Source: Bacilli bacterium
GTDB taxonomy: Bacteria > Bacillota_I > Bacilli_A > RF39 > UBA660
NCBI GenBank assembly: GCA_017459965.1
Contig: JAFUBW010000014.1
Span: 139,984 to 199,173, forward strand
DNA: 59,190 bases
Direction of reading: 5' to 3'
Part shown: positions 1-59,190 of the stretch, in pieces
Numbering within the stretch: position 1 is the first letter of the stretch
How the letters are laid out: every line of letters starts with the position of its first letter
Translations under genes and position numbers: made by a program
The notes under the pieces: model-generated
Told to the model about the DNA's origin: nothing
Database searches by the model: none
The model's input: only the letters and a program-made list of their open reading frames with translations

Positions 1-101
1 TTTTATATTTTAAAACTGATAGAGTAAAAGATTATCGAAAATTTAAAGTTTTTGTTGTTAGAGTTGTATCTATTAATTCTGAATACATAGATATGGAATA
101 A
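1..101 (+). CDS. C-terminal fragment of an unidentified protein
   Basis: An open frame enters from the left edge (first full codon at base 3) and stops with TAA at 99-101, giving 32 residues that end in SEYIDME. The fragment is rich in Lys, Arg and Val and has no motif I recognise. The next gene begins three bases after this stop, so it probably belongs to the same operon as the recombinase module that follows. It could be the tail of another element gene, but identity needs the sequence to the left. Confidence 0.5.
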   Translation, partial: LYFKTDRVKDYRKFKVFVVRVVSINSEYIDME

Positions 102-104
102 ATT

Positions 105-311
105 GTGAAAAAATTTAAAATTCTTATTAATAATAATGAAGAAAATATCAAATTGGAATTAAATGATACAAATTCAGACAAAATAGATGATTTAGTAAAA
201 AAATCTTATTATCTTTATCAATTAGATAATTTATACAAATTAAAATTAATAAATGAAACTATATATAATAATATTAAAAATATTTTAACTGAAAATCGCA
301 CATTTATATAA
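105..311 (+). CDS. Small SHOCT-like protein upstream of a serine recombinase
   Basis: This 68-residue protein starts with GTG three bases after the preceding stop. Its N-terminal half is Asn/Glu-rich. The C-terminal half (about residues 35-62) reads as a short helical hairpin with the pattern LDNLYKLKLINETIYNNIKNIL, which resembles SHOCT domains (a Leu-x-x-Leu helix, then a turn, then a second helix). Small SHOCT-type proteins are commonly encoded just before large serine recombinases in clostridial integrative elements, and this one lies 61 bp before such a gene. The role of these proteins is not established. The domain call is by eye; the association with the recombinase is firmer than the fold. 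Confidence 0.5.
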   Translation: MKKFKILINNNEENIKLELNDTNSDKIDDLVKKSYYLYQLDNLYKLKLINETIYNNIKNILTENRTFI

Positions 312-372
312 ATTTTTAATAATTGTTATTATTTTGTTGTATTATTAACAATTTATTAAGGAGGCTTTAAAA

Positions 373-2055
373 ATGAGTGTAGTAGAAATAATAGAAGCAA
401 CACCAAGGAATGTTTTAAATATACAAGGTGTTTTAGAAAAAGTAAAAAAAAGGGTCTGTGCCTATTGTAGAGTAAGTACTGATATGGAAGATCAAATATC
501 TAGTTATAATTCTCAAATAATTCATTATTCAAATGTGATAAAAAGTAATCCCGATTGGATATTTGTTGGAATTTATGCAGATGAAGGTATTACAGGAACT
601 CAAACTAAAAAAAGAGTTGAATTTTTACGAATGATTGAGGATTGTAAAAGAGGAAAAATAGATATGATAATTGCAAAATCAATTTCGCGTTTTGCAAGAA
701 ATACAGTTGATACATTAAAATATGTGAGAATGTTAAAAGGATTAGGAATTGATATTTATTTTGAAAAAGAAAATATTCATACACTGGATATGAATAACGA
801 ATTATTATTAACTTTATTTAGTGCGTTTGCGCAAGGTGAAAGTGAATCGACATCAGAAAATGTAAAATTAGGTTATAGAGCTAAAATGAAGCGTGGAGAA
901 CCATGTGGTACGATAGCTTGTTATGGATTTATATGGGATAAAATAAATAAAGAAATTCTTATTAATGAAAAGGAAGCAGCGGTAGTTAGAAAAATATTTG
1001 ATTTGTATTTAAAAGGATTTGGATCAACTATAATTTGTAAAAAATTAAATGAAGAAGGAATTCCTAGTCCAAAAGGTGGAAATAAATGGTATCCATCAGT
1101 TATAAAAACTATGTTGCGAAATGAGAAATATGTTGGTGACTTATGTGGACAAAAATCGTATATTTTAGATCCTATTACACATAAACAAAAAAAGAATAGA
1201 GGTGAGAAAACCAAGTATTATGTAAAGGAACATCACGCTGGTATTATTTCAAGAGAAATATATGATAAAGCACAAGATATATATAACAAAAGAAGTATTA
1301 AATTAAAAGATGGTGAAGAATATTGTGAAAAATTTAGTATGAGATATACATATAGTAGTAAAATAAAGTGTGGTAATTGTGGTAGTAATTTTAAAAGAAG
1401 AATTACTCATTATGTAAATAAACTTGGTGAAAAGCATTCATATGTATATTGGATATGTTCATGTAAAAATGATGATAAAAATAAATGTGATGATAGAATA
1501 TCAATTAGGCAAGAAGAATTAGACTCTCTTTTTATAGAATTATTTAATAAAGTAAAGAAACAATATGATAATAATTTTCTTTACAAAAAAATATCAGAAT
1601 ATATTAATAATTATAATAAAAATAATGATATTGATACATATAAGAAAAAGATAAGCGAAATAAATGATAAAATATCTCGATTAATTGATATAAAATTATC
1701 AAACAATATAGATGAAATGTCTTTTAATAATAAATATAAAGAATTAAAAAAACAATTAGAAGAATACGAAATAAGCATTAATAAAGTGTCAATATCAGAC
1801 AATAATAGAGAATATCAGTTAGAACAATTAAATAAAATTGAACAAATATTAAATAATACGAAGATTAAAAAATTTAATGATAATGTGTTTAAAAATATGG
1901 TAAATCATATTATAATTGGAGGTAAGGAAGATAATAAGTATAATCCAGCTTTAGTTAGATTTGTTTTTAATATTGATCCATTAAATTTAGATGTTTCAAA
2001 CAGCAAAACCTTTTTTCCCTCAGAGTCTCCTAACAGGTTACACAAGACCTTTTAG
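373..2055 (+). CDS. Large serine recombinase (site-specific integrase/excisionase)
   Basis: This 560-residue protein has the full large-serine-recombinase layout. The N-terminal resolvase catalytic domain (about 27-175) carries the nucleophile Ser35 in YCRVST and the SRFARNT motif. A recombinase DNA-binding domain follows (about 195-300), then a zinc ribbon (CGNCGS near 335 and a CSCK...NKC pair), a coiled coil rich in Lys/Asn/Ile, and a C-terminal tail. Such enzymes integrate and excise elements by cutting both strands at short att sites through a phosphoserine link. The length is normal and all visible catalytic motifs are intact. The start has a strong AAGGAGG site. The family is the one found in integrative conjugative elements of gut Bacillota. 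The last ~20 codons (PSESPNRLHKTF end) are less AT-rich than the rest and may read across an attachment site. Only this end of the element is in the window. Confidence 0.95.
   Translation: MSVVEIIEATPRNVLNIQGVLEKVKKRVCAYCRVSTDMEDQISSYNSQIIHYSNVIKSNPDWIFVGIYADEGITGTQTKKRVEFLRMIEDCKRGKIDMIIAKSISRFARNTVDTLKYVRMLKGLGIDIYFEKENIHTLDMNNELLLTLFSAFAQGESESTSENVKLGYRAKMKRGEPCGTIACYGFIWDKINKEILINEKEAAVVRKIFDLYLKGFGSTIICKKLNEEGIPSPKGGNKWYPSVIKTMLRNEKYVGDLCGQKSYILDPITHKQKKNRGEKTKYYVKEHHAGIISREIYDKAQDIYNKRSIKLKDGEEYCEKFSMRYTYSSKIKCGNCGSNFKRRITHYVNKLGEKHSYVYWICSCKNDDKNKCDDRISIRQEELDSLFIELFNKVKKQYDNNFLYKKISEYINNYNKNNDIDTYKKKISEINDKISRLIDIKLSNNIDEMSFNNKYKELKKQLEEYEISINKVSISDNNREYQLEQLNKIEQILNNTKIKKFNDNVFKNMVNHIIIGGKEDNKYNPALVRFVFNIDPLNLDVSNSKTFFPSESPNRLHKTF
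2008..2053 (+). other. Candidate attachment-site region at the recombinase 3' end
   Basis: The sequence between two direct copies of ACCTTTT (2008-2014 and 2047-2053) is visibly richer in G and C than everything around it and lies in the last codons of the recombinase. Large serine recombinases often sit next to one att site. This is only a positional and compositional guess; the other end of the element is not in the window. Confidence 0.25.
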
Positions 2056-2092
2056 GTGTAGATAATAATAAATAATAATTAAGGAGGTAAAA

Positions 2093-2254
2093 ATGAAACA
2101 ATTAGATGAAAAACAAATGAAGCAAATATCTGCTGGCGCAATAAATGGTACATTATTGAATGCTATTTTAAGAGGTGTAAATGTATTTATTGATGCTGGA
2201 AGAAATTTTGGTTCTGCTATTAGAAGATTAACTTCAAGAAATTTATGTAGATAA
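2093..2254 (+). CDS. Bacteriocin-like prepeptide with a double-glycine-type (AG) leader
   Basis: This 53-residue ORF has a near-perfect AAGGAGGT ribosome site 5 bases before ATG and its own strong terminator, so it looks expressed. Residues 1-15 (MKQLDEKQMKQISAG) fit the double-glycine leader register: Leu at -12, Met at -7, Ile at -4, and Ala-Gly at -2/-1 in place of Gly-Gly. Processing after Gly15 would release a 38-residue peptide that is cationic (six Arg, one Asp), amphipathic, contains a GxxxG motif (GRNFG) and ends in Cys-Arg. These traits are typical of class II bacteriocins or peptide pheromones exported by peptidase-containing ABC transporters. No such transporter, modification enzyme or obvious immunity gene is in the window. 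Assignment is by leader pattern only; target and activity are unknown. Confidence 0.65.
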   Translation: MKQLDEKQMKQISAGAINGTLLNAILRGVNVFIDAGRNFGSAIRRLTSRNLCR

Positions 2255-2263
2255 ATTTTGAAG

Positions 2264-2289
2264 GGAACTGTATATAGTTCCTTTTTTTT
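2264..2289 (+). terminator. Intrinsic terminator after the prepeptide
   Basis: A GGAACT/AGTTCC stem (2264-2269 with 2276-2281) and a 6-base loop are followed by eight T residues. It isolates the prepeptide gene from the next promoter. Confidence 0.9.
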
Positions 2290-2310
2290 GTAAAGAAGAA
2301 AAAATATACA

Positions 2311-2339
2311 TTGACTACTATATAAAAACAAATTATAAT
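2311..2339 (+). promoter_or_regulatory. Sigma-A-type promoter for the DUF4352-like gene
   Basis: TTGACT (2311-2316), a 17-base spacer and TATAAT (2334-2339) form a near-consensus housekeeping promoter 21 bases before the start codon. Confidence 0.85.
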
Positions 2340-2359
2340 ATAATTAAATGGAGGTAAAT

Positions 2360-3085
2360 ATGGAAAATAAAAAGAAAAATAACACTGCTGTAATAATAAT
2401 AGTTGTAGTATTAGCTATATTATTATTCTTTGTACTTGTAGGTTTTGGAGGTTATTATGTATATAATAAAGTAATTAAACCAACAACTACAGAAATTAAA
2501 GGTGATAATTCAACACCAACAACAAATGATTCAACATCAAGCAAATCAAATTCAACATCTAGTAAAGATGCAACAGCATCAACAAAAGAATCACCACTTG
2601 CAATAGGTGATTGGGGACTTGCTAGTAAATATGCAGGTAAGTATTTAGATGAAGAATATGCTGATAAAACTTATATTGATGTACCTGTTAGAGTTACTAA
2701 AGTTTCAAGAGGAGATAAAATAATAAACGAAGTAAAAAAATCTCTTGAAGAACATCATTATAAATATGAAGAACCAAAATCTTCACAATTAGAATGGGCT
2801 ATTGTTGAATATGAAGTAGATCTTTCTGATGTTAAATTTGGTGGATCACTTGGAACAAATATAAAAATTGATTCATCAGTAAAAGGTACAGATGGTGGAT
2901 CAGTTAAATATGATGGAATAACATATATTTTATCTACAGTTGACGCAAGTAGCAGTGATTATGTAAAAGAACCAGGCGTATATAAAGGTAAATTCTTAAC
3001 ACAATTACCTAAAGGATGCAGTGATTATTTAATTAAATTAGGTAATTCATATAATGGCGCTGAAAGTTATTTTAAAGGAGAATAA
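2360..3085 (+). CDS. Membrane-anchored protein with a DUF4352-like extracellular domain
   Basis: The chosen ATG (2360) follows a GGAGGT site; an ATG 12 bases upstream lacks one. The 241-residue product has a Lys-rich cytoplasmic start, one strongly hydrophobic segment (about residues 10-34), a Ser/Thr/Asn-rich linker (about 45-85) and a C-terminal beta-rich domain of about 150 residues. That arrangement and the pattern of the C-terminal domain resemble DUF4352 (telokin-like) proteins of Gram-positive bacteria, which sit outside the membrane and whose function is mostly unknown. There is no lipobox Cys, so it is an anchored protein rather than a lipoprotein. It has its own promoter and terminator. 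Its position after the prepeptide allows, but does not show, an immunity role. Confidence 0.6.
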   Translation: MENKKKNNTAVIIIVVVLAILLFFVLVGFGGYYVYNKVIKPTTTEIKGDNSTPTTNDSTSSKSNSTSSKDATASTKESPLAIGDWGLASKYAGKYLDEEYADKTYIDVPVRVTKVSRGDKIINEVKKSLEEHHYKYEEPKSSQLEWAIVEYEVDLSDVKFGGSLGTNIKIDSSVKGTDGGSVKYDGITYILSTVDASSSDYVKEPGVYKGKFLTQLPKGCSDYLIKLGNSYNGAESYFKGE

Positions 3086-3101
3086 TAATTCTTCTTTTTT
3101 T
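3077..3101 (+). terminator. Terminator overlapping the end of the DUF4352-like gene
   Basis: A 7-bp stem (GGAGAAT with ATTCTTC, one G-T pair) is followed by a run of seven T residues. It is a modest hairpin that overlaps the last codons. Confidence 0.55.
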
Positions 3102-3120
3102 ATTTATTTTAAAAAAAATA

Positions 3121-3149
3121 TTGAAATAAAACTATTAGAGTGTTATAAT
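3121..3149 (+). promoter_or_regulatory. Promoter of rpsU-yqeY
   Basis: TTGAAA (3121-3126), 17 bases, TATAAT (3144-3149) with an extended TGT just before the -10. Confidence 0.85.
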
Positions 3150-3181
3150 TTGTTTAGTAAATGCGAAGGGAGGGACAAGTT

Positions 3182-3376
3182 GTGACAAAAGTTGTGGTAA
3201 AAAACGGAAATATTGATGGTGCTTTAAAAAGATTTAAACAAGCAGTAGCAAAATCTGGTATCCCTTCTGAATGTAAAAAAAGAGAACATTATTCTAAACC
3301 AGGAGTACAAAGAAGAGAAGCTAAAAAAGCTGGAATAAAAAATTCAAGAAAAAGACAAAGTAGAGATAGAGATTAA
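3182..3376 (+). CDS. rpsU: 30S ribosomal protein S21
   Basis: This is the small basic S21 protein of the 30S subunit, which lies near the 3' end of 16S rRNA and helps initiation complex formation. The 64 residues start TKVVVKNGNIDGALKRFK and end in an Arg/Lys-rich tail (KNSRKRQSRDRD), the usual S21 pattern. I chose the GTG at 3182 because it follows GGGAGG at normal spacing and gives the usual N-terminus; the upstream ATG (3161) would add residues before the ribosome site. It is followed by a terminator and then yqeY, as in B. subtilis. Confidence 0.95.
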   Translation: MTKVVVKNGNIDGALKRFKQAVAKSGIPSECKKREHYSKPGVQRREAKKAGIKNSRKRQSRDRD

Positions 3377-3396
3377 GCAGTAATTACTGCTTTTTT
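3376..3396 (+). terminator. Terminator between rpsU and yqeY
   Basis: A perfect palindrome, AGCAGTAATTACTGCT, is followed by six T residues. Confidence 0.85.
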
Positions 3397-3417
3397 AATT
3401 AAGAAAGAAGGAATAAA

Positions 3418-3861
3418 ATGAAAGAAAAATTACAAAAAGAATTAATAGATGCGATGAAAGCTCATGATAAAAAGAAAATTGATGTAATAAAACTTGTAAA
3501 AGCAGCTGTTCAAAATGAAGAAATTAATTTAAAAAAAGAACTTTCAGATGATGAGGTTTTAAGTATTATTACAAAACAAGTAAAAATGAGAAAAGATGCT
3601 ATATTAGAATTTGAAAAAGCATCTAGAAATGATTTGATAGAATCTTATAATGAAGAAATTGATATATTAAGCGAATATTTACCTAAATCTTTAACAGATG
3701 AAGAGGCAATCAAAATAATTGAAGATGCATTTTCAGTAGTTAATCCACAAGCAATTTCTGATATGGGAAAAATAATGAAAGAAGTTTCACCAAAATTAAA
3801 AAATAGATTTGATATGGGTAAAGCTAGTAAAATTATAAAAGATAAATTATCTCAAATATAG
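3418..3861 (+). CDS. yqeY: GatB/YqeY domain protein
   Basis: This 147-residue protein is a full-length YqeY family member. These proteins share the helical C-terminal domain of the GatB subunit of tRNA amidotransferase but stand alone; a tRNA-related role is presumed but not proven. Family features visible here include the start with LQKELIDAMKAHDK, the central EKASRNDLIESYNEEIDILSEYLPK block, and the C-terminal DMGKIMKEVSPKLKNRFDMGKAS type sequence. It follows rpsU as in B. subtilis and has a good AGAAGGA site. Confidence 0.93.
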   Translation: MKEKLQKELIDAMKAHDKKKIDVIKLVKAAVQNEEINLKKELSDDEVLSIITKQVKMRKDAILEFEKASRNDLIESYNEEIDILSEYLPKSLTDEEAIKIIEDAFSVVNPQAISDMGKIMKEVSPKLKNRFDMGKASKIIKDKLSQI

Positions 3862-3882
3862 GGCTTAAGTTCTATATTTTTT
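3854..3882 (+). terminator. Terminator after yqeY
   Basis: AAATATAG pairs with CTATATTT (3854-3861 with 3872-3879), followed by T residues. The stem overlaps the stop codon. Confidence 0.8.
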
Positions 3883-3907
3883 CATATAATTAACTAAGGT
3901 GATATTT

Positions 3908-4150
3908 ATGAGAAATATAAGAGAATATATAAAAGATCCTAATTTTAAATTAACTATAATGAAAAATAAGATTGATATTCAAAATTATACTGATATAGAC
4001 TCAATATCAGATAATGAAATAATTATATTAATTAATGAAGAAAAAGTTATAATAAAAGGATATAAATTAAAAATAACAAAATTATTAAATAATGAGATGT
4101 TAATATTAGGAAACTATAATAATATTATTTTTGAAGGATTAAATGAATAG
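3908..4150 (+). CDS. yqfC: Sporulation protein YqfC
   Basis: This 80-residue protein matches YqfC, a small sporulation protein made in the mother cell under sigma-E in B. subtilis. The recognisable core is LTIMKNKIDIQNY, then EIIILINEEKVIIKGYKLKITKLLNNEMLILGNY, a compact beta-rich sequence. Start: ATG 3908 lies at proper distance from AAGGTG; an ATG nine bases upstream is too close. The gene overlaps yqfD by 8 bp and so is translationally coupled to it, exactly the B. subtilis pairing. A CATATAAT sequence at 3883-3890 resembles a sigma-E -10 box, but I could not find a matching -35. Confidence 0.85.
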   Translation: MRNIREYIKDPNFKLTIMKNKIDIQNYTDIDSISDNEIIILINEEKVIIKGYKLKITKLLNNEMLILGNYNNIIFEGLNE

Positions 4151-5294
4151 CTATTTAATAATTACTATTACAGGTAGAAATATAACGAGATTTTTACATA
4201 AATGTAGAGATAATAATATTAATATTTTACAAATTAGAAATATTTCTCATAAAAAAATAATTATAAAAATAAATCAAAATGATTATAATAAATTAAAAAG
4301 AATAAAATCATTTTATAAAATTGAAATAATTAATTCAGGTGGGTTATTAAAATATAAAGAGTTAATAAATAAAAATAAAATAATATTAATATGTTTATTT
4401 ATTGGATTAATTTTTTTAATATTACTATCAAATATTATTTTTGATATAAAAATAATTAGTAATAATTTAGAATTAAATAATAAAATAATTAAAGAATTAG
4501 ACTATTATGGTATAAAGAAATATAAATTTAAGAAAAATTATAATGAAATCCAAAAAATAAAAAGTACTTTATTAAATGATTTTAAAGATAATATTGAATG
4601 GCTTGAAATAACTGAAGTTGGTACTAAATATGAAGTGAAGATAGTAGAAAGAAAGAAAAAACAAAAGAAAGAAAACTATGAGTATTCTAATATAGTCGCA
4701 GGTAAATCAGGTATAATAAAAAAAATATATGCTGAAGATGGACAAAAAGTAGTAGACATAAATACATATGTAAATAAAGGCGATATTATAATAAGTGGCA
4801 CTATTATGAAAGGTGAAGAAGAAAAACAATATATAAATGCAAAAGGCAAAATTTATGCTGAAATATGGTATGATGTAACAATTGATTTCCCATTAAATTA
4901 TAGTGAAAAATTATATACTAATAATAAAGTAAAAAGATTATATATAAAATTAAATAATAAATATATATCTAATAATAAATATAAAAATTTTGAAAGAAAA
5001 ACTATTAAAAAATTAAAAAATAATATTGTTCCATTTGAATTAGGAATAGAAGAGGAAAAAGAAGTAAGAATAATAAATGATAGATACAGCTTAATAGAGG
5101 CTAAAAATAAAGCAATAGAAAAAGCAAAAGAAAAGATTTTACAAACTCTTGATAACGATGAGTATATAATAGATGAAAAAGTTTTGAATTTTAAACAAAA
5201 AAATAGTAAAATAGAATTAGAAATGTTTTTCTCGTGTTTAGAAGAAATATCAAAAAAAGAAACTTTTATACCAAATAATAAAAATAATGAATAA
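4143..5294 (+). CDS. yqfD: Sporulation protein YqfD
   Basis: This 383-residue protein corresponds to YqfD, a mother-cell membrane protein needed for efficient sporulation. It has an N-terminal cytoplasmic domain (about 1-75) with the opening IITITGRNITRFLHKCRDNNI, one hydrophobic segment (about 80-103), and a long extracytoplasmic part in which WLEITEVGTKYEVKIVERKK and NIVAGKSGIIKKIYAEDGQKVV are the family signatures. Length is typical. It overlaps yqfC and is followed 12 bases later by a VanZ-like gene where B. subtilis has phoH and yqfF. The exact biochemical role is unknown in the family. Confidence 0.88.
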   Translation: MNSYLIITITGRNITRFLHKCRDNNINILQIRNISHKKIIIKINQNDYNKLKRIKSFYKIEIINSGGLLKYKELINKNKIILICLFIGLIFLILLSNIIFDIKIISNNLELNNKIIKELDYYGIKKYKFKKNYNEIQKIKSTLLNDFKDNIEWLEITEVGTKYEVKIVERKKKQKKENYEYSNIVAGKSGIIKKIYAEDGQKVVDINTYVNKGDIIISGTIMKGEEEKQYINAKGKIYAEIWYDVTIDFPLNYSEKLYTNNKVKRLYIKLNNKYISNNKYKNFERKTIKKLKNNIVPFELGIEEEKEVRIINDRYSLIEAKNKAIEKAKEKILQTLDNDEYIIDEKVLNFKQKNSKIELEMFFSCLEEISKKETFIPNNKNNE

Positions 5295-5306
5295 AGGAGT
5301 AGTAGT

Positions 5307-5924
5307 ATGATAGAAAAAACACTTCAAAATGCTGTTAATGAAAACTGGCCAATGATATTAATATTTACTGTTTTTGTTGTAACAGTTAGATTAGTATATT
5401 TATTTATACATAAAGAAAGATTTGTTTTGTATAAAGAATTATTTATGTTTACCGCACTTTTATATGCAATGCTTCTTTTCTATGTAGTAACATTTCAAGA
5501 TGTAAATTATGGAACTAATAATTTTATTCCATTTAAAGAAATAATGAGATATGAACTAGGATCTAGGTTATTTATTAAAAATATATTAGGTAATATTATA
5601 TTATTTATACCATTTGGTTTATTCGTATCATATATAATGAAAACAAGAAAAGCATGGCCAATAATATTTATCACAATAATAACTTCAGGAGTAATTGAAT
5701 ATACTCAATTAAAAATAGGAAGAACATTTGATATAGATGATATATTTTTGAATTTAGTCGGAGGTATTATTGGATACTTAATATATTTATTTTTTAATAT
5801 ATTTGAAAGTCATTTACCAAAGTTTTTTTCAAGTATTTTATTTAAAAATATATTAACTATTGTACTTTTAATAATTACAGTTATAATATATATCAATTCA
5901 GATCTTTGGGGAATATTAAGATAG
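5307..5924 (+). CDS. VanZ-like family membrane protein
   Basis: This 205-residue integral membrane protein belongs to the VanZ-like family (PF04892). Signatures are NFIPFKEIMRYE after the second helix, the IKNILGNIILFIPFGLFV segment, and the C-terminal IEYTQLKIGRTFDIDDIFLNLVGGIIGY block. Five or so hydrophobic helices are visible. VanZ gives low-level teicoplanin resistance in enterococci, but most homologues have no known function and are general membrane proteins. It sits between yqfD and ybeY and is likely co-transcribed. Nothing around it suggests glycopeptide resistance. Confidence 0.85.
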   Translation: MIEKTLQNAVNENWPMILIFTVFVVTVRLVYLFIHKERFVLYKELFMFTALLYAMLLFYVVTFQDVNYGTNNFIPFKEIMRYELGSRLFIKNILGNIILFIPFGLFVSYIMKTRKAWPIIFITIITSGVIEYTQLKIGRTFDIDDIFLNLVGGIIGYLIYLFFNIFESHLPKFFSSILFKNILTIVLLIITVIIYINSDLWGILR

Positions 5925-5941
5925 TTTTTGGGGGTAATAAG

Positions 5942-6394
5942 ATGAATGAGTTAGAAGTATTTAATGAAACTAATGACGAAATATGTGAAATAAATGAATT
6001 AAAAAAATTGTTACCATATTTAGCTAATTATTTTAAATTAGATAATATATACACAAGTGTAATAATAGTTGATAATAATAAAATTCATCAAATAAATAAA
6101 GAATATAGAAATATGGATAAAGAAACAGATGTTATTAGTTTTGCTTTAGAAGATGATAAAACAATTAATGATAGTCCTATTAGAGTTCTTGGTGATATTT
6201 ATATTTCAATTGATAAAGCTAAAGAACAAGCTAAAGAATATAATCATAGTCTAAAAAGAGAATTATGTTTTTTAATGACACATGGTTTTCTTCATTTACT
6301 AGGTTATGATCATATGAAAAAAGAAGATGAAGAAATTATGTTTCCTTTACAAGAAAAAATACTAGATGAATATGGAGTGAGTAGAAATGAATGA
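5942..6394 (+). CDS. ybeY: Endoribonuclease YbeY (rRNA maturation)
   Basis: YbeY is a zinc-dependent endoribonuclease needed for 16S rRNA 3' end maturation and ribosome quality control. The metal-binding motif HGFLHLLGYDH is intact near residue 112, preceded by the conserved NKEYRNMDKETDVISFAL and LGDIYIS segments. The 150-residue length is typical. The start at 5942 follows GGGGGT; the frame is open 36 bases upstream but those codons overlap the VanZ gene and lack a better site. It overlaps the next gene by 8 bp and lies upstream of era, as in most Bacilli. Confidence 0.95.
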   Translation: MNELEVFNETNDEICEINELKKLLPYLANYFKLDNIYTSVIIVDNNKIHQINKEYRNMDKETDVISFALEDDKTINDSPIRVLGDIYISIDKAKEQAKEYNHSLKRELCFLMTHGFLHLLGYDHMKKEDEEIMFPLQEKILDEYGVSRNE

Positions 6395-6836
6395 AATTAA
6401 ATTACCAATAAAATATACGTTATTTCCAATAAATGATAATGAGTTAGTAGGTGGAAACAAAACAATTTCATATATAATAGGTAAGTGTTATGTTTTAGAA
6501 GAAAACATAAAATATGACTTAGAAGGTAATATATTTCAAGCATATACAATTATATCTTGTAAAAATATAACAAATGCTGTTAAAAATAATGAAATTGATG
6601 AAAAATATATTGAATATGTAAAATATTTATATTCTGATTATAATCTAGCAAAAGAAAAAAGATTACAATTGAATAATAAAGTATTTGAAAAATTATCAAA
6701 AAATAAAGATGAAGAAGAAATAGAAAAATTAAAAATAAAAATTGAAAAATTAGTTAAATCAATGCAAAAATTAAGGGATTTGACAGATAAAAAATATGTG
6801 GTATCAAATGATGAAAAAAAATTAGAATTAAAATAA
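6387..6836 (+). CDS. Hypothetical protein between ybeY and era
   Basis: I do not recognise this 149-residue protein. The first ~75 residues look like a compact beta-rich domain (YTLFPINDNELVGG, SYIIGKCYVLEENI), and the second half is a charged helix rich in Lys, Glu and Leu that could form a coiled coil (about 85-130). It overlaps ybeY by 8 bp and ends 10 bases before era, so it is expressed with both. In B. subtilis this slot holds dgkA and cdd; this protein has no diacylglycerol kinase membrane helices and no cytidine deaminase zinc motif, so it is a different gene. Confidence 0.7.
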   Translation: MNEIKLPIKYTLFPINDNELVGGNKTISYIIGKCYVLEENIKYDLEGNIFQAYTIISCKNITNAVKNNEIDEKYIEYVKYLYSDYNLAKEKRLQLNNKVFEKLSKNKDEEEIEKLKIKIEKLVKSMQKLRDLTDKKYVVSNDEKKLELK

Positions 6837-6846
6837 GGAGAAAATT

Positions 6847-7734
6847 ATGAAAAGTGGGTTTGTTTCAATTGTAGGAAGACCTAATGCAGGAAAGTCTACA
6901 CTTGTTAATACAATTATAGGTGAAAAGATTGCTATTGTATCTGATAAAGCACATACAACAAGAAATAATATACAAGGAATATATAATGATGATGAATCTC
7001 AAATAATATTTATAGATACACCTGGTATTCATAAACCAAATCAAACATTAGGTAAATATATGAATAAACAGTCATATTATTCACTTGAAGATGCAGATAT
7101 AATACTATTTATGATAGATGCTACTGAGAAATTTGGTAAAGGAGATAAATTTGTTCTTGATAAAATAAAAGAACATAAATCTAATGTATTTTTAATTCTT
7201 AATAAAGTTGATAAGATAAAAAAAGAAAAAATATTTCCTTTAATAGATGAACTTTCTAAAGAATATGATTTTAAAGAAATAATACCTATATCTGCTTTAA
7301 AAAATGATAATATAAAAGATTTAATTAATACCATAAAAAAATACTTACCAGAGGGTGATAAATATTATGATGATGAATATTATACCGATAAAAGTATTAA
7401 TTTTATGATAAGTGAATTAGTAAGAGAAAAAGTTCTAAATTTAACTCATGAAGAAGTTCCACATGCAGTAACATGTTTAGTGGAAGATTATCAAGATCAA
7501 GGATCTAGTATACATATAAATGTACTTATAATAGTTGAAAGAGAAGGTATAAAGAAAATACTTGTAGGTCATAATGGATCAATGATAAAAGAAATAGGTA
7601 AAAAAGCAAGAGAAGATATTCAAAATTTAGTTGGTAAAAAAGTATATTTAGAATTATTTGTTAAAGTTATAAATAATTGGAGAGAAAAAGAAAAATATTT
7701 AATAGAATTCGGTTTTAAAGAAGAAAATGAATAA
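6847..7734 (+). CDS. era: GTPase Era
   Basis: Era is an essential GTPase that binds the 3' end of 16S rRNA during 30S assembly. The 295 residues show the G1 motif GRPNAGKST near residue 9, switch region TTRNNIQGI, G3 DTPGIHKP, G4 NKVD near 120, and G5 SAL, followed by a KH RNA-binding domain (about 205-290) with ILVGHNGSMIKEIGKKAREDI. Length and all motifs are normal. It follows the unknown gene by 10 bases with a GGAG site and precedes yqzL and recO. Confidence 0.97.
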   Translation: MKSGFVSIVGRPNAGKSTLVNTIIGEKIAIVSDKAHTTRNNIQGIYNDDESQIIFIDTPGIHKPNQTLGKYMNKQSYYSLEDADIILFMIDATEKFGKGDKFVLDKIKEHKSNVFLILNKVDKIKKEKIFPLIDELSKEYDFKEIIPISALKNDNIKDLINTIKKYLPEGDKYYDDEYYTDKSINFMISELVREKVLNLTHEEVPHAVTCLVEDYQDQGSSIHINVLIIVEREGIKKILVGHNGSMIKEIGKKAREDIQNLVGKKVYLELFVKVINNWREKEKYLIEFGFKEENE

Positions 7735-7775
7735 AAAATATTTCACATACCATTATATTAATGGAAGGTGAAATT

Positions 7776-7907
7776 ATGAGTATTAACGATATATGGAATT
7801 TATTTAAAATGACAGGTAAAATAGAATATTTTTTAAAATATAAAGATATGCAAGAAAAAGGTGAAGTAGAGATTGGAAGTATCGAAAGTAAAAGGGATAA
7901 TAATTAA
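7776..7907 (+). CDS. yqzL: YqzL-like small protein
   Basis: This 43-residue ORF sits between era and recO, exactly the place of yqzL in B. subtilis. It starts MSINDIWNLFKMTGKIEYFL, matching the YqzL pattern of an aromatic-rich start, a Thr-Gly turn and then a Tyr-Leu-x-Tyr-Lys helix. The start has a GAAGGTGA site. Its 3' end overlaps the putative TTG start of recO by 35 bp. The family is conserved in spore-forming Bacillota but has no known function. Confidence 0.75.
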   Translation: MSINDIWNLFKMTGKIEYFLKYKDMQEKGEVEIGSIESKRDNN

Positions 7908-8613
7908 TGAAAGGCCTTATAGTGAAACAAGTAAATTACTTAATGTGTTTACTAAAGAATATGGTATAGTTGGTGTAATTGCTAAAGGTGCAAAACGACT
8001 TAAAAGTCCACTTAGAAGTGTTACATCTAAACTTACTTATGGTTATTTTCAATTTAATTATAGAAAAGAAAAATTATCTAATTTAGTATGTGTAGATGTT
8101 ATAAATCCTTTTAATGAAATCAAAAAAGATTTATTTAAAATAAGTTATGCATCATATTTACTTGAACTAACATCTCAGGTTATGAAACAAACAAGTGAAA
8201 AAGAAATATTTGATTATTTAGAAAATTCTCTTTTAAAAATAGAAGAAGGATTTGATCCAGTAATAATTACTAATATACTAGAACTTAAATATTTAGATTA
8301 TTTAGGAATAAAGCCTGAACTTAATTCGTGTAGTGTATGTGGCTCTACCAAAGTACTTACAGTGTCAACAAACAAAGGTGGATTTGTATGTAATAATTGT
8401 CATACTAATGAAAAAATAATAGATAAAAAAACTATTAAAATTCTTAGAATGTTATATTTAGTAGATATATCTAAAATAAGTAAAATATCACTAAATAATA
8501 ATACAAAAGAAGAAATAGATAATTTTATTAATGAATATTATGATAAATATGCAGGTTTATATTTAAAAAGTAAAAAATTTTTAAAATCAATAAAAAATGT
8601 ATACATTAATTAA
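7873..8613 (+). CDS. recO: DNA repair protein RecO
   Basis: RecO helps load RecA onto SSB-coated single-stranded DNA in the RecFOR pathway. The 246-residue protein has the N-terminal OB-fold beginning VKGIIINERPYSETSKLLNVFT, followed by GIVGVIAKGAKR, a helical middle, and a zinc-binding C-terminal module with two Cys pairs (CSVCGS near 156 and CNNC near 176). The start is probably TTG at 7873, which gives the normal N-terminus; no in-frame ATG fits. It overlaps yqzL, so translation is likely coupled. It is followed by the T-box for glyQS. Confidence 0.93.
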   Translation: MEVSKVKGIIINERPYSETSKLLNVFTKEYGIVGVIAKGAKRLKSPLRSVTSKLTYGYFQFNYRKEKLSNLVCVDVINPFNEIKKDLFKISYASYLLELTSQVMKQTSEKEIFDYLENSLLKIEEGFDPVIITNILELKYLDYLGIKPELNSCSVCGSTKVLTVSTNKGGFVCNNCHTNEKIIDKKTIKILRMLYLVDISKISKISLNNNTKEEIDNFINEYYDKYAGLYLKSKKFLKSIKNVYIN

Positions 8614-8618
8614 TTTTA

Positions 8619-8627
8619 TGATATAAT
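8619..8627 (+). promoter_or_regulatory. Extended -10 promoter for the glyQS leader
   Basis: TGATATAAT (8619-8627) is an extended -10 element; no good -35 is present. It would start the transcript near 8634, just before the T-box. Confidence 0.6.
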
Positions 8628-8633
8628 TTATAT

Positions 8634-8758
8634 AAAGAAGCGATGACTAGGCTTGGAAACCTAAACAGCTATATACTAAAAGATGATTCTATTTATAGAA
8701 TAAGTAAGGTGGAACCGCTCATAATGAGTCCTTACATATAAATAGAACCATCTTTTTT
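8634..8758 (+). promoter_or_regulatory. Compact glycine T-box leader of glyQS
   Basis: The T-box core AGGTGGAACCGC is at 8707-8718. It is flanked by the antiterminator helix GTAAGG/CCTTAC (8704-8709 with 8730-8735) and an inner CTCAT/ATGAG stem. The tRNA-acceptor-pairing bases UGGA (8710-8713) fit tRNA-Gly, whose discriminator is U73. Upstream, in place of the usual long stem I, is a tiny hairpin TAGG-loop-CCTA (8648-8663) whose 8-base loop shows a glycine codon, GGA, at 8655-8657. A small stem ATTCTA/TAGAAT (8686-8701) could be stem III. The terminator pairs 8678-8696 with 8738-8756 (one mismatch) and ends in a T run. Uncharged tRNA-Gly is expected to favour readthrough. T-box identity is firm; the ultrashort stem I is my reading. 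Confidence 0.85.
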
Positions 8759-8775
8759 AAAAAAGGAGTGTTTTT

Positions 8776-10143
8776 ATGGAAAATTTAACAATGGAAAAAA
8801 TAGTAAATTTATGTAAACAATATGGATTTGTATTCCCAGGTAGTGAAATATATGATGGATTTGCAAATACATGGGACTTTGGTCCGGTTGGAATTGAACT
8901 TAAAAATAATATTAAAAAAGCTTGGTGGAAGAGATTTGTACAAGAAGATATGAATACTTATGGAGTAGATGCATCTATACTTATGAATCCAAGAGTATGG
9001 GAAGCATCAGGACATGTAGCATCTTTTAGTGATCCAAAAATGGATTGTAAAAAATGTAAACAAAGATTTAGAGCAGATAATTTAATAGAAGCATTTGATT
9101 CAAGTGTAGCTGCTGAAGGTATGTCTAATGAAGAAATGGAAAAATTTATAGATGATAATAATATTAAATGTCCAAATTGTGGAAGTAAAGACTGGTCTGA
9201 AATAAAACAATTTAAACTTATGTTTGAAACATCAAGAGGAACAGTTGAAGGAAATAAAGATTCTGTTTATCTAAGACCAGAAACATGTCAAGGCGAATAT
9301 GTAAATTTCTTGAATGTACAAAGAACAGCAAGAGCTAAATTACCATTTGCTATTGCTCAAATAGGTAAAAGTTTTAGAAATGAAATAACTCCAGGTAATT
9401 TCTTATTTAGAACAATAGAATTTGAACAAATGGAACTTCAAAAATTCTGCAGAGAAGAAGAATCCTTTGATATATATGAAGATTATAAAAATAGAGCATT
9501 AGATTTTATTAAAGACTTAGGACTTGATGCTGATAAACTAAGATATCATGATCATGATAAACTTGCTCATTATGCAAAAGCTGCTTGTGATATACAATAT
9601 AAATTTCCAATTGGATGGGAAGAATTAAATGGTATCCATCACAGAGGTACATGGGATTTATCAAGACATAGTGAATTTTCTGGTAAATCAATGGAATATT
9701 TAGATCCAGAAACTAATGAAAAATTTATACCAAATGTAATAGAATATTCAATAGGTGCAGATAGATTAACTCTAGCAATACTATGTAATTCTTATGAAGA
9801 AGAAACTTTAGAAAATGATACAAGAGAAGTTATGCATTTTCATCCAGCAATAGCACCTTATAAAGTAGCAATCTTACCACTTGTTAAAAAATATCATACA
9901 GATAAAGCTAAAGAAATATTTAATAATTTAAGTAAATATTTTATGTGTACTTACGATGAGACAGGTTCAATTGGTAAAAGATATAGAAGAGAAGATGTAA
10001 TAGGTACTCCATATTGCATAACAGTAGATGATGAAACAATTAATAACAATACAGTAACTATAAGAGATAGAGATACAATGAAACAAATAACACTTTCGCT
10101 TGACGAAGTTAAAAATTATATAGAAGATAAAATTAGATTTTAA
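8776..10143 (+). CDS. glyQS: Glycine--tRNA ligase (single-chain, dimeric type)
   Basis: This 455-residue class II synthetase charges tRNA-Gly. It is the alpha2 form found in many Bacillota, archaea and eukaryotes, not the alpha/beta heterotetramer. Visible features are the motif-1 area with WDFGPVGIELKNNIKKAWW, an insertion with two Cys pairs (CKKCK near 93 and CPNCGS near 135) that should bind zinc, motif 2 with SFRNEITPGNFLFRTIEFEQME, motif 3 (SIGADRLTLAIL), and a C-terminal anticodon-binding domain (APYKVAILPLVKK onward). It is controlled by the T-box directly upstream, which fits its amino acid. The AAAGGAG site lies just past the terminator T-run. Confidence 0.97.
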   Translation: MENLTMEKIVNLCKQYGFVFPGSEIYDGFANTWDFGPVGIELKNNIKKAWWKRFVQEDMNTYGVDASILMNPRVWEASGHVASFSDPKMDCKKCKQRFRADNLIEAFDSSVAAEGMSNEEMEKFIDDNNIKCPNCGSKDWSEIKQFKLMFETSRGTVEGNKDSVYLRPETCQGEYVNFLNVQRTARAKLPFAIAQIGKSFRNEITPGNFLFRTIEFEQMELQKFCREEESFDIYEDYKNRALDFIKDLGLDADKLRYHDHDKLAHYAKAACDIQYKFPIGWEELNGIHHRGTWDLSRHSEFSGKSMEYLDPETNEKFIPNVIEYSIGADRLTLAILCNSYEEETLENDTREVMHFHPAIAPYKVAILPLVKKYHTDKAKEIFNNLSKYFMCTYDETGSIGKRYRREDVIGTPYCITVDDETINNNTVTIRDRDTMKQITLSLDEVKNYIEDKIRF

Positions 10144-10203
10144 TTAATCTAATTTTATTTTATTTTTAAATAAAATATGATAATATATTATTAGGTGATT
10201 TTT

Positions 10204-10605
10204 ATGAATAGAAGTGAACTTAGAAAAAAAATAATGACTATTTTATATCAAATATTTTTATATGAAAATAATAATATTGATTATAAAATAGATGAAGTTA
10301 TTAAAGAATCAATTGATATAGAAAATGATTTTGTAAATGAAATAGTTAACGGTGTTTTAGATAACAGAAATGATATTAATAAAATTGCAAATAAACATTT
10401 AAAGGATTGGACTATTGATAGACTTGGATTAACTGATCAAGCAATTTTATCTATTGGTATTTATGAACTTGTATATACAGATACTCCAGAAATAGTCGCA
10501 ATAAATGAAGCTGTTGAACTATCTAAAGAATATTCAGATGATAAAGTTAAAAATATGATTAATGCAGTACTTGATAGTATATATCATGGAGAAGATAATG
10601 AATAA
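10204..10605 (+). CDS. nusB: Transcription antitermination factor NusB
   Basis: NusB binds boxA RNA with S10 (NusE) and supports antitermination on rRNA operons. The 133-residue all-helical protein begins NRSELRKKIMTILYQIFLYE and has the conserved C-terminal run RLGLTDQAILSIGIYELVY, then PEIVAINEAVELSKEYSDDK and FINAVLD-like end (MINAVLDSIY). ATG 10204 follows AGGTGA at normal spacing; the upstream in-frame ATT is not a good start. The gene overlaps xseA by 8 bp, and the nusB-xseA-xseB order is as in Bacilli, though folD is absent between them. Confidence 0.95.
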   Translation: MNRSELRKKIMTILYQIFLYENNNIDYKIDEVIKESIDIENDFVNEIVNGVLDNRNDINKIANKHLKDWTIDRLGLTDQAILSIGIYELVYTDTPEIVAINEAVELSKEYSDDKVKNMINAVLDSIYHGEDNE

Positions 10606-11866
10606 AGATTATTTAACAGTAGGTGCGCTTACTAGATATATAAAATATAAATTTGATAATGATGTAAATCTTCAAGAAGTATATATAAAAGGTGAAATAT
10701 CTAATTTTAAACATCATACAAGAGGACACTTTTATTTTACAATTAAGGATGAAGAATCTAGAATAGGTGCAATTATGTTTGCATCTAATACAAGAAATAT
10801 TAATTTTGAACCAATTGATGGTATGAAAGTACTTGTAAAAGGAAGAGTTAGTGTTTTTGAAGCAACAGGTAATTATCAAATATATGTAACAGATATGATG
10901 GAAGATGGCGTAGGTAATTTATATGCACTATATGAAGAATTAAAAAAGAAACTTCAATTAGAAGGATTATTTGATTCATCTCATAAAAAACAAATACCAA
11001 GGATACCTTCTAAAATAGGAGTAGTAACTGCATCAACAGGAGCGGCTATTAAAGATATAATATCTACTATTAATAGAAGATATCCACTTTGTGAAGTAAT
11101 ACTTTTTCCATCACTTGTTCAAGGAAAAGATGCTGCACCCGATATAGTTAAAAATATAAAACTTGCAGATTCCTATAATCTTGACACACTAATTGTAGGA
11201 AGAGGTGGAGGTTCTATTGAAGATCTTTGGGCATTTAATGAAGAAATAGTTGCAAGAGCTATATATGAAGCAAATACTCCAATAATAAGTGCAGTAGGTC
11301 ATGAAATAGATTTTACAATTGCTGATTTTGTAGCAGATATAAGAGCAGCCACACCAACAGGAGCAGCTGAAATAGCAGTTCCAAATAAATCTGATTTAAT
11401 AAAATTAATAGATCAATTAACTATTAGAATAAATAAAAATGTAGCTGATAAGATTAATTTTTATAATTCATATCTAAGTAAAGTAATGGATAGTTATATA
11501 TTAAAAAGTCCAATGAGTATATATGAAATAAAAGAAGAAAAATTATCTAATTATATAGAAAAAGCAAAAAATTTATTATTAAATCAAATATCATCTAACA
11601 AATTAAAATTAGATAATATTAAAAAAAGTTATATATTTTATACTCCAAATAAAATATTTGAAAATAAAAATAATTCATATAATAATTTAATAAACAAATT
11701 AGATGTATTAAATCCACTTAATACACTTAAAAGAGGTTACTCAATAACAAAAAAAGAGGATAAAGTAATAACTAATATTAAAGATATTAAATTAAGTGAT
11801 AATATAAATGTTACTTTAGAAAATGGTTATATAGATGCTAAAGTAATTAATGTAAAGGAGAATTAA
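10598..11866 (+). CDS. xseA: Exodeoxyribonuclease VII large subunit
   Basis: XseA is the catalytic subunit of exonuclease VII, which degrades single-stranded DNA from either end. The start I chose (ATG 10598, after GGAGA) gives the normal N-terminal OB-fold (YLTVGALTRYIKYKFD, EVYIKGEISNFKHHTRGHFYFTIKD). The catalytic domain shows KIGVVTASTGAAIKDI, LIVGRGGGSIEDLWAFNEE and the conserved SAVGHEIDFTIADFVADIRAATPTGAAE-type block, followed by a coiled coil and a C-terminal KRGYSI motif. The 422 residues are near the family norm. It overlaps nusB by 8 bp and precedes xseB by 1 bp. Confidence 0.97.
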   Translation: MNKDYLTVGALTRYIKYKFDNDVNLQEVYIKGEISNFKHHTRGHFYFTIKDEESRIGAIMFASNTRNINFEPIDGMKVLVKGRVSVFEATGNYQIYVTDMMEDGVGNLYALYEELKKKLQLEGLFDSSHKKQIPRIPSKIGVVTASTGAAIKDIISTINRRYPLCEVILFPSLVQGKDAAPDIVKNIKLADSYNLDTLIVGRGGGSIEDLWAFNEEIVARAIYEANTPIISAVGHEIDFTIADFVADIRAATPTGAAEIAVPNKSDLIKLIDQLTIRINKNVADKINFYNSYLSKVMDSYILKSPMSIYEIKEEKLSNYIEKAKNLLLNQISSNKLKLDNIKKSYIFYTPNKIFENKNNSYNNLINKLDVLNPLNTLKRGYSITKKEDKVITNIKDIKLSDNINVTLENGYIDAKVINVKEN

Positions 11867-11867
11867 T

Positions 11868-12092
11868 ATGGCAAAAGTTGAAAAAACATTTGAAGAAAAA
11901 CTAAATGAATTAGAGGGAATAGTAAAAGAACTTGAAAATGGGAATGTAGATTTAGATAATGCTATAAAAAAATATACAGAAGCTATGAATATAGCAAAAG
12001 AATGTTCTGATAAACTAAATTCAGCAGAAAAAGCTGTTAATCAAATTTTAAAAGAAAATGGAAAGCTTGAAGAATTAAATGCAGAAGAATAA
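11868..12092 (+). CDS. xseB: Exodeoxyribonuclease VII small subunit
   Basis: XseB is the small helical subunit that binds the coiled coil of XseA. The 74-residue protein has the family signature FEEKLNELEGIVKELENGNVDLDNAIKKYTEAM. It starts one base after xseA, with a good AAGGAG site inside xseA, and its end overlaps the next gene by 14 bp. Length and order are typical. Confidence 0.95.
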   Translation: MAKVEKTFEEKLNELEGIVKELENGNVDLDNAIKKYTEAMNIAKECSDKLNSAEKAVNQILKENGKLEELNAEE

Positions 12093-12567
12093 TATAAATT
12101 TAAGACAAATTACTACAAAAGATGATTTACAAGGATTAAAAGTATTAAAAAATATTTTAAATGATAAAGAAGCAAAAGAAGAATCTCCAGTTCCAGAAGA
12201 AATAAATGAATATTTATATTTAGGCTTTTTAAAATTATCAGAAGATGAATCTAAAGATAAATTACCTTGTTTTAGATATTGGATTACTTTAGATAATGAA
12301 ATAATAGGATATTCTGATATAAAAGAATATATAAAAAATGATATATTAGGTGCAAATATAGGTATAATTTTAACTAAAGAATATAGAAATAAAGGAATTG
12401 GATATGATGTGATGCAAAAACTCATAAATAATGCTAAAAACAATCTACATATCGAAGAAATAATTATTTCTACAAAAAAGAACAATAAATCTATGAATAA
12501 ATTGTGTGAAAAATTAGGTGCTGAATTAATAAATATGGATGATGAGTGTCAATATATCATTAAATAA
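12079..12567 (+). CDS. GNAT family N-acetyltransferase
   Basis: This 162-residue protein has the GNAT fold for acetyl-CoA-dependent transfer to an unknown amine. The acetyl-CoA binding motif A is IGIILTKEYRNKGIGYDVMQKLI (about residues 94-116, with R-N-K-G-I-G as the Q/RxxGxG loop), followed by a beta strand EEIIISTKKNNKSMNKLCEKLGAELI typical of motif B. It overlaps xseB by 14 bp, so it is translated from the same message, but the pairing is not one I know as functional. A strong terminator follows. Confidence 0.85.
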   Translation: MQKNNINLRQITTKDDLQGLKVLKNILNDKEAKEESPVPEEINEYLYLGFLKLSEDESKDKLPCFRYWITLDNEIIGYSDIKEYIKNDILGANIGIILTKEYRNKGIGYDVMQKLINNAKNNLHIEEIIISTKKNNKSMNKLCEKLGAELINMDDECQYIIK

Positions 12568-12570
12568 TTT

Positions 12571-12599
12571 GTAATGTTGCAATTGCAACATTACTTTTT
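12571..12599 (+). terminator. Terminator of the nusB-xseAB-GNAT operon
   Basis: A perfect 24-base palindrome (GTAATGTTGCAA and its complement, 12571-12594) is followed by five T residues. Confidence 0.93.
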
Positions 12600-12609
12600 A
12601 TTTTATATA

Positions 12610-12618
12610 TGCTATACT
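12610..12618 (+). promoter_or_regulatory. Extended -10 promoter of the OFA transporter gene
   Basis: TGCTATACT (12610-12618) is an extended -10 element 27 bases before the start codon. TTACTT at 12591-12596, in the terminator arm, could serve as -35. Confidence 0.45.
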
Positions 12619-12644
12619 TTAAATATATGATAGGAGTGTAGTAT

Positions 12645-13916
12645 ATGAGTAAATTAAATAATAAATGGGTAAGAGCAGCTATACCAGCACTTTTAATTCA
12701 TTGTTCAATAGGTACTGTTTATTGCTGGTCTACATTTAAAGAAGCAATAGCTACTAAGATAGGGATGAGTACATTTGCAGTTGGTTGGGCATTTTCACTT
12801 GCAATTTTTTTCTTAGGAATGAGCGCAGCGTTCGCTGGTAGAATGGTAGAAAAAGATATTAAAAAATCATCGTTAATATCTTGTGTATGTTTTACACTTG
12901 GTATGTTAGGTACAGGTCTATCAATACAATTTTTAAAAGGAGTGCCTGCATTAATATCTATATTTATTTGTTATGGATGTATTATGGGGATTGGTCTTGG
13001 TATTGGATATTTAACACCTGTTAAAACATTAATGCTTTGGTTTGATAAACAAAAAGGACTTGCAACTGGTATTTCTATTATGGGATTTGGCCTTGCAAAA
13101 GCAATCGCAACACCTATAATGGAGTTAATTCAAAAAAATCTTGGAATATCTCAAATGTTTTATATATTAGGTGCTGTTTATTTTATAATGATGTTTATTG
13201 GTCATTTACTTCTTAAAAAACCTTATGGATGGCTTGAAAAAGATGAAGCTAAAAGTGAATTTAGACCACTTTCTATGTTTAAAAATAAAACTTTCTTAGG
13301 AATATGGTTAATATTCTTTATAAATATTCATTGTGGTCTTGCACTTATTACATATGAAAAACAAATATTGAATGAAACTTTTAGAAATATGGCAATTTTA
13401 GCTACTATGGTAAGCTTAATACCATCTATAACAGCAGCGTTTAATGCACTTGGTAGAATTGGATATTCAACAATATCAGATAAAATGAAAGATAGAAACA
13501 CAGTATATAAAATAATATTTATATCTTGTATATTAATCACAGGTTTAGCACTTTCTTTGTTTGCTATTAAAAATGGTCACAAATCAATTGGTTATGGAAT
13601 AATTGTTATATTGTTACTTGTAATTGTTAATCTTGGTTATGGTGGAGGTTTTTCAACACTTCCAGCACTTCTTTCTTCAAGATTTGGAATGGATAAAATA
13701 AGTAAAATACATGGTCTTGCACTTTCTGCATGGGCATTCGCAGGAATTACAGGTAATAACATGTCTGAATTGATTTTAAAAAGTACAAATAGAACTTATG
13801 ATTATATATTAATTGCAACTTTAATTTTATATGTAATTGCATTTATAATTGATATTACAATGGTCAAAGATAAAAATATTAAAAAAAATAAAAAAATTCT
13901 AAAAAATGCCAATTAA
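12645..13916 (+). CDS. OFA-type major facilitator transporter
   Basis: This 423-residue protein is a 12-helix MFS transporter of the oxalate/formate antiporter (OFA) family. The family start is clear (NKWVRAAIPALLIHCSIGTVYCWSTFKE), as are GIGLGIGYLTPVKTLMLWFDKQKGLATG and the second-half GYGGGFSTLPALLSSRFG stretch. Relatives exchange oxalate/formate, lactate, pyruvate or other carboxylates, and the substrate cannot be read from the sequence. It is a single-gene unit with its own promoter and a terminator that overlaps its stop codon. No oxalate decarboxylation genes lie nearby. Confidence 0.9.
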   Translation: MSKLNNKWVRAAIPALLIHCSIGTVYCWSTFKEAIATKIGMSTFAVGWAFSLAIFFLGMSAAFAGRMVEKDIKKSSLISCVCFTLGMLGTGLSIQFLKGVPALISIFICYGCIMGIGLGIGYLTPVKTLMLWFDKQKGLATGISIMGFGLAKAIATPIMELIQKNLGISQMFYILGAVYFIMMFIGHLLLKKPYGWLEKDEAKSEFRPLSMFKNKTFLGIWLIFFINIHCGLALITYEKQILNETFRNMAILATMVSLIPSITAAFNALGRIGYSTISDKMKDRNTVYKIIFISCILITGLALSLFAIKNGHKSIGYGIIVILLLVIVNLGYGGGFSTLPALLSSRFGMDKISKIHGLALSAWAFAGITGNNMSELILKSTNRTYDYILIATLILYVIAFIIDITMVKDKNIKKNKKILKNAN

Positions 13917-13931
13917 ATTGGTATTTTTTTT
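13905..13931 (+). terminator. Terminator of the OFA transporter gene
   Basis: AATGCCAAT pairs with ATTGGTATT (13905-13913 with 13917-13925, one G-T pair), followed by T residues to 13931. The TAA stop is in the loop. Confidence 0.85.
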
Positions 13932-13999
13932 ATGATATATATTCAATTAAAAATATCATAATAATAATGTAGTTCGAATTACAAAAAAGGAGTATTTTT

Positions 14000-14980
14000 A
14001 TGAAAATTAAAAAAATTTTTTTAATGCTTCTTATTACATTAATTAGTATACCAACAAATATATATGCTTATTCAAATAAAATAATACTTGGTGGAAATAA
14101 TATTGGTATAGAAGTTAAAACTAAAGGAATATTAGTCGTAGGTTTATATGAAATTGATAATGAAAGAGTAGCAGAATCTTCTGGTATTCAAGCAGGTGAT
14201 TATATTATAAGTGTCAACAATAATAATATAAATAGCATTTCTGATTTCACTAAAGAAATAGAAAATGATGATGATAAAAAATCTATTAATATAACATATA
14301 AAAGAAAGAATAAAACCTTTAATACAACATTAAATATAGTTGAAAAAGATGGTGAATATAAAACAGGTTTATATGTAAAAGATAAGATTAATGGTATTGG
14401 CACATTAACATTTATAGATCCACAAACAAAAAAATTTGGTGCGCTAGGACATGAAATTGTTACTAAAGAAACAAACGAAATATTAAATATAGATGATGGA
14501 TCAATATATTATTCATATATAACTGGCATTACAAAATCAAATAATGGTAATCCTGGTGAAAAAGAAGCTGATTATGACAATAATAAAAAATATGGAATAA
14601 TAAAAGAAAATACAAATAAAGGAATATTTGGGGATTATACAGATTCTATAAATAACGAAAACATGTATGAAGTAGCAAACCCACAAGAAATAAAAGAAGG
14701 AAGCGCAAGTTTATTTACTGTAATAGATGGTGAAAATTTAGAATCATTTGAAATACAAATCGAGAAACTAAATTTAAGAGATAACACTAAAAATATAGTA
14801 TTTAAAGTAACAGATGAAAAATTACTAAATAAAACAGGTGGTATAGTACAAGGAATGAGTGGCTCTCCAATAGTTCAAAACAATAAAATAATTGGTGCAG
14901 TTACACATGTAATTGTTAATGATTGTACAAGAGGATATGGTATATTCATAACAAACATGCTTGAAGAATCAGAAAATTAA
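14000..14980 (+). CDS. spoIVB: SpoIVB serine peptidase (sigma-K checkpoint)
   Basis: SpoIVB is a forespore-made S55 peptidase. After secretion into the intermembrane space it cleaves SpoIVFA, which releases SpoIVFB to process pro-sigma-K. The 326-residue protein has an N-terminal signal/anchor (about 1-25), a PDZ domain (about 45-115, with SGIQAGDYIISVNNN), and the peptidase domain with GALGHEIVTK (His151) and GMSGSPIVQNNKIIGAVTHVIVNDCTRGYGIFI-type sequence from about residue 285. The expected partners, spoIVFA and spoIVFB, lie at 44.9-46.2 kb in this window. B. subtilis has recN before and spo0A after spoIVB; both are missing here. Confidence 0.93.
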   Translation: MKIKKIFLMLLITLISIPTNIYAYSNKIILGGNNIGIEVKTKGILVVGLYEIDNERVAESSGIQAGDYIISVNNNNINSISDFTKEIENDDDKKSINITYKRKNKTFNTTLNIVEKDGEYKTGLYVKDKINGIGTLTFIDPQTKKFGALGHEIVTKETNEILNIDDGSIYYSYITGITKSNNGNPGEKEADYDNNKKYGIIKENTNKGIFGDYTDSINNENMYEVANPQEIKEGSASLFTVIDGENLESFEIQIEKLNLRDNTKNIVFKVTDEKLLNKTGGIVQGMSGSPIVQNNKIIGAVTHVIVNDCTRGYGIFITNMLEESEN

Positions 14981-15004
14981 AAGGGATAATATAATCCCTT
15001 TTTT
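14981..15004 (+). terminator. Terminator of spoIVB
   Basis: AAGGGAT pairs with ATCCCTT (14981-14987 with 14994-15000), followed by T residues to 15004. Confidence 0.9.
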
Positions 15005-15054
15005 GTAGTATTTTTAGATATAAAATGATATATTATATTTAGCGAGGTGCTTAA

Positions 15055-15180
15055 ATGAAACAAATTACAGTAATTAATGAAGATGGTACAAGTTTAGAAA
15101 TATTAAATGAATATATTAAAAAACATAATCCTTCTATGATAAATATATTGAAGTTAAAATATGATAGAAACAATGATTAA
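15055..15180 (+). CDS. Small hypothetical protein (41 residues)
   Basis: This short ORF begins MKQITVINEDGTSLEILNEY and ends with LKYDRNND. It has a GCGAGGTG ribosome site 7 bases before ATG and lies alone between the spoIVB terminator and the corA promoter. The sequence is soluble and charged, with a likely beta hairpin (ITVINEDGTSLEI) and a helix. I do not recognise the family. The good ribosome site and the clear gap around it support a real gene, but there is no homology evidence. Confidence 0.5.
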   Translation: MKQITVINEDGTSLEILNEYIKKHNPSMINILKLKYDRNND

Positions 15181-15187
15181 TTTATTA

Positions 15188-15216
15188 TTGTTTTTTTTAA
15201 TTTAATGTGCTAAAAT
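15188..15216 (+). promoter_or_regulatory. Promoter of corA
   Basis: TTGTTT (15188-15193), 17 bases, TAAAAT (15211-15216) with an extended TGC before the -10. Confidence 0.7.
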
Positions 15217-15241
15217 AAAGGCGTCAAAAGGGGTGAAGTAT

Positions 15242-16174
15242 ATGATTAGAATATATAAATCTAATGTTGATGGGTTTGTTGATAAAATTGAAAAAATAGA
15301 AAAAAATTGTTGGATTGATTTAGTTTCACCTAGTATTGAAGAAATAGATGAAGTATCAAATTCTACTGGAGTAGAAAAAGAATTAATATTAAAAATGCTA
15401 GATGAAGAAGAAATACCAAGAATTGAAGTTGAAGATAATTCTACACTAATAGTTATAGATACACCGATAATAGAAGAAAAAAGTAAGTATTCTACATTAC
15501 CACTAGGTATAATTTTTACTAAAAAAGATTATTTTATAACTATATCCTCTAGAAAGTTTGAACTTTTAAAAATGTTTAAAAGAGGTAAAATTAAAAATTT
15601 AAGAACAGAACAAAAATCTAGATTTATAATAAGTTTACTTTTAGAAAATGCAAAACTTTATTTAAAATATCTAAGAAAAATTGATGATAGAATTGATGAA
15701 GCTGAAAATGATATTCACTCACTTTCTGATAATGGAGAACTTATTAGTATGCTTTCTATTGAAAAATCTCTTGTATATTTTATTACTTCATTAAAAGAAA
15801 ATAAAAAGATAATAGAAAAAATTTCTAAAGGTAACACAATTAAAATGTATGAAGAAGATATAGATTTACTTGAAGATGCTTCAATTGAAAATGAACAAGC
15901 TATTGAAATGGCTAATATTTATAGAGAAATTTTATCAAGTGTATCTAATGCATATGAATCAATAATATCTAATAATTTGAATACTGCTATGAAAATATTA
16001 ACAAGTATAACAATTATATTTTCTGTTCCAACAATGATATCTTCATTTATGGGAATGAATGTACCACTTGGAATACTTGGTACAATGAAATATTCTGCTT
16101 TTATACTTTTAGCAGCTTCAGGTGCACTTTCAATCATAATAGCAATTATATTAAAATGGAAAAAATTACTATAA
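15242..16174 (+). CDS. corA: CorA-family magnesium/divalent cation channel
   Basis: CorA proteins form pentameric Mg2+ channels. This 310-residue copy has the N-terminal cytoplasmic alpha/beta domain, a long helical stalk (about 135-245), and two C-terminal membrane helices. The signature GMN motif is present (SFMGMNVPLG) at the end of the first helix, and the short acidic periplasmic loop is reduced to VPLGILGTMKYS. The C-terminus WKKLL is basic and cytoplasmic. ATG 15242 is preceded by GGGGTG at normal spacing, whereas the upstream in-frame GTG abuts it. It is likely a single-gene unit. Cation choice (Mg2+, Co2+, Ni2+) cannot be read. Confidence 0.92.
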   Translation: MIRIYKSNVDGFVDKIEKIEKNCWIDLVSPSIEEIDEVSNSTGVEKELILKMLDEEEIPRIEVEDNSTLIVIDTPIIEEKSKYSTLPLGIIFTKKDYFITISSRKFELLKMFKRGKIKNLRTEQKSRFIISLLLENAKLYLKYLRKIDDRIDEAENDIHSLSDNGELISMLSIEKSLVYFITSLKENKKIIEKISKGNTIKMYEEDIDLLEDASIENEQAIEMANIYREILSSVSNAYESIISNNLNTAMKILTSITIIFSVPTMISSFMGMNVPLGILGTMKYSAFILLAASGALSIIIAIILKWKKLL

Positions 16175-16233
16175 GTAGTTTTTTTTATTATGCTTAAATA
16201 TATTATAATCATATTATATTTTAGGTGAATTAT

Positions 16234-16788
16234 ATGCTTAAATATATTAAAAATGAAATTAATTTAATTAAAGAAAAAGATCCTTCTATTAAAAGAAATA
16301 TTGAAGTGTTTCTTCATCCTTCTTTCAAAGTAAAAATATATTATAAATTCGCACATTTTTTATATCTTAAAAAATTTTATTTTTTAGCAAGATTTCTTTC
16401 ATATAAAGCAAAAAAATTAACTGGTATAGAAATTCATCCAGGTGCTACTATAGGTAAAAATTTATTTATAGATCATGGATGCGGTGTAGTAATTGGAGAA
16501 ACAACAATAATAGGTAATAATGTAACAATATTTCATGGGGTAACACTAGGAACTACAGGTAAAGAAAAAGGTAAAAGGCATCCAACTATTAAAGATAATG
16601 TGCTTATTGGTGCAAATGCTACTGTTTTAGGAAATATTACAATAGAAAAAAATTCAAAAATAGGCGCAGGTGCAGTAGTAGTAAAAGATGTAAAAGAAAA
16701 TACAACTGTTGTAGGTGTTCCAGCAAAAATAATACGAGATTACAATGATAATACTAATAAAATTTTAGATTTATTAAAATACTATTGA
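16234..16788 (+). CDS. cysE: Serine O-acetyltransferase
   Basis: CysE makes O-acetylserine from serine and acetyl-CoA, the first step of cysteine synthesis. The 184-residue protein is the short form. It has an N-terminal helical part (KNDPSIKR-type opening, YYKFAHFLY) and a left-handed beta helix of hexapeptide repeats from about residue 69 ([62 protein letters not shown]). The catalytic His of the DHG segment and the His of the GKRHP segment are present. A cysteine synthase gene is not next to it here. The ATG at 16234 follows AGGTG. Confidence 0.95.
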
Positions 16789-16803
16789 TAATAGTATTTT
16801 TTC
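16776..16803 (+). terminator. Terminator of cysE
   Basis: AATACTATT pairs with AATAGTATT around GAT, with T residues to 16803. The stem overlaps the last codons. Confidence 0.85.
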
Positions 16804-16813
16804 TTTATATCTA

Positions 16814-16843
16814 TTGACTTTTTTACTTGTTTTATGTTAAAAT
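16814..16843 (+). promoter_or_regulatory. Promoter of the rplU operon
   Basis: TTGACT (16814-16819), 18 bases, TAAAAT (16838-16843), preceded by TGT (extended -10). Confidence 0.8.
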
Positions 16844-16851
16844 CATTATGT

Positions 16852-16948
16852 TTGTAAAGCCTTCTTGGCTCTACAACCGCACTTCAAAAGGTTTAAAGTA
16901 TTTATATACACCTTTTTAGGCGAGTCTTAGATTATTAATGAAGGAGGT
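16852..16948 (+). promoter_or_regulatory. L21-type ribosomal protein leader
   Basis: The untranslated leader before rplU folds locally. A GTAAAGCC/GGCTCTAC hairpin (16854-16875) is followed by an AAAAGGT...ACCTTTTT stem (about 16887-16917). A structured leader of this size and place is typical of the L21 leader of Bacillota, through which the operon is thought to be autoregulated. It is called by position and rough structure, not by covariance. Confidence 0.65.
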
Positions 16949-16954
16949 AAACTA

Positions 16955-17251
16955 ATGAAAGCAATTATTGAAACTGGTGGTAAACAATATGCAGTTGAAG
17001 AGGGTACAGAAATTTTTGTTGAAAAAATAAATGGTAATGCTGGAGATAAAGTTACATTTGATAAAGTTTTAATGCTTGATGGTAAAGCTGGTCGTCCATA
17101 TGTTAGTGGTGCTAAAGTAACTGCAGAAATTGTTAAACAAGGAAAACAAAGAAAAATTAAAGTATTCAAATATATACCAAAAAATAATTATCATAAAACA
17201 CAAGGTCATAGACAACCATATACTAAAGTAGTTATTAAAAGTGTTAAATAA
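16955..17251 (+). CDS. rplU: 50S ribosomal protein L21
   Basis: L21 is an early-assembly protein of the 50S subunit that contacts 23S rRNA. The 98-residue protein begins [17 protein letters not shown] and ends with [28 protein letters not shown]-type sequence, the hallmark of the family. It has a perfect AAGGAGGT site, heads the operon rplU-prp-rpmA, and is probably regulated through the leader upstream. Confidence 0.98.
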
Positions 17252-17253
17252 TT

Positions 17254-17547
17254 ATGATTAAGGTAATATTAGAAAATAATAAAATAGAAGTATCTGGGCA
17301 TGCTAATTTTGATGATTATGGGAAAGATATAGTATGTGCTTCTGTATCAACTTTAGTTATTAGTACAATTAATAATATAATTGATGTTGATGAAGATTCT
17401 ATTTTATATGAAGAAAATGATAATAAAATAAAAATTGAAATTAAAAATAATAATGAAATAGTAAAAAAACTAATAAATAATATGGTTTTAATGCTTGAAA
17501 GTCTGGAAAAAGACTATCCTAAAAATATAAAAATATTAAGGAGGTAA
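17254..17547 (+). CDS. prp: Ribosomal-processing cysteine protease Prp
   Basis: Prp removes the N-terminal extension of ribosomal protein L27 in Bacillota, a step essential in Staphylococcus aureus. The catalytic pair is visible: His in [15 protein letters not shown] near residue 16 and Cys near residue 28 in IVCASVSTL. The 97-residue length is normal. It lies between rplU and rpmA, two bases after rplU, the invariant position of this protease (B. subtilis ysxB). Its substrate extension is present on the next gene. Confidence 0.95.
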
Positions 17548-17552
17548 TACCT

Positions 17553-17837
17553 ATGATGAAAATGGTTTTAAATATACAAAAATTCGCACACGTTAAAGCA
17601 CAAGGTTCTACTCATAACGGACGTGATTCAGCTGGTAGAAGATTAGGTGCTAAAGCTGCTGATGGTGAATTTATTTCTGCAGGTTCTATTATTTATCGTC
17701 AAAGAGGAACTAAAATATATCCTGGTAATAATGTTGGTATGGGAACTGATCATACATTATTTGCTAAAATTGACGGTGTAGTTAAATTTGAAAGAAAAGG
17801 TAGAGATAAAAAACAAGTTAGTGTATACGAAGCTTAA
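17553..17837 (+). CDS. rpmA: 50S ribosomal protein L27 with a cleavable N-terminus
   Basis: L27 reaches into the peptidyl transferase centre with its N-terminal tail. The mature part is standard ([20 protein letters not shown], then [21 protein letters not shown]). Ahead of it is a short extension, [12 protein letters not shown], which corresponds to the Prp-cleaved pro-sequence; cleavage is expected between Phe-Ala and His. The 94 residues include this extension. It is the last gene of the rplU operon, with an AAGGAGGT site overlapping the prp stop. Confidence 0.97.
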
Positions 17838-17863
17838 AATATCATCGCATTGATGATATTTTT
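17836..17863 (+). terminator. Terminator of the rplU-prp-rpmA operon
   Basis: AATATCATC pairs with TGATGATATT around a GCAT loop, followed by T residues. Confidence 0.9.
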
Positions 17864-17872
17864 CTTTATTTA

Positions 17873-17881
17873 TGATAAAAT
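17873..17881 (+). promoter_or_regulatory. Possible extended -10 for trmB
   Basis: TGATAAAAT (17873-17881) resembles the extended -10 elements elsewhere in this window and lies 17 bases before the trmB start; no -35 is clear. The distance is short, so the leader would be tiny. Confidence 0.35.
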
Positions 17882-17898
17882 GTTTGTGAGGTGTTATT

Positions 17899-18537
17899 AT
17901 GAAATATAATACAGTTAAAAATGCTAGTAATATTGTTAAAGAAAGTCCTTATTTAGTTAAAAATCCAAGTAATTATAAAGGAAGATGGAATCAATATTTT
18001 AAAAATAATAATCCTATTTGCTTAGAATTAGGCATGGGAAGGGGCTCATTTATAATAGAGATGGCTAAAAATAATCCAAATATTAATTATATTGGACTTG
18101 AACTTGATATTAATCAAACCGCAACTGCCATTAGAAATATAAGAGATTTAAAATTAAATAATTTAAAAATGATTTGTGCAGATGCTAAAAATATTGCTGA
18201 TTATTTTGGAAAAGAAATTGATACAATATATTTAACTTTTTCTGAACCATGGCCTAAAAAAGGTGACGAAAAGAAAAGATTTACTCATGAAAGTTATTTA
18301 AAAATATATGATAGAATTTTTAAAAAAAATAAACACATTATTTTAAAAACAGATAATAAAATATTATTTGCATCTGCTATGGAATCATTAAGTCAGTATT
18401 GGTATTCTTTTGAAAAAGTATCACTTGATTTACATAATGATGAAAGAAAAATCAGTAATGTAATGACTGATTTTGAAAAACAATATTTTAAAGAAAAAAG
18501 ACCAATATATTATGTAGATGCTTATTTTAAAAATTAA
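17899..18537 (+). CDS. trmB: tRNA (guanine-N7)-methyltransferase TrmB
   Basis: TrmB puts the 7-methyl group on G46 of tRNA variable loops using S-adenosylmethionine. The 212-residue protein shows the SAM site LELGMGRGSFIIEMAK, the acidic NYIGLELD strand, and the family signature FSEPWPKKGDEKKRFTHESYL with a following TDNKILF segment. Length and motifs are complete. It sits between rpmA and obg, where B. subtilis carries spo0B. It has a GTGAGGTG site. Confidence 0.95.
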   Translation: MKYNTVKNASNIVKESPYLVKNPSNYKGRWNQYFKNNNPICLELGMGRGSFIIEMAKNNPNINYIGLELDINQTATAIRNIRDLKLNNLKMICADAKNIADYFGKEIDTIYLTFSEPWPKKGDEKKRFTHESYLKIYDRIFKKNKHIILKTDNKILFASAMESLSQYWYSFEKVSLDLHNDERKISNVMTDFEKQYFKEKRPIYYVDAYFKN

Positions 18538-18559
18538 TCTTTAATAAAGGGTGATAAAT

Positions 18560-19828
18560 ATGTTTGTAGATGAAGTAGTAATAGATGTAAAAGCTGGAAA
18601 TGGCGGGGATGGATGTACTGCCTTTAGAAGAGAGAAATATATATCAATGGGTGGTCCATTTGGCGGCAATGGAGGTAAAGGCTCTGATATTATATTTAAA
18701 GTAGATTTAGGGCTTAAAACATTACTTGATTTAAGATATGCTCATCAAATAAAAGGAAAAAAAGGTGCAAATGGACAAGGTAAGAATAAGAATGGAAAAA
18801 ATGCAGAAGATATTATTATTAAAGTACCTCAAGGAACTGTAGTAACTGATTTAGATACAGGTTTAATACTTGCAGATTTAACTCACAAAAATGATGAAGT
18901 AATAGTTGCTAAAGGTGGTCGTGGAGGTCGCGGTAATACTGCTTTTGCTACTAATTCTAATCCTGCACCTAATTTTTCTGAAAATGGTGAACCAGGTGAG
19001 GAAAGAAGATTAAAAGTTGAACTTAAACTTCTTGCAGATGTAGGTTTTGTTGGTATGCCATCTGTAGGTAAGTCTACTTTAATATCTAAAATATCAGCTG
19101 CAAAACCTAAAATTGCAGCCTATCATTTTACAACACTTTCTCCTAATTTAGGAGTTGTAAAAACAATTGATAATAGAGTATTTACATGTGCTGATTTACC
19201 TGGTTTAATAGAAGGAGCTTCACTTGGTGAAGGTCTTGGAGATCAATTTTTAAGACATATCGAAAGAACTAAAGTAATAGTTCATATTATAGATATGAGT
19301 GCTTTAGAAGGAAGAGATCCTTATGAAGATTATGTAACTATTAATAAGGAATTATTTGAATTCAATAAAAAATTAATGGATAAACCTCAAATAATAGTCG
19401 CAAATAAAATGGACATGGAATCTTCTAAAGAAAATTTAAAAGAATTTAAGAAAAAAGTAAAAGAAGAAATATTTGAAATATCTGCTATTAACTCACAGGG
19501 ACTTGATAAGTTACTTATAAAAATAGCCGATATATTGGATACTATTGAAGATGAACCACTTTATGAAGAGGATAATTTTGAAAGCCATGTTCTATATAAA
19601 TTTAAAGAAGAAAAACCTTTTGAAATTATAAAAGATAATGATATATTTGTAGTTAAGGGTGATAAAATAGAAAAACTTCTTAAAATGACTAAATTTACTG
19701 ATGAAGGAGCAAGACGATTTGCTAATAAATTAAGACATTTAGGTGTTGATGATGAACTTAGAAAGCTTGGTATACAACCCGGTGATATTGTAAGAATACT
19801 TGATTTTGAATTTGAATTTAAAGATTAA
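18560..19828 (+). CDS. obg: GTPase Obg
   Basis: Obg is an essential GTPase that acts in 50S assembly and stress signalling. The 422-residue protein has the glycine-rich Obg fold (about 1-155, with [16 protein letters not shown] and [11 protein letters not shown]), the G domain ([25 protein letters not shown]), and a C-terminal OCT domain (about 345-420). The start at 18560 gives the standard [14 protein letters not shown]-terminus and is preceded by AAAGGGTG. It ends with a strong terminator. Confidence 0.97.
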
Positions 19829-19830
19829 TA

Positions 19831-19859
19831 AAAAAGACTTTTAAATAAGTCTTTTTTTT
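19831..19859 (+). terminator. Terminator of obg
   Basis: AAAAAGACTT pairs with AAGTCTTTTT around TTAAAT, followed by a long T run. Confidence 0.92.
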
Positions 19860-19867
19860 GATATAAT
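19859..19867 (+). promoter_or_regulatory. Extended -10 promoter of ruvAB
   Basis: TGATATAAT (19859-19867) directly follows the obg terminator and lies 18 bases before the ruvA start. Confidence 0.6.
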
Positions 19868-19877
19868 GATTATAGGT

Positions 19878-19892
19878 GATAACATATGTTCG
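19878..19892 (+). promoter_or_regulatory. LexA-like (SOS) box overlapping the ruvA start
   Basis: TAACATATGTTCG (19880-19892) matches 12 of the 14 positions of the B. subtilis consensus CGAACATATGTTCG when aligned on its dyad. It spans the ruvA ATG and lies just below the -10 element. ruvAB is LexA-controlled in B. subtilis. The left half-site is imperfect (TAAC for GAAC). Confidence 0.45.
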
Positions 19893-20437
19893 AGTATATA
19901 AAAGGTAAAATAACAGATATTGAAAGTAATTATATAATTATAGATAATAATAATATAGGATATAAAGTATATACAGCATCTCCTTATTCATTTAATATTG
20001 ATGAAGAGTATAAAGTTTATATATATCAGCATATTAGAGAAGATGAAAATACTTTATTTGGATTTAAAACTAATGATGATAGGGATTTATTTTTAAAATT
20101 AATTGATGTTAAGGGATTAGGCCCAAAAATGGCTCTTCCTATGCTTGCAACTGGAAGTACTAACGGTATTATAGATGCAATTGAAAGGGAAAATATTTTA
20201 TATTTAAAGAAATTTCCTAAAATAGGTGATAAAGTAGCAAGACAAATAATACTTGATTTAAAAGGAAAACTTGTATTATCAAATGATGTAAGTGAAACAA
20301 ATAATGATGAACTTGTAGATGCATTATCATCATTAGGTTATAAAAATGTTGATATAAAAAGAGTTATACCTAAAGTAGATGATAATTTAACTATTGAAGA
20401 GCAAATTAAAGAAGCATTAAAATTATTATTAAAATAA
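19886..20437 (+). CDS. ruvA: Holliday junction helicase subunit RuvA
   Basis: RuvA binds Holliday junctions as a tetramer and loads the RuvB motor. The 183-residue protein has the N-terminal OB-fold (MFEYIKGKITDIESNYIIIDNNNIGY), the helix-hairpin-helix region (LFLKLIDVKGLGPKMALPML and FPKIGDKVARQIILDLKGKL), and a C-terminal RuvB-binding domain (about 135-183, DALSSLGYKNVDIKRVI). Length is a little under the E. coli form but normal for Bacilli. It lies 12 bases before ruvB. Confidence 0.96.
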   Translation: MFEYIKGKITDIESNYIIIDNNNIGYKVYTASPYSFNIDEEYKVYIYQHIREDENTLFGFKTNDDRDLFLKLIDVKGLGPKMALPMLATGSTNGIIDAIERENILYLKKFPKIGDKVARQIILDLKGKLVLSNDVSETNNDELVDALSSLGYKNVDIKRVIPKVDDNLTIEEQIKEALKLLLK

Positions 20438-20449
20438 GAAGGTGAAATA

Positions 20450-21454
20450 ATGGATAGACTTGTTGATGAAGAAAAACAATTAGAAGATGAAGATGAATTA
20501 TCTCTAAGACCTAAATATTTAAGAGAATATATTGGTCAAAAAGATGTAAAAGAGAATATTTCTGTATTTATAAAAGCAGCAAAACTTAGAGATGAACCTT
20601 TAGATCATACACTTTTATATGGTCCACCAGGTTTAGGTAAAACAACGCTTGCGTATATTATTTCTAATGAACTTGGAAGTAATATAAAAACAGCTAGTGG
20701 GCCAGCTATTGAAAAAACTGGAGATCTTGCTGCTGTTTTATCAACTTTAGAACCAGGAGATGTTTTGTTTATAGATGAAATTCATAGAATGCCAAGAGTA
20801 GTTGAAGAAGTACTTTATTCTGCTATGGAAGATTTTACTTTAGATATTATTATAGGTAATGATGGATCATCAAGAAGCATTAAAATAGATCTTCCGCCAT
20901 TTACTTTAGTAGGTGCGACTACAAGAGTTGGTGACTTGTCATCACCTCTTAGAGATAGATTTGGTATTATTTCTAAGCTTGAATATTATACGATTGAAGA
21001 TTTATGTAATATTATAAAGAGAACTGCTGATGTGTTTGAAGTTAAAATTGAAAAAGATGCTGCTATTGAACTTGCAAAAAGATCAAGAGGAACACCAAGA
21101 ATAGCAAATAGACTTTTAAAAAGAGTTAGAGATTTTGCTTTAGTAAATGGAAGTGGTAATATTGATTTAAATATTACTAAAGATTCATTAAGTAGATTAA
21201 AAGTAGATTCAGAAGGACTTGATGATACAGATCATAATTTACTTAAATCAATTATATATAAATTTAATGGTGGACCTGTTGGAATAGATGCACTTGCAGC
21301 TTCTATTGGTGAGGAAGTAACTACTATAGAAGATGTATATGAACCATATTTACTTCAAAATGGTTTCTTAAAAAGAACTAATAGAGGTAGAGTTGTAACC
21401 GAAAAAGCATATAAACATCTTGGAATAGAATATCAAAAAACTTTATTTGATTAA
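20450..21454 (+). CDS. ruvB: Holliday junction branch migration ATPase RuvB
   Basis: RuvB is the hexameric AAA+ motor that drives branch migration with RuvA. The 334-residue protein has Walker [12 protein letters not shown] near residue 62, Walker B ([12 protein letters not shown]), sensor 1 GATTR, the arginine finger region LRDRFG, sensor 2 ([18 protein letters not shown]), and a C-terminal winged helix. The N-terminal [12 protein letters not shown] motif is present. It is the second gene of ruvAB and is closed by a terminator. Confidence 0.98.
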
Positions 21455-21478
21455 GAGATTATATAGAAATCTCTTTTT
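21454..21478 (+). terminator. Terminator of ruvAB
   Basis: AGAGATT pairs with AATCTCT (21454-21460 with 21468-21474) and runs into T residues. Confidence 0.85.
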
Positions 21479-21483
21479 AAATG

Positions 21484-21492
21484 TGTTATAAT
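21484..21492 (+). promoter_or_regulatory. Extended -10 promoter of queA-tgt
   Basis: TGTTATAAT (21484-21492) lies 20 bases before the queA start and just after the ruvAB terminator. Confidence 0.6.
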
Positions 21493-21512
21493 TTATAGGC
21501 AGGTGATTACTT

Positions 21513-22535
21513 ATGAAAACAGACGATTTTGATTATTATTTACCAGAAGAATTAATCGCACAAACTCCACTTAAAGATAGAGATCATTCAAGATTATTAG
21601 TTTTAGATAAAACTACAGGTGAAATAAAACATGAAAGATTTGATAATATTATTAATTATTTAAATAAAGATGATGTACTTGTTATTAATAATACTAAAGT
21701 TATTCCAGCAAGACTTATAGGTACAAAAGAAGAAACTAATGCTGTAATTGAAGTTTTGCTTTTAAAAGATTTAGGTGAAGATAAATGGCAGTGCATTTGT
21801 AAACCGGCTAAAAGAGTAAAAATAGGTACAATTATCAATTTTAATGATTTATTAAAACTTGAATGTACATATGTTGGAGAAGATGGAATTAGACACTTTA
21901 AATTTATATATAATGGAATATTAATGGAAATACTTGATAAACTTGGTGAAATGCCACTTCCACCTTATATTCATAAAAAATTAGAAGATAAAAATAGATA
22001 TCAAACAGTATATGCTAAATATGAAGGTTCAGCGGCTGCTCCTACTGCAGGACTTCATTTTACAAATGAACTATTAGAAAAAATAAAAGAAAAAGGCGTA
22101 TTAATTGAAGAAGTAACACTTCATGTTGGACTTGGAACATTTAGACCAGTGCAAGTAGATGATGTTACTAAACATAAAATGCATAGTGAGTTTTATATGA
22201 TGAGTAAAGAAACTGCTGATAACTTAAATAAGGCTAAAAAAGAAGGAAAAAGAATAATAGCAGTTGGAACAACTACAACTAGAACACTAGAGACTATAAT
22301 GAGTTTATATAATGAATTTAAAGAATGTTCAGGTAATACTGATATATTTATATATCCAGGTTTTAAATTTAGAGCTATAGATGCATTAATAACCAATTTT
22401 CATCTTCCAAAATCAACACTTGTAATGCTTGTATCCGCATTTGCATCTAAAGAAAATATAATGAATGCATATAATGAAGCAGTTAAAGAAAAATATAGAT
22501 TCTTCTCATTTGGAGATGCAATGTTTATAAAGTAG
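21513..22535 (+). CDS. queA: S-adenosylmethionine:tRNA ribosyltransferase-isomerase QueA
   Basis: QueA transfers the ribosyl part of SAM to preQ1 in tRNA, giving epoxyqueuosine. The 340-residue protein opens with [26 protein letters not shown] and has the diagnostic [33 protein letters not shown] and [17 protein letters not shown] segments. Length is normal. It is followed by tgt nine bases later; the two act in sequence in queuosine synthesis and are adjacent to ruvAB as in B. subtilis. Confidence 0.97.
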
Positions 22536-23678
<1,143 letters not shown>

Positions 23679-23720
23679 CTTTATTTATATATATAATATT
23701 TACTTACAAAGAGGTAATTT

Positions 23721-24161
23721 ATGAATAAATTATGTGAAAAAATTAAATTATATAAAGAAAAAAATAAATTGTTAAAAGAAAAATATATTAATGATTTTAA
23801 TTCATTACCTGATGAATTAGTTGATGATTATATTGATATAATAAATAAAAATGAAATAATGAATGGACTTAAAGTATATAATGCATTAACTATAACAACA
23901 CATAGTATGTTTTTACTTTATGTTATACTTACTGATAATGAATTAAAATATAATATATTAAATATGATAAACACTGGAATAACTCCTGTAATTAATGATG
24001 TAGTAACAGATGATTTATATAAATATTTTACATTTATAATTATATTATCTTCTTTACTATATTCTAAATTTGATGAAATGTCTAAAAGTGTTAATTTAGG
24101 TAAAAAACTACTTGAAAAAGAAGAACCAAAATTAAAAGGATATAAATATTTAGGTTATTAA
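23721..24161 (+). CDS. Hypothetical membrane protein in the yajC position
   Basis: I do not recognise this 146-residue protein. The first ~45 residues are a charged helix (Lys/Glu-rich), followed by two hydrophobic segments (about 50-70 and 100-120) separated by a polar stretch, and a short basic tail ending KGYKYLGY. It follows tgt, where many Bacilli have yajC, but YajC has a single N-terminal helix and a beta domain, so this is something else. AGAGGT precedes ATG. It ends on a bidirectional terminator shared with the opposing gene. Confidence 0.65.
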   Translation: MNKLCEKIKLYKEKNKLLKEKYINDFNSLPDELVDDYIDIINKNEIMNGLKVYNALTITTHSMFLLYVILTDNELKYNILNMINTGITPVINDVVTDDLYKYFTFIIILSSLLYSKFDEMSKSVNLGKKLLEKEEPKLKGYKYLGY

Positions 24162-24190
24162 AAAATAAGAATTAATTCTTATTTTTTTTT
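24161..24190. terminator. Bidirectional terminator between convergent genes
   Basis: A perfect palindrome (AAAAATAAGAATT and its complement, 24161-24186) has T runs on both strands and serves both convergent genes. Confidence 0.88.
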
Positions 24191-24528
24191 AAATTACCAC
24201 CTAATATACTACCAAATGTTATTACAAAAGTTAGTAATAAATAATATAATAATTGTTTTATATTAAATCCATTATTGAATGCTAATGATAATAATGTGAA
24301 TAATAGAATGTTTATACTTGATATTATTAATCCTTCTAAATAATATTTTTTATTTGATCTTTTTGCTATATAAATCCCAGATAATAAGAAAGTAATAATA
24401 AAACTAATAATTTTAAATAAAGAACTTATATTACTATTTATTATATTAAAATAATAAAATATAGTTATTATTAAAGTTAAAATAATTATTATAATTAATT
24501 CAAATAATAAAGTTTTTAAATATTTCAT
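24172..24528 (-). CDS. TIGR04086/YrzE-like membrane protein
   Basis: This 118-residue protein has four hydrophobic helices with short loops and a Lys/Asn-rich tail (LGGNLKKNKN). The pattern, with SGIYIAKRSNKKYYLEGLI between helices 2 and 3 and GSILGGNL at the end, fits the TIGR04086 family, whose B. subtilis member YrzE is encoded in the same area near tgt, yrbG and spoVB. Function is unknown; the family is mostly found in spore formers. It is transcribed toward tgt from a start with AGGTGA. The call rests on topology, the end motif and gene order. Confidence 0.7.
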   Translation of the reverse strand: MKYLKTLLFELIIIIILTLIITIFYYFNIINSNISSLFKIISFIITFLLSGIYIAKRSNKKYYLEGLIISSINILLFTLLSLAFNNGFNIKQLLYYLLLTFVITFGSILGGNLKKNKN

Positions 24529-24600
24529 AAAATCACCTATTAAATAATATGATTATGAATAAAATATATGAAAAAAATACATAATAAAATAGGTGATAAT

Positions 24601-25236
24601 ATGCTATTTAGAGTGTTTTATAGAACTATATTTTTTTATCTTTTAGTGGTTATTTCATATAAAATAATGGGAAAAAGAGAAGTAGGAGAACTTAGTGTAT
24701 TTGATTTTATTATATCAATGCTTATTTCTCAATTAATTGCAGTTAGTATTGAAAATTATAAAGATTCTATATGGTTTGTAATCATTCCATTGATTACACT
24801 TGTAATATTTCAAGTTTTAATTGCAAAATTTTCCTTAAAAAGTAATAAATTTAGAGATTTGATTGACGGAAAACAGAGTGTAATAATCTCAAAAGGTAAA
24901 CTTAACTTTAGAGAAATGATAAAACAAAGATATAATTTAGATGATTTGCTTTTACAACTACGAGAACAACAGATTAGATCTATTGAAGAAGTAGACTATG
25001 CAATACTTGAAAATAATGGTAAACTATCTGTTTTTATTAAAAAAGATAAAGATAAAAATGTATTCCCACTTCCAATTATATTAGATGGGATAATCCAAGA
25101 AGATAATTTATATTTTATTAATAAAAATAGAAATTGGGTAATTAATATAATAAATAAAAAGAAATTAAAATTAAATAATATATTTTATGCATTTTATAAA
25201 AATGATGAATTATTTATAATAAAAAAAGATGATTAG
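24601..25236 (+). CDS. DUF421 (YetF/YrbG-like) membrane protein
   Basis: This 211-residue protein has three N-terminal helices (about 5-80) and a cytoplasmic C-terminal domain. The signatures RTIFFYLLVVISYKIMGKREVGELSVFDFIISMLISQL and RDLIDGKQSVIISKGKLNF, then YNLDDLLLQLREQQIRSIEEVDYAILENNGKLSVF, are those of DUF421/YetF proteins. B. subtilis YrbG and YetF are spore or vegetative membrane proteins of unknown action. The ATG at 24601 has AGGTGA and matches the family start; an upstream ATG at 24568 lacks a site. Synteny with yrzE and spoVB supports the YrbG identity. Confidence 0.85.
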   Translation: MLFRVFYRTIFFYLLVVISYKIMGKREVGELSVFDFIISMLISQLIAVSIENYKDSIWFVIIPLITLVIFQVLIAKFSLKSNKFRDLIDGKQSVIISKGKLNFREMIKQRYNLDDLLLQLREQQIRSIEEVDYAILENNGKLSVFIKKDKDKNVFPLPIILDGIIQEDNLYFINKNRNWVINIINKKKLKLNNIFYAFYKNDELFIIKKDD

Positions 25237-25238
25237 AA

Positions 25239-25619
25239 TTATCTAATCATACTCATAAAACTAGGATTATCAGTAACATATGGTACTATTTCATTTCTAG
25301 CTATCATCTTTGGTAATTTAGAGTATACTTCATTCATTTTATCATTTAATCCGATACTATCTATAAAATCATAATAATCATCTAAATTAAAATGACCTCT
25401 TTCATTTTTCATTTGATTATATTCTTTTTTATATAGTCTAATTAAAATATATAAATTAATATTAAAAACTCTATCATTTTGCCTTTCAAAATCATCTTCG
25501 GCTTCTTCAAACATATCTTTAGAGTATCTTCTTATTTCATCTGAATTTTCTTTAAGTTCATTAACATATTCAACTAATTCATAAAATAATTTTGTTTTCT
25601 TTAATTGTATTTCATCCAT
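25239..25619 (-). CDS. Hypothetical helical protein (126 residues)
   Basis: I do not recognise this protein. From the ATG at 25619 (AAGGAG 10 bases ahead) it is a soluble, acidic, mostly helical protein beginning MDEIQLKKTKLFYELVEYVNE. It has a run of charged residues (EEAEDDFERQNDR) and a C-terminal end DNPSFMSMIR. The open frame extends 72 codons upstream, but that part crosses the divergent gene and lacks a ribosome site. It faces the DUF421 gene and diverges from the 455-residue gene. No domain is visible. Confidence 0.65.
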   Translation of the reverse strand: MDEIQLKKTKLFYELVEYVNELKENSDEIRRYSKDMFEEAEDDFERQNDRVFNINLYILIRLYKKEYNQMKNERGHFNLDDYYDFIDSIGLNDKMNEVYSKLPKMIARNEIVPYVTDNPSFMSMIR

Positions 25620-25685
25620 TTTTGTAACAACTCCTTTTTTCACGCTTAAATAATTTATCATATTTTTTATTAATTGTAAATAAAT

Positions 25686-25713
25686 TTGACAAAAAATGTA
25701 AAATAAATATAAT
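25686..25713 (+). promoter_or_regulatory. Promoter of the 455-residue unknown gene
   Basis: TTGACA (25686-25691), 16 bases, TATAAT (25708-25713): both boxes are perfect. Confidence 0.85.
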
Positions 25714-25739
25714 ATTTGTAGTTTTAAAGGGGTGTTATC

Positions 25740-27107
25740 ATGTCTAGAGAACCTATAAATTGGGCTGTTGAAGAACAAGATGTAAAAGAATTTATTAAAC
25801 CAATTAATATAGAGATTCCAATTGATAAAGGGCAATATGGATATATTTTTAATAATAATTTAATAAAAGGTAAGAAGGCTAAAGACTATTTTCAAAATTT
25901 AGAAAAAGCAATGATAGAAGAATTATATACAAATAAAAACTATGAAAAATATAAAAGAATATTATATTTTAAAATATCATTAAACTTTATTCCTGATTTT
26001 AAAAATAATAATTGGGTTATAGGTTATTCACCAGTTGAAATTTATAATAATATATTTGAAACATTAAATATAGATAAAATTAATAAATATATTGATTATA
26101 GCGACAATAAATTAGTTAATAGAACTAAATCTATAATTAAATTAAGATTAATAGAAGAAAGATTAAAATGTTTAAAAGAAAATAATACTTCAAAACTTGC
26201 ATTTATAGAAGATTCAATAAATGCGATTGATAAACTTTTCTTATTTAATGGTTTTGACATAGAAACTAGAATGAAAGATTGTTTAGTTTATAAAAATTTA
26301 CTTTATTATTTATCTGTTAAATCATTAGATAAATTAGATGAAACTGATAATATTTTATATTCATATATACCAAGACAATATTATATGGAAGTATCATCTA
26401 AAAATAAAGCAAATTGGCCAAATCAATTATATATGGATGATAGAGTATATTCATATAATTATAAAACTTATAATGATAGATTTGAAAATGTAATGTTTAG
26501 ATATCCAACTATATTTGAAGAAGTACTTGGTATTGATGAAATAAGTGTTATGGAAAGATTAGAAATAGTTAAAGCAGATAACTTTATGAGTGAACTTGAA
26601 TCTAACTATACGACATATAAAAAGAAAAAAACTTACATTAAAACTGATAAAGAATTAAGTGAAATGCTAATGGATAAAATTAATTTCTATAAAGAATTGC
26701 TTAATTTAAAAGATGAAAATGATAATAATATAGTGATTTCACCTGTAAAAGGTAAAAATGATTTATACGGTTATTATGGATTTGTTTTAAATAACAATTA
26801 TATAGTATTAGATAAATTTTATTCTATAAATGATGAAGATAAAATAAAACCATCTAAAGATGAAGCTATATATTCAATGCCACTTGATCTATTTGTAGAA
26901 CTAGGTGGTAGTAAAAAGAAAATGATGCAATATATTAAAGACAATCCAAAAGGTAATGTAAAGAGAAATTACCATACAAAAAAACATACATACAAAGATA
27001 ATATTTTAAAGGTAACTAAGAAAGATGATGTATCTACTATGAATAGTGATTGGTTCTTGAATATATATTCACCAAAAAAACTATATTTAAAAAAAGATAA
27101 CAAATAA
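25740..27107 (+). CDS. Large hypothetical protein (455 residues)
   Basis: I do not recognise this protein. It has no signal peptide and no membrane helix. It begins SREPINWAVEEQDVKEFIKPINIE, is rich in Tyr, Asn, Lys and Asp, and seems to have two parts: a helical N-terminal half (to about 210) and a C-terminal half starting near SYIPRQYYMEVSSKNKANWPNQLY, with a late segment GYYGFVLNNNYIVLDKFYS that looks beta-rich. The basic tail (KRNYHTKKHTYKDNILKVTKK) could bind nucleic acid. It has a strong promoter and terminator and stands alone, so it is probably well expressed. The Tyr/Asn-rich make-up suggests a lineage-specific protein. Confidence 0.7.
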   Translation: MSREPINWAVEEQDVKEFIKPINIEIPIDKGQYGYIFNNNLIKGKKAKDYFQNLEKAMIEELYTNKNYEKYKRILYFKISLNFIPDFKNNNWVIGYSPVEIYNNIFETLNIDKINKYIDYSDNKLVNRTKSIIKLRLIEERLKCLKENNTSKLAFIEDSINAIDKLFLFNGFDIETRMKDCLVYKNLLYYLSVKSLDKLDETDNILYSYIPRQYYMEVSSKNKANWPNQLYMDDRVYSYNYKTYNDRFENVMFRYPTIFEEVLGIDEISVMERLEIVKADNFMSELESNYTTYKKKKTYIKTDKELSEMLMDKINFYKELLNLKDENDNNIVISPVKGKNDLYGYYGFVLNNNYIVLDKFYSINDEDKIKPSKDEAIYSMPLDLFVELGGSKKKMMQYIKDNPKGNVKRNYHTKKHTYKDNILKVTKKDDVSTMNSDWFLNIYSPKKLYLKKDNK

Positions 27108-27121
27108 TTTGTTATCTTTTT
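27092..27121 (+). terminator. Terminator of the 455-residue gene
   Basis: AAAGATAACAAA pairs with TTTGTTATCTTT and ends in T residues. Confidence 0.9.
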
Positions 27122-27237
27122 ACATTTGCAAATACAAAATAACAAAAAAATAGTGAAAAAACTAACAAAATAGGATAAAATGTTAATAGTGGTTGACAAA
27201 TTTCCAAGTAAAATTGGTAGAACGCAACCTTAACATT

Positions 27238-27246
27238 TGATATGAT
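27238..27246 (+). promoter_or_regulatory. Extended -10 promoter of the HTH/DUF4097 pair
   Basis: TGATATGAT (27238-27246) lies 24 bases before the start codon. An upstream TTGACA (27193-27198) is too far away to be its -35. A small inverted repeat, CCAA-N6-TTGG (about 27204-27217), lies between them and could bind the regulator. Confidence 0.45.
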
Positions 27247-27270
27247 TATTTACGAAAGAGGTGAAAATAT

Positions 27271-27912
27271 ATGACAATTGGAGAAAGATTGTTAAAATTA
27301 AGAAAAGAAAAAAATATTTCGCAAGAAGAACTTGCAAATGTACTTGATGTATCAAGACAAACAATATCAAAATGGGAAACTGATCAAACAACTCCTGATT
27401 TTGATAAAATAATTCCACTATGTGAATATTTTGGAATTACATCTGATGAATTATTATCTGGTAAAAAAGATATTATTGAATCTAAAAAAGAGGATAATAA
27501 AAAAATATTTGCTAGAAATATAGCAATATCAGTTGGACTTTATATTTTATCACTAGTATTTGTAATAGTGAGTGCTGAAGTATTTAATAATGAAATACTT
27601 GGAGTTAGTTTATTTTTTATAACTATAGCTATTGCTACTACATTAATTGTATATACTGCAATTAATTATGGAAGTAAAAAAGAAAAAAAGAGGGAAACTA
27701 AAAAAGATAAAACTGTTAAACAAGTATGTGAAATAATTGATATACTAGGAGTAGTAATTTACTTTATAGTAAGTTTTCTAACTATGGCATGGCATATCAC
27801 ATGGATAATATTTTTAATAATTGGTTTATGCGAAGCAATTGTTAAATTAATATTTGGTCTTAGTGAAGATAATAAAGAAGAAATAAAAGAAGGAGAAAAA
27901 GAAAATGAATAA
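27271..27912 (+). CDS. Membrane-bound XRE-family regulator
   Basis: This 213-residue protein joins an N-terminal HTH_3 DNA-binding domain (about 1-60, IGERLLKLRKEKNISQEELANVLDVSRQTISKWE) to three or four hydrophobic segments in the C-terminal part (about 86-108, 115-135, 165-200) and a charged tail. This architecture of HTH plus membrane helices is common in Bacillota and suggests a membrane-tethered repressor that senses the envelope. It overlaps the next gene, a DUF4097 protein, by 8 bp; the two should be made together. The tail is Glu/Lys-rich. Confidence 0.88.
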   Translation: MTIGERLLKLRKEKNISQEELANVLDVSRQTISKWETDQTTPDFDKIIPLCEYFGITSDELLSGKKDIIESKKEDNKKIFARNIAISVGLYILSLVFVIVSAEVFNNEILGVSLFFITIAIATTLIVYTAINYGSKKEKKRETKKDKTVKQVCEIIDILGVVIYFIVSFLTMAWHITWIIFLIIGLCEAIVKLIFGLSEDNKEEIKEGEKENE

Positions 27913-28741
27913 AGGATTAACTATAACATTAATAACATTATTATCTTTAATAGTAATTACATTAATTGTAGGTTTAATATTTTTAATAGATAATAAATTT
28001 ACATTTAAATTAGATAATTTAAATTTTGGTCTTGGATCAAAATCTACTTTAATATATGATGAAAATATTGATGAAAATTTTAATAAAATTGATGTATATT
28101 CAAAAAGCTTAGACTTTAAATTTGTAAAATCAAATGATAATACTACTAATGTTAAAATATATGATGATAAAAAGAATACTGCGCTAGTTAAAGTAGAAGA
28201 TAATACTTTAAAAATTACTTCTGATAATGACAATGCTTGTATATTTTGTTTTTATTCAAAAAGACAAGCAGTTATTTCATTACCTGAAAAAATATATGAT
28301 TTAGTATTAGAAACTACATCAGGTGATATTTATTCTGAAATTAATTTTAATAAAGCTGATTTAAATACAAGAAGTGGCGATATTGAATTAAATAATATTA
28401 AAAATGCAAATATAAAAGTAACAAGTGGTGATATTATTATAAATGAAGTTGATGATATTACTATAAAAGCTACAAGCGGCGATATTGAAATTAATAAAAT
28501 TAATAAACATATAGATAGTCAAACTACATCAGGTGATGTTGAAATTAATAATTTAACATTAACTACAGATTCTAATATAAAAGTAACAAGTGGTGATGTA
28601 TCTATTCTTAATGGTTCAGATGATATTTACTATAATACAAGTGTTATAAGTGGAGATGTAAAAGTAAATAATAACAATAGACATGCAAATGTTGAATTAA
28701 CAATTAATACTACATCAGGAGATATTATTGTAAGAAATTAA
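27905..28741 (+). CDS. DUF4097 beta-strand-repeat surface protein
   Basis: This 278-residue protein has one N-terminal membrane anchor (about 6-30) and then a right-handed beta-helix-like region. Eight copies of the short motif x-S-G-D-[IV] (TTSGDI, TRSGDI, VTSGDI, ATSGDI, TTSGDV, VTSGDV, VISGDV, TTSGDI) recur about every 18-30 residues, which is the DUF4097/adhesin pattern. Such proteins often sit beside membrane HTH or PspC/LiaI-type envelope-stress genes. It overlaps the HTH gene, so it may be its output or sensor partner. The actual ligand is unknown. Confidence 0.88.
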   Translation: MNKGLTITLITLLSLIVITLIVGLIFLIDNKFTFKLDNLNFGLGSKSTLIYDENIDENFNKIDVYSKSLDFKFVKSNDNTTNVKIYDDKKNTALVKVEDNTLKITSDNDNACIFCFYSKRQAVISLPEKIYDLVLETTSGDIYSEINFNKADLNTRSGDIELNNIKNANIKVTSGDIIINEVDDITIKATSGDIEINKINKHIDSQTTSGDVEINNLTLTTDSNIKVTSGDVSILNGSDDIYYNTSVISGDVKVNNNNRHANVELTINTTSGDIIVRN

Positions 28742-28751
28742 AATTAATATA

Positions 28752-28768
28752 AAGTTCTAAACTATAAC
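28752..28768 (+). repeat. 17-base direct repeat, copy 1 (upstream of helD)
   Basis: AAGTTCTAAACTATAAC occurs here and again at 30913-30929, on the other side of helD. The 3' half forms the ascending arm of a terminator at both places. Confidence 0.9.
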
Positions 28769-28788
28769 AAATTATGTTATAGTTTTTT
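28760..28788 (+). terminator. Terminator of the HTH/DUF4097 operon
   Basis: AACTATAAC (28760-28768) pairs with GTTATAGTT (28776-28784), followed by T residues. Confidence 0.88.
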
Positions 28789-28796
28789 AAATTGTA

Positions 28797-28825
28797 TTGA
28801 CATATTATTATTTTTTTGTTATACT
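28797..28825 (+). promoter_or_regulatory. Promoter of helD
   Basis: TTGACA (28797-28802), 17 bases, TATACT (28820-28825) with extended TGT before the -10. Confidence 0.85.
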
Positions 28826-28883
28826 TGCGGGTGTCAACCTAAGATGCATATCATTTTATTTAATAATTATTGGAGGTGAATTT

Positions 28884-30914
28884 ATGAATGAAGAAAAACA
28901 CCTTGATTTTACATTAAATGAAATCGATAATTTAATCGATGAAAACAACACGAGGATAAACATAATAAGAAATAATTACACTATTCCTATAGATGATAGG
29001 GTAGAAATTGAAAACAAATTACAAAGAAAAAATGAATTACTATCAACATGTAGAAAAAAACCATATTTTTCGAGAATTGATTTTAAAACAAATGATGAAA
29101 CAGATATATGTTACATTGGTAAAAATGGTGTAATTAATTCTGACAATAAAGTAGTAGTAGTTGATTGGAGAGCTCCTATTTCCTCTGTTTATTATGATTC
29201 TAATATTGGTAAAACTTCATATACAGTTAACGATGATATTGTTGAAGGTGAATTACTTTTAAAAAGGCAGTATGATATACAAGATAGTAAATTAGTTTCA
29301 TATTATGATGTAGATATTGTTTCAAATGATGACATTTTAAAACAATATTTAAATGTTAATTCTGATAATAGATTAAAAAATATTGTTTCTACTATTCAAT
29401 CAGAACAAAACGAAATAATTAGAATGCCTATTAATAAAAATATAATTGTTCAAGGCGTTGCTGGTTCAGGTAAAACAACTGTAGCACTTCATAGAATTGC
29501 ATACCTTGCTTATAATAATAAAGATTATATTAATTCTAATCAATATATGATAATTGGTCCTAATAAATTTTTTATTAATTATATTTCAAGTGTACTTCCA
29601 GAACTTGATGTTGATGATGTAAAGCAATTTGATTTTATTGACTTTACAAAATATATTTTAAATGAAGATTTTAACTATACAGAATTACCTGATAATGAAA
29701 GTACATATTATAAAACGTCTTTAAAATTTAAAAGAATAATTGATAAATACATTAATTTTTTAGATCAAACAATTATTCCAGATAAAGATTTAGAAATGTA
29801 TAATTTTAAAATACTAGATAAAAATATTATTCAAAAAACATATAATGATATAAAAAATGATTTTGATAGTTTAAGTTTAAAAGTTAATAAAAGTATTATA
29901 TTACTTGAAAAAATTATTAAAAATAAAAGTGAAAATATAATTGTGGCGGCTAATGATTATATAGATAAAAAATTTATTAGTGCAAATGAAAATGATAAAA
30001 AAATACTAAAAAAACAAAGAGAAGCAATAAAAAAAGAAATACAAAATAATTGTCATAACTTATTAAAAAAATATTTTAATTATGTAAATGAAAATATTTC
30101 ATCTTTATATAAAAAAATGTTTAAAAATATTAATAATTATTACGAAGATAACATAAATCTAAATTTAAAAAATTTAAATTATTCTGATTTGACTGGGCTT
30201 CTATATTTATATTACAAGATTAATGGAAATAATAAATATCAATTATATAGACATATTGTTATTGATGAAGCACAAGATTATAATGAATTTACTTTTTATG
30301 TATTAAATTTATTATTTAAAAATGCATCATTTAGTATATTTGGTGATTTAGCACAAAGTATTTACCCTTATAGAAGTATTGAAAATTGGGATATATTGAG
30401 TAATAAAATAATGAATATAAATATATTATATTTATCAAAAAGTTATCGTACTTCAATAGAAATAATGAATGAAGCTAATAAAATAAATAGATACCTTAAT
30501 TTAAATGAAGCTATTCCTGTTATAAGACATGGTAAAATACCAGAATATTATAAAATTAATAACAACGAATTTATATTAAATAAATTATTAGAATTAAAAG
30601 ATAAATATAAATCAATTGCAATTATTAGTAAAAATAATGATGATTCAATCGATATTTATAATTATTTGAAAGATAAAATAAATATTAATATAATTAATAA
30701 TGATTCAAATGAATATACTGGAGGCATTTGTTCACTTACATCATCATTATCTAAAGGACTTGAATTTGATGCAGTTATAATTAATAAATGTGATGACAAT
30801 ATATTTAATATAAGTGATAGAACAGATATGAAGTTATTATATGTTTCCATGACAAGAGCACTTCATGAATTAATTATTACATATAAAAACAAATTAGTTG
30901 AAGTTTTAAAATAA
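28884..30914 (+). CDS. helD: HelD-like UvrD/Rep superfamily ATPase
   Basis: HelD is an SF1 ATPase that binds RNA polymerase and frees stalled complexes from DNA. The 676-residue product starts at ATG 28884 (GGAGGTGA site); the longer frame lacks a site. The N-terminus is a helical hairpin (about 1-60), followed by the HelD signature VVVDWRAPISSVYYD near residue 93. Walker A is GVAGSGKTTVALHRIAYL near 192, Walker B VIDEAQDYNEF near 460, then FGDLAQSIYPYRS, SYRTSIEI, and late helicase motifs SKGLEFDAVIIN and LYVSMTRALHEL. It is shorter than typical B. subtilis HelD (774 residues) but has all ATPase motifs. It is a single-gene unit flanked by two copies of the same terminator sequence. Confidence 0.9.
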   Translation: MNEEKHLDFTLNEIDNLIDENNTRINIIRNNYTIPIDDRVEIENKLQRKNELLSTCRKKPYFSRIDFKTNDETDICYIGKNGVINSDNKVVVVDWRAPISSVYYDSNIGKTSYTVNDDIVEGELLLKRQYDIQDSKLVSYYDVDIVSNDDILKQYLNVNSDNRLKNIVSTIQSEQNEIIRMPINKNIIVQGVAGSGKTTVALHRIAYLAYNNKDYINSNQYMIIGPNKFFINYISSVLPELDVDDVKQFDFIDFTKYILNEDFNYTELPDNESTYYKTSLKFKRIIDKYINFLDQTIIPDKDLEMYNFKILDKNIIQKTYNDIKNDFDSLSLKVNKSIILLEKIIKNKSENIIVAANDYIDKKFISANENDKKILKKQREAIKKEIQNNCHNLLKKYFNYVNENISSLYKKMFKNINNYYEDNINLNLKNLNYSDLTGLLYLYYKINGNNKYQLYRHIVIDEAQDYNEFTFYVLNLLFKNASFSIFGDLAQSIYPYRSIENWDILSNKIMNINILYLSKSYRTSIEIMNEANKINRYLNLNEAIPVIRHGKIPEYYKINNNEFILNKLLELKDKYKSIAIISKNNDDSIDIYNYLKDKININIINNDSNEYTGGICSLTSSLSKGLEFDAVIINKCDDNIFNISDRTDMKLLYVSMTRALHELIITYKNKLVEVLK

Positions 30915-30929
30915 GTTCTAAACTATAAC
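30913..30929 (+). repeat. 17-base direct repeat, copy 2 (downstream of helD)
   Basis: This is an exact copy of the sequence at 28752-28768; it starts at the helD stop codon (TAA 30912-30914). Confidence 0.9.
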
Positions 30930-30973
30930 TATTTTTCATTAATTATAATATGAATATTAGTTATAGTTTTTTT
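30921..30973 (+). terminator. Terminator of helD overlapping the ZIP gene start
   Basis: AACTATAAC (30921-30929) pairs with GTTATAGTT (30960-30968), followed by T residues. The loop is 30 bases and contains the ZIP gene's ATG at 30950, and the 3' arm plus T run are its codons 4-8. Confidence 0.65.
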
Positions 30974-31684
30974 CTTACTTTTTTTTCAGGATTTTCTACA
31001 ATTATTGGATCATTACTTATATTTTTTAAGTTTAAAAATATTAAGAAAGTGATTATATCATCACTTTCTTTTGCATCTGGTGTGATGATAAGCATATCTA
31101 TATTTGATTTATTTCCTGAAAGTATTAAACTTTTTAAATTAAATTACAATTTATTTATTAGTATATTATTATTTTTAATATTCTTTATACTTGGATCATT
31201 AATAATAGTAATAATTAATAAAATTATTCCTCAAAATAATAATTTATATAAAATAGGTATTATATCAATGATAGGTATAATGCTTCATAATATTCCAGAA
31301 GGAATACTTACTTTTGTAACAAGTAGTATAAATAAAAAACTAGGTTTATCAATGGCAATGGCAATTTCTATGCATAATATTCCAGAAGGAATAAGTATAT
31401 CTATTCCAATATATTATTCAACTAAAAGTAAAATAAAAGCAGTTTTTTATTGTTTTATAAGTGCACTATCTGAAGTATTTGGCGCACTTATTACATATAT
31501 ATTTTTATATAACTATATAAATGATATATTTATTGCTAGTATTCTTTCTTTAGTGTGTGGCATTATGAGCTATATATCATTATTTGAACTTATACCTGAA
31601 ATATTATCTTATAAAAATAAAAAATTATTTTATATATTTTTTATAGTAGGTGTAATATTTATGTTAATAAATGTCATCCTTTAA
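30950..31684 (+). CDS. ZIP family metal transporter
   Basis: This 244-residue protein is a ZIP-type divalent metal importer (zinc or iron) with eight helices. The characteristic HNIPEG motif occurs twice: in GIMLHNIPEGILTFV (helix 4) and in AMAISMHNIPEGISISIPI (helix 5). The N-terminal SFFLTFFSGFSTIIGSLLIFF and the C-terminal FELIPEI segment also fit ZupT-like proteins. ATG 30950 is the natural start, but it has no Shine-Dalgarno sequence and sits in the loop of the helD terminator. A TATAAT at 30944-30949 is too close to act as its -10. Its expression mode is therefore unclear. Confidence 0.9.
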   Translation: MNISYSFFLTFFSGFSTIIGSLLIFFKFKNIKKVIISSLSFASGVMISISIFDLFPESIKLFKLNYNLFISILLFLIFFILGSLIIVIINKIIPQNNNLYKIGIISMIGIMLHNIPEGILTFVTSSINKKLGLSMAMAISMHNIPEGISISIPIYYSTKSKIKAVFYCFISALSEVFGALITYIFLYNYINDIFIASILSLVCGIMSYISLFELIPEILSYKNKKLFYIFFIVGVIFMLINVIL

Positions 31685-31719
31685 AGAAATTTTTGGAAAT
31701 TTAAAAAAATATATTTATA

Positions 31720-31733
31720 AGAACAAGTGTTCG
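31720..31733 (+). promoter_or_regulatory. LexA (SOS) box upstream of the Y-family polymerase
   Basis: AGAACAAGTGTTCG fits the Bacillus LexA consensus CGAACRNRYGTTYC in both half-sites (GAAC-N4-GTTC) and lies just before the -10 element. Confidence 0.8.
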
Positions 31734-31742
31734 TGTTATAAT
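31734..31742 (+). promoter_or_regulatory. Extended -10 promoter of the polymerase cassette
   Basis: TGTTATAAT (31734-31742) lies directly after the LexA box and 17 bases before the start codon; LexA would block it. Confidence 0.65.
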
Positions 31743-31759
31743 TGTTTTGGTGATGGGTT

Positions 31760-33013
31760 ATGAAGTGGTATTTATGTATAGATTTAAAAACATTTTATGC
31801 ATCAGTAGAGTGTGTAGAAAGGGGTCTTGATCCATTTAAAACTGATTTAATTGTTGCAGATCCATCAAGAGGAAAGGGTTCTATATGTCTTGCAATAACA
31901 CCTAAAATGAAAAAAAGAGGTATTAAAAATAGATGCAGAGTATTTGAAATACCTAAAAATATACATCCAATTGTAGCAAAACCAAGAATGATTAAATATA
32001 TGCAGTATTCTACTAAAATCTATTCTATTTATTTAAAATATATTGATAAACAAGATATACATGTATACTCAATAGATGAAGCTTTTTTAGATGTTACTTC
32101 ATATCTTAAAATGTATAATAAAAATCCAAAGGAACTTGCAATTATGATAATGGATGATATATATAAAACAACACATATTACTGCAACTTGTGGAATAGGT
32201 ACTAATATGTATTTAGCTAAAATTGCACTTGATATAATATCAAAACATACTAAAAGTAATATTGGTATATTAAATGAAAAATTATACAAAGAAAAATTAT
32301 CTCATCATACACCTCTTACTGATTTTTGGGGTATTGGAAGAGGAATTGAAAATAGACTTCATAAACTTCATTTAAAAGATATGTATGATATATCAAATGC
32401 TAATGAAAATATATTATATAAAGAATTTGGTATAAATGCTAAACTTTTAATTGATCACTCAAAAGGTATTGAACCATGTACAATTAAAATGATTAAAGAT
32501 TATAAACCAAAAAATAATTCTATGAGTAATACTCAAATATTATTTTCAGATTATACAAAACAGAGTGCTAAAGTAGTACTTACTGAAATGATTCATACAA
32601 TTGTGCTTAGACTTGTAAGAAATAATTTATATACTGATGTACTTGGTTTTTATGTAGGATATTCAAAAGATGTAATACCAGGCGTTTTACTTCATAAAAA
32701 AATAGACCATCAAACAAATAGCTTTAATTTAATAAGTAATATATTACTTGAAGAATATGATTATAGAATATCTGAAGAATATAAAATAAGAAAACTTGGT
32801 GTGTTTTTAAATAATATAAAAGAAAAAGAAGTAGTTCAACTTGATATATTCAACACAAATGAAAAGGAAGATATTGAATTTAATTTAGAAAAGACTTTAG
32901 TAAATATACAAGATAAATATGGTAAAAATAGTATATTAAATGCGATTAGTTATACAAAAGATGCAACACAACTTGAAAGAAATAAACTTATCGGAGGTCA
33001 TAATGCAATGTGA
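31760..33013 (+). CDS. Y-family DNA polymerase (UvrX/YqjW type)
   Basis: This 417-residue translesion DNA polymerase has the palm motifs CIDLKTFYASVECVERGLDP and YSIDEAFLDVTSYL (carboxylates for the metal ions), GIGTNMYLAKIALDI, and the HhH thumb area DFWGIGRGIENRLHKL. The little finger and a C-terminal QLDIF near residue 360, a likely sliding-clamp motif, complete it. Similarity to the Bacillus UvrX/YqjW branch is supported by the YolD-like gene 9 bases downstream, the usual partner. A LexA box and promoter precede it, so SOS induction is likely. The start is ATG 31760. Confidence 0.93.
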   Translation: MKWYLCIDLKTFYASVECVERGLDPFKTDLIVADPSRGKGSICLAITPKMKKRGIKNRCRVFEIPKNIHPIVAKPRMIKYMQYSTKIYSIYLKYIDKQDIHVYSIDEAFLDVTSYLKMYNKNPKELAIMIMDDIYKTTHITATCGIGTNMYLAKIALDIISKHTKSNIGILNEKLYKEKLSHHTPLTDFWGIGRGIENRLHKLHLKDMYDISNANENILYKEFGINAKLLIDHSKGIEPCTIKMIKDYKPKNNSMSNTQILFSDYTKQSAKVVLTEMIHTIVLRLVRNNLYTDVLGFYVGYSKDVIPGVLLHKKIDHQTNSFNLISNILLEEYDYRISEEYKIRKLGVFLNNIKEKEVVQLDIFNTNEKEDIEFNLEKTLVNIQDKYGKNSILNAISYTKDATQLERNKLIGGHNAM

Positions 33014-33022
33014 GGTGATATT

Positions 33023-33334
33023 ATGCAGGATAATGATTTTAGAGCAAAGCAATTTATGCCATTTGATTCACTTAAAGGTTTTTATGATATGATTAAATAT
33101 CAAGAAATAAATATAAAAAATAAAAAAGTATTATCTGATGATACATATAATTATTTAAATGAACAAATTAAAACTATAAATAAAGGTGAAATGGTTACTA
33201 TAAATTATTATCATAATATAGATTATATTAATACAACTGATATAGTAAAGAAAATAGATAATATAAATAAAAAAATATATTTAAAAAATAGTATTATCTC
33301 ATTTAGTGATATTATTGATATAAAAATTATTTAA
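33023..33334 (+). CDS. YolD-like protein
   Basis: This 103-residue protein has the YolD family start RAKQFMPFDSLKGFYDMI and a beta-rich C-terminal part. In B. subtilis and relatives a YolD-like gene is paired with UvrX/YqjW polymerases and may limit or assist the polymerase; the mechanism is not known. It begins nine bases after the polymerase stop with AGGTGA, so the two form a cassette. Its end overlaps the convergent spoVB-like gene by 8 bp. Confidence 0.9.
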   Translation: MQDNDFRAKQFMPFDSLKGFYDMIKYQEINIKNKKVLSDDTYNYLNEQIKTINKGEMVTINYYHNIDYINTTDIVKKIDNINKKIYLKNSIISFSDIIDIKII

Positions 33335-34616
33335 ATATTTTTTTAACCTTTATAATATTAAATAAAGTAACATAAATAATATTTATTATTGTAGGTATAA
33401 TTAAAGTATAAATACCAATATGCATATAAGATAGTACTATCATAAGAAATATTTTAATAAATATTCCTATTAATGTAGAATTAAATGCATCTTTTGACAT
33501 ATTTAGGGCTTGCATAACAGAAACAAGTGGACCTTGAATATAATAAAGAAGAAAAAATGGCGCAAGCACTCTAATATAATTAATTCCTTCGTTTGTATCA
33601 TATATAAATTTCATACAAAATTCTGGGAATATAATCAATAATATAGTAAAAATTAATCCTATAATAAATGAGATAGATAAAGATTGTTTTATCTTTCTTT
33701 TTATATATTCTATTTTATTATTTACATACCCATTACTTATTACTGGTATAGTTGCTTGCGATATTGCCATAGAAAAAAATGATGGCATTAAAAGTAGTGG
33801 CATAACATATCCAGTTAAAACACCATATTCATATGTAATAAAATTATTTGTATAACCATTCATTAAAAGAAATGTTGTAAGAATAATTGGTTCAAAAAAA
33901 TATCCAATGGTGCCTATTACTCTAGAACCAGTAGTAGGAATTGATATATTTAAAATATCTTTCATAACTTCAAAATCAGGTTTTATATATTCTTTATTTA
34001 TTTTTATTTTTTTTGGTAAAAAGAAATATAAAATTATTATAGATAAAGTTTCACTTAATATATTAGTAAGAATAATAAAATTAATAGTAAAAATTTGACC
34101 ATAATCAATAATTATAGGTAGTATTAACATATAAATAACTATTCTAAGTACTTGTTCAAATGTATTAGATATAACATGTGGAAGCATGTTTTCTTTTCCA
34201 AAAAAATAACCTCTAACTATAGACGATATACTAATAAATGGCAAAGTAAATCCAATACACATTATTGGTATTTTTAAATCATTGTTATGAAGCATATTTG
34301 CGATAATAGGTGATATAAATATAACTAATATCATAAGAATAAATGTAAGTATTAAAGACATAAAAATGGATGAGAACACTATTTTTTTATTATTACCTTT
34401 ATCTTCAGAAACAAGTTTACTAATAGAAACAGGAAATCCTCCTTGAGATAATGTAATAAACAAATTAAATGTTGGCATAATCATCATATATAATCCTAAA
34501 GTTTTAGTACCTATATTTCTGGTTAAAATAATTTTTAAAATCATACCTAAAACTTTAGTTAAAAAGCCTCCAATAAGTAAAATAATTGTACTTTTAATGA
34601 ATTTACTTTTTCTCAT
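33327..34616 (-). CDS. spoVB: SpoVB-like lipid/polysaccharide flippase (MOP superfamily)
   Basis: This 429-residue protein has about 12-14 membrane helices and belongs to the MOP exporter superfamily with MurJ, Wzx and SpoVB. The start KSTIILLIGGFLTKVLGMILKIILTRNIGTK and the segments QGGFPVSISKLVSED and RGYFFGKENMLPHVISNTFEQVLRI are typical of the SpoVB/YtgP branch. SpoVB is thought to move lipid-linked precursors for the spore cortex. It could instead be a MurJ-type flippase for vegetative cell wall; the sequence does not separate these. Gene order (near yrbG and comN/secDF) matches B. subtilis spoVB. It is transcribed alone and its 3' end overlaps the YolD gene. Confidence 0.82.
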   Translation of the reverse strand: MRKSKFIKSTIILLIGGFLTKVLGMILKIILTRNIGTKTLGLYMMIMPTFNLFITLSQGGFPVSISKLVSEDKGNNKKIVFSSIFMSLILTFILMILVIFISPIIANMLHNNDLKIPIMCIGFTLPFISISSIVRGYFFGKENMLPHVISNTFEQVLRIVIYMLILPIIIDYGQIFTINFIILTNILSETLSIIILYFFLPKKIKINKEYIKPDFEVMKDILNISIPTTGSRVIGTIGYFFEPIILTTFLLMNGYTNNFITYEYGVLTGYVMPLLLMPSFFSMAISQATIPVISNGYVNNKIEYIKRKIKQSLSISFIIGLIFTILLIIFPEFCMKFIYDTNEGINYIRVLAPFFLLYYIQGPLVSVMQALNMSKDAFNSTLIGIFIKIFLMIVLSYMHIGIYTLIIPTIINIIYVTLFNIIKVKKIFK

Positions 34617-34657
34617 ATTAAAAATATATGAGTAAAGAATATTTTTTATAATAATTA

Positions 34658-34666
34658 TGTTATAAT
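34658..34666 (+). promoter_or_regulatory. Extended -10 promoter of the pseudokinase-like gene
   Basis: TGTTATAAT (34658-34666) is 18 bases before the start codon and diverges from spoVB. Confidence 0.55.
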
Positions 34667-34684
34667 TAATTCGGAGGTTTATAT

Positions 34685-35500
34685 ATGAAAGACATAAAAA
34701 TAAATGTTAGAAATATTGATGAAAAATTTAAAGAAGGGCTTGAAAGTACAGTATATTACTATAATGATAAAGAATTATATGACACACCAGTTTTATATAA
34801 AAGATATAAATCAATTGAATATATAAAAGATTATTATGGTGATATATCTAATAATATATTTGAAAATAAACATAATAAATTATTAATGATTTCTAATTTA
34901 AATTGTTTTAAAGATGAAGTGAAAATATTAGATTCAGGTTTTGAAAAAAATAAATTTAGTGGCTATACAATGATTAAAAGTGATTTAAAACCTATAAAAT
35001 CAACTGCCTGGGTTAATAATAAATATAATAAAAGATATTTAAAACCTAATAAAGAAGAATTATCAATTGAAGAAAAAATTAAATATTTAAAACTTATTAG
35101 AAATAAAATTGAAAAGTTAAACAAAAATAATATTTATATTGGTAATTTTAATTATGATAATTTTTTAGTATCTGATGACATAAATGAATTAAAATTATGT
35201 GATTTAGATAACTTTAAAATAGGTAATTATGATTTTGATAGTAAAACTGACTCAGTTAAAAAATTTGAAAATGTTTTTATGAATGATTCAGAAGCTATGA
35301 AAGGAATAGATTCATATTGTTTTAATATATTTACACTTGCTATTTTATATGATAAATCTAATTTTACAATACTTAGAAACTTAGATGATATTGAACTTCC
35401 AAGTGCACTTGAAAGTATTGAAAATGATAAAATATTAGAAAGTGTAAAAAAATTAGATAAAACTTATAATCCAAAATTCTTAATAGATAAATTTAGATAA
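34685..35500 (+). CDS. Protein-kinase-like fold protein, probably catalytically dead
   Basis: This 271-residue protein looks like a degenerate kinase. The segment IGNFNYDNFLV near residue 152 occupies the place of the catalytic loop (HGDLxPxNILV in active kinases), but the catalytic Asp is replaced by Asn154. A following CDLDNF (Asp173, Asp175) stands for the metal-binding DFG/DFD motif. The N-terminal lobe has the beta-rich start VRNIDEKFKEGLESTVYYYND and an upstream YKRYKS that could carry the Lys. The family is unfamiliar to me. It has a CGGAGG site, an upstream extended -10 and a terminator, and stands between spoVB and comN. Confidence 0.5.
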   Translation: MKDIKINVRNIDEKFKEGLESTVYYYNDKELYDTPVLYKRYKSIEYIKDYYGDISNNIFENKHNKLLMISNLNCFKDEVKILDSGFEKNKFSGYTMIKSDLKPIKSTAWVNNKYNKRYLKPNKEELSIEEKIKYLKLIRNKIEKLNKNNIYIGNFNYDNFLVSDDINELKLCDLDNFKIGNYDFDSKTDSVKKFENVFMNDSEAMKGIDSYCFNIFTLAILYDKSNFTILRNLDDIELPSALESIENDKILESVKKLDKTYNPKFLIDKFR

Positions 35501-35533
35501 TCATATGTTTTTAAATAAATATATGATTTTTTT
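35499..35533 (+). terminator. Terminator of the pseudokinase-like gene
   Basis: AATCATAT pairs with ATATGATT across a 14-base loop and is followed by T residues. Confidence 0.75.
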
Positions 35534-35596
35534 CTTTTAAAAAAATTGATTTTGTTTTATAATTATATTGGAAACAAAAAAATAAGGTGACTGTTT

Positions 35597-35818
35597 ATGA
35601 ATATTGAATTTAAAGATATAAAAGAATTATATAAAAGGGTATTGCCTGCTTTAAGAGTAAAGAAAAGATTATTTTTAAAAAAAGGTATAAAAATAAATGA
35701 AGAAGATATCTTTGAATATCTAGCAAGAGAAAAATGGTCAAAAGCAAACAATTTAACATTAAGTGATATTGTTAGTGATATTATTAATGTAAAAGATGAT
35801 GTATTTATAGGAAGGTGA
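35597..35818 (+). CDS. comN: ComN-like post-transcriptional regulator
   Basis: This 73-residue protein matches the Post_transc_reg family. The line LYKRVLPALRVKKRLFLKKGIKINEEDIFEYLAREKWSKA...LSDIVSDIIN is the family pattern. In B. subtilis ComN (YrzD) acts on the comE mRNA and localises with DivIVA. The same gene order, next to secDF and the spoVB area, occurs there. It is co-transcribed with secDF, which starts 4 bases after it. Confidence 0.82.
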   Translation: MNIEFKDIKELYKRVLPALRVKKRLFLKKGIKINEEDIFEYLAREKWSKANNLTLSDIVSDIINVKDDVFIGR

Positions 35819-35822
35819 AAAA

Positions 35823-38426
35823 ATGAATTTAGCAGTTACAGTAATTAGTATATTAATATCATATTTGTTATCTAGTTTTATTGTTTCAAGAATATTTAAA
35901 AAAGCAAAGATAAATGAAATACTTGCATATATACCAATTTATAATTTTATTAAACTATTATCTCTAGTAGATTTTAAATGGTATTATATATTTGGATTTA
36001 TTATTAGTCCAGTAAATATATGGCTATGGATATATCTAAATATTAAACTTGGTAAAAAATTTAATAAATCAAATGCATTTATAATTGGAATGATAATTTT
36101 ACCAATAATATTTTATATAATACTTGCATTTAATAAAGATGAATATGATTTTAAAGTAGATTTTGATAAAAAAGGATTTCATCTTACAACTACATTAGTT
36201 GCTATGATAACAGTAGCTTTTGTATCAACTATATCAATTCCTTATATATTTAATAATATAACAAAAGGACTTGATCTTGCTGGTGGATTTGAAATACTTT
36301 ATCAAGTATCATCTGCAGATAAAAAAAGTAAACTAACTAAAGAAGATTTAGAATCTGCATATAAAACAATGATGAGAAGAATTGATAAACTTGGAGTATC
36401 AGAGCCTGAAATATCTATTGAAGGTAATGATAAAATAAGAGTAAAACTTGCTGGTGTTACTGATCCAGATGAAGCAAGAAATTATATTACAGTAACAGGC
36501 GAACTTACATTTAGAGATTCATCTGATAATAAACTTATGGATAAAGATGTAATATCAGGAGCTAAAATATCTCAAGATGATTCAGGTAATCCTGCTATAC
36601 TTTTAAATGTAAAAAACAAAGATTTATTTTATGAACAAACAGAAAAAATTAGTCAAACAGAAGATCAATTAATAGTAATTTGGCTTGATTATGATAAATC
36701 AATGGGTGATAGTTATAAAACAGCTGATTGTGGAAATTTTGAAAATGAAAATACAGTTAAATGTTTATCAGCAGCAACTGTTAGACAAGGATTTTCATCT
36801 AATGTAATTATTCAAGGTAATTTTACATATGAACAAGCAAAATCATTAGTGGATTTAATTAATTCTGGTTCATCAAATGTAAAATATAAAGAAATATCAT
36901 CTAAAACAGTAACAAGTGCATTCGGAGAAAACTCACTTACAAAAACAGAAATTGCAGGTGTAATAGGGGTTTCACTTATTATAGTATTTTTAATAATATT
37001 TTATAGATTCTCAGGTTTTATTTCATCACTTTCAGTACTTATATATTCATGTATGACACTTTTAATATTCTATTTGATTGATGGGGTGCTTACACTTACT
37101 GGTATAGCTGCATTACTTCTTGGTATAGGTATGGCAGTTGATGCGTGTGTTATTACAAATGAAAGAATAAAAGAAGAACTAAGAAAAGGAAGAAGTTTAA
37201 AAACAGCGTTTATTAATGGTAATAAAAACTCGTTTTCTTCAATACTTGATTCAAATATTACTACATTAATTATCGCTTTAGTATTATTTGCATTTGGGGA
37301 AAGTAGTGTTAAGGGATTCGCAACAATGCTTATTATTAACTTACTTATGACAATGTTTATAATAATATTAATTAATAGATCAATTATGAAATTATTTGTA
37401 AATACTGATTATTTTGAAGGAAAAGAAAAAGCATTTGTAAACTTTAATAAAGATAAAAAAATAAAAGAAAGAAAATTTAGTTTTGTTAAAAACTTTACTA
37501 AAAGATTAATCGTACCAATAACAGTATTTATATTAGGTATAATAGTAACAATAATTACAGGTGTAAATTTAGGTGTTGATTTTAAAGGAGGATCTGATAT
37601 ATCAATAGTGTCTGATAAAACTTTAAATGAAGATACAATTCAAAAAGATATTAAAACACTTGGTTATACAATATCTGATATAAATTTAACAAATAATAAT
37701 AAAACAGTTTATGTAAAAATAAATGAAGTATTAGGTAAAGAAAAAATAAAAACAACTAAACATACATTTGAAGAAAAATATAATGCTAAAACTGAAATAT
37801 CAGTTGTATCTAATGTTGTTAAAAGAGACTTGATCAAAAATACAATAATTGCATTAATAGCAGCATTCCTTGCAATAGTAGTTTATATATCATTTAGATA
37901 TAAATTCTCTTTTGCTATTTCTGCTTTAATTGCTCTTGTTCATGATATATTGATTATGTTTAGTCTATTTTCAATCTTTAATCTAGAAATAAATACAATG
38001 CTTGTGGTTGCAATTCTTACGATAGTAGGATATTCAATTAATAACACAATTGTAATATTTGATAGAATTAGAGAGAATTTAGGCAATTCATCAAAAGTAA
38101 AATCAAAAGAAGAACTAGAAATTATAGTTGATAATTCGGTATCTCAAACATTATTTAGAAGTATTAATACAACAATAACAACTTTAATACCAATAATTGT
38201 TTTACTTATATTTGGTGAAAAAGCGATATATGAATTTAATATTGCAATTCTATTTGGTTTAATAGCTGGATTTTATTCTTCAGTATTATTATCATCTCAA
38301 ATATGGTATAGAATTGAATTAAAATCATTAAATCCTAAGAAAAATAATAAAAAGAAAAACAATAAAAAGAAGAAAAAAGAAGTAAAAGAACTTGATGAAT
38401 TATTAGTAAAAGGTATTAATTCTTAA
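35823..38426 (+). CDS. secDF: SecDF translocase protein (SecD-SecF fusion)
   Basis: SecDF uses the proton gradient to pull secreted proteins through SecYEG. The 867-residue protein is a fusion. SecD begins near residue 118 (TLVAMITVAFV... KGLDLAGGFEILYQV) with its periplasmic P1 domain and a five-helix bundle (GIAALLLGIGMAVDACVITNERIKEEL). SecF follows from about 545 (TGVNLGVDFKGGSDI, ALVHDILIMFS, GYSINNTIVIFDRIREN). Residues 1-115 are unusual: three or four extra helices with YIPIYNFIKLLSLVDFKWYY that resemble the DUF5684 membrane module, ahead of SecD's own first helix. The C-terminus is a Lys/Asn-rich tail. It is the second gene after comN. Confidence 0.95.
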   Translation: MNLAVTVISILISYLLSSFIVSRIFKKAKINEILAYIPIYNFIKLLSLVDFKWYYIFGFIISPVNIWLWIYLNIKLGKKFNKSNAFIIGMIILPIIFYIILAFNKDEYDFKVDFDKKGFHLTTTLVAMITVAFVSTISIPYIFNNITKGLDLAGGFEILYQVSSADKKSKLTKEDLESAYKTMMRRIDKLGVSEPEISIEGNDKIRVKLAGVTDPDEARNYITVTGELTFRDSSDNKLMDKDVISGAKISQDDSGNPAILLNVKNKDLFYEQTEKISQTEDQLIVIWLDYDKSMGDSYKTADCGNFENENTVKCLSAATVRQGFSSNVIIQGNFTYEQAKSLVDLINSGSSNVKYKEISSKTVTSAFGENSLTKTEIAGVIGVSLIIVFLIIFYRFSGFISSLSVLIYSCMTLLIFYLIDGVLTLTGIAALLLGIGMAVDACVITNERIKEELRKGRSLKTAFINGNKNSFSSILDSNITTLIIALVLFAFGESSVKGFATMLIINLLMTMFIIILINRSIMKLFVNTDYFEGKEKAFVNFNKDKKIKERKFSFVKNFTKRLIVPITVFILGIIVTIITGVNLGVDFKGGSDISIVSDKTLNEDTIQKDIKTLGYTISDINLTNNNKTVYVKINEVLGKEKIKTTKHTFEEKYNAKTEISVVSNVVKRDLIKNTIIALIAAFLAIVVYISFRYKFSFAISALIALVHDILIMFSLFSIFNLEINTMLVVAILTIVGYSINNTIVIFDRIRENLGNSSKVKSKEELEIIVDNSVSQTLFRSINTTITTLIPIIVLLIFGEKAIYEFNIAILFGLIAGFYSSVLLSSQIWYRIELKSLNPKKNNKKKNNKKKKKEVKELDELLVKGINS

Positions 38427-38442
38427 AAAAGGAATGATAAAT

Positions 38443-40584
38443 TTGAAAAAAGAAATAAGTACACTTGACGAATTAATTGAAGCATCTAGTTATATAACTA
38501 ACGAAGATGAAATTATAATAATTAAAAAGGCATATGAATATGCTAAAAAAATACATAAAGGACAAAAAAGGTTATCGGGTGAAGATTATATACTTCATCC
38601 TTTAAATGTTGCATATATTTTAACAAGTTTAGAGGCAGATTCTGATACACTTGCTACCGCTTTAATGCATGATGTTATTCATAAGGGAAGTGGTAATATA
38701 GATGATATAAAAAAAGAATTTGGTGAAGATATTTCAAATTTAGTTGAAGGAATAACAACAATTAATAAATTATCTTTATCTGCAGAAAATGAAAATGCAA
38801 TTAACTATTATAAAAAGATATTAGTTGGTTTAACTGAAGATGTAAGAATTATAATAATTAAACTTGCTGAGCGTTGTCATAACATGAGAACACTTTATGC
38901 AATTCCAAAAGATAAACAATCACTAAAAGCAAAAGAAACTCTTGAAATACTTGCACCAATTGCCCATAGATTAGGATTATCTTATATAAAAGCTGAACTT
39001 GAAGAATTATCATTAAAATACTATAAACCAGATGCTTATGAATCAGTTGAAGAACTATTAAATAATACAAAAGAAGAAAGGGAAGCTTCTGTAAATGAAA
39101 TGAAAAAAAGAGTATCTGAGATACTTTTAGATAATGATATTTCATTTGAAATAAAAGGAAGAGCTAAATCTATATATTCAATATATAATAAACTTCAAAA
39201 AGGAAAAAAGTTTGAAGATATATATGACATATACGCACTTAGAGTAATAGTAAATAAAAAAATCGAGTGTTACCAGGTATTAGGTTTAATACACGCAAAA
39301 TATAAACCAATCCCTAATAGATTTAAAGATTATATAGCAAATCCTAAAAACAATATGTATCAATCACTACATACAACTGTGTTTGGGTTTGATGGTAAAC
39401 CTTATGAAATACAAATTAGGACTAAAGAAATGGATAAGGTTGCAGAAAAAGGAATCGCATCACATTGGTCATATAAAGAACAAGGTAAAAAGATACAAAG
39501 TTCAATGGAACATAAGTTACAAGTTTTTAGAAATATAATAGAATTAAATAGTGATGAAATAACTGATGAAGAATTTGTAAAATCTGTAAAAAATGAAATA
39601 CTTGGTGAAAATATTTATGTTTATACGCCAAAAGGGGATGTTTATGAACTTCCAAAAGGATCTACTCCAATAGATTTTGCATATAGAGTACATACAAAAA
39701 TTGGAGAAACAATGGTTGGTGCATTAGTTAATGAATCAATTGTTCCTTTAAACTTTGAACTTCATACAGGGGATATAGTTAAAATAAATACTAATAAAAC
39801 TTCAACACCTTCCAAAGAATGGCTAACTATTGCTAAAAGTAATCAAGCTAAAAATAAAATAAAAGCATTTTTTTCTAAACTTGATAAAGAAGAAGCTATT
39901 AATAAAGGAAAAGATTCATTAAATAAAGAACTTAGAAGAAAGAAAATCTCAACTGATAATTTTAATAGTTCAATAAGCATTGTTTTAAAAGAACTTAAAA
40001 TTAAAGATGAAAATGAATTATATTTTGGTATTGGTACTGGTAAATTTGCTCCTAATACTATTATAAATATTGTAAATAATGACGAATTTGATAAAGAAGA
40101 ATTTTATCTTAATAAAATTTCTAACAAAAATGTTAAAGACATTGAACTTAAAAATGATATTTTAGTAAGTGGTATAGATAACATTAAAGTAACACTTGCA
40201 CATTGTTGTAGACCTGTTAAAGGTGATGAGATAGTAGGTTACATTTCGAGAGGTAATGGTGTTATTGTGCATAATAAAATATGTAATAATATTAAAGATG
40301 TTTCCGATAGATTAATTGATGTATCATGGAATAATAATATTGTATCTAAATTTAAAACTAATATTGTTGTAATAACAAACAAAAAAGAAAATATTCTTTT
40401 GGATATTATTACTAAAACAAGTGGTTTAAATATAAATATTATAAAAGTAGATACAAAGAATTATGAAAATGATATTAAATACAAATTAACAATTGAAGTT
40501 GAAGATTTAGAAAAATTAAATAAATACATATATCAACTTTCTCAAATTAAGGATATAACTAAAGTAGAAAGAATATTAAAATAA
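38443..40584 (+). CDS. rel: Bifunctional (p)ppGpp synthase/hydrolase RelA/SpoT
   Basis: This long RSH enzyme makes and degrades (p)ppGpp in the stringent response. The TTG at 38443 sits 9 bases after AAGGA and gives 713 residues; an ATG nine bases upstream abuts the ribosome site and would add three. The hydrolase HD domain is intact (HPLNVAYILTSL, ALMHDVIHKG, LAERCHNMRTL). The synthetase domain has GRAKSIYSIYNKLQKG, YDIYALRVIV, KDYIANPKNNMYQSLHTTV and EIQIRTKEMD. TGS (VYTPKGDVYELPKGSTPIDFAY), a conserved Cys-containing region (HCCRPVKGDEIVGY) and a C-terminal ACT domain follow. It comes after secDF, as in B. subtilis, although recJ and apt are missing between them. Confidence 0.96.
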   Translation: MKKEISTLDELIEASSYITNEDEIIIIKKAYEYAKKIHKGQKRLSGEDYILHPLNVAYILTSLEADSDTLATALMHDVIHKGSGNIDDIKKEFGEDISNLVEGITTINKLSLSAENENAINYYKKILVGLTEDVRIIIIKLAERCHNMRTLYAIPKDKQSLKAKETLEILAPIAHRLGLSYIKAELEELSLKYYKPDAYESVEELLNNTKEEREASVNEMKKRVSEILLDNDISFEIKGRAKSIYSIYNKLQKGKKFEDIYDIYALRVIVNKKIECYQVLGLIHAKYKPIPNRFKDYIANPKNNMYQSLHTTVFGFDGKPYEIQIRTKEMDKVAEKGIASHWSYKEQGKKIQSSMEHKLQVFRNIIELNSDEITDEEFVKSVKNEILGENIYVYTPKGDVYELPKGSTPIDFAYRVHTKIGETMVGALVNESIVPLNFELHTGDIVKINTNKTSTPSKEWLTIAKSNQAKNKIKAFFSKLDKEEAINKGKDSLNKELRRKKISTDNFNSSISIVLKELKIKDENELYFGIGTGKFAPNTIINIVNNDEFDKEEFYLNKISNKNVKDIELKNDILVSGIDNIKVTLAHCCRPVKGDEIVGYISRGNGVIVHNKICNNIKDVSDRLIDVSWNNNIVSKFKTNIVVITNKKENILLDIITKTSGLNINIIKVDTKNYENDIKYKLTIEVEDLEKLNKYIYQLSQIKDITKVERILK

Positions 40585-40633
40585 AGAAAATGTTAAATAA
40601 TTAAAATATATATTTAAAACATTTTCTTTTTTT
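40583..40633 (+). terminator. Terminator of rel
   Basis: AAAGAAAATGTT (40583-40594) pairs with AACATTTTCTTT (40618-40629), followed by T residues. The loop is AT-rich. Confidence 0.85.
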
Positions 40634-40641
40634 GATATAAT
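40633..40641 (+). promoter_or_regulatory. Extended -10 promoter of proS
   Basis: TGATATAAT (40633-40641) directly follows the rel terminator T-run and lies 21 bases before the proS start. Confidence 0.6.
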
Positions 40642-40662
40642 AATTTTTAGGAAGTGATTCTA

Positions 40663-42363
40663 ATGAAATTAAAAAATAGTTTCTTTTATACAATTAGAGA
40701 AGATATAAAAGACGAAGAAAGTGTCAGTGGGAATTTACTTGCAAGATCTGGTATGATAAAAAAAACATCGTCTGGAGTGTATTCTTATATGCCACTTGGA
40801 TATAAAGTTTTAAAGAATATAGAAAACATAGTTAGAGAAGAAATGGATGAAATTAATTCTCAAGAACTTTTAATGCCATCTCTTATACAAGAAGATATAT
40901 ATGCATCTGCGAAAAGATTAGATTCATTTGGAAGTTCAATGTTTAAACTTAAAGATAGATATGATAAAAGTTATTGTCTTGGACCTACACACGAAGAATT
41001 ATTTACATTAACAGCCAAAAATATGGTTAGATCATTTAAAGACTTACCATTTAGTTTATATCAAATTCAAACTAAATTTAGAGATGAAGCAAGACCAAGA
41101 TATGGACTTATCAGAGTAAGAGAGTTTTTAATGAAAGATGCATATTCATTTGATAAAGATCTAGAAGGGTTAGAAGTTTCATATAATAATATGTATAATG
41201 CATATAAAAAAATTTTTACTAGAATGGGTATAGATTATAGAATAGTAAAAGCAGATACAGGTGCAATGGGAGGAATACTTTCTGAAGAATTTCAAGCAAT
41301 TACTGATATAGGAGAAGATACATTAGTATTTTGTGAAAATTGCGATTTTTCATCAAATTTAGAAGTATGTGAATCTATTGTTTCTAATATAGAAAGTGCT
41401 GAAAAAAAATTAGATAAAGATTTAATAGAAACACCTAATGTAAAATCAATTGATGATGTTAGTAAATTTCTTAATGAAGCACCTTCTAAATTAGTAAAAT
41501 CATTAATATATAATATAGATGGTAAATTATATTTAATTTTAGTAAAAGGCGATGCAGAAGTTAATTTAACTAAACTATCTAAATTAATGAATACCGAAAA
41601 TATTTCTATGGCAACAGATGAAGAAATATATAAATTAAATACAGTTAAAGGTTTTGTAGGGCCTATTGACATAAATTTACCTATAATTATGGATAATGAA
41701 GTATCTACTATGGTTAATTTTGTAGTAGGTGCTAATAAAAAGGATTATCATTATAAAAATGTTAATATTGATGATTTTAAGGCAGATATTATATCTGATA
41801 TTAGAAATGTTAAAGAAGGAGATATGTGTCCTAAATGCGCATCAAAATTAAAATTTAAAAAAGGTATTGAAATAGGCAATACATTTAAATTAGGAACAAA
41901 ATATTCAGAATGTTTAGATTTAGTTTATGCAGATACTGATAATACTTTAAAACCTGTTGTAATGGGTTGTTATGGGATAGGTATTGGAAGATGTTTATCT
42001 GCCATAGTTGAACAAAATAATGATGAAAAAGGTATAATTTGGCCAATGAATATCGCTCCATATAAAGTAGCTATAGTAATTGTTGATACAAATAATGAAT
42101 CTCAGATGGAAGCTGCTAATCATCTATATAATGAATTTAGAAAAGAAAATATAGAAGTTATGTTAGATGATAGAAAAGAAAGAGTAGGAGTTAAATTTAA
42201 TGATATGGATTTAATTGGAATTCCAATTAGAATAACAATTGGTAAAAAAATCGATGAACATATTTGTGAACTTAAACTAAGAAATGAAGAAGAAATAAAT
42301 GAAATATCTATATTTGATGTATTATATAAAGTACAAGATATAATTGAAGAAAAAAATATATAA
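40663..42363 (+). CDS. proS: Proline--tRNA ligase (bacterial type with editing domain)
   Basis: This class II synthetase charges tRNA-Pro. The 566 residues show motif 1 (GVYSYMPLGYKVLKNIENIVREEM), motif 2 (KFRDEARPRYGLIRVREFLMKDAYSFD), a YbaK-like editing insertion (about 225-385, APSKLVKSLIYNIDGKLYLILVKGDAEVN), motif 3 (VMGCYGIGIGRCLSAIVEQ) and a C-terminal anticodon-binding domain (APYKVAIVIVDT). The editing domain clears mischarged Ala-tRNA-Pro. I chose ATG 40663, preceded by AGGAAGTGA. It is a single-gene unit with no T-box. Confidence 0.97.
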   Translation: MKLKNSFFYTIREDIKDEESVSGNLLARSGMIKKTSSGVYSYMPLGYKVLKNIENIVREEMDEINSQELLMPSLIQEDIYASAKRLDSFGSSMFKLKDRYDKSYCLGPTHEELFTLTAKNMVRSFKDLPFSLYQIQTKFRDEARPRYGLIRVREFLMKDAYSFDKDLEGLEVSYNNMYNAYKKIFTRMGIDYRIVKADTGAMGGILSEEFQAITDIGEDTLVFCENCDFSSNLEVCESIVSNIESAEKKLDKDLIETPNVKSIDDVSKFLNEAPSKLVKSLIYNIDGKLYLILVKGDAEVNLTKLSKLMNTENISMATDEEIYKLNTVKGFVGPIDINLPIIMDNEVSTMVNFVVGANKKDYHYKNVNIDDFKADIISDIRNVKEGDMCPKCASKLKFKKGIEIGNTFKLGTKYSECLDLVYADTDNTLKPVVMGCYGIGIGRCLSAIVEQNNDEKGIIWPMNIAPYKVAIVIVDTNNESQMEAANHLYNEFRKENIEVMLDDRKERVGVKFNDMDLIGIPIRITIGKKIDEHICELKLRNEEEINEISIFDVLYKVQDIIEEKNI

Positions 42364-42367
42364 TTTT

Positions 42368-42394
42368 AAGACTATTTAAAATAGTCTTTTTTTT
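42368..42394 (+). terminator. Terminator of proS
   Basis: AAGACTAT pairs with ATAGTCTT around TTAAA, followed by T residues. Confidence 0.88.
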
Positions 42395-42411
42395 CGACAT
42401 ATTTTTTAAAT

Positions 42412-42420
42412 TGATATGAT
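42412..42420 (+). promoter_or_regulatory. Possible extended -10 of the radC-mre-spoIVF operon
   Basis: TGATATGAT (42412-42420) lies 22 bases before the first gene; TCGACA at 42394-42399 could be a -35 at a short 15-base spacing. Confidence 0.45.
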
Positions 42421-42442
42421 TATTATAGATATAGGTGATAAT

Positions 42443-42898
42443 ATGAAAAATACTATAAAATACACTATAATTGCTATAATTATAGGTATTGTACTTGGCA
42501 GATATACTTTTAATGAATATAAAGAAACTACTATAAGTACGATGAAAAATACAGATCAATATGTATATTTAATGCAATATGGTGTATATAAAGAAGAAAA
42601 AAATATGAAAGAAAATACAAAAAAATTAAAAAATTATTTGTATTTTTTAGATAATGATGGGTATCATGTTTTGATAGGAATTACAAAAAATAAAAAAAAT
42701 AAACAAAAAATAGTGGAATCTTATGAAATTTTGACGAATATATATATGAAGAAGGTAAAAATTGACAATGAAGAATTTTTAGAATTGTTAAATCAATATG
42801 ATTCGTTAATTGAGCAAACAAATGATAAGGAGATAATTAATAATGCACAAAAACAAATACTATCAAAATATGAGGAGTTGATATTAAATAGTGAGTAG
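42443..42898 (+). CDS. SPOR-domain-like membrane protein in the spoIIB position
   Basis: This 151-residue protein has one N-terminal anchor (about 5-22, ending ...VLGRYTFNEY) and an extracytoplasmic part. Residues about 36-85 (QYVYLMQYGVYKEEKN, then NTKKLKNYLYFLDNDGYHVLIGITKNKKNKQKI) fit the SPOR fold: a strand with the Q-x-G-x-[FY] type start, a helix, and the Y-x-V-x-I-G strand. SPOR domains bind denuded peptidoglycan at septa. In B. subtilis the SPOR protein SpoIIB is encoded next to radC and mreBCD, and this gene overlaps radC by 8 bp. I infer a SpoIIB-like role in septum thinning; length is much shorter than SpoIIB. Confidence 0.6.
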   Translation: MKNTIKYTIIAIIIGIVLGRYTFNEYKETTISTMKNTDQYVYLMQYGVYKEEKNMKENTKKLKNYLYFLDNDGYHVLIGITKNKKNKQKIVESYEILTNIYMKKVKIDNEEFLELLNQYDSLIEQTNDKEIINNAQKQILSKYEELILNSE

Positions 42899-43568
42899 TA
42901 AAATAAAAGATATCCCAGCAAGTGAAAGACCAAGAGAAAGATTTATTAAATATGGTAGAGAAAATCTTAAAACAAGTGAACTTATTAGTATTATTTTAAA
43001 TACTGGTACAAAAGATAAATCTGTTTTAGAACTATCTAATAATATAATCAATAGTATTAAAGATATTTCTCAATTAAAAGATATGACTTTAAATAAATTA
43101 AAAAAAATAGATGGAATAGGTGAAGTAAAGGCAATTAAACTTCTTTCTGCGATTGAATTAGGTAAAAGAGTATATTATGACAAAAATTGGTCAAAAATAA
43201 AGTTAAATACTATCGAAAAAGTATATGAATATATGAAAAGTGAATTTAATGATTCTAAACAAGAATGTTTTTATGCACTTTATTTGGATACAAAAAAGAA
43301 TTTAATAGAAAAAAAGTTATTATTTAAAGGTACACTAAATAAAAGTATTGTTCATCCAAGAGAAATATTTAAAAATGCATATTTATTAAGTGCTTCATCA
43401 ATTATTTGTGTTCATAATCATCCATCTGGAGATTCAACACCATCAAAGGATGATATTATACTAACAAATTCATTAGTTGATATTGGTAAAATACAAGGAG
43501 TTCAGATTATTGATCATATAATAATTGGTAATGACTATTATAGTTTTTATGAAAATGGGAATATATAA
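42891..43568 (+). CDS. radC: RadC family JAB-domain protein
   Basis: This 225-residue protein begins with a helical domain holding a helix-hairpin-helix (LKKIDGIGEVKAIKLLSAIELGKRV) and ends in a JAB1/MPN-like domain (about 100-225). The metalloprotease motif is complete: VHPREIFKNAYLLSASSIICVHNHPSGDSTPSKDD. Despite its name, RadC is not needed for DNA repair in B. subtilis, and its true role is unsettled. It starts with GTG at 42891 inside the preceding gene, coupling translation. The placement before mreC mirrors the radC-mreB-mreC-mreD order of Bacilli, with mreB missing. Confidence 0.94.
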   Translation: MSSKIKDIPASERPRERFIKYGRENLKTSELISIILNTGTKDKSVLELSNNIINSIKDISQLKDMTLNKLKKIDGIGEVKAIKLLSAIELGKRVYYDKNWSKIKLNTIEKVYEYMKSEFNDSKQECFYALYLDTKKNLIEKKLLFKGTLNKSIVHPREIFKNAYLLSASSIICVHNHPSGDSTPSKDDIILTNSLVDIGKIQGVQIIDHIIIGNDYYSFYENGNI

Positions 43569-43581
43569 TAAAGGTGATATT

Positions 43582-44361
43582 ATGAAAAAAACAAAAAAGA
43601 AAAAATATAAATTTATAATGGTTTTTTTATCAATAATATTAGTATTTGTTCTCTTTTATATATTCATAAATGATAATGTTAAAAATAATTATTTAACAAG
43701 TAATCTAAATGATTTAACTGCTAATATTTTTAAAATAACAACTATATCTTTCATAAAAGATAATAATAATTATAATAAAGATGTAAAAAAAGAAATAAAT
43801 AACGATTATAAAAAAGAAATAAATAAATTAAAAGATACACTTAACTTAAATTCAGTAAATAGTGATAAAAATCTAATTAATGCAACTGTAATTAAAAGAA
43901 ATACAAATTATTGGTACAATACAATTACAATAGATAAAGGATATAAAGATAATATAAAACTTGGATATGCAGTTATAAATAAAAATGGTTTAATAGGAAA
44001 AATTATAAATGTTAATAAAAATACTAGTGATATTAAATTATTAATTGCATTAAAAAAAGATAATTATATATCTGCTAAATTTATATATGATAATAATGAA
44101 TATTATGGATTAATAAATAAATATAATTTAAAAAAGAACGAACTTACATTAACTAATGTAATAGGAGAATTTGATATTAATAAATTAAAAAATACTAATG
44201 TAGTAACATCTGGATTATCTGATTCTTTTTCATCTGGTTTACTTATAGGGAAAATTAAAGATATTAAAAAAGATACATTTGGAATATCAAACACTATAAT
44301 ACTTACACCAACAGTAAATTTTAATAATTTAGATATTGTATCAGTAGTGGGTGATAAATAA
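43582..44361 (+). CDS. mreC: Rod-shape protein MreC
   Basis: MreC is a membrane-anchored protein of the elongasome that links MreB and MreD with wall synthesis. The 259 residues consist of a basic N-terminus, one helix (about 11-31), a short coiled coil (about 60-90, KKEINNDYKKEINKLKDTLNL) and two beta-barrel domains with the family motifs NATVIKRNTNYWYNTITIDKGYKDNI and GYAVINKNGLIGKIINVN, and a late VVTSGLSDSFSSGLLIGKI. ATG 43582 follows AAAGGTGA. It overlaps mreD by one base. Confidence 0.93.
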   Translation: MKKTKKKKYKFIMVFLSIILVFVLFYIFINDNVKNNYLTSNLNDLTANIFKITTISFIKDNNNYNKDVKKEINNDYKKEINKLKDTLNLNSVNSDKNLINATVIKRNTNYWYNTITIDKGYKDNIKLGYAVINKNGLIGKIINVNKNTSDIKLLIALKKDNYISAKFIYDNNEYYGLINKYNLKKNELTLTNVIGEFDINKLKNTNVVTSGLSDSFSSGLLIGKIKDIKKDTFGISNTIILTPTVNFNNLDIVSVVGDK

Positions 44362-44852
44362 TGTTTTTTAATATAATTATTGCTGTAATCAGTATATTAC
44401 TTGAAAATTTATTTAATATTTATTTATCTTCTTTTAGAATTATGACTCCCTTATTTACATTATTATCATTAATATTTATTTTTCCATACTTTAAAAACTC
44501 TAAAAAAGAATTTTTAATATTTTCATTTTTCTTAGGTTTAATATATGATTTGCTTTTTACTAATTTTTACATATTAAACTCTATATTGTTTTTAATAATA
44601 TCTTTTTTCATTTTTTATATATTAAAAACTCATAATTACAATTATTTTATAATAATTTATACTAGTTTATTTGTTATTTTCTTTTATAATGTATTATTGT
44701 TTTTAATATTTAATTTTTTTAATTATATAAATTACACAATATTTGATTTAAGTTATATTTTAAGAAACTTTTTAATTGGAAATTTATCATATGTAACTAT
44801 ATTATATTTTATATTAAAAAGAAATTATTTTAAGCATATTATTAAAAGATAA
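44361..44852 (+). CDS. mreD: Rod-shape protein MreD
   Basis: MreD is a small polytopic partner of MreC. This 163-residue protein is almost wholly hydrophobic with five or so helices. The MreD-like FFLGLIYDLLFTNFYILNSILFLIISFFIFY segment, with a conserved Asp in GLIYDLL, and the position directly after mreC support the name. The start codon overlaps the mreC stop (TAATG). Sequence conservation in this family is low, so the assignment relies on topology and context. Confidence 0.85.
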   Translation: MFFNIIIAVISILLENLFNIYLSSFRIMTPLFTLLSLIFIFPYFKNSKKEFLIFSFFLGLIYDLLFTNFYILNSILFLIISFFIFYILKTHNYNYFIIIYTSLFVIFFYNVLLFLIFNFFNYINYTIFDLSYILRNFLIGNLSYVTILYFILKRNYFKHIIKR

Positions 44853-44878
44853 CACATATATTTTTATGGGTGAAGAAT

Positions 44879-45478
44879 ATGAAAAAAATATATGGAGTAC
44901 AATCTAGAATTAAAAAGAAAAAATTAAAACAAGAATCAAAAACAAATAAATTTAATTTTTTTTTAGTAAAATTTTTTATAGTAATATTATTATTTGGACT
45001 TTTATCAGTATCAGCACAAAAAGATATAAATATAAAAAATATTATTTATAATAAAATATATAAAAATAATTTTTCGTTCGCTTATTTTAAGAATATATAT
45101 AATAAATATATTGGAAATATAATACCTTTTCAAAATATATTTAAAGAAAATAAAGTATTTAATGAAAAATTAGAATATAAAAATTTATCAAAATATAATA
45201 AAGGCGTTAAATTAACACTTAATGATAATTATCCAATACCAATAATAAAAGGTGGCATAGTAATTTTTGTAGGTACTAAAGAAGATTTAGGAAAAACAGT
45301 TATAATTCAAGGTATGGATGGGATTGATATTTGGTATGGTAATCTATCAAATACAAATGTAAAATTATATGATTATGTTGATGAAAATGCTATTGTTGGT
45401 GAAGCTAAAAATAATGAATTATATATGCTTTTTCAAAAAGATGGAGTAGAAATTGACTATAATAAAGTTCTTAAATAA
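44879..45478 (+). CDS. spoIVFA: SpoIVFA-like regulator of SpoIVFB
   Basis: SpoIVFA holds the protease SpoIVFB inactive until SpoIVB cleaves it. The 199-residue protein has a basic N-terminus (KKIYGVQSRIKKKKLKQE), one helix (about 27-47), an extracytoplasmic linker, and a C-terminal M23-like domain (about 110-199, IPIIKGGIVIFVGTKEDLGKTVIIQGMDGIDIWYGNLSN). The metal-binding His residues of active M23 peptidases are lacking, as expected for SpoIVFA. It is located right before spoIVFB, and the coding ends overlap by 26 bp. ATG 44879 follows GGGTGA. Confidence 0.82.
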   Translation: MKKIYGVQSRIKKKKLKQESKTNKFNFFLVKFFIVILLFGLLSVSAQKDINIKNIIYNKIYKNNFSFAYFKNIYNKYIGNIIPFQNIFKENKVFNEKLEYKNLSKYNKGVKLTLNDNYPIPIIKGGIVIFVGTKEDLGKTVIIQGMDGIDIWYGNLSNTNVKLYDYVDENAIVGEAKNNELYMLFQKDGVEIDYNKVLK

Positions 45479-46208
45479 ATTACATATAAATACATATACC
45501 ATTATTTTAATATTTTTAGCCTTTTTAGCAGGTCTTTTTAAAGAAATAATTATTATATCAATCATCATAATTATACATGAATTTGGACATTTTTATGCAC
45601 TAAATAAGTATAGTTGGAATGTTAAAAGAATAGATATATTTCCTTTTGGTGGAATAACAAAAACAGATGATAAAATTGATAAACCTTTAAAAGAAGAATT
45701 AATAATTTCAATAATGGGACCATTATTTCAAGAAATATTATTTATTATTATATTAATTTTTTATAAATATAACATAATGGATACTTACTTTTATAAACTA
45801 TTTAAAGATTATAATATAACTATGTTATTTTTTAATTTAATGCCTATAATTCCTTTAGATGGATCTAAAATATTAAATATATTATTAAATAAAATATTTA
45901 ATTTTAGAATTTCATATATATTAAATATTATAATTTCAATAATTTTTTTAATTGTATTTGCAATTATATTTAAATCAGATTCAAGTTATTATTTAATTAT
46001 TGTTTTTTTGATATATCAAATTTTATATAGTTATAAAAACCGATATATAGTTTATAATAGATTTATATTAGAAAAAAGATTAAAGAAAAGTAATTATATT
46101 AAATATAAAAAAGTAAATAATGTTAAAAAAATGTATAGAAATAAAAGAAATCTAATAAAAAAAGATGGTAGTTATATAACTGAATATAAATATATAAATA
46201 AAAAGTAG
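45453..46208 (+). CDS. spoIVFB: SpoIVFB intramembrane metalloprotease
   Basis: SpoIVFB is the site-2-type protease that cleaves pro-sigma-K in the mother cell. The 251-residue protein has six helices and the zinc motif HEFGH at residues 42-46, the third ligand motif NLMPIIPLDGSKIL near residue 130, and a C-terminal cytoplasmic Lys-rich part (CBS-less, about 190-251). TTG at 45453 is the only sensible start, with GGAG ahead of it; it lies inside spoIVFA, so the two are coupled. It ends on a bidirectional terminator. pro-sigma-K itself is not in this window. Confidence 0.92.
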   Translation: MTIIKFLNKLHINTYTIILIFLAFLAGLFKEIIIISIIIIIHEFGHFYALNKYSWNVKRIDIFPFGGITKTDDKIDKPLKEELIISIMGPLFQEILFIIILIFYKYNIMDTYFYKLFKDYNITMLFFNLMPIIPLDGSKILNILLNKIFNFRISYILNIIISIIFLIVFAIIFKSDSSYYLIIVFLIYQILYSYKNRYIVYNRFILEKRLKKSNYIKYKKVNNVKKMYRNKRNLIKKDGSYITEYKYINKK

Positions 46209-46224
46209 GGTATACCTACTTTTT
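46201..46224. terminator. Bidirectional terminator after spoIVFB
   Basis: AAAAGTAGG pairs with CCTACTTTT (46201-46209 with 46215-46223); it serves spoIVFB and the opposing small gene. Confidence 0.85.
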
Positions 46225-46432
46225 AAAATCTTCTTCCATATGGTCCATAATATGGTCCATAATAAGGACCTGGTTGATAATAATAATATTGAGGTCTATT
46301 ATATCCATATCCTCCATAGAATAATGGCGAAACAAGTCCACCTGTAATACCACCTAATATAAATGGGCCAAGAAATCCGCCACCAATAAGTCTGGAATTA
46401 TTTGAGTTATTATAATTTTGATAATTATTCAT
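46223..46432 (-). CDS. Gly/Tyr-rich small protein, possible spore-coat protein
   Basis: This 69-residue protein starts MNNYQNYNNSNNSRLIGGGF, has a hydrophobic Gly-rich middle (GGFLGPFILGGITGGLVSPL), and ends in a repetitive Tyr/Pro/Gly tail (PGPYYGPYYGPYGRRF). The make-up is like small coat or coat-crosslinking proteins of spore formers. It is transcribed away from spoIIM between spoIVFB and spoIIM, two sporulation genes. A sigma-K-like promoter lies upstream. I chose the ATG at 46432, next to AAAGGAG; a longer frame has no site. The coat role is inference. Confidence 0.6.
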   Translation of the reverse strand: MNNYQNYNNSNNSRLIGGGFLGPFILGGITGGLVSPLFYGGYGYNRPQYYYYQPGPYYGPYYGPYGRRF

Positions 46433-46451
46433 AAATATACTCCTTTCAAAA

Positions 46452-46478
46452 TATAATATGAAAAATATTAAAATTTGT
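46452..46478 (-). promoter_or_regulatory. Sigma-K-like promoter of the Gly/Tyr-rich gene
   Basis: On the minus strand AC (46477-46478), 16 bases, then CATATTATA (46452-46460) match the sigma-K consensus AC-N16-CATANNNTA exactly. The implied start of transcription is very near the ribosome site, and AT-rich sequence makes chance matches common. Confidence 0.4.
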
Positions 46479-46527
46479 TCTAAAATTGTACAAGCATTAA
46501 TATATTTAAACAAAGGAGAAATATTTA

Positions 46528-47148
46528 ATGAAAGAAATGTACAATAATTATAAAAGAGAACTTAGTAAAAAAAATAATTTAATTATACTTGTATTAATAG
46601 TTTTTTTAATAGGATTAATATTTGGTAGTATTTATATTACAATATTATCTAATGATCAAAAAACTCTTGTTTTAAAACAAGTGACATCTTTCTTTAATGG
46701 AATTGAAAAAACATCATTTTCAAATAAGATAGATATATTTAAAAATTCTTTATATTCAAATCTATTATATATAACAATAATGTGGCTTCTTGGAATATCT
46801 GTTATTGGTATTCCCATAATTTTTATAATGGTATTTTTTAAAAGCTTTATTTTAGGTTTTTCAATAAGTAGTATATTTGCTAAATATGGAATCAAAGGAT
46901 TAATAAAAGTATTGTTATATTTAATACCAGCTAATATTGTAATGATAATATTTATTATATTTTTATCATCTTATAGTATTTTGATATCAACTAAAATATT
47001 TACAACAAGTTTTAAGAAACAAACTATAAATTTCAAAACATTTATGGGTAAATATTTCTTTATATTAATATTAGGAATTTTATTTAGTATATTATGTTCA
47101 TTATATGATGCATTTATAAATCCTTTTTTTTACAAAATTATTTACTAA
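46528..47148 (+). CDS. spoIIM: Stage II sporulation protein M
   Basis: SpoIIM is part of the SpoIIDMP complex that remodels peptidoglycan during engulfment. The 206-residue protein has five or six membrane helices and the SpoIIM-family core IMWLLGISVIGIPIIFIMVFFKSFILGFSISSIFAKYGIKGLI, followed by LYLIPANIVMIIFIIFLSSYSI. Length is near the B. subtilis protein (214). It has an AAAGGAG site, is divergent from the coat-like gene, and lies next to spoIVFA/B, an arrangement not found in B. subtilis. Relatives of SpoIIM exist in non-spore formers, but the context here is sporulation. Confidence 0.88.
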   Translation: MKEMYNNYKRELSKKNNLIILVLIVFLIGLIFGSIYITILSNDQKTLVLKQVTSFFNGIEKTSFSNKIDIFKNSLYSNLLYITIMWLLGISVIGIPIIFIMVFFKSFILGFSISSIFAKYGIKGLIKVLLYLIPANIVMIIFIIFLSSYSILISTKIFTTSFKKQTINFKTFMGKYFFILILGILFSILCSLYDAFINPFFYKIIY

Positions 47149-47196
47149 TATAAAAATATTATGTATAATTAATTTATAAAGTAGGGAGGGTTTTGA

Positions 47197-48450
47197 ATGG
47201 AACAAAAAATTATTAATATTGATAGGAATGCTGCAAGAGTAAGTGAGTGGGACAAAATATATTGTGAAATTGTAAAAGATATATTAGAAAATGGAGTATT
47301 AGTTAAAAATAGAACTGGAATCGATACTTTAACAACAGGTACAGTAACATTTAAACTTAAAGATATTGAACATAATTTTCCAATACTAGAGTCAAAAAAA
47401 GTAGCAATAAAAAATGCTATATCAGAAATACAATGGATTCATCAAGTCCAAAGTAATGATGTAAGATGGTTACAAGAAAGAGAAAATCCAATTTGGAATA
47501 AATGGATGATTGATAAAGACGGTATCTATAGAGAATATGAACCTGAAGGAACTCCATTTGAAGAAAAAGAAATAGAAGTATGCGATGTAAATGGTAATCC
47601 TAAATTAGATAAATATGGAAAAATAGTAATGACCGAAGCTACTGATAAAGCAAAAGAAAAAGGCATGACTATTAAATCTGCTAAATATTTTGGTAAAAAA
47701 TGGGCTTATACTATTGGAAAAGCTTATGGCTATAATAATAAACAAACAAAAGATCCACAAGATGTATTAGAAAAGATAAAAAATAAACCAGATGATAGAA
47801 GAATGATTATTGATCTTAGAGTGAAGAAAAACTTAAAATATGGTACACTAGAGCCATGCGTTTGGGCTACTGAATGGAGAGTAATTAATGGTAAATTAGA
47901 TGTTACTGTAATTCAAAGAAGTGGTGATATACCTGTAGGCGTTCCTTTTAATGTATCTCAATATGCTGTACTTTTAAAAATGTTTGCTAAAGTAAATAAT
48001 TTAGAAGCAGGAGATATTACATATACAATTAATGATGCTCATATATATGTAGATCAAGTTGAACCAATTAAAAAACAAATCAATAGATATAATTATATGT
48101 GTTTCTATGAATCATTTATTCGTGAACATAGTGACACTGAAGTAATAAAATATTATGATACATTAAAAAAACAAGAAGATAGATTAAGGAAATATACTGA
48201 AAATAATCCTAATGATAAAAAAGTATTACAAGAATATAAAGTGACACTTGAAGAATTTATAATATTGGATTTTATACTTACTAAAAAGAAACCTGAATTT
48301 GAAGCAGCTGAAATAGATGACTTCTTTAATTATAGTACTGATGTTAATAGTGATCCTGAATATTTAAAAGAAAATCCTACTGGTAATAAGGAATTAGTAT
48401 TAAAAAATTATAGTTCATTACCATTTATTAAAATACCTGTTGCACAATAG
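47197..48450 (+). CDS. thyA: Thymidylate synthase, long variant
   Basis: ThyA methylates dUMP to dTMP with methylenetetrahydrofolate. The product has 417 residues; common forms have 264-316. The N-terminal RTGIDT loop, FPILESKK, the tryptophan-rich LQERENPIWNKWM area, the arginine pair region DDRRMIIDLR, LEPCVWATEW with catalytic Cys221, QRSGDIPVGVPFNVSQYAVLL (the Asn that selects dUMP is present) and NDAHIYVDQ are all visible. The residue after the catalytic Cys, normally His, is Val222. Two extra segments are seen: about 50 residues before GKKWAYTIGKAYG and a charged helical stretch of about 70 near 310-380. It has a GGGAGG site. Confidence 0.93.
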   Translation: MEQKIINIDRNAARVSEWDKIYCEIVKDILENGVLVKNRTGIDTLTTGTVTFKLKDIEHNFPILESKKVAIKNAISEIQWIHQVQSNDVRWLQERENPIWNKWMIDKDGIYREYEPEGTPFEEKEIEVCDVNGNPKLDKYGKIVMTEATDKAKEKGMTIKSAKYFGKKWAYTIGKAYGYNNKQTKDPQDVLEKIKNKPDDRRMIIDLRVKKNLKYGTLEPCVWATEWRVINGKLDVTVIQRSGDIPVGVPFNVSQYAVLLKMFAKVNNLEAGDITYTINDAHIYVDQVEPIKKQINRYNYMCFYESFIREHSDTEVIKYYDTLKKQEDRLRKYTENNPNDKKVLQEYKVTLEEFIILDFILTKKKPEFEAAEIDDFFNYSTDVNSDPEYLKENPTGNKELVLKNYSSLPFIKIPVAQ

Positions 48451-48460
48451 GTATTTTTTT
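48431..48460 (+). terminator. Terminator of thyA
   Basis: AAATACCT pairs with AGGTATTT and T residues follow; the stop codon is inside the stem-loop. Confidence 0.85.
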
Positions 48461-48462
48461 CA

Positions 48463-48491
48463 TTTACTTTATAATTAAAATATAGTATAAT
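48463..48491 (+). promoter_or_regulatory. Promoter of mnmA
   Basis: TTTACT (48463-48468), 17 bases, TATAAT (48486-48491). Confidence 0.7.
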
Positions 48492-48514
48492 ATTTGCAAA
48501 TTGGGGATGAAATT

Positions 48515-49618
48515 ATGAAAAAAGTAATAATTGGCATTAGTGGTGGTGTTGATTCTGCAGTTGCAGCATATCTTTTGAAAAAAGATGGTTATGATGTAGA
48601 AGGATTATTTATGAGAAATTGGGATTCTTCATTAAATAATGACATTAATGGGAATCCAACTTTAAATAACGATATTTGTACTCAAGAACAAGATTATAAC
48701 GATGCACTTAAAGTGTGTGATAAACTTGGTATAAAACTTCATAGAATAGATTTTGTTAAAGAATATTGGGATTATGTTTTTACATACTTTTTAGATGAAT
48801 TAAAAAAAGGAAGAACACCAAATCCAGATATAATGTGTAATAAATATATAAAATTTGATATGTTTAAAAAAGAAGCTGATAAATTAGGAGCTGATTTTAT
48901 TGCAACAGGGCATTATGCTAGAAATAATAACGGAAAACTTTTAAGAGCAATTGATAATAATAAAGATCAAACTTATTTTTTATCGCAAGTAACTAAGAAA
49001 CAACTTGAAAATGTTTTATTTCCAATAGGAAATTATTTAAAACCAGAAATAAGGAAAATAGCACATGAACAAGATCTTATAGTTGCGGATAAAAAAGATT
49101 CTACTGGAATTTGTTTTATAGGTGAAAGAAATTTTAAAAAATTCTTAACTAATTATTTGCCAAATCAACCTGGTGATATTCTTGATATTGATACTAACGA
49201 AAAAATAGGACAACATACAGGTTTAATGTATTATACTATTGGGCAAAGAAGAGGACTTAATATTGGAGGTAATAATAAGAGACTTTATGTTGTAGGTAAA
49301 GATTTAGATAAAAATATACTTTATGTTTCTCTTGGGGATGATACTAAGTATTTACAAACAACAGAGGCAATAATTGAAGATATTAATTTTATTAGTGATA
49401 AAAGACCAACAAAATGTACTGCTAAATTTAGATATAGACAAGAAGACATAGATGTAGAACTTGAATATTTAGATGATGGTAATATATTAGTTAAATATGA
49501 CAATATTAAATCAGTAACTCCTGGACAAGCATGTGTATTTTATTTAGAAGAAGAATGTCTTGGCGGAGGTATTATAAAAGAGGTTAGAAAAAACGGTAAA
49601 AAACTTTGGTATTTATAA
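48515..49618 (+). CDS. mnmA: tRNA-uridine 2-sulfurtransferase MnmA
   Basis: MnmA thiolates U34 of tRNAs for Lys, Glu and Gln. The 367-residue protein has the ATP-pyrophosphatase motif GISGGVDSAVAAYLLKKDGY at the start, the FMRNWDS segment, the catalytic Cys regions NPDIMCNKYIKFDMF and STGICFIGERNFKKFL, the GLMYYTIGQRRGL turn, and a C-terminal beta-barrel. ATG 48515 follows GGGGATGA and gives the standard N-terminus. It is followed 17 bases later by the sigma factor gene and likely shares its transcript. Confidence 0.97.
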   Translation: MKKVIIGISGGVDSAVAAYLLKKDGYDVEGLFMRNWDSSLNNDINGNPTLNNDICTQEQDYNDALKVCDKLGIKLHRIDFVKEYWDYVFTYFLDELKKGRTPNPDIMCNKYIKFDMFKKEADKLGADFIATGHYARNNNGKLLRAIDNNKDQTYFLSQVTKKQLENVLFPIGNYLKPEIRKIAHEQDLIVADKKDSTGICFIGERNFKKFLTNYLPNQPGDILDIDTNEKIGQHTGLMYYTIGQRRGLNIGGNNKRLYVVGKDLDKNILYVSLGDDTKYLQTTEAIIEDINFISDKRPTKCTAKFRYRQEDIDVELEYLDDGNILVKYDNIKSVTPGQACVFYLEEECLGGGIIKEVRKNGKKLWYL

Positions 49619-49635
49619 ATTTATAGGGGGTAAAT

Positions 49636-51300
49636 ATGAATTTAGAGTTATTAAAAAAATTAAATGATATAATTATTGAATATCAAAAACACAGTAATAA
49701 AATATTACTAGATGATATGGACTTAGAAATATTATTTAATAATATTGATTATACTGAAAAAGATATAATAAAAGAAAAATATATTTTTAATAAAAAAGAG
49801 GATATTTTTGATATATTAAATGAACTATTTAGCAATAACAATAACGAGGTATATAATATCGAATACATAAAAAAATATTTAAATAATGATAATACTTATA
49901 ATGTTGTATTAAAGTACTTAATTGAAAATAATTACAAATTATATGATGACTCCATATCGTCTAATTCATCTATGGTTCAATTATATCTAAAGGATATTAA
50001 TAATTATCCTAGAATATCAAAAGAAGAACAAGACAAATTGTTAAATATAAATATTGAATACCTAAAAATAATAAATAACTGCAAAACAAATATTATTAAT
50101 AATTTTTATGGTTATATTAAAGAAAATGCCAAAAAAAATTCTATTGAAGAAAATGACTTTATTATTTTAGTTAAATACCAATTAAATGTATTAGTTTTAC
50201 TATTAAATGGAAATAAATTTATACCTGATGAAAGTAAAATTAAAAAATTGCTTGATGATAAACTTACTTCATTTATAAATAAAAATAAATATTTTTTTAA
50301 AAAACTTTCAAATAGGGCAGATAAAAATAATACTATAACTTATATTGATAAAAAAATATCTGAAAAAGAATTAAAAAAACAATATGAAATTATGATAAAT
50401 ACTCAAAAAGAAAGAATAAAAGTGGTTAATTATATAGTTGAACATAATTTGCGAATAGTAATTTCAATAGCAAGATTTTATACAAATAAAGGATTATCAT
50501 TTGAAGATTTAATTCAAGAAGGAAACATGGGATTAATAAGATCATTAGATTCTTATAATGATAAATTAAGTTCTTTTTCAACCTATGCATATATTTGGAT
50601 TAGACAAAAAATTAGAAGAGCATTATCTTATTCTGATGCAATAAGATTACCAGTTCATTTTAAAGATAAATTAATTAAATATAATAAGTTTTATAATTCT
50701 TATATAAATGAGCATAATGACGATCCTACAGAAGAATATACATTAAAAAAACTAAATATTACAAAAGATGAATTATATAGTATAAAGTATTACTTAATGA
50801 GTACGGTAAGTTTAAATGACCCAGTAGGTGAAGGTGAACATGGTATTCAGAGTGAAGTCGGGGATTTTGTTGAAGATAAAAACAATAATATTGAAAATGA
50901 AGTTATACAAAAATCATTAAAAATAGATTTAATTGATGTTTTGGGACATTTATCTGATATTCAAAAAGCAGTCATATTACTTAGATTCGGTATTATTCCT
51001 GATAAACCATTAGTCGTTAATCATAATAAAATTGTTTTAGTAATAACAAATAATGAAATAAAAAACGATGAACTTAATAAATTTTTAATAAATAATAATT
51101 ATCTTGATATATATAAATTAATAAAAGAAAATAAGAAAATTTTAAAATATGTTCAAACAACTGGGGAATCAATGACATTAGAACAAATTGGTGATTATTT
51201 TGAGGTTTCTAGAGAACGAATAAGACAAATAGAAGAAAATGCTTTAAGAAAATTACAAAATTCAAAATATGTAAAAAAATTAAATTACTTAGATTACTAA
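49636..51300 (+). CDS. Sigma-70 family factor with an insertion in region 4
   Basis: This 554-residue protein is an RpoD-type sigma factor. Its N-terminus is a unique helical domain (about 1-110, no region 1.1 signature). Region 1.2 is SMVQLYLKDINNYPRISKEEQ near 115. Region 2 is clear (IVEHNLRIVISIARFYTNKGLSFEDLIQEGNMGLIRSLDSYND, SSFSTYAYIWIRQKIRRAL); the 2.4 part and following IRLPVHFKDKL differ from housekeeping RpoD. Region 3 follows. Region 4 is split: LLRFGI near 450 is separated by about 57 extra residues from MTLEQIGDYFEVSRERIRQIEENALRKL. The AGGGGG site is good. It could be the main sigma factor of this lineage or a group-2 factor. Confidence 0.88.
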   Translation: MNLELLKKLNDIIIEYQKHSNKILLDDMDLEILFNNIDYTEKDIIKEKYIFNKKEDIFDILNELFSNNNNEVYNIEYIKKYLNNDNTYNVVLKYLIENNYKLYDDSISSNSSMVQLYLKDINNYPRISKEEQDKLLNINIEYLKIINNCKTNIINNFYGYIKENAKKNSIEENDFIILVKYQLNVLVLLLNGNKFIPDESKIKKLLDDKLTSFINKNKYFFKKLSNRADKNNTITYIDKKISEKELKKQYEIMINTQKERIKVVNYIVEHNLRIVISIARFYTNKGLSFEDLIQEGNMGLIRSLDSYNDKLSSFSTYAYIWIRQKIRRALSYSDAIRLPVHFKDKLIKYNKFYNSYINEHNDDPTEEYTLKKLNITKDELYSIKYYLMSTVSLNDPVGEGEHGIQSEVGDFVEDKNNNIENEVIQKSLKIDLIDVLGHLSDIQKAVILLRFGIIPDKPLVVNHNKIVLVITNNEIKNDELNKFLINNNYLDIYKLIKENKKILKYVQTTGESMTLEQIGDYFEVSRERIRQIEENALRKLQNSKYVKKLNYLDY

Positions 51301-51321
51301 TTTATATTGGTAATCTTTTTT
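51291..51321 (+). terminator. Terminator of the sigma factor gene
   Basis: AGATTAC pairs with GTAATCT (51291-51297 with 51310-51316), followed by T residues. Confidence 0.82.
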
Positions 51322-51334
51322 CTTTACTTTACAC

Positions 51335-51363
51335 TTGACACTTTACTTGTAAAATGATATCAT
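51335..51363 (+). promoter_or_regulatory. Promoter of the HTH regulator with flanking repeats
   Basis: TTGACA (51335-51340), 17 bases, TATCAT (51358-51363). CTTTACTT occurs at 51322-51329 and again at 51341-51348, flanking the -35 box at a 19-base interval; this may be an operator. Confidence 0.7.
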
Positions 51364-51389
51364 ATATATATAGAGTAGGAGAGTGAAGT

Positions 51390-52154
51390 ATGACAAAGTT
51401 AAATGACATTTTAAGTGAAATAGGAATTTCAAAAGTAAAACTTGCTAAATATTTAGGAGTATCTAGACAAATGGTTTATAATTATCTAGACATGGATGAT
51501 GTTAATTTATGGCCACTTGAGAAAAAAATGAAATTATTTAATTTATTGCAAGTAAAATCTGCTGAGGAAATAAATAATATAACTATAACAAGTGATTTTA
51601 TTAAACATGCAAATAGTTTAATTAATGATAATAATTCAATTATTGTAGAGAAGGGGAATATATCTTTTGATGGTCTTTCAAAAGAAGATCAATCACTATT
51701 AAATGATATTGTATTCTTACTTAAAGAAGATTTAGAAGATGATCAAACCCCTGCTACATCAACAATTTGCAAATATTTATATTATTTCTTACAAGCAATT
51801 GAAAATACACCAGAAATTAAATATATGCTTGGTTATGTAGCAAAGACAACAGGTTTCATAGATCCTAATGAATTTGCATTTGAAGAAGATGATCAATTTG
51901 CATTTGAATCAATACTATACTCAGCTATGGTATTATATAATAATGGTGGTGCTTCTAAAAGTAAGTTAATTGAATCTCATAAGAAATTTGTTCAAGATAT
52001 TGAAGCTAAATACGAAGAAAGATTATCTAGAACTCAAGAATTAAATTCAGCTAAAGTTCAAGCTTTAAAAGAACTTGGATACACTGAAATAAAAGAAGAA
52101 AATGCTACAGAAGTTCTTGAAAAAATGGCAGAAATTCAATCTAGAAAAATATAG
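51390..52154 (+). CDS. HTH (XRE-like) regulator with a long helical C-terminal part
   Basis: This 254-residue protein has an N-terminal helix-turn-helix (about 5-45, LSEIGISKVKLAKYLGVSRQMVYNYLDM). A middle domain from about 85 to 165 is helical (SKEDQSLLNDIVFLLKEDLEDD, STICKYLYYFLQAIENTPEIKYML). The C-terminal part has charged helices (LIESHKKFVQDIEAKYEERLSRTQELNSAKV) likely to form a coiled coil. I do not know the family beyond the HTH. The strong promoter with repeats is consistent with self-regulation. It stands alone after the sigma factor operon. Confidence 0.78.
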   Translation: MTKLNDILSEIGISKVKLAKYLGVSRQMVYNYLDMDDVNLWPLEKKMKLFNLLQVKSAEEINNITITSDFIKHANSLINDNNSIIVEKGNISFDGLSKEDQSLLNDIVFLLKEDLEDDQTPATSTICKYLYYFLQAIENTPEIKYMLGYVAKTTGFIDPNEFAFEEDDQFAFESILYSAMVLYNNGGASKSKLIESHKKFVQDIEAKYEERLSRTQELNSAKVQALKELGYTEIKEENATEVLEKMAEIQSRKI

Positions 52155-52200
52155 TATTAATTTCGTATAATGATTATTATGTAAACTATTATAAATTATA

Positions 52201-52234
52201 AAAACTACATTCTATATAAGTATGTAGTTTTTTT
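52201..52234. terminator. Bidirectional terminator between convergent genes
   Basis: AAAACTACAT pairs with ATGTAGTTTT, with T runs on both strands. Confidence 0.88.
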
Positions 52235-52682
52235 ATGCAGATAATAGATCTTCTATTACTTCTCCTTCTTTATTTCTTCTAAGTAGTTTTAATATTAATG
52301 GTTTATCTTTTGATTTATTATTAATTTTTTCAATTTTATCACTATTAATTTTTTTAATATTACCAATACTACCAATATATGTATTTTTATCAGTAAATGA
52401 TTCTATAACGAATATAGGTGTTTCTGATCCATCTTTGTGTTTTTCTATAGTTTCATAAGATTTAACATTTGAATACTTAATATAAGAGTATCTTAATCTA
52501 TTTTTTTCTAAAGAGTATACTTCTTTAATTAAATATATATTTCCTTTTTTTATAATTATATTTGCTTTCCCACTTAAAGATTGAGAGTCGTGTATCAATA
52601 TTTCTTTGTTTTCGATATGATATTTCTTATTATCTTTAGTAGTAATGTCTAAATAATTGTCAAATAATTTATTAATATCCAT
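52233..52682 (-). CDS. Hypothetical protein (149 residues)
   Basis: I do not recognise this protein. From the ATG at 52682 (AAAGGAG ahead) it reads MDINKLFDNYLDITTKDNKK, then an apparently beta-rich core (KANIIIKKGNIYLIKEVYSLEKNRLRYSYIKYSN, TPIFVIESFTDKNTYIGSIGNIKK) and a basic helical end (PLILKLLRRNKEGEVIEDLLSA). There is no signal peptide or membrane helix. Its own perfect promoter suggests strong expression. The central part looks like a small beta-sandwich, but I cannot name a family. Confidence 0.68.
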   Translation of the reverse strand: MDINKLFDNYLDITTKDNKKYHIENKEILIHDSQSLSGKANIIIKKGNIYLIKEVYSLEKNRLRYSYIKYSNVKSYETIEKHKDGSETPIFVIESFTDKNTYIGSIGNIKKINSDKIEKINNKSKDKPLILKLLRRNKEGEVIEDLLSA

Positions 52683-52714
52683 ATATATCTCTCCTTTCTT
52701 TAACACAAATGAGA

Positions 52715-52743
52715 TTATTATATACTTTATTTATGTTTTTGTC
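52715..52743 (-). promoter_or_regulatory. Consensus promoter of the 149-residue gene
   Basis: On the minus strand TTGACA (52738-52743), 17 bases, TATAAT (52715-52720): a perfect match in both boxes and spacing. Confidence 0.9.
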
Positions 52744-52761
52744 AAGAAAAATATAGACTCC

Positions 52762-54396
52762 TTAGTCTATATTTATTAGTGAATTAACATCATTTATAAG
52801 TATATTTATTTTATCTATTGCATTTTCTTTTTCTTCATCACATGCACCTACATATACTTTTATTTTAGGTTCCGTTCCAGAAGGTCTTATTATTATATAA
52901 GAATCATTTTTAAATATATATTTTAATGCATTAGTTTTTAGTCCCCCACTCTTCTTTGTATAATCAATAATTGTATAATTATTATTTTTAAATTTAAATT
53001 CATTATTTCTAAACTTATTCATTAGATTATTTATTATATCCTTATAATTAACATTTTTAGAAACAAAACTAAGTGTTTCTTTAAAATTATAACCAAATTC
53101 ACTATATATTCTATTTATATAATCCTCAAGTGTTATATGATTATTTTTACAATAACATAATATTTCTAAAATACATATCATAGAGGAAAAACCATTTTTA
53201 TCATTAACATCTATATTAAACATATATCCAAGACTTTCTTCATAACCAAATATATAATTTTTATCTTTTAATGTGTTTTTCATACTTGCAATGTTCTTAC
53301 ATCCTGTTAACACTTCATATATATCTATATTTTTGCTTTTAGCTATTTTATCAATTAATGGAGAAGTTACAATACTTCTTATCATGTATGAATTATCTTT
53401 AATGTCAGTATTATTAACTATATAATAAGAAAATAAAGCTCCTAAAAAATCACCATTAATAAGTTTATATTCATTATTATTATTTTTATACATTACCCCT
53501 ATTCTATCTGCATCTGGATCTGTCATTAAAATAATATCAGAATTATTTTCTTTAGCATTTTCAATTGATAATTTATAATTGTCTATATATTCAGGATTAG
53601 GTTCAGGTGCTGTTTTAAAATCACCATCATAAGTACATTGTTCTTTTACTATATTATAATTAAATCCTAAATCATTAAATATCTCTTTAGCAGTCTTTAA
53701 ACCTACTCCATGAAGTGATGAATATGTTATATTTATATCTTTACTATATTTTTTAATTAATTCGTTATCAATAATTACTTTTTTATTTTCATTTACGAAA
53801 GAAATATGTTCATTATCATCTACATAATTAAATAATTCATTATTTAAAGGTGCTGTTTTAATTAATTTTAATGAATTAATATTATTTATCTCATTTATTA
53901 TTAATTCGTCTTCTGGAGCCACTATTTGACCTCCTAAAGCATTATATACTTTATATCCATTATATTCTTTAGAATTATGTGATGAAGTTATTACTATACC
54001 TGCTTGAGTATTTAAGTATTTAACACTATAAGAAAGTTCTGGAGTTGATGTTACTTCCTTAAATAAATATGTTTTAATACCATAATAATTAAGTATTAAT
54101 GCGGTTTCTAATGCAAAATCTTTAGAATTATTCCTAGTATCATATGCAATTACTACAGACGGATTATCATATTTTTTATTTAAATAATTTGAAAGACCAA
54201 CTGTTACTTTACCAATAGTATATTTATTGATCTTATTTGATCCAAGACCCATTTTACCTCTTATACCTGCTGTTCCAAAAGATAAATTTTCATAAAATGA
54301 TTCTTCTATTTCTTCTTTACTCATATTTTTAAGTATTTTTTTATCTTCATTGTCTATATATTCATTATTTAACCATTCGTAATATCTTTCTATCAT
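52762..54396 (-). CDS. pgcA: Phospho-sugar mutase (phosphoglucomutase type)
   Basis: This enzyme of the alpha-phosphohexomutase family interconverts glucose-1-P and glucose-6-P (and possibly mannose or pentose phosphates). The 544-residue protein has the catalytic serine loop GIVITSSHNSKEYNGYKVY near residue 135, the metal loop DPDADRIG near 290, the sugar loop GYEESLGYM near 380, and the phosphate loop RPSGTEPKIKVY near 510. The start overlaps the xerD stop by 4 bp (ATGA), so both are translated from one mRNA. It is likely PgcA, feeding UDP-glucose and wall sugar synthesis. Confidence 0.93.
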   Translation of the reverse strand: MIERYYEWLNNEYIDNEDKKILKNMSKEEIEESFYENLSFGTAGIRGKMGLGSNKINKYTIGKVTVGLSNYLNKKYDNPSVVIAYDTRNNSKDFALETALILNYYGIKTYLFKEVTSTPELSYSVKYLNTQAGIVITSSHNSKEYNGYKVYNALGGQIVAPEDELIINEINNINSLKLIKTAPLNNELFNYVDDNEHISFVNENKKVIIDNELIKKYSKDINITYSSLHGVGLKTAKEIFNDLGFNYNIVKEQCTYDGDFKTAPEPNPEYIDNYKLSIENAKENNSDIILMTDPDADRIGVMYKNNNNEYKLINGDFLGALFSYYIVNNTDIKDNSYMIRSIVTSPLIDKIAKSKNIDIYEVLTGCKNIASMKNTLKDKNYIFGYEESLGYMFNIDVNDKNGFSSMICILEILCYCKNNHITLEDYINRIYSEFGYNFKETLSFVSKNVNYKDIINNLMNKFRNNEFKFKNNNYTIIDYTKKSGGLKTNALKYIFKNDSYIIIRPSGTEPKIKVYVGACDEEKENAIDKINILINDVNSLINID

Positions 54397-55286
54397 AATT
54401 TACTTCCTTTCTTACTTCTTGGATGGGCTTCATCATAGTTTTCTTTTACATAATTATTTGATACATGTGTATATATTTGTGTAGTTTTAATATTTTCATG
54501 TCCAAGCATTGTTTGTACACTTCTAAGATCCGCTCCATGATCTATCAAATGTGTTGCAAATGAATGCCTTATTGTATGCGGTGACAAATCTTTATTAACT
54601 CCTTTTTCTAATGCAATTGTTTTAAGTATTTTAGTAAACCCTTGTCTAGATAATTTATTTCCTCTTGAATTTAAAAATAATATATTAGTCATCTTATTTT
54701 TAGTAAGAGTATTTCTATATACATATATATAATCATATAAGGCAGTATATGCTGAATCTGTAAGAGGTACTATTCTTTCTTTACTTCCTTTACCAAAACA
54801 TCTTACTATATAATTATCTAAATCTATATTATTTACCTCTAAAGAAAGAAGTTCAGATACTCTAAGACCAGATGAATACATAAGTTCAAGCATAGCTTTA
54901 TTTCTATAATCATATGCATTATTTAAATTAATATCAAGTAACTTATTTATATCTTCTTCCGATAGTACATGAGGTACTGTTTTACTCATTTTAAGACCTA
55001 CTATATTTTCAGTTGGATTAATAGTTATTTTATTTTTCTTTTCCATAAATTTATAATAATTTTTAATCGATACTATATGTCTATTAACTGTTCTAGGATT
55101 ATTTTTTTTGGATAAATATTCAATGTATTTTATTATATCGTTTCTTGTGATACTTTTATAATCTTTATTTATATATTTAAAAAAATCTATTAAATCTCTA
55201 TAATAACCATCAGCTGTATTTTTACTTAATTGTCTTTCTAAATTAATATAATTCATATAATCTTCAATCATCTTATCTATATTCAT
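54393..55286 (-). CDS. xerD: Tyrosine recombinase XerD
   Basis: XerD resolves chromosome dimers at dif together with XerC. The 297-residue protein has an N-terminal SAM-like core-binding domain (about 5-90) and a catalytic domain with the residue set R (SSGLRVSELLSLE), K (GKGSKERIVPL), H-x-x-R (LSPHTIRHSFATHL), H (MLGHENIKTTQIYTHV) and the Tyr nucleophile in that last segment. Length and motifs are standard. Genomic pairing with a sugar mutase gene mirrors xerD-drm in B. subtilis, which favours XerD over XerC. No dif site was identified in the window. Confidence 0.9.
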   Translation of the reverse strand: MNIDKMIEDYMNYINLERQLSKNTADGYYRDLIDFFKYINKDYKSITRNDIIKYIEYLSKKNNPRTVNRHIVSIKNYYKFMEKKNKITINPTENIVGLKMSKTVPHVLSEEDINKLLDINLNNAYDYRNKAMLELMYSSGLRVSELLSLEVNNIDLDNYIVRCFGKGSKERIVPLTDSAYTALYDYIYVYRNTLTKNKMTNILFLNSRGNKLSRQGFTKILKTIALEKGVNKDLSPHTIRHSFATHLIDHGADLRSVQTMLGHENIKTTQIYTHVSNNYVKENYDEAHPRSKKGSKL

Positions 55287-55309
55287 AGTATCACCACTTT
55301 AATTATATC

Positions 55310-55339
55310 AAAAAATAAGTAATAAATCATTACTTATTT
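55310..55339 (-). terminator. Terminator of ylmH
   Basis: On the minus strand AAATAAGTAAT pairs with ATTACTTATTT, followed by T residues; it overlaps the ylmH stop. Confidence 0.8.
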
Positions 55340-56027
55340 AATTAATATATTTATATATTTTAATAACATAGTTATCTTTTTTAGTATTTTTTTGTATTCC
55401 TATATATTTATATTTACCATATTTTCTAATCGAAAATATATCATTTTCTTTTAATATATATGAGTTACTTTTAACTATTTCGTAGTTTACTATTATTTCA
55501 TTGTTTTTAATTTTATTTAATATATCTTTTCTATTTATATTAGTTATTCTACTGACAATTGTATCAATTCTTTCTGAGGATGAAACAAAAGTTATTTCCT
55601 CATATTTTCTTTTATATTCTTTTAAGTAATCTATATCAATTTTTTCTAAGGATATATGTTTATTTGAAACCATATTAAATCTATTAATAAAATCATTTTC
55701 TATATTAGAAAAAATATATATAAAATATCTATTATTATCTATTATTATTTCTCCAAACAAAGATTCATCTATACCTAGTGAATAAATTGATCCCATTATT
55801 TCTTGATGTCTTAATTTTTCATAAGATTTTATTTCAAAAAGAGATATTTCAGGTCTTGTTTTAGTATAAAATATTACTTTTTCTGATTCATCAAATGGTT
55901 TAAAAATATTATAATTTATTTTTAGTTTACTCTTTATTAAATTTTGATATTTAATATCAAGAAAATTAGTATATAATCCATCATATAATCTATCAATATT
56001 CTTTTTTATAAAATACATATCATTCAT
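55338..56027 (-). CDS. ylmH: YlmH-like S4-domain RNA-binding protein
   Basis: This 229-residue protein matches YlmH. The N-terminal half includes the family-type run HQEIMGSIYSLGIDESLFGEIIIDNNRYFIYI, and the C-terminal S4 RNA-binding domain begins near residue 148 (SSSERIDTIVSRITNINRKDILNKIKNNEIIVNYEIVKSNSYILKENDIFSIRKYGKY). YlmH acts at 50S subunits in ribosome-associated quality control in B. subtilis. There ylmH lies with divIVA and ylmD-G; here it stands alone. An extended -10 lies upstream. Confidence 0.9.
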   Translation of the reverse strand: MNDMYFIKKNIDRLYDGLYTNFLDIKYQNLIKSKLKINYNIFKPFDESEKVIFYTKTRPEISLFEIKSYEKLRHQEIMGSIYSLGIDESLFGEIIIDNNRYFIYIFSNIENDFINRFNMVSNKHISLEKIDIDYLKEYKRKYEEITFVSSSERIDTIVSRITNINRKDILNKIKNNEIIVNYEIVKSNSYILKENDIFSIRKYGKYKYIGIQKNTKKDNYVIKIYKYIN

Positions 56028-56047
56028 ATAAAGCCTCTTTTTGTTAA

Positions 56048-56056
56048 ATTATAACA
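56048..56056 (-). promoter_or_regulatory. Extended -10 promoter of ylmH
   Basis: TGTTATAAT on the minus strand (56048-56056) lies 21 bases before the start codon. Confidence 0.6.
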
Positions 56057-56102
56057 CAATAATTAATTATTTTATAGTATAATTATATATAGGTGATGAA
56101 GT

Positions 56103-57326
56103 ATGAATAAACCTCTTGCGATAAAATTAAGACCAAAAAATATAGATGATATAATTGGCCAAGAACATTTAGTAGGAAAAGATTCTCCAATTAGAAACTT
56201 TGTTAATAATAATAGAATATTTTCTATGATTTTATATGGTATGCCTGGCATTGGGAAAACATCTATTGCATGTGCGATATGTGAATCAATAAATCAAAAA
56301 TATAGGATGTTAAATGCGACTATAAATAATAAAAAAGATATTGAAATTGTTATTGAAGAAGCTAAAATGTATGATGGAATTATTTTAATTATGGATGAAA
56401 TACATAGATTAAATAAAGATAAACAAGACATTTTACTTCCTCATCTTGAAAGCGGTCTTATTACTTTGATTGGTCTTACTACATCTAATCCATATCATAA
56501 AATTAATCCTGCCATTAGAAGTAGATGTCAAATATTTGAACTTAAACCTTTAACACTTGATGAAGTTAAAATTGGTATTAAGAAAGCATGTAAATGTGAA
56601 GATTTAAAAGGAATAAAAATAAAAGAAGATGTAATTGATTATATAGCAAAATTATCTTCTGGTGATCTTAGAAGTGCTTATAATTTACTTGAAATATGTT
56701 ACTTTTCTACAAATGATAAAAAAATAACAATGGATGTTGTTAAGAAAATAAATAATAAACCAGCCCTATTTGCTGATAAAGATGAAACTGGTCATTATGA
56801 TTTACTTTCTGCTTTTCAAAAATCTATTAGAGGATCTGATGTTAATGCAGCACTTCATTATTTGGCTAGACTTTTAGTTATTGAAGATTTAGATAGTATT
56901 TATAGAAGAATGAGTGTTATTGCTTATGAAGATATTGGACTTGCTAATCCTTCTATTGGTCCTAAAGTAGATGCAGCTATTAATGCATGTGAACGAGTTG
57001 GTCTTCCTGAAGCTAGAATACCTCTTGCAGCTATAGTGTGTGAAATGGCACTTTCACCTAAATCAAATAGTGCATATCAAGCATTAAATGAAGCAATTAA
57101 AGATATAGAATCAGGTAATAATTATCCTATCCCAGATGTAATTAGAATAGATACAACTACTTATAAATATCCTCATGATTATCCTGGTTCTTATGTTAAA
57201 CAACAATATATGCCTGATAATTTGATAGATAGAAAATATTATAAAGCAAAACATACATCTAAATATGAAAAATCTTTAGATGAAATATATCAAAAAATAG
57301 AAAAAATAAATAAAACAGAAGATTAA
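56103..57326 (+). CDS. rarA: Replication-associated recombination protein RarA
   Basis: RarA (MgsA) is an AAA+ ATPase that acts at stalled replication forks. The 407-residue protein has the start MNKPLAIKLRPKNIDDIIGQEHLVG, Walker A GMPGIGKTSIA near residue 45, Walker B LIMDEIHRLNKDKQD, sensor 1 (LIGLTTSNPYHKINPAIRSRCQIFEL), sensor 2 (SGDLRSAYNLLE) and the C-terminal tetramer domain (YDLLSAFQKSIRGSDVNAALHYLARL; YEDIGLANPS). Length is typical. It converges on tcdA, its usual neighbour in Bacilli. Confidence 0.96.
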   Translation: MNKPLAIKLRPKNIDDIIGQEHLVGKDSPIRNFVNNNRIFSMILYGMPGIGKTSIACAICESINQKYRMLNATINNKKDIEIVIEEAKMYDGIILIMDEIHRLNKDKQDILLPHLESGLITLIGLTTSNPYHKINPAIRSRCQIFELKPLTLDEVKIGIKKACKCEDLKGIKIKEDVIDYIAKLSSGDLRSAYNLLEICYFSTNDKKITMDVVKKINNKPALFADKDETGHYDLLSAFQKSIRGSDVNAALHYLARLLVIEDLDSIYRRMSVIAYEDIGLANPSIGPKVDAAINACERVGLPEARIPLAAIVCEMALSPKSNSAYQALNEAIKDIESGNNYPIPDVIRIDTTTYKYPHDYPGSYVKQQYMPDNLIDRKYYKAKHTSKYEKSLDEIYQKIEKINKTED

Positions 57327-57338
57327 TCTTCTGTTTTT
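57312..57338. terminator. Bidirectional terminator between rarA and tcdA
   Basis: AAAACAGAAGA pairs with TCTTCTGTTTT. The palindrome overlaps both stop codons. Confidence 0.88.
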
Positions 57339-58006
57339 ATAATATCTTTTATTATATAATCTGCGATTAATATACCTGCAGTATTTGGAACTACACTATA
57401 AGAACCAGGTGCCCTTGTATGTGTTTTTATTATTTCTTCCTTTGAAGATAACACAAATATATCATCAGTTATATTAAGTTTGTTAATTTCATGTCTTATT
57501 ACTTTAGCAAGTGGATCATAACTAGTCTTCTTTAAAGTAGTTATTTCTAATTTTTTAGGATCTAATTTATTACCTGTACCCATTGATGATATTATTTTAA
57601 TGTTTCTATCTAAACATTCTCTTATAAGCATTATCTTAGTTTGAACTGTATCACAGGCATCTACTAAATAATCTATATCATATTTAAATAATTCTTTTTT
57701 ATTTTCTTCATTTAAAAACATATTTAATGTAATAACATTACATTCTTTATTAATAGATAATATTCTTTCTTTAAATACTTCTACTTTTGATTTATTAATT
57801 GTAGTATCTAAAGCTATAATTTGCCTATTTTTATTAGTTATATCAACTACATCTTTATCTACAATTATAATATTATTTATACCATTTCTTACAAGTGTTT
57901 CAATTACATATCCACCAACACCACCAACACCTATAATAGCAATAGTTTTATTTTTAATTTTATTTATATTGTCTATTCCAATTACTCTTTCTAGTCTTTC
58001 AAACAT
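57323..58006 (-). CDS. tcdA: tRNA threonylcarbamoyladenosine dehydratase
   Basis: TcdA is an E1-like enzyme that converts t6A37 in tRNA to the cyclic ct6A form. The 227-residue protein has the nucleotide-binding fold IAIIGVGGVGGYVIETLVRNGI, the NRQIIAL segment, VDACDTVQTKIMLI, and SSMGTGNKLDPKKLEITTLKKTSYDPLAKVIR. A Cys near YSVVPNTAG is not seen, as usual for this family. ATG 58006 lies six bases after AGGTG; a GTG nine bases upstream is an alternative. It follows the gene at 58012 closely. B. subtilis yrvM (tcdA) is beside yrvN (rarA). Confidence 0.92.
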   Translation of the reverse strand: MFERLERVIGIDNINKIKNKTIAIIGVGGVGGYVIETLVRNGINNIIIVDKDVVDITNKNRQIIALDTTINKSKVEVFKERILSINKECNVITLNMFLNEENKKELFKYDIDYLVDACDTVQTKIMLIRECLDRNIKIISSMGTGNKLDPKKLEITTLKKTSYDPLAKVIRHEINKLNITDDIFVLSSKEEIIKTHTRAPGSYSVVPNTAGILIADYIIKDIIKTED

Positions 58007-58011
58007 ACTAC

Positions 58012-58587
58012 TCACCTATTTAATTTAAAAGAATATTCTTCTTTTAACGCTTTTTGATTATTATCAATTATGTTAAAATTATTATCTAAAATTTGATTTA
58101 AATATTCTTTATCTTCATCCTCATAATTTTCATACAATATTTTACTCATTTTATTTTTAATATATTTAATGGTATCATCGTCACATATAAATTGTGATAC
58201 ATTTAATAAATTAGATAGTATTAATATTACATCTTCATCACATTTAACAATTTCTTTCACAAGTGTCATATTATCTTTATATATCTCATTTTTTAAATCT
58301 TTTTCAAAATATAAAACTAAACAAGTTTTTAAAAAATTATCATTTCCATTTAATATAGATTTTTTATAATCATTATAGAGTCCAGAATCTACTAATTCTG
58401 CTTTAAACATTATTACATCTTCGTAACTTGAATGAAGTACTTCTCTAAATAAATAATCTAATATTTTCTTTCTATGCCATATTGACATATATGCTATTTC
58501 AAATATTAAATTATTATCAAATTTTTCTAAATTATCACATACTTTATCAAAATAATCATTATGAAAACAAATTTCTACTTTTTTCAT
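58012..58587 (-). CDS. Hypothetical helical protein upstream of tcdA
   Basis: I do not recognise this 191-residue protein. From the ATG at 58587 (GGGGGTA ahead) it begins KKVEICFHNDYFDKVCDNLEKFDNN and is nearly all helical, with repeated short helices (FEIAYMSIWHRKKILDYLF; VKEIVKCDEDVILILSNLLNV) that might be HEAT-like. It is acidic, with no signal peptide or membrane segments. It is followed within a few bases by tcdA and so is likely co-transcribed, but that gives no clear hint of function. Confidence 0.68.
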   Translation of the reverse strand: MKKVEICFHNDYFDKVCDNLEKFDNNLIFEIAYMSIWHRKKILDYLFREVLHSSYEDVIMFKAELVDSGLYNDYKKSILNGNDNFLKTCLVLYFEKDLKNEIYKDNMTLVKEIVKCDEDVILILSNLLNVSQFICDDDTIKYIKNKMSKILYENYEDEDKEYLNQILDNNFNIIDNNQKALKEEYSFKLNR

Positions 58588-58627
58588 ATATACCCCCAAA
58601 AGTTTTAAATATTATATCATTTTTTAT

Positions 58628-59190
58628 TTAATTATTCAATTTATCTATAATTAATTCATATATTATTGAAATAATAGGTACAGAGATAATTAATCCAACA
58701 ATACCAAAATTAATACCTCCATATATAACTGCGATAAATACTAAAATAGATGGTATTTTTACACTTTTTTCAAGTACTTTTGGTCTTACTATAAAACTAT
58801 CTATTTGATTTGCAATAAACCTTATTATAATAAAGACAATTGCTTTTTTAATAGATACAATTAATATAAGTAATATACTTATAATCATTCCTATAAATGG
58901 CCCAATTACTGGTATTAAATTAGTAACAAATATTAAACTTGAAATAGAAAATGCATAAGGAATTTTAAATATTAACATAAATATAAAAGTTAATAATGAT
59001 ATTACAAAACTATCTATTATTTGTCCTTTAAAGAAATTTTGAAATCTATTATTTGATATATTACCTATATATATTATTTTTTTATATGTTTCTTTTTTTA
59101 TTTTATTCTTTAAATAATTATTAATATACTTAATTATTATTTCTTTTTTTAATAAGAATATTATAGATAATATTGTTCCTAAAAATATAT
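58628..59190 (-). CDS. AI-2E family transporter (5' end beyond the window)
   Basis: The open frame runs from its stop at 58628 to the right edge, where it is cut; 186 residues are visible. The C-terminal half of an AI-2E (PF01594) protein is clear: NNRFQNFFKGQIIDSFVISLLTFIFMLIFKIPYAF, then FVTNLIPVIGPFIGMIISILL and FIANQIDSFIVRPKVLEKSVKIPSILVFIAVIYGG. Members are membrane proteins with about eight helices. They were named for autoinducer-2 export, but others act as Na+/H+ antiporters, so the substrate cannot be stated. The ATG at 58978 inside this frame is not the start, since the homologous region continues upstream. Confidence 0.88.
   Translation of the reverse strand, partial: IFLGTILSIIFLLKKEIIIKYINNYLKNKIKKETYKKIIYIGNISNNRFQNFFKGQIIDSFVISLLTFIFMLIFKIPYAFSISSLIFVTNLIPVIGPFIGMIISILLILIVSIKKAIVFIIIRFIANQIDSFIVRPKVLEKSVKIPSILVFIAVIYGGINFGIVGLIISVPIISIIYELIIDKLNN

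Follow-up and report, generated by a model that had tools for sequence, protein, structure and literature searches.

Bacteriocins are usually patchy, strain-level traits. Those of class IIb are defined by GxxxG or GxxxG-like motifs in both of their peptides (PMC6382864), and known two-peptide clusters comprise two precursors, an immunity protein, a transporter and an accessory protein (PMC6957408). The locus considered here shares much of this organization. It lies in a window of 59,190 nucleotides (the whole stretch of DNA analyzed, contig C20 139984-199173) in a 1.06-Mb assembly of 23 contigs, and its focus is a short precursor, peptide B (Table 1). Peptide B is probably one half of a class IIb-like two-peptide bacteriocin found across a whole family of bacteria and partly disabled in this genome by an integrated element. 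No description of the system, named A/B here after its two peptides, was found in the open-access literature.

The peptide B gene and its conservation

Re-reading of the sequence reproduces exactly the open reading frame, ribosome-binding site, terminator and leader register given by the first-pass annotation. The ribosome-binding site stands 5 bases 5' of the ATG, and the stop codon is followed by a terminator with the stem GGGAACTGTATATAGTTCC TTTTTTTT and a T-run. The leader, MKQLDEKQMKQISAG, has Leu at -12, Met at -7, Ile at -4, Ala at -2 and Gly at -1; it thus combines hydrophobic residues at -12, -7 and -4 with one of the pairs GG, GA or AG at -2 and -1, as expected for double-glycine leaders. 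A strict form of this motif fits one of the 123 window ORFs of 35-90 aa, peptide B, where residue shuffling expects 0.05. The predicted mature part agrees with its earlier description as a cationic 38-residue peptide with a GxxxG motif and a near-terminal Cys (net charge +5, G36xxxG40, Cys52). It is modeled as a single long helix with moderate confidence (pLDDT 73.5), a prediction that says little beyond helical character.

Table 1. Positions of the peptide B locus and the element end in the window
Feature	Position	Strand	Details
Right end of the 53.3-kb integrative conjugative element	1..2037	.	remainder left of the window
Large serine recombinase, likely integrase of the element	373..2055	+	560 aa; Resolvase PF00239, Recombinase PF07508, Zn ribbon PF13408
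Right element junction	2036..2037	.	GG common to both ends, likely crossover dinucleotide
Displaced 3' end of gene A	2036..2065	+	reads GYTRPFRCR-stop; cf. sister-species A C-terminus GYTRPYKCR
Peptide B ribosome-binding site	2081..2087	+	AAGGAGG
Peptide B precursor	2093..2254	+	53 aa; AG-type double-glycine leader 1-15, predicted mature part 16-53
Terminator 3' of peptide B	2263..2289	+	stem-loop and T-run; read by eye
rpsU (bS21)	3182..3376	+	sequence motif and synteny

Conservation of the frame and of its leader pattern in relatives, proposed at the outset as a check, is extensive. Profile searches recover peptide B from 357 of 386 family genomes and 144 of 150 genera, nearly always in single copy, a count in which a few weak matches could be peptide A, given the common leader. 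Most sampled genomes of this family contain a full-length relative; in other families of the class there were marginal matches at most. Among the named carriers are Candidatus Pelethosoma and Candidatus Faecisoma, which NCBI places in Mycoplasmatota incertae sedis; the family probably belongs to the GTDB order RF39. Four residues (G15, G36, G40 and C52) are invariant among 47 aligned peptide B sequences. Such statements on conservation rest on clean, separate alignments of A and B and on the comparison of both with protein C (see below), some profile models having mixed the two through the leader. The AG site and the single Cys had been called unusual; neither is odd among relatives, since several species of the genus share AG, GG being found in others, and the Cys is invariant in 47 of 47 aligned sequences. 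No relatives of the peptides were found on phages in two viral-contig scans, in which the peptide patterns covered part of the family only, and a single-protein scan of named genomes found nothing.

The partner peptide, the transporter and the operon of relatives

The checks proposed for peptide B also included a search of the full genome for a C39-peptidase ABC transporter (PCAT) and for paralogous prepeptides, and both were found, side by side. The sole PCAT of the genome sits about 53 kb before peptide B. Its domain order (C39 peptidase, membrane, ATPase) is that of the bacteriocin-type transporters modeled by TIGR01193 and NF045998, but its scores lie under both curated cut-offs (358 against 524 bits and 310 against 500 bits, respectively), and it is therefore a divergent member of the peptidase-containing ABC transporters. 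Only 10 bases behind it begins a second precursor, peptide A, with a 15-residue leader identical to that of peptide B. The two leaders differ in five codons, all synonymously, as expected if selection keeps the protein sequence of the leader. This pattern bears on whether peptide B could be a chance reading frame or a dead relic, for which its small size, and nothing more, would speak: synonymous differences alone, together with a full-length peptide in 144 genera with four invariant residues, make that reading hardly credible.

The leaders of A and B also covary. The two leaders are 53% identical when taken from one genome and 39% when taken from different ones, a difference reached in 0 of 10000 permutations; for the cores the values are 12% and 10%. 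The pattern fits a shared protease or, alternatively, gene conversion of the leader. Moreover, the transporter and peptide B tend to be present or absent together. Strong PCAT matches occur in 95 of 98 genomes, and the three that have no PCAT (G112, G124, G126) also have no B; by our own arithmetic, which ignores relatedness, the chance probability of this 3-of-3 overlap with five B-negative genomes is about 7e-5. The other two, G054 and G111, have a PCAT without B, in both cases near a contig end. Export of both peptides by the PCAT is a well-supported prediction, and the identity and covariation of the leaders point indirectly to their cleavage by its peptidase.

The usual gene order in relatives is PCAT, an accessory ORF that is often present (about 135-165 aa, no family match), A, B and, in many, a small membrane protein, C, commonly followed by rpsU and yqeY. 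A stands next to B in 72 of 75 named loci with both genes, usually at a distance of no more than about 50 bases; in the other three, further genes separate intact copies. Unrelated genes in this position (a methyltransferase-like ORF, NUDIX-like ORFs and a 357-aa ORF) occur at L166, L168 and L209. A candidate protein C occurs in 51 of the 75 named loci (52 flagged, L174 rejected). It stands downstream of B (e.g., L165, L166, L189) and has no double-glycine leader. Its tail resembles peptide B; the match is to the tail of B, with a profile score of 39.6 where shuffled columns reach 10.9 at most, and A shows no resemblance. Protein C could be the immunity protein in many relatives, perhaps by imitating B, and for so short an immunity protein CbnZ, of 42 residues, provides a precedent (PMC6957408). 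At the locus in the genus of the window, neither the accessory gene nor protein C was seen. Directly after B, window positions 2348-3085 encode a 245-aa protein with one N-terminal membrane helix, a Ser/Thr-rich linker and no clear family. Further on lies rpsU, and since this is the usual downstream neighbor of B in relatives, the B gene of the window is at its ancestral chromosomal site.

Insertions at one point of gene A

Large serine integrases can act inside a conserved gene, the comK prophages of Listeria being the familiar case. In sister species of the genus, PCAT, A and B are unbroken, and A, B and rpsU follow one another without an element. In the window genome gene A is normal up to Gly-Ile-Leu-Asp-Gly and then continues into foreign sequence (L002:10602 onward; contig position 88601 onward), and its displaced remnant ends 27 bases before B. 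The GG of the left junction is at G000:C20:88715-88716, 53.3 kb from that of the right. Nearly all genes of the insert lie on a single strand; they encode ParB, a pilin and sortase, a Toprim primase, a MobA-type relaxase, a coupling protein, PrgI, a TraG/VirB4-type ATPase and a CHAP hydrolase. At its end is the serine recombinase, whose last codons are host sequence overlapping the gene A remnant. With integrase, relaxase, coupling protein and secretion ATPase between att junctions, its gene content marks the insert as an integrative conjugative element (ICE). Among its cargo at G000:C20:123-138 kb (L132, L133) are a 1013-aa helicase bearing repeated HA domains, an M16-type peptidase and two large proteins that match no family. 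The window genome also has a second large serine recombinase, at G000:C17:24732-26324, which is 47% identical to that of the window.

Peptide B had been described as "carried by or next to" such an element. The proximity is real, but the gene is not carried: it is chromosomal, and the element has inserted into its partner. B is not cargo because the gene A remnant separates the element end from it and because sister species have A, B and rpsU alone. An assembly artefact or an ordinary rearrangement, in place of site-specific insertion, might be suspected in a fragmented assembly of 23 contigs. This is very improbable, since both element ends are on one contig and break at the same GG, each end matches one side of the sister-species gene A in frame, and the two enclose a full complement of conjugation genes with the serine recombinase last. 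The same codon is, furthermore, the point of insertion in a second single-contig case and in two partial ones.

These come from three other genera, where gene A is interrupted at the same Asp-Gly codons by prophages or their integrases. In G171 (L261, L267, L271, L272) a complete prophage of about 35 kb separates the two parts of A, all on the same contig. In G022 (L083, L084, L256-L258), A ends right after Asp-Gly with a serine recombinase abutting, and on another contig the A tail, reading GYVRPLRCN-stop, directly precedes B; terminase, capsid and other phage genes are present on the two contigs. The G022 integrase is convergent with A, belongs to a lineage that differs from that of the ICE integrase, and is 70% identical to the one of G171. 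In G286 (L260, L266) a truncated A lies at a contig end against an integrase with 69% identity, and B was not found. Although these integrases are about 70% identical, they are located at the B side in G171 and at the A side in G022 and G286. A search with the prophage integrase gave three matches at gene A or B, G022 itself included, and no relative of the ICE integrase was found beside B in a sample of 145 genomes. One further apparent split (G109) is a contig break and, to judge from match coordinates and the loci listed, so are four more (G009, G025, G050, G056). Every one of these insertions lies at the Asp-Gly codons, so that two lineages of integrase have arrived at the same conserved point of A, and each time A loses its conserved tail and Cys.

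Roles of the pair and comparison with described systems

Matches to family models point toward class IIb for some of the precursors. Of 45 A peptides, 35 match the NCBIfam model TIGR03949 (class IIb, lactobin A/cerein 7B) at E<=0.01; three A peptides were also scored individually, and all exceed its cut-off of 21.5. For B, 9 of 47 peptides match the lactococcin G-alpha model weakly, under the cut-off where one is shown; none of those tested singly was above a curated class IIb cut-off, and no model matched the B peptide of the window above cut-off. The cores of A and B without leader match no bacteriocin model, and the family-model matches thus depend on the leader. Two general features of the class are found in relatives, namely two different neighboring precursors (a pair split by the element in the window genome) and a GxxxG motif in each, which is invariant in B and conserved in A at >=90% (G34xxxG38), where G38 and C45 are invariant.

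The pair may instead consist of secreted signals, exported by the PCAT, sensed within the family and controlling a shared behavior. Near-universal conservation within one family suits a species-wide signal better than a weapon, and double-glycine leaders also occur on inducing peptides; there are weak NCBIfam matches of both window-genome precursors to the bacteriocin-induction factor EntF (E about 0.05) and of one A peptide to ComC. Against a signal stand the two distinct, co-conserved peptides with GxxxG motifs and hydrophobic or cationic mature parts of about 29-41 residues; no sensor kinase or response regulator was recognized by sequence inspection among the ORFs adjoining the pair in the loci read, and the best family-model matches are to class IIb bacteriocins. 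Signaling is accordingly an improbable role. The first-pass annotation had offered a class II bacteriocin or a signaling peptide; pairing, GxxxG motifs, family models and operon favor the former, and its single peptide gives way to a co-conserved pair.

Retention of the system in almost every genome of the family could also reflect a tool directed at the producers themselves, a factor in lysis, cannibalism or spore development, and not a weapon against competitors. In the window genome, the only one checked for this, the split operon is flanked by sporulation-type genes (L002:1088-6091; window 4143-5294 and 14000-14980), encoding a sigma factor, SpoIIIAH, GerE, a germane-domain protein, YqfD and a SpoIVB peptidase; this is a lead only. 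The order to which the family probably belongs, RF39, is predicted to sporulate (PMC10868615). Against this, the usual neighbors in relatives are rpsU and yqeY, sporulation neighbors being known from the window genome alone, and the operon contains the same set of genes as a two-peptide bacteriocin cluster, so that a self-directed function appears rather unlikely.

Pairing, GxxxG motifs, transporter, accessory ORF, candidate immunity protein and family-model matches together favor a class IIb-like bacteriocin, although near-universal, mostly single-copy conservation is unusual for one. For such a bacteriocin, one PCAT would cleave the matching leaders of A and B and export both. The mature peptides, predicted to be membrane-active helices, would pair through their GxxxG-type motifs, perhaps also through the invariant Cys, and would act on susceptible, probably related, bacteria, with protein C, through its B-like tail, as the likely immunity protein in many relatives. 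For the ICE, the conserved Asp-Gly codons of gene A served as attachment site; its insertion replaced the last residues of A, including the Cys, and stranded B 53 kb from the PCAT. The carrier would then probably keep B and the PCAT and make a defective A until the element excises. We regard killing by the pair, like immunity and reversibility, as inferred from sequence. A bolder form of the proposal is a long shot: a two-peptide bacteriocin as a core trait of the family, acting as a disulfide-linked A/B heterodimer, with C imitating B for immunity and gene A serving as a docking site of differing mobile elements that turn the system off on integration and on upon excision.

That exported peptide pairs can become part of core biology is suggested by a two-peptide system conserved in about 144 genera of uncultured gut bacteria with reduced genomes. 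The A/B set also offers concrete peptides to synthesize while these organisms await cultivation. One codon of A has been hit four times, each time in a different genus, by an ICE and by prophage elements, which shows that mobile elements repeatedly dock in the locus and damage it. The carriers live with a damaged A and can therefore survive without an intact one, yet the conservation of A implies that it is of benefit. If excision restores the pair, the element may be a switch for the system.

Compared with described systems, the locus shares with TIGR03949 and with lactococcin G/enterocin 1071 (NF038034, NF038035) two short double-glycine precursors, GxxxG-type motifs in both and a C39-peptidase transporter, and many relatives of the window genome add the accessory membrane ORF and small membrane protein of class IIb clusters. 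Unlike class IIb systems, A and B each have an invariant near-terminal Cys and are nearly universal in a whole family, usually fixed beside rpsU; their cores alone match no model, and protein C resembles peptide B itself. The insertion, in turn, is like those of serine-integrase ICEs and temperate phages in having the recombinase at one end, GG at both junctions and a conserved host gene that is interrupted with both its fragments kept. It differs from them in its target, the gene of a bacteriocin-like peptide, and in that the same codon is used by an ICE and by prophage elements in different genera.
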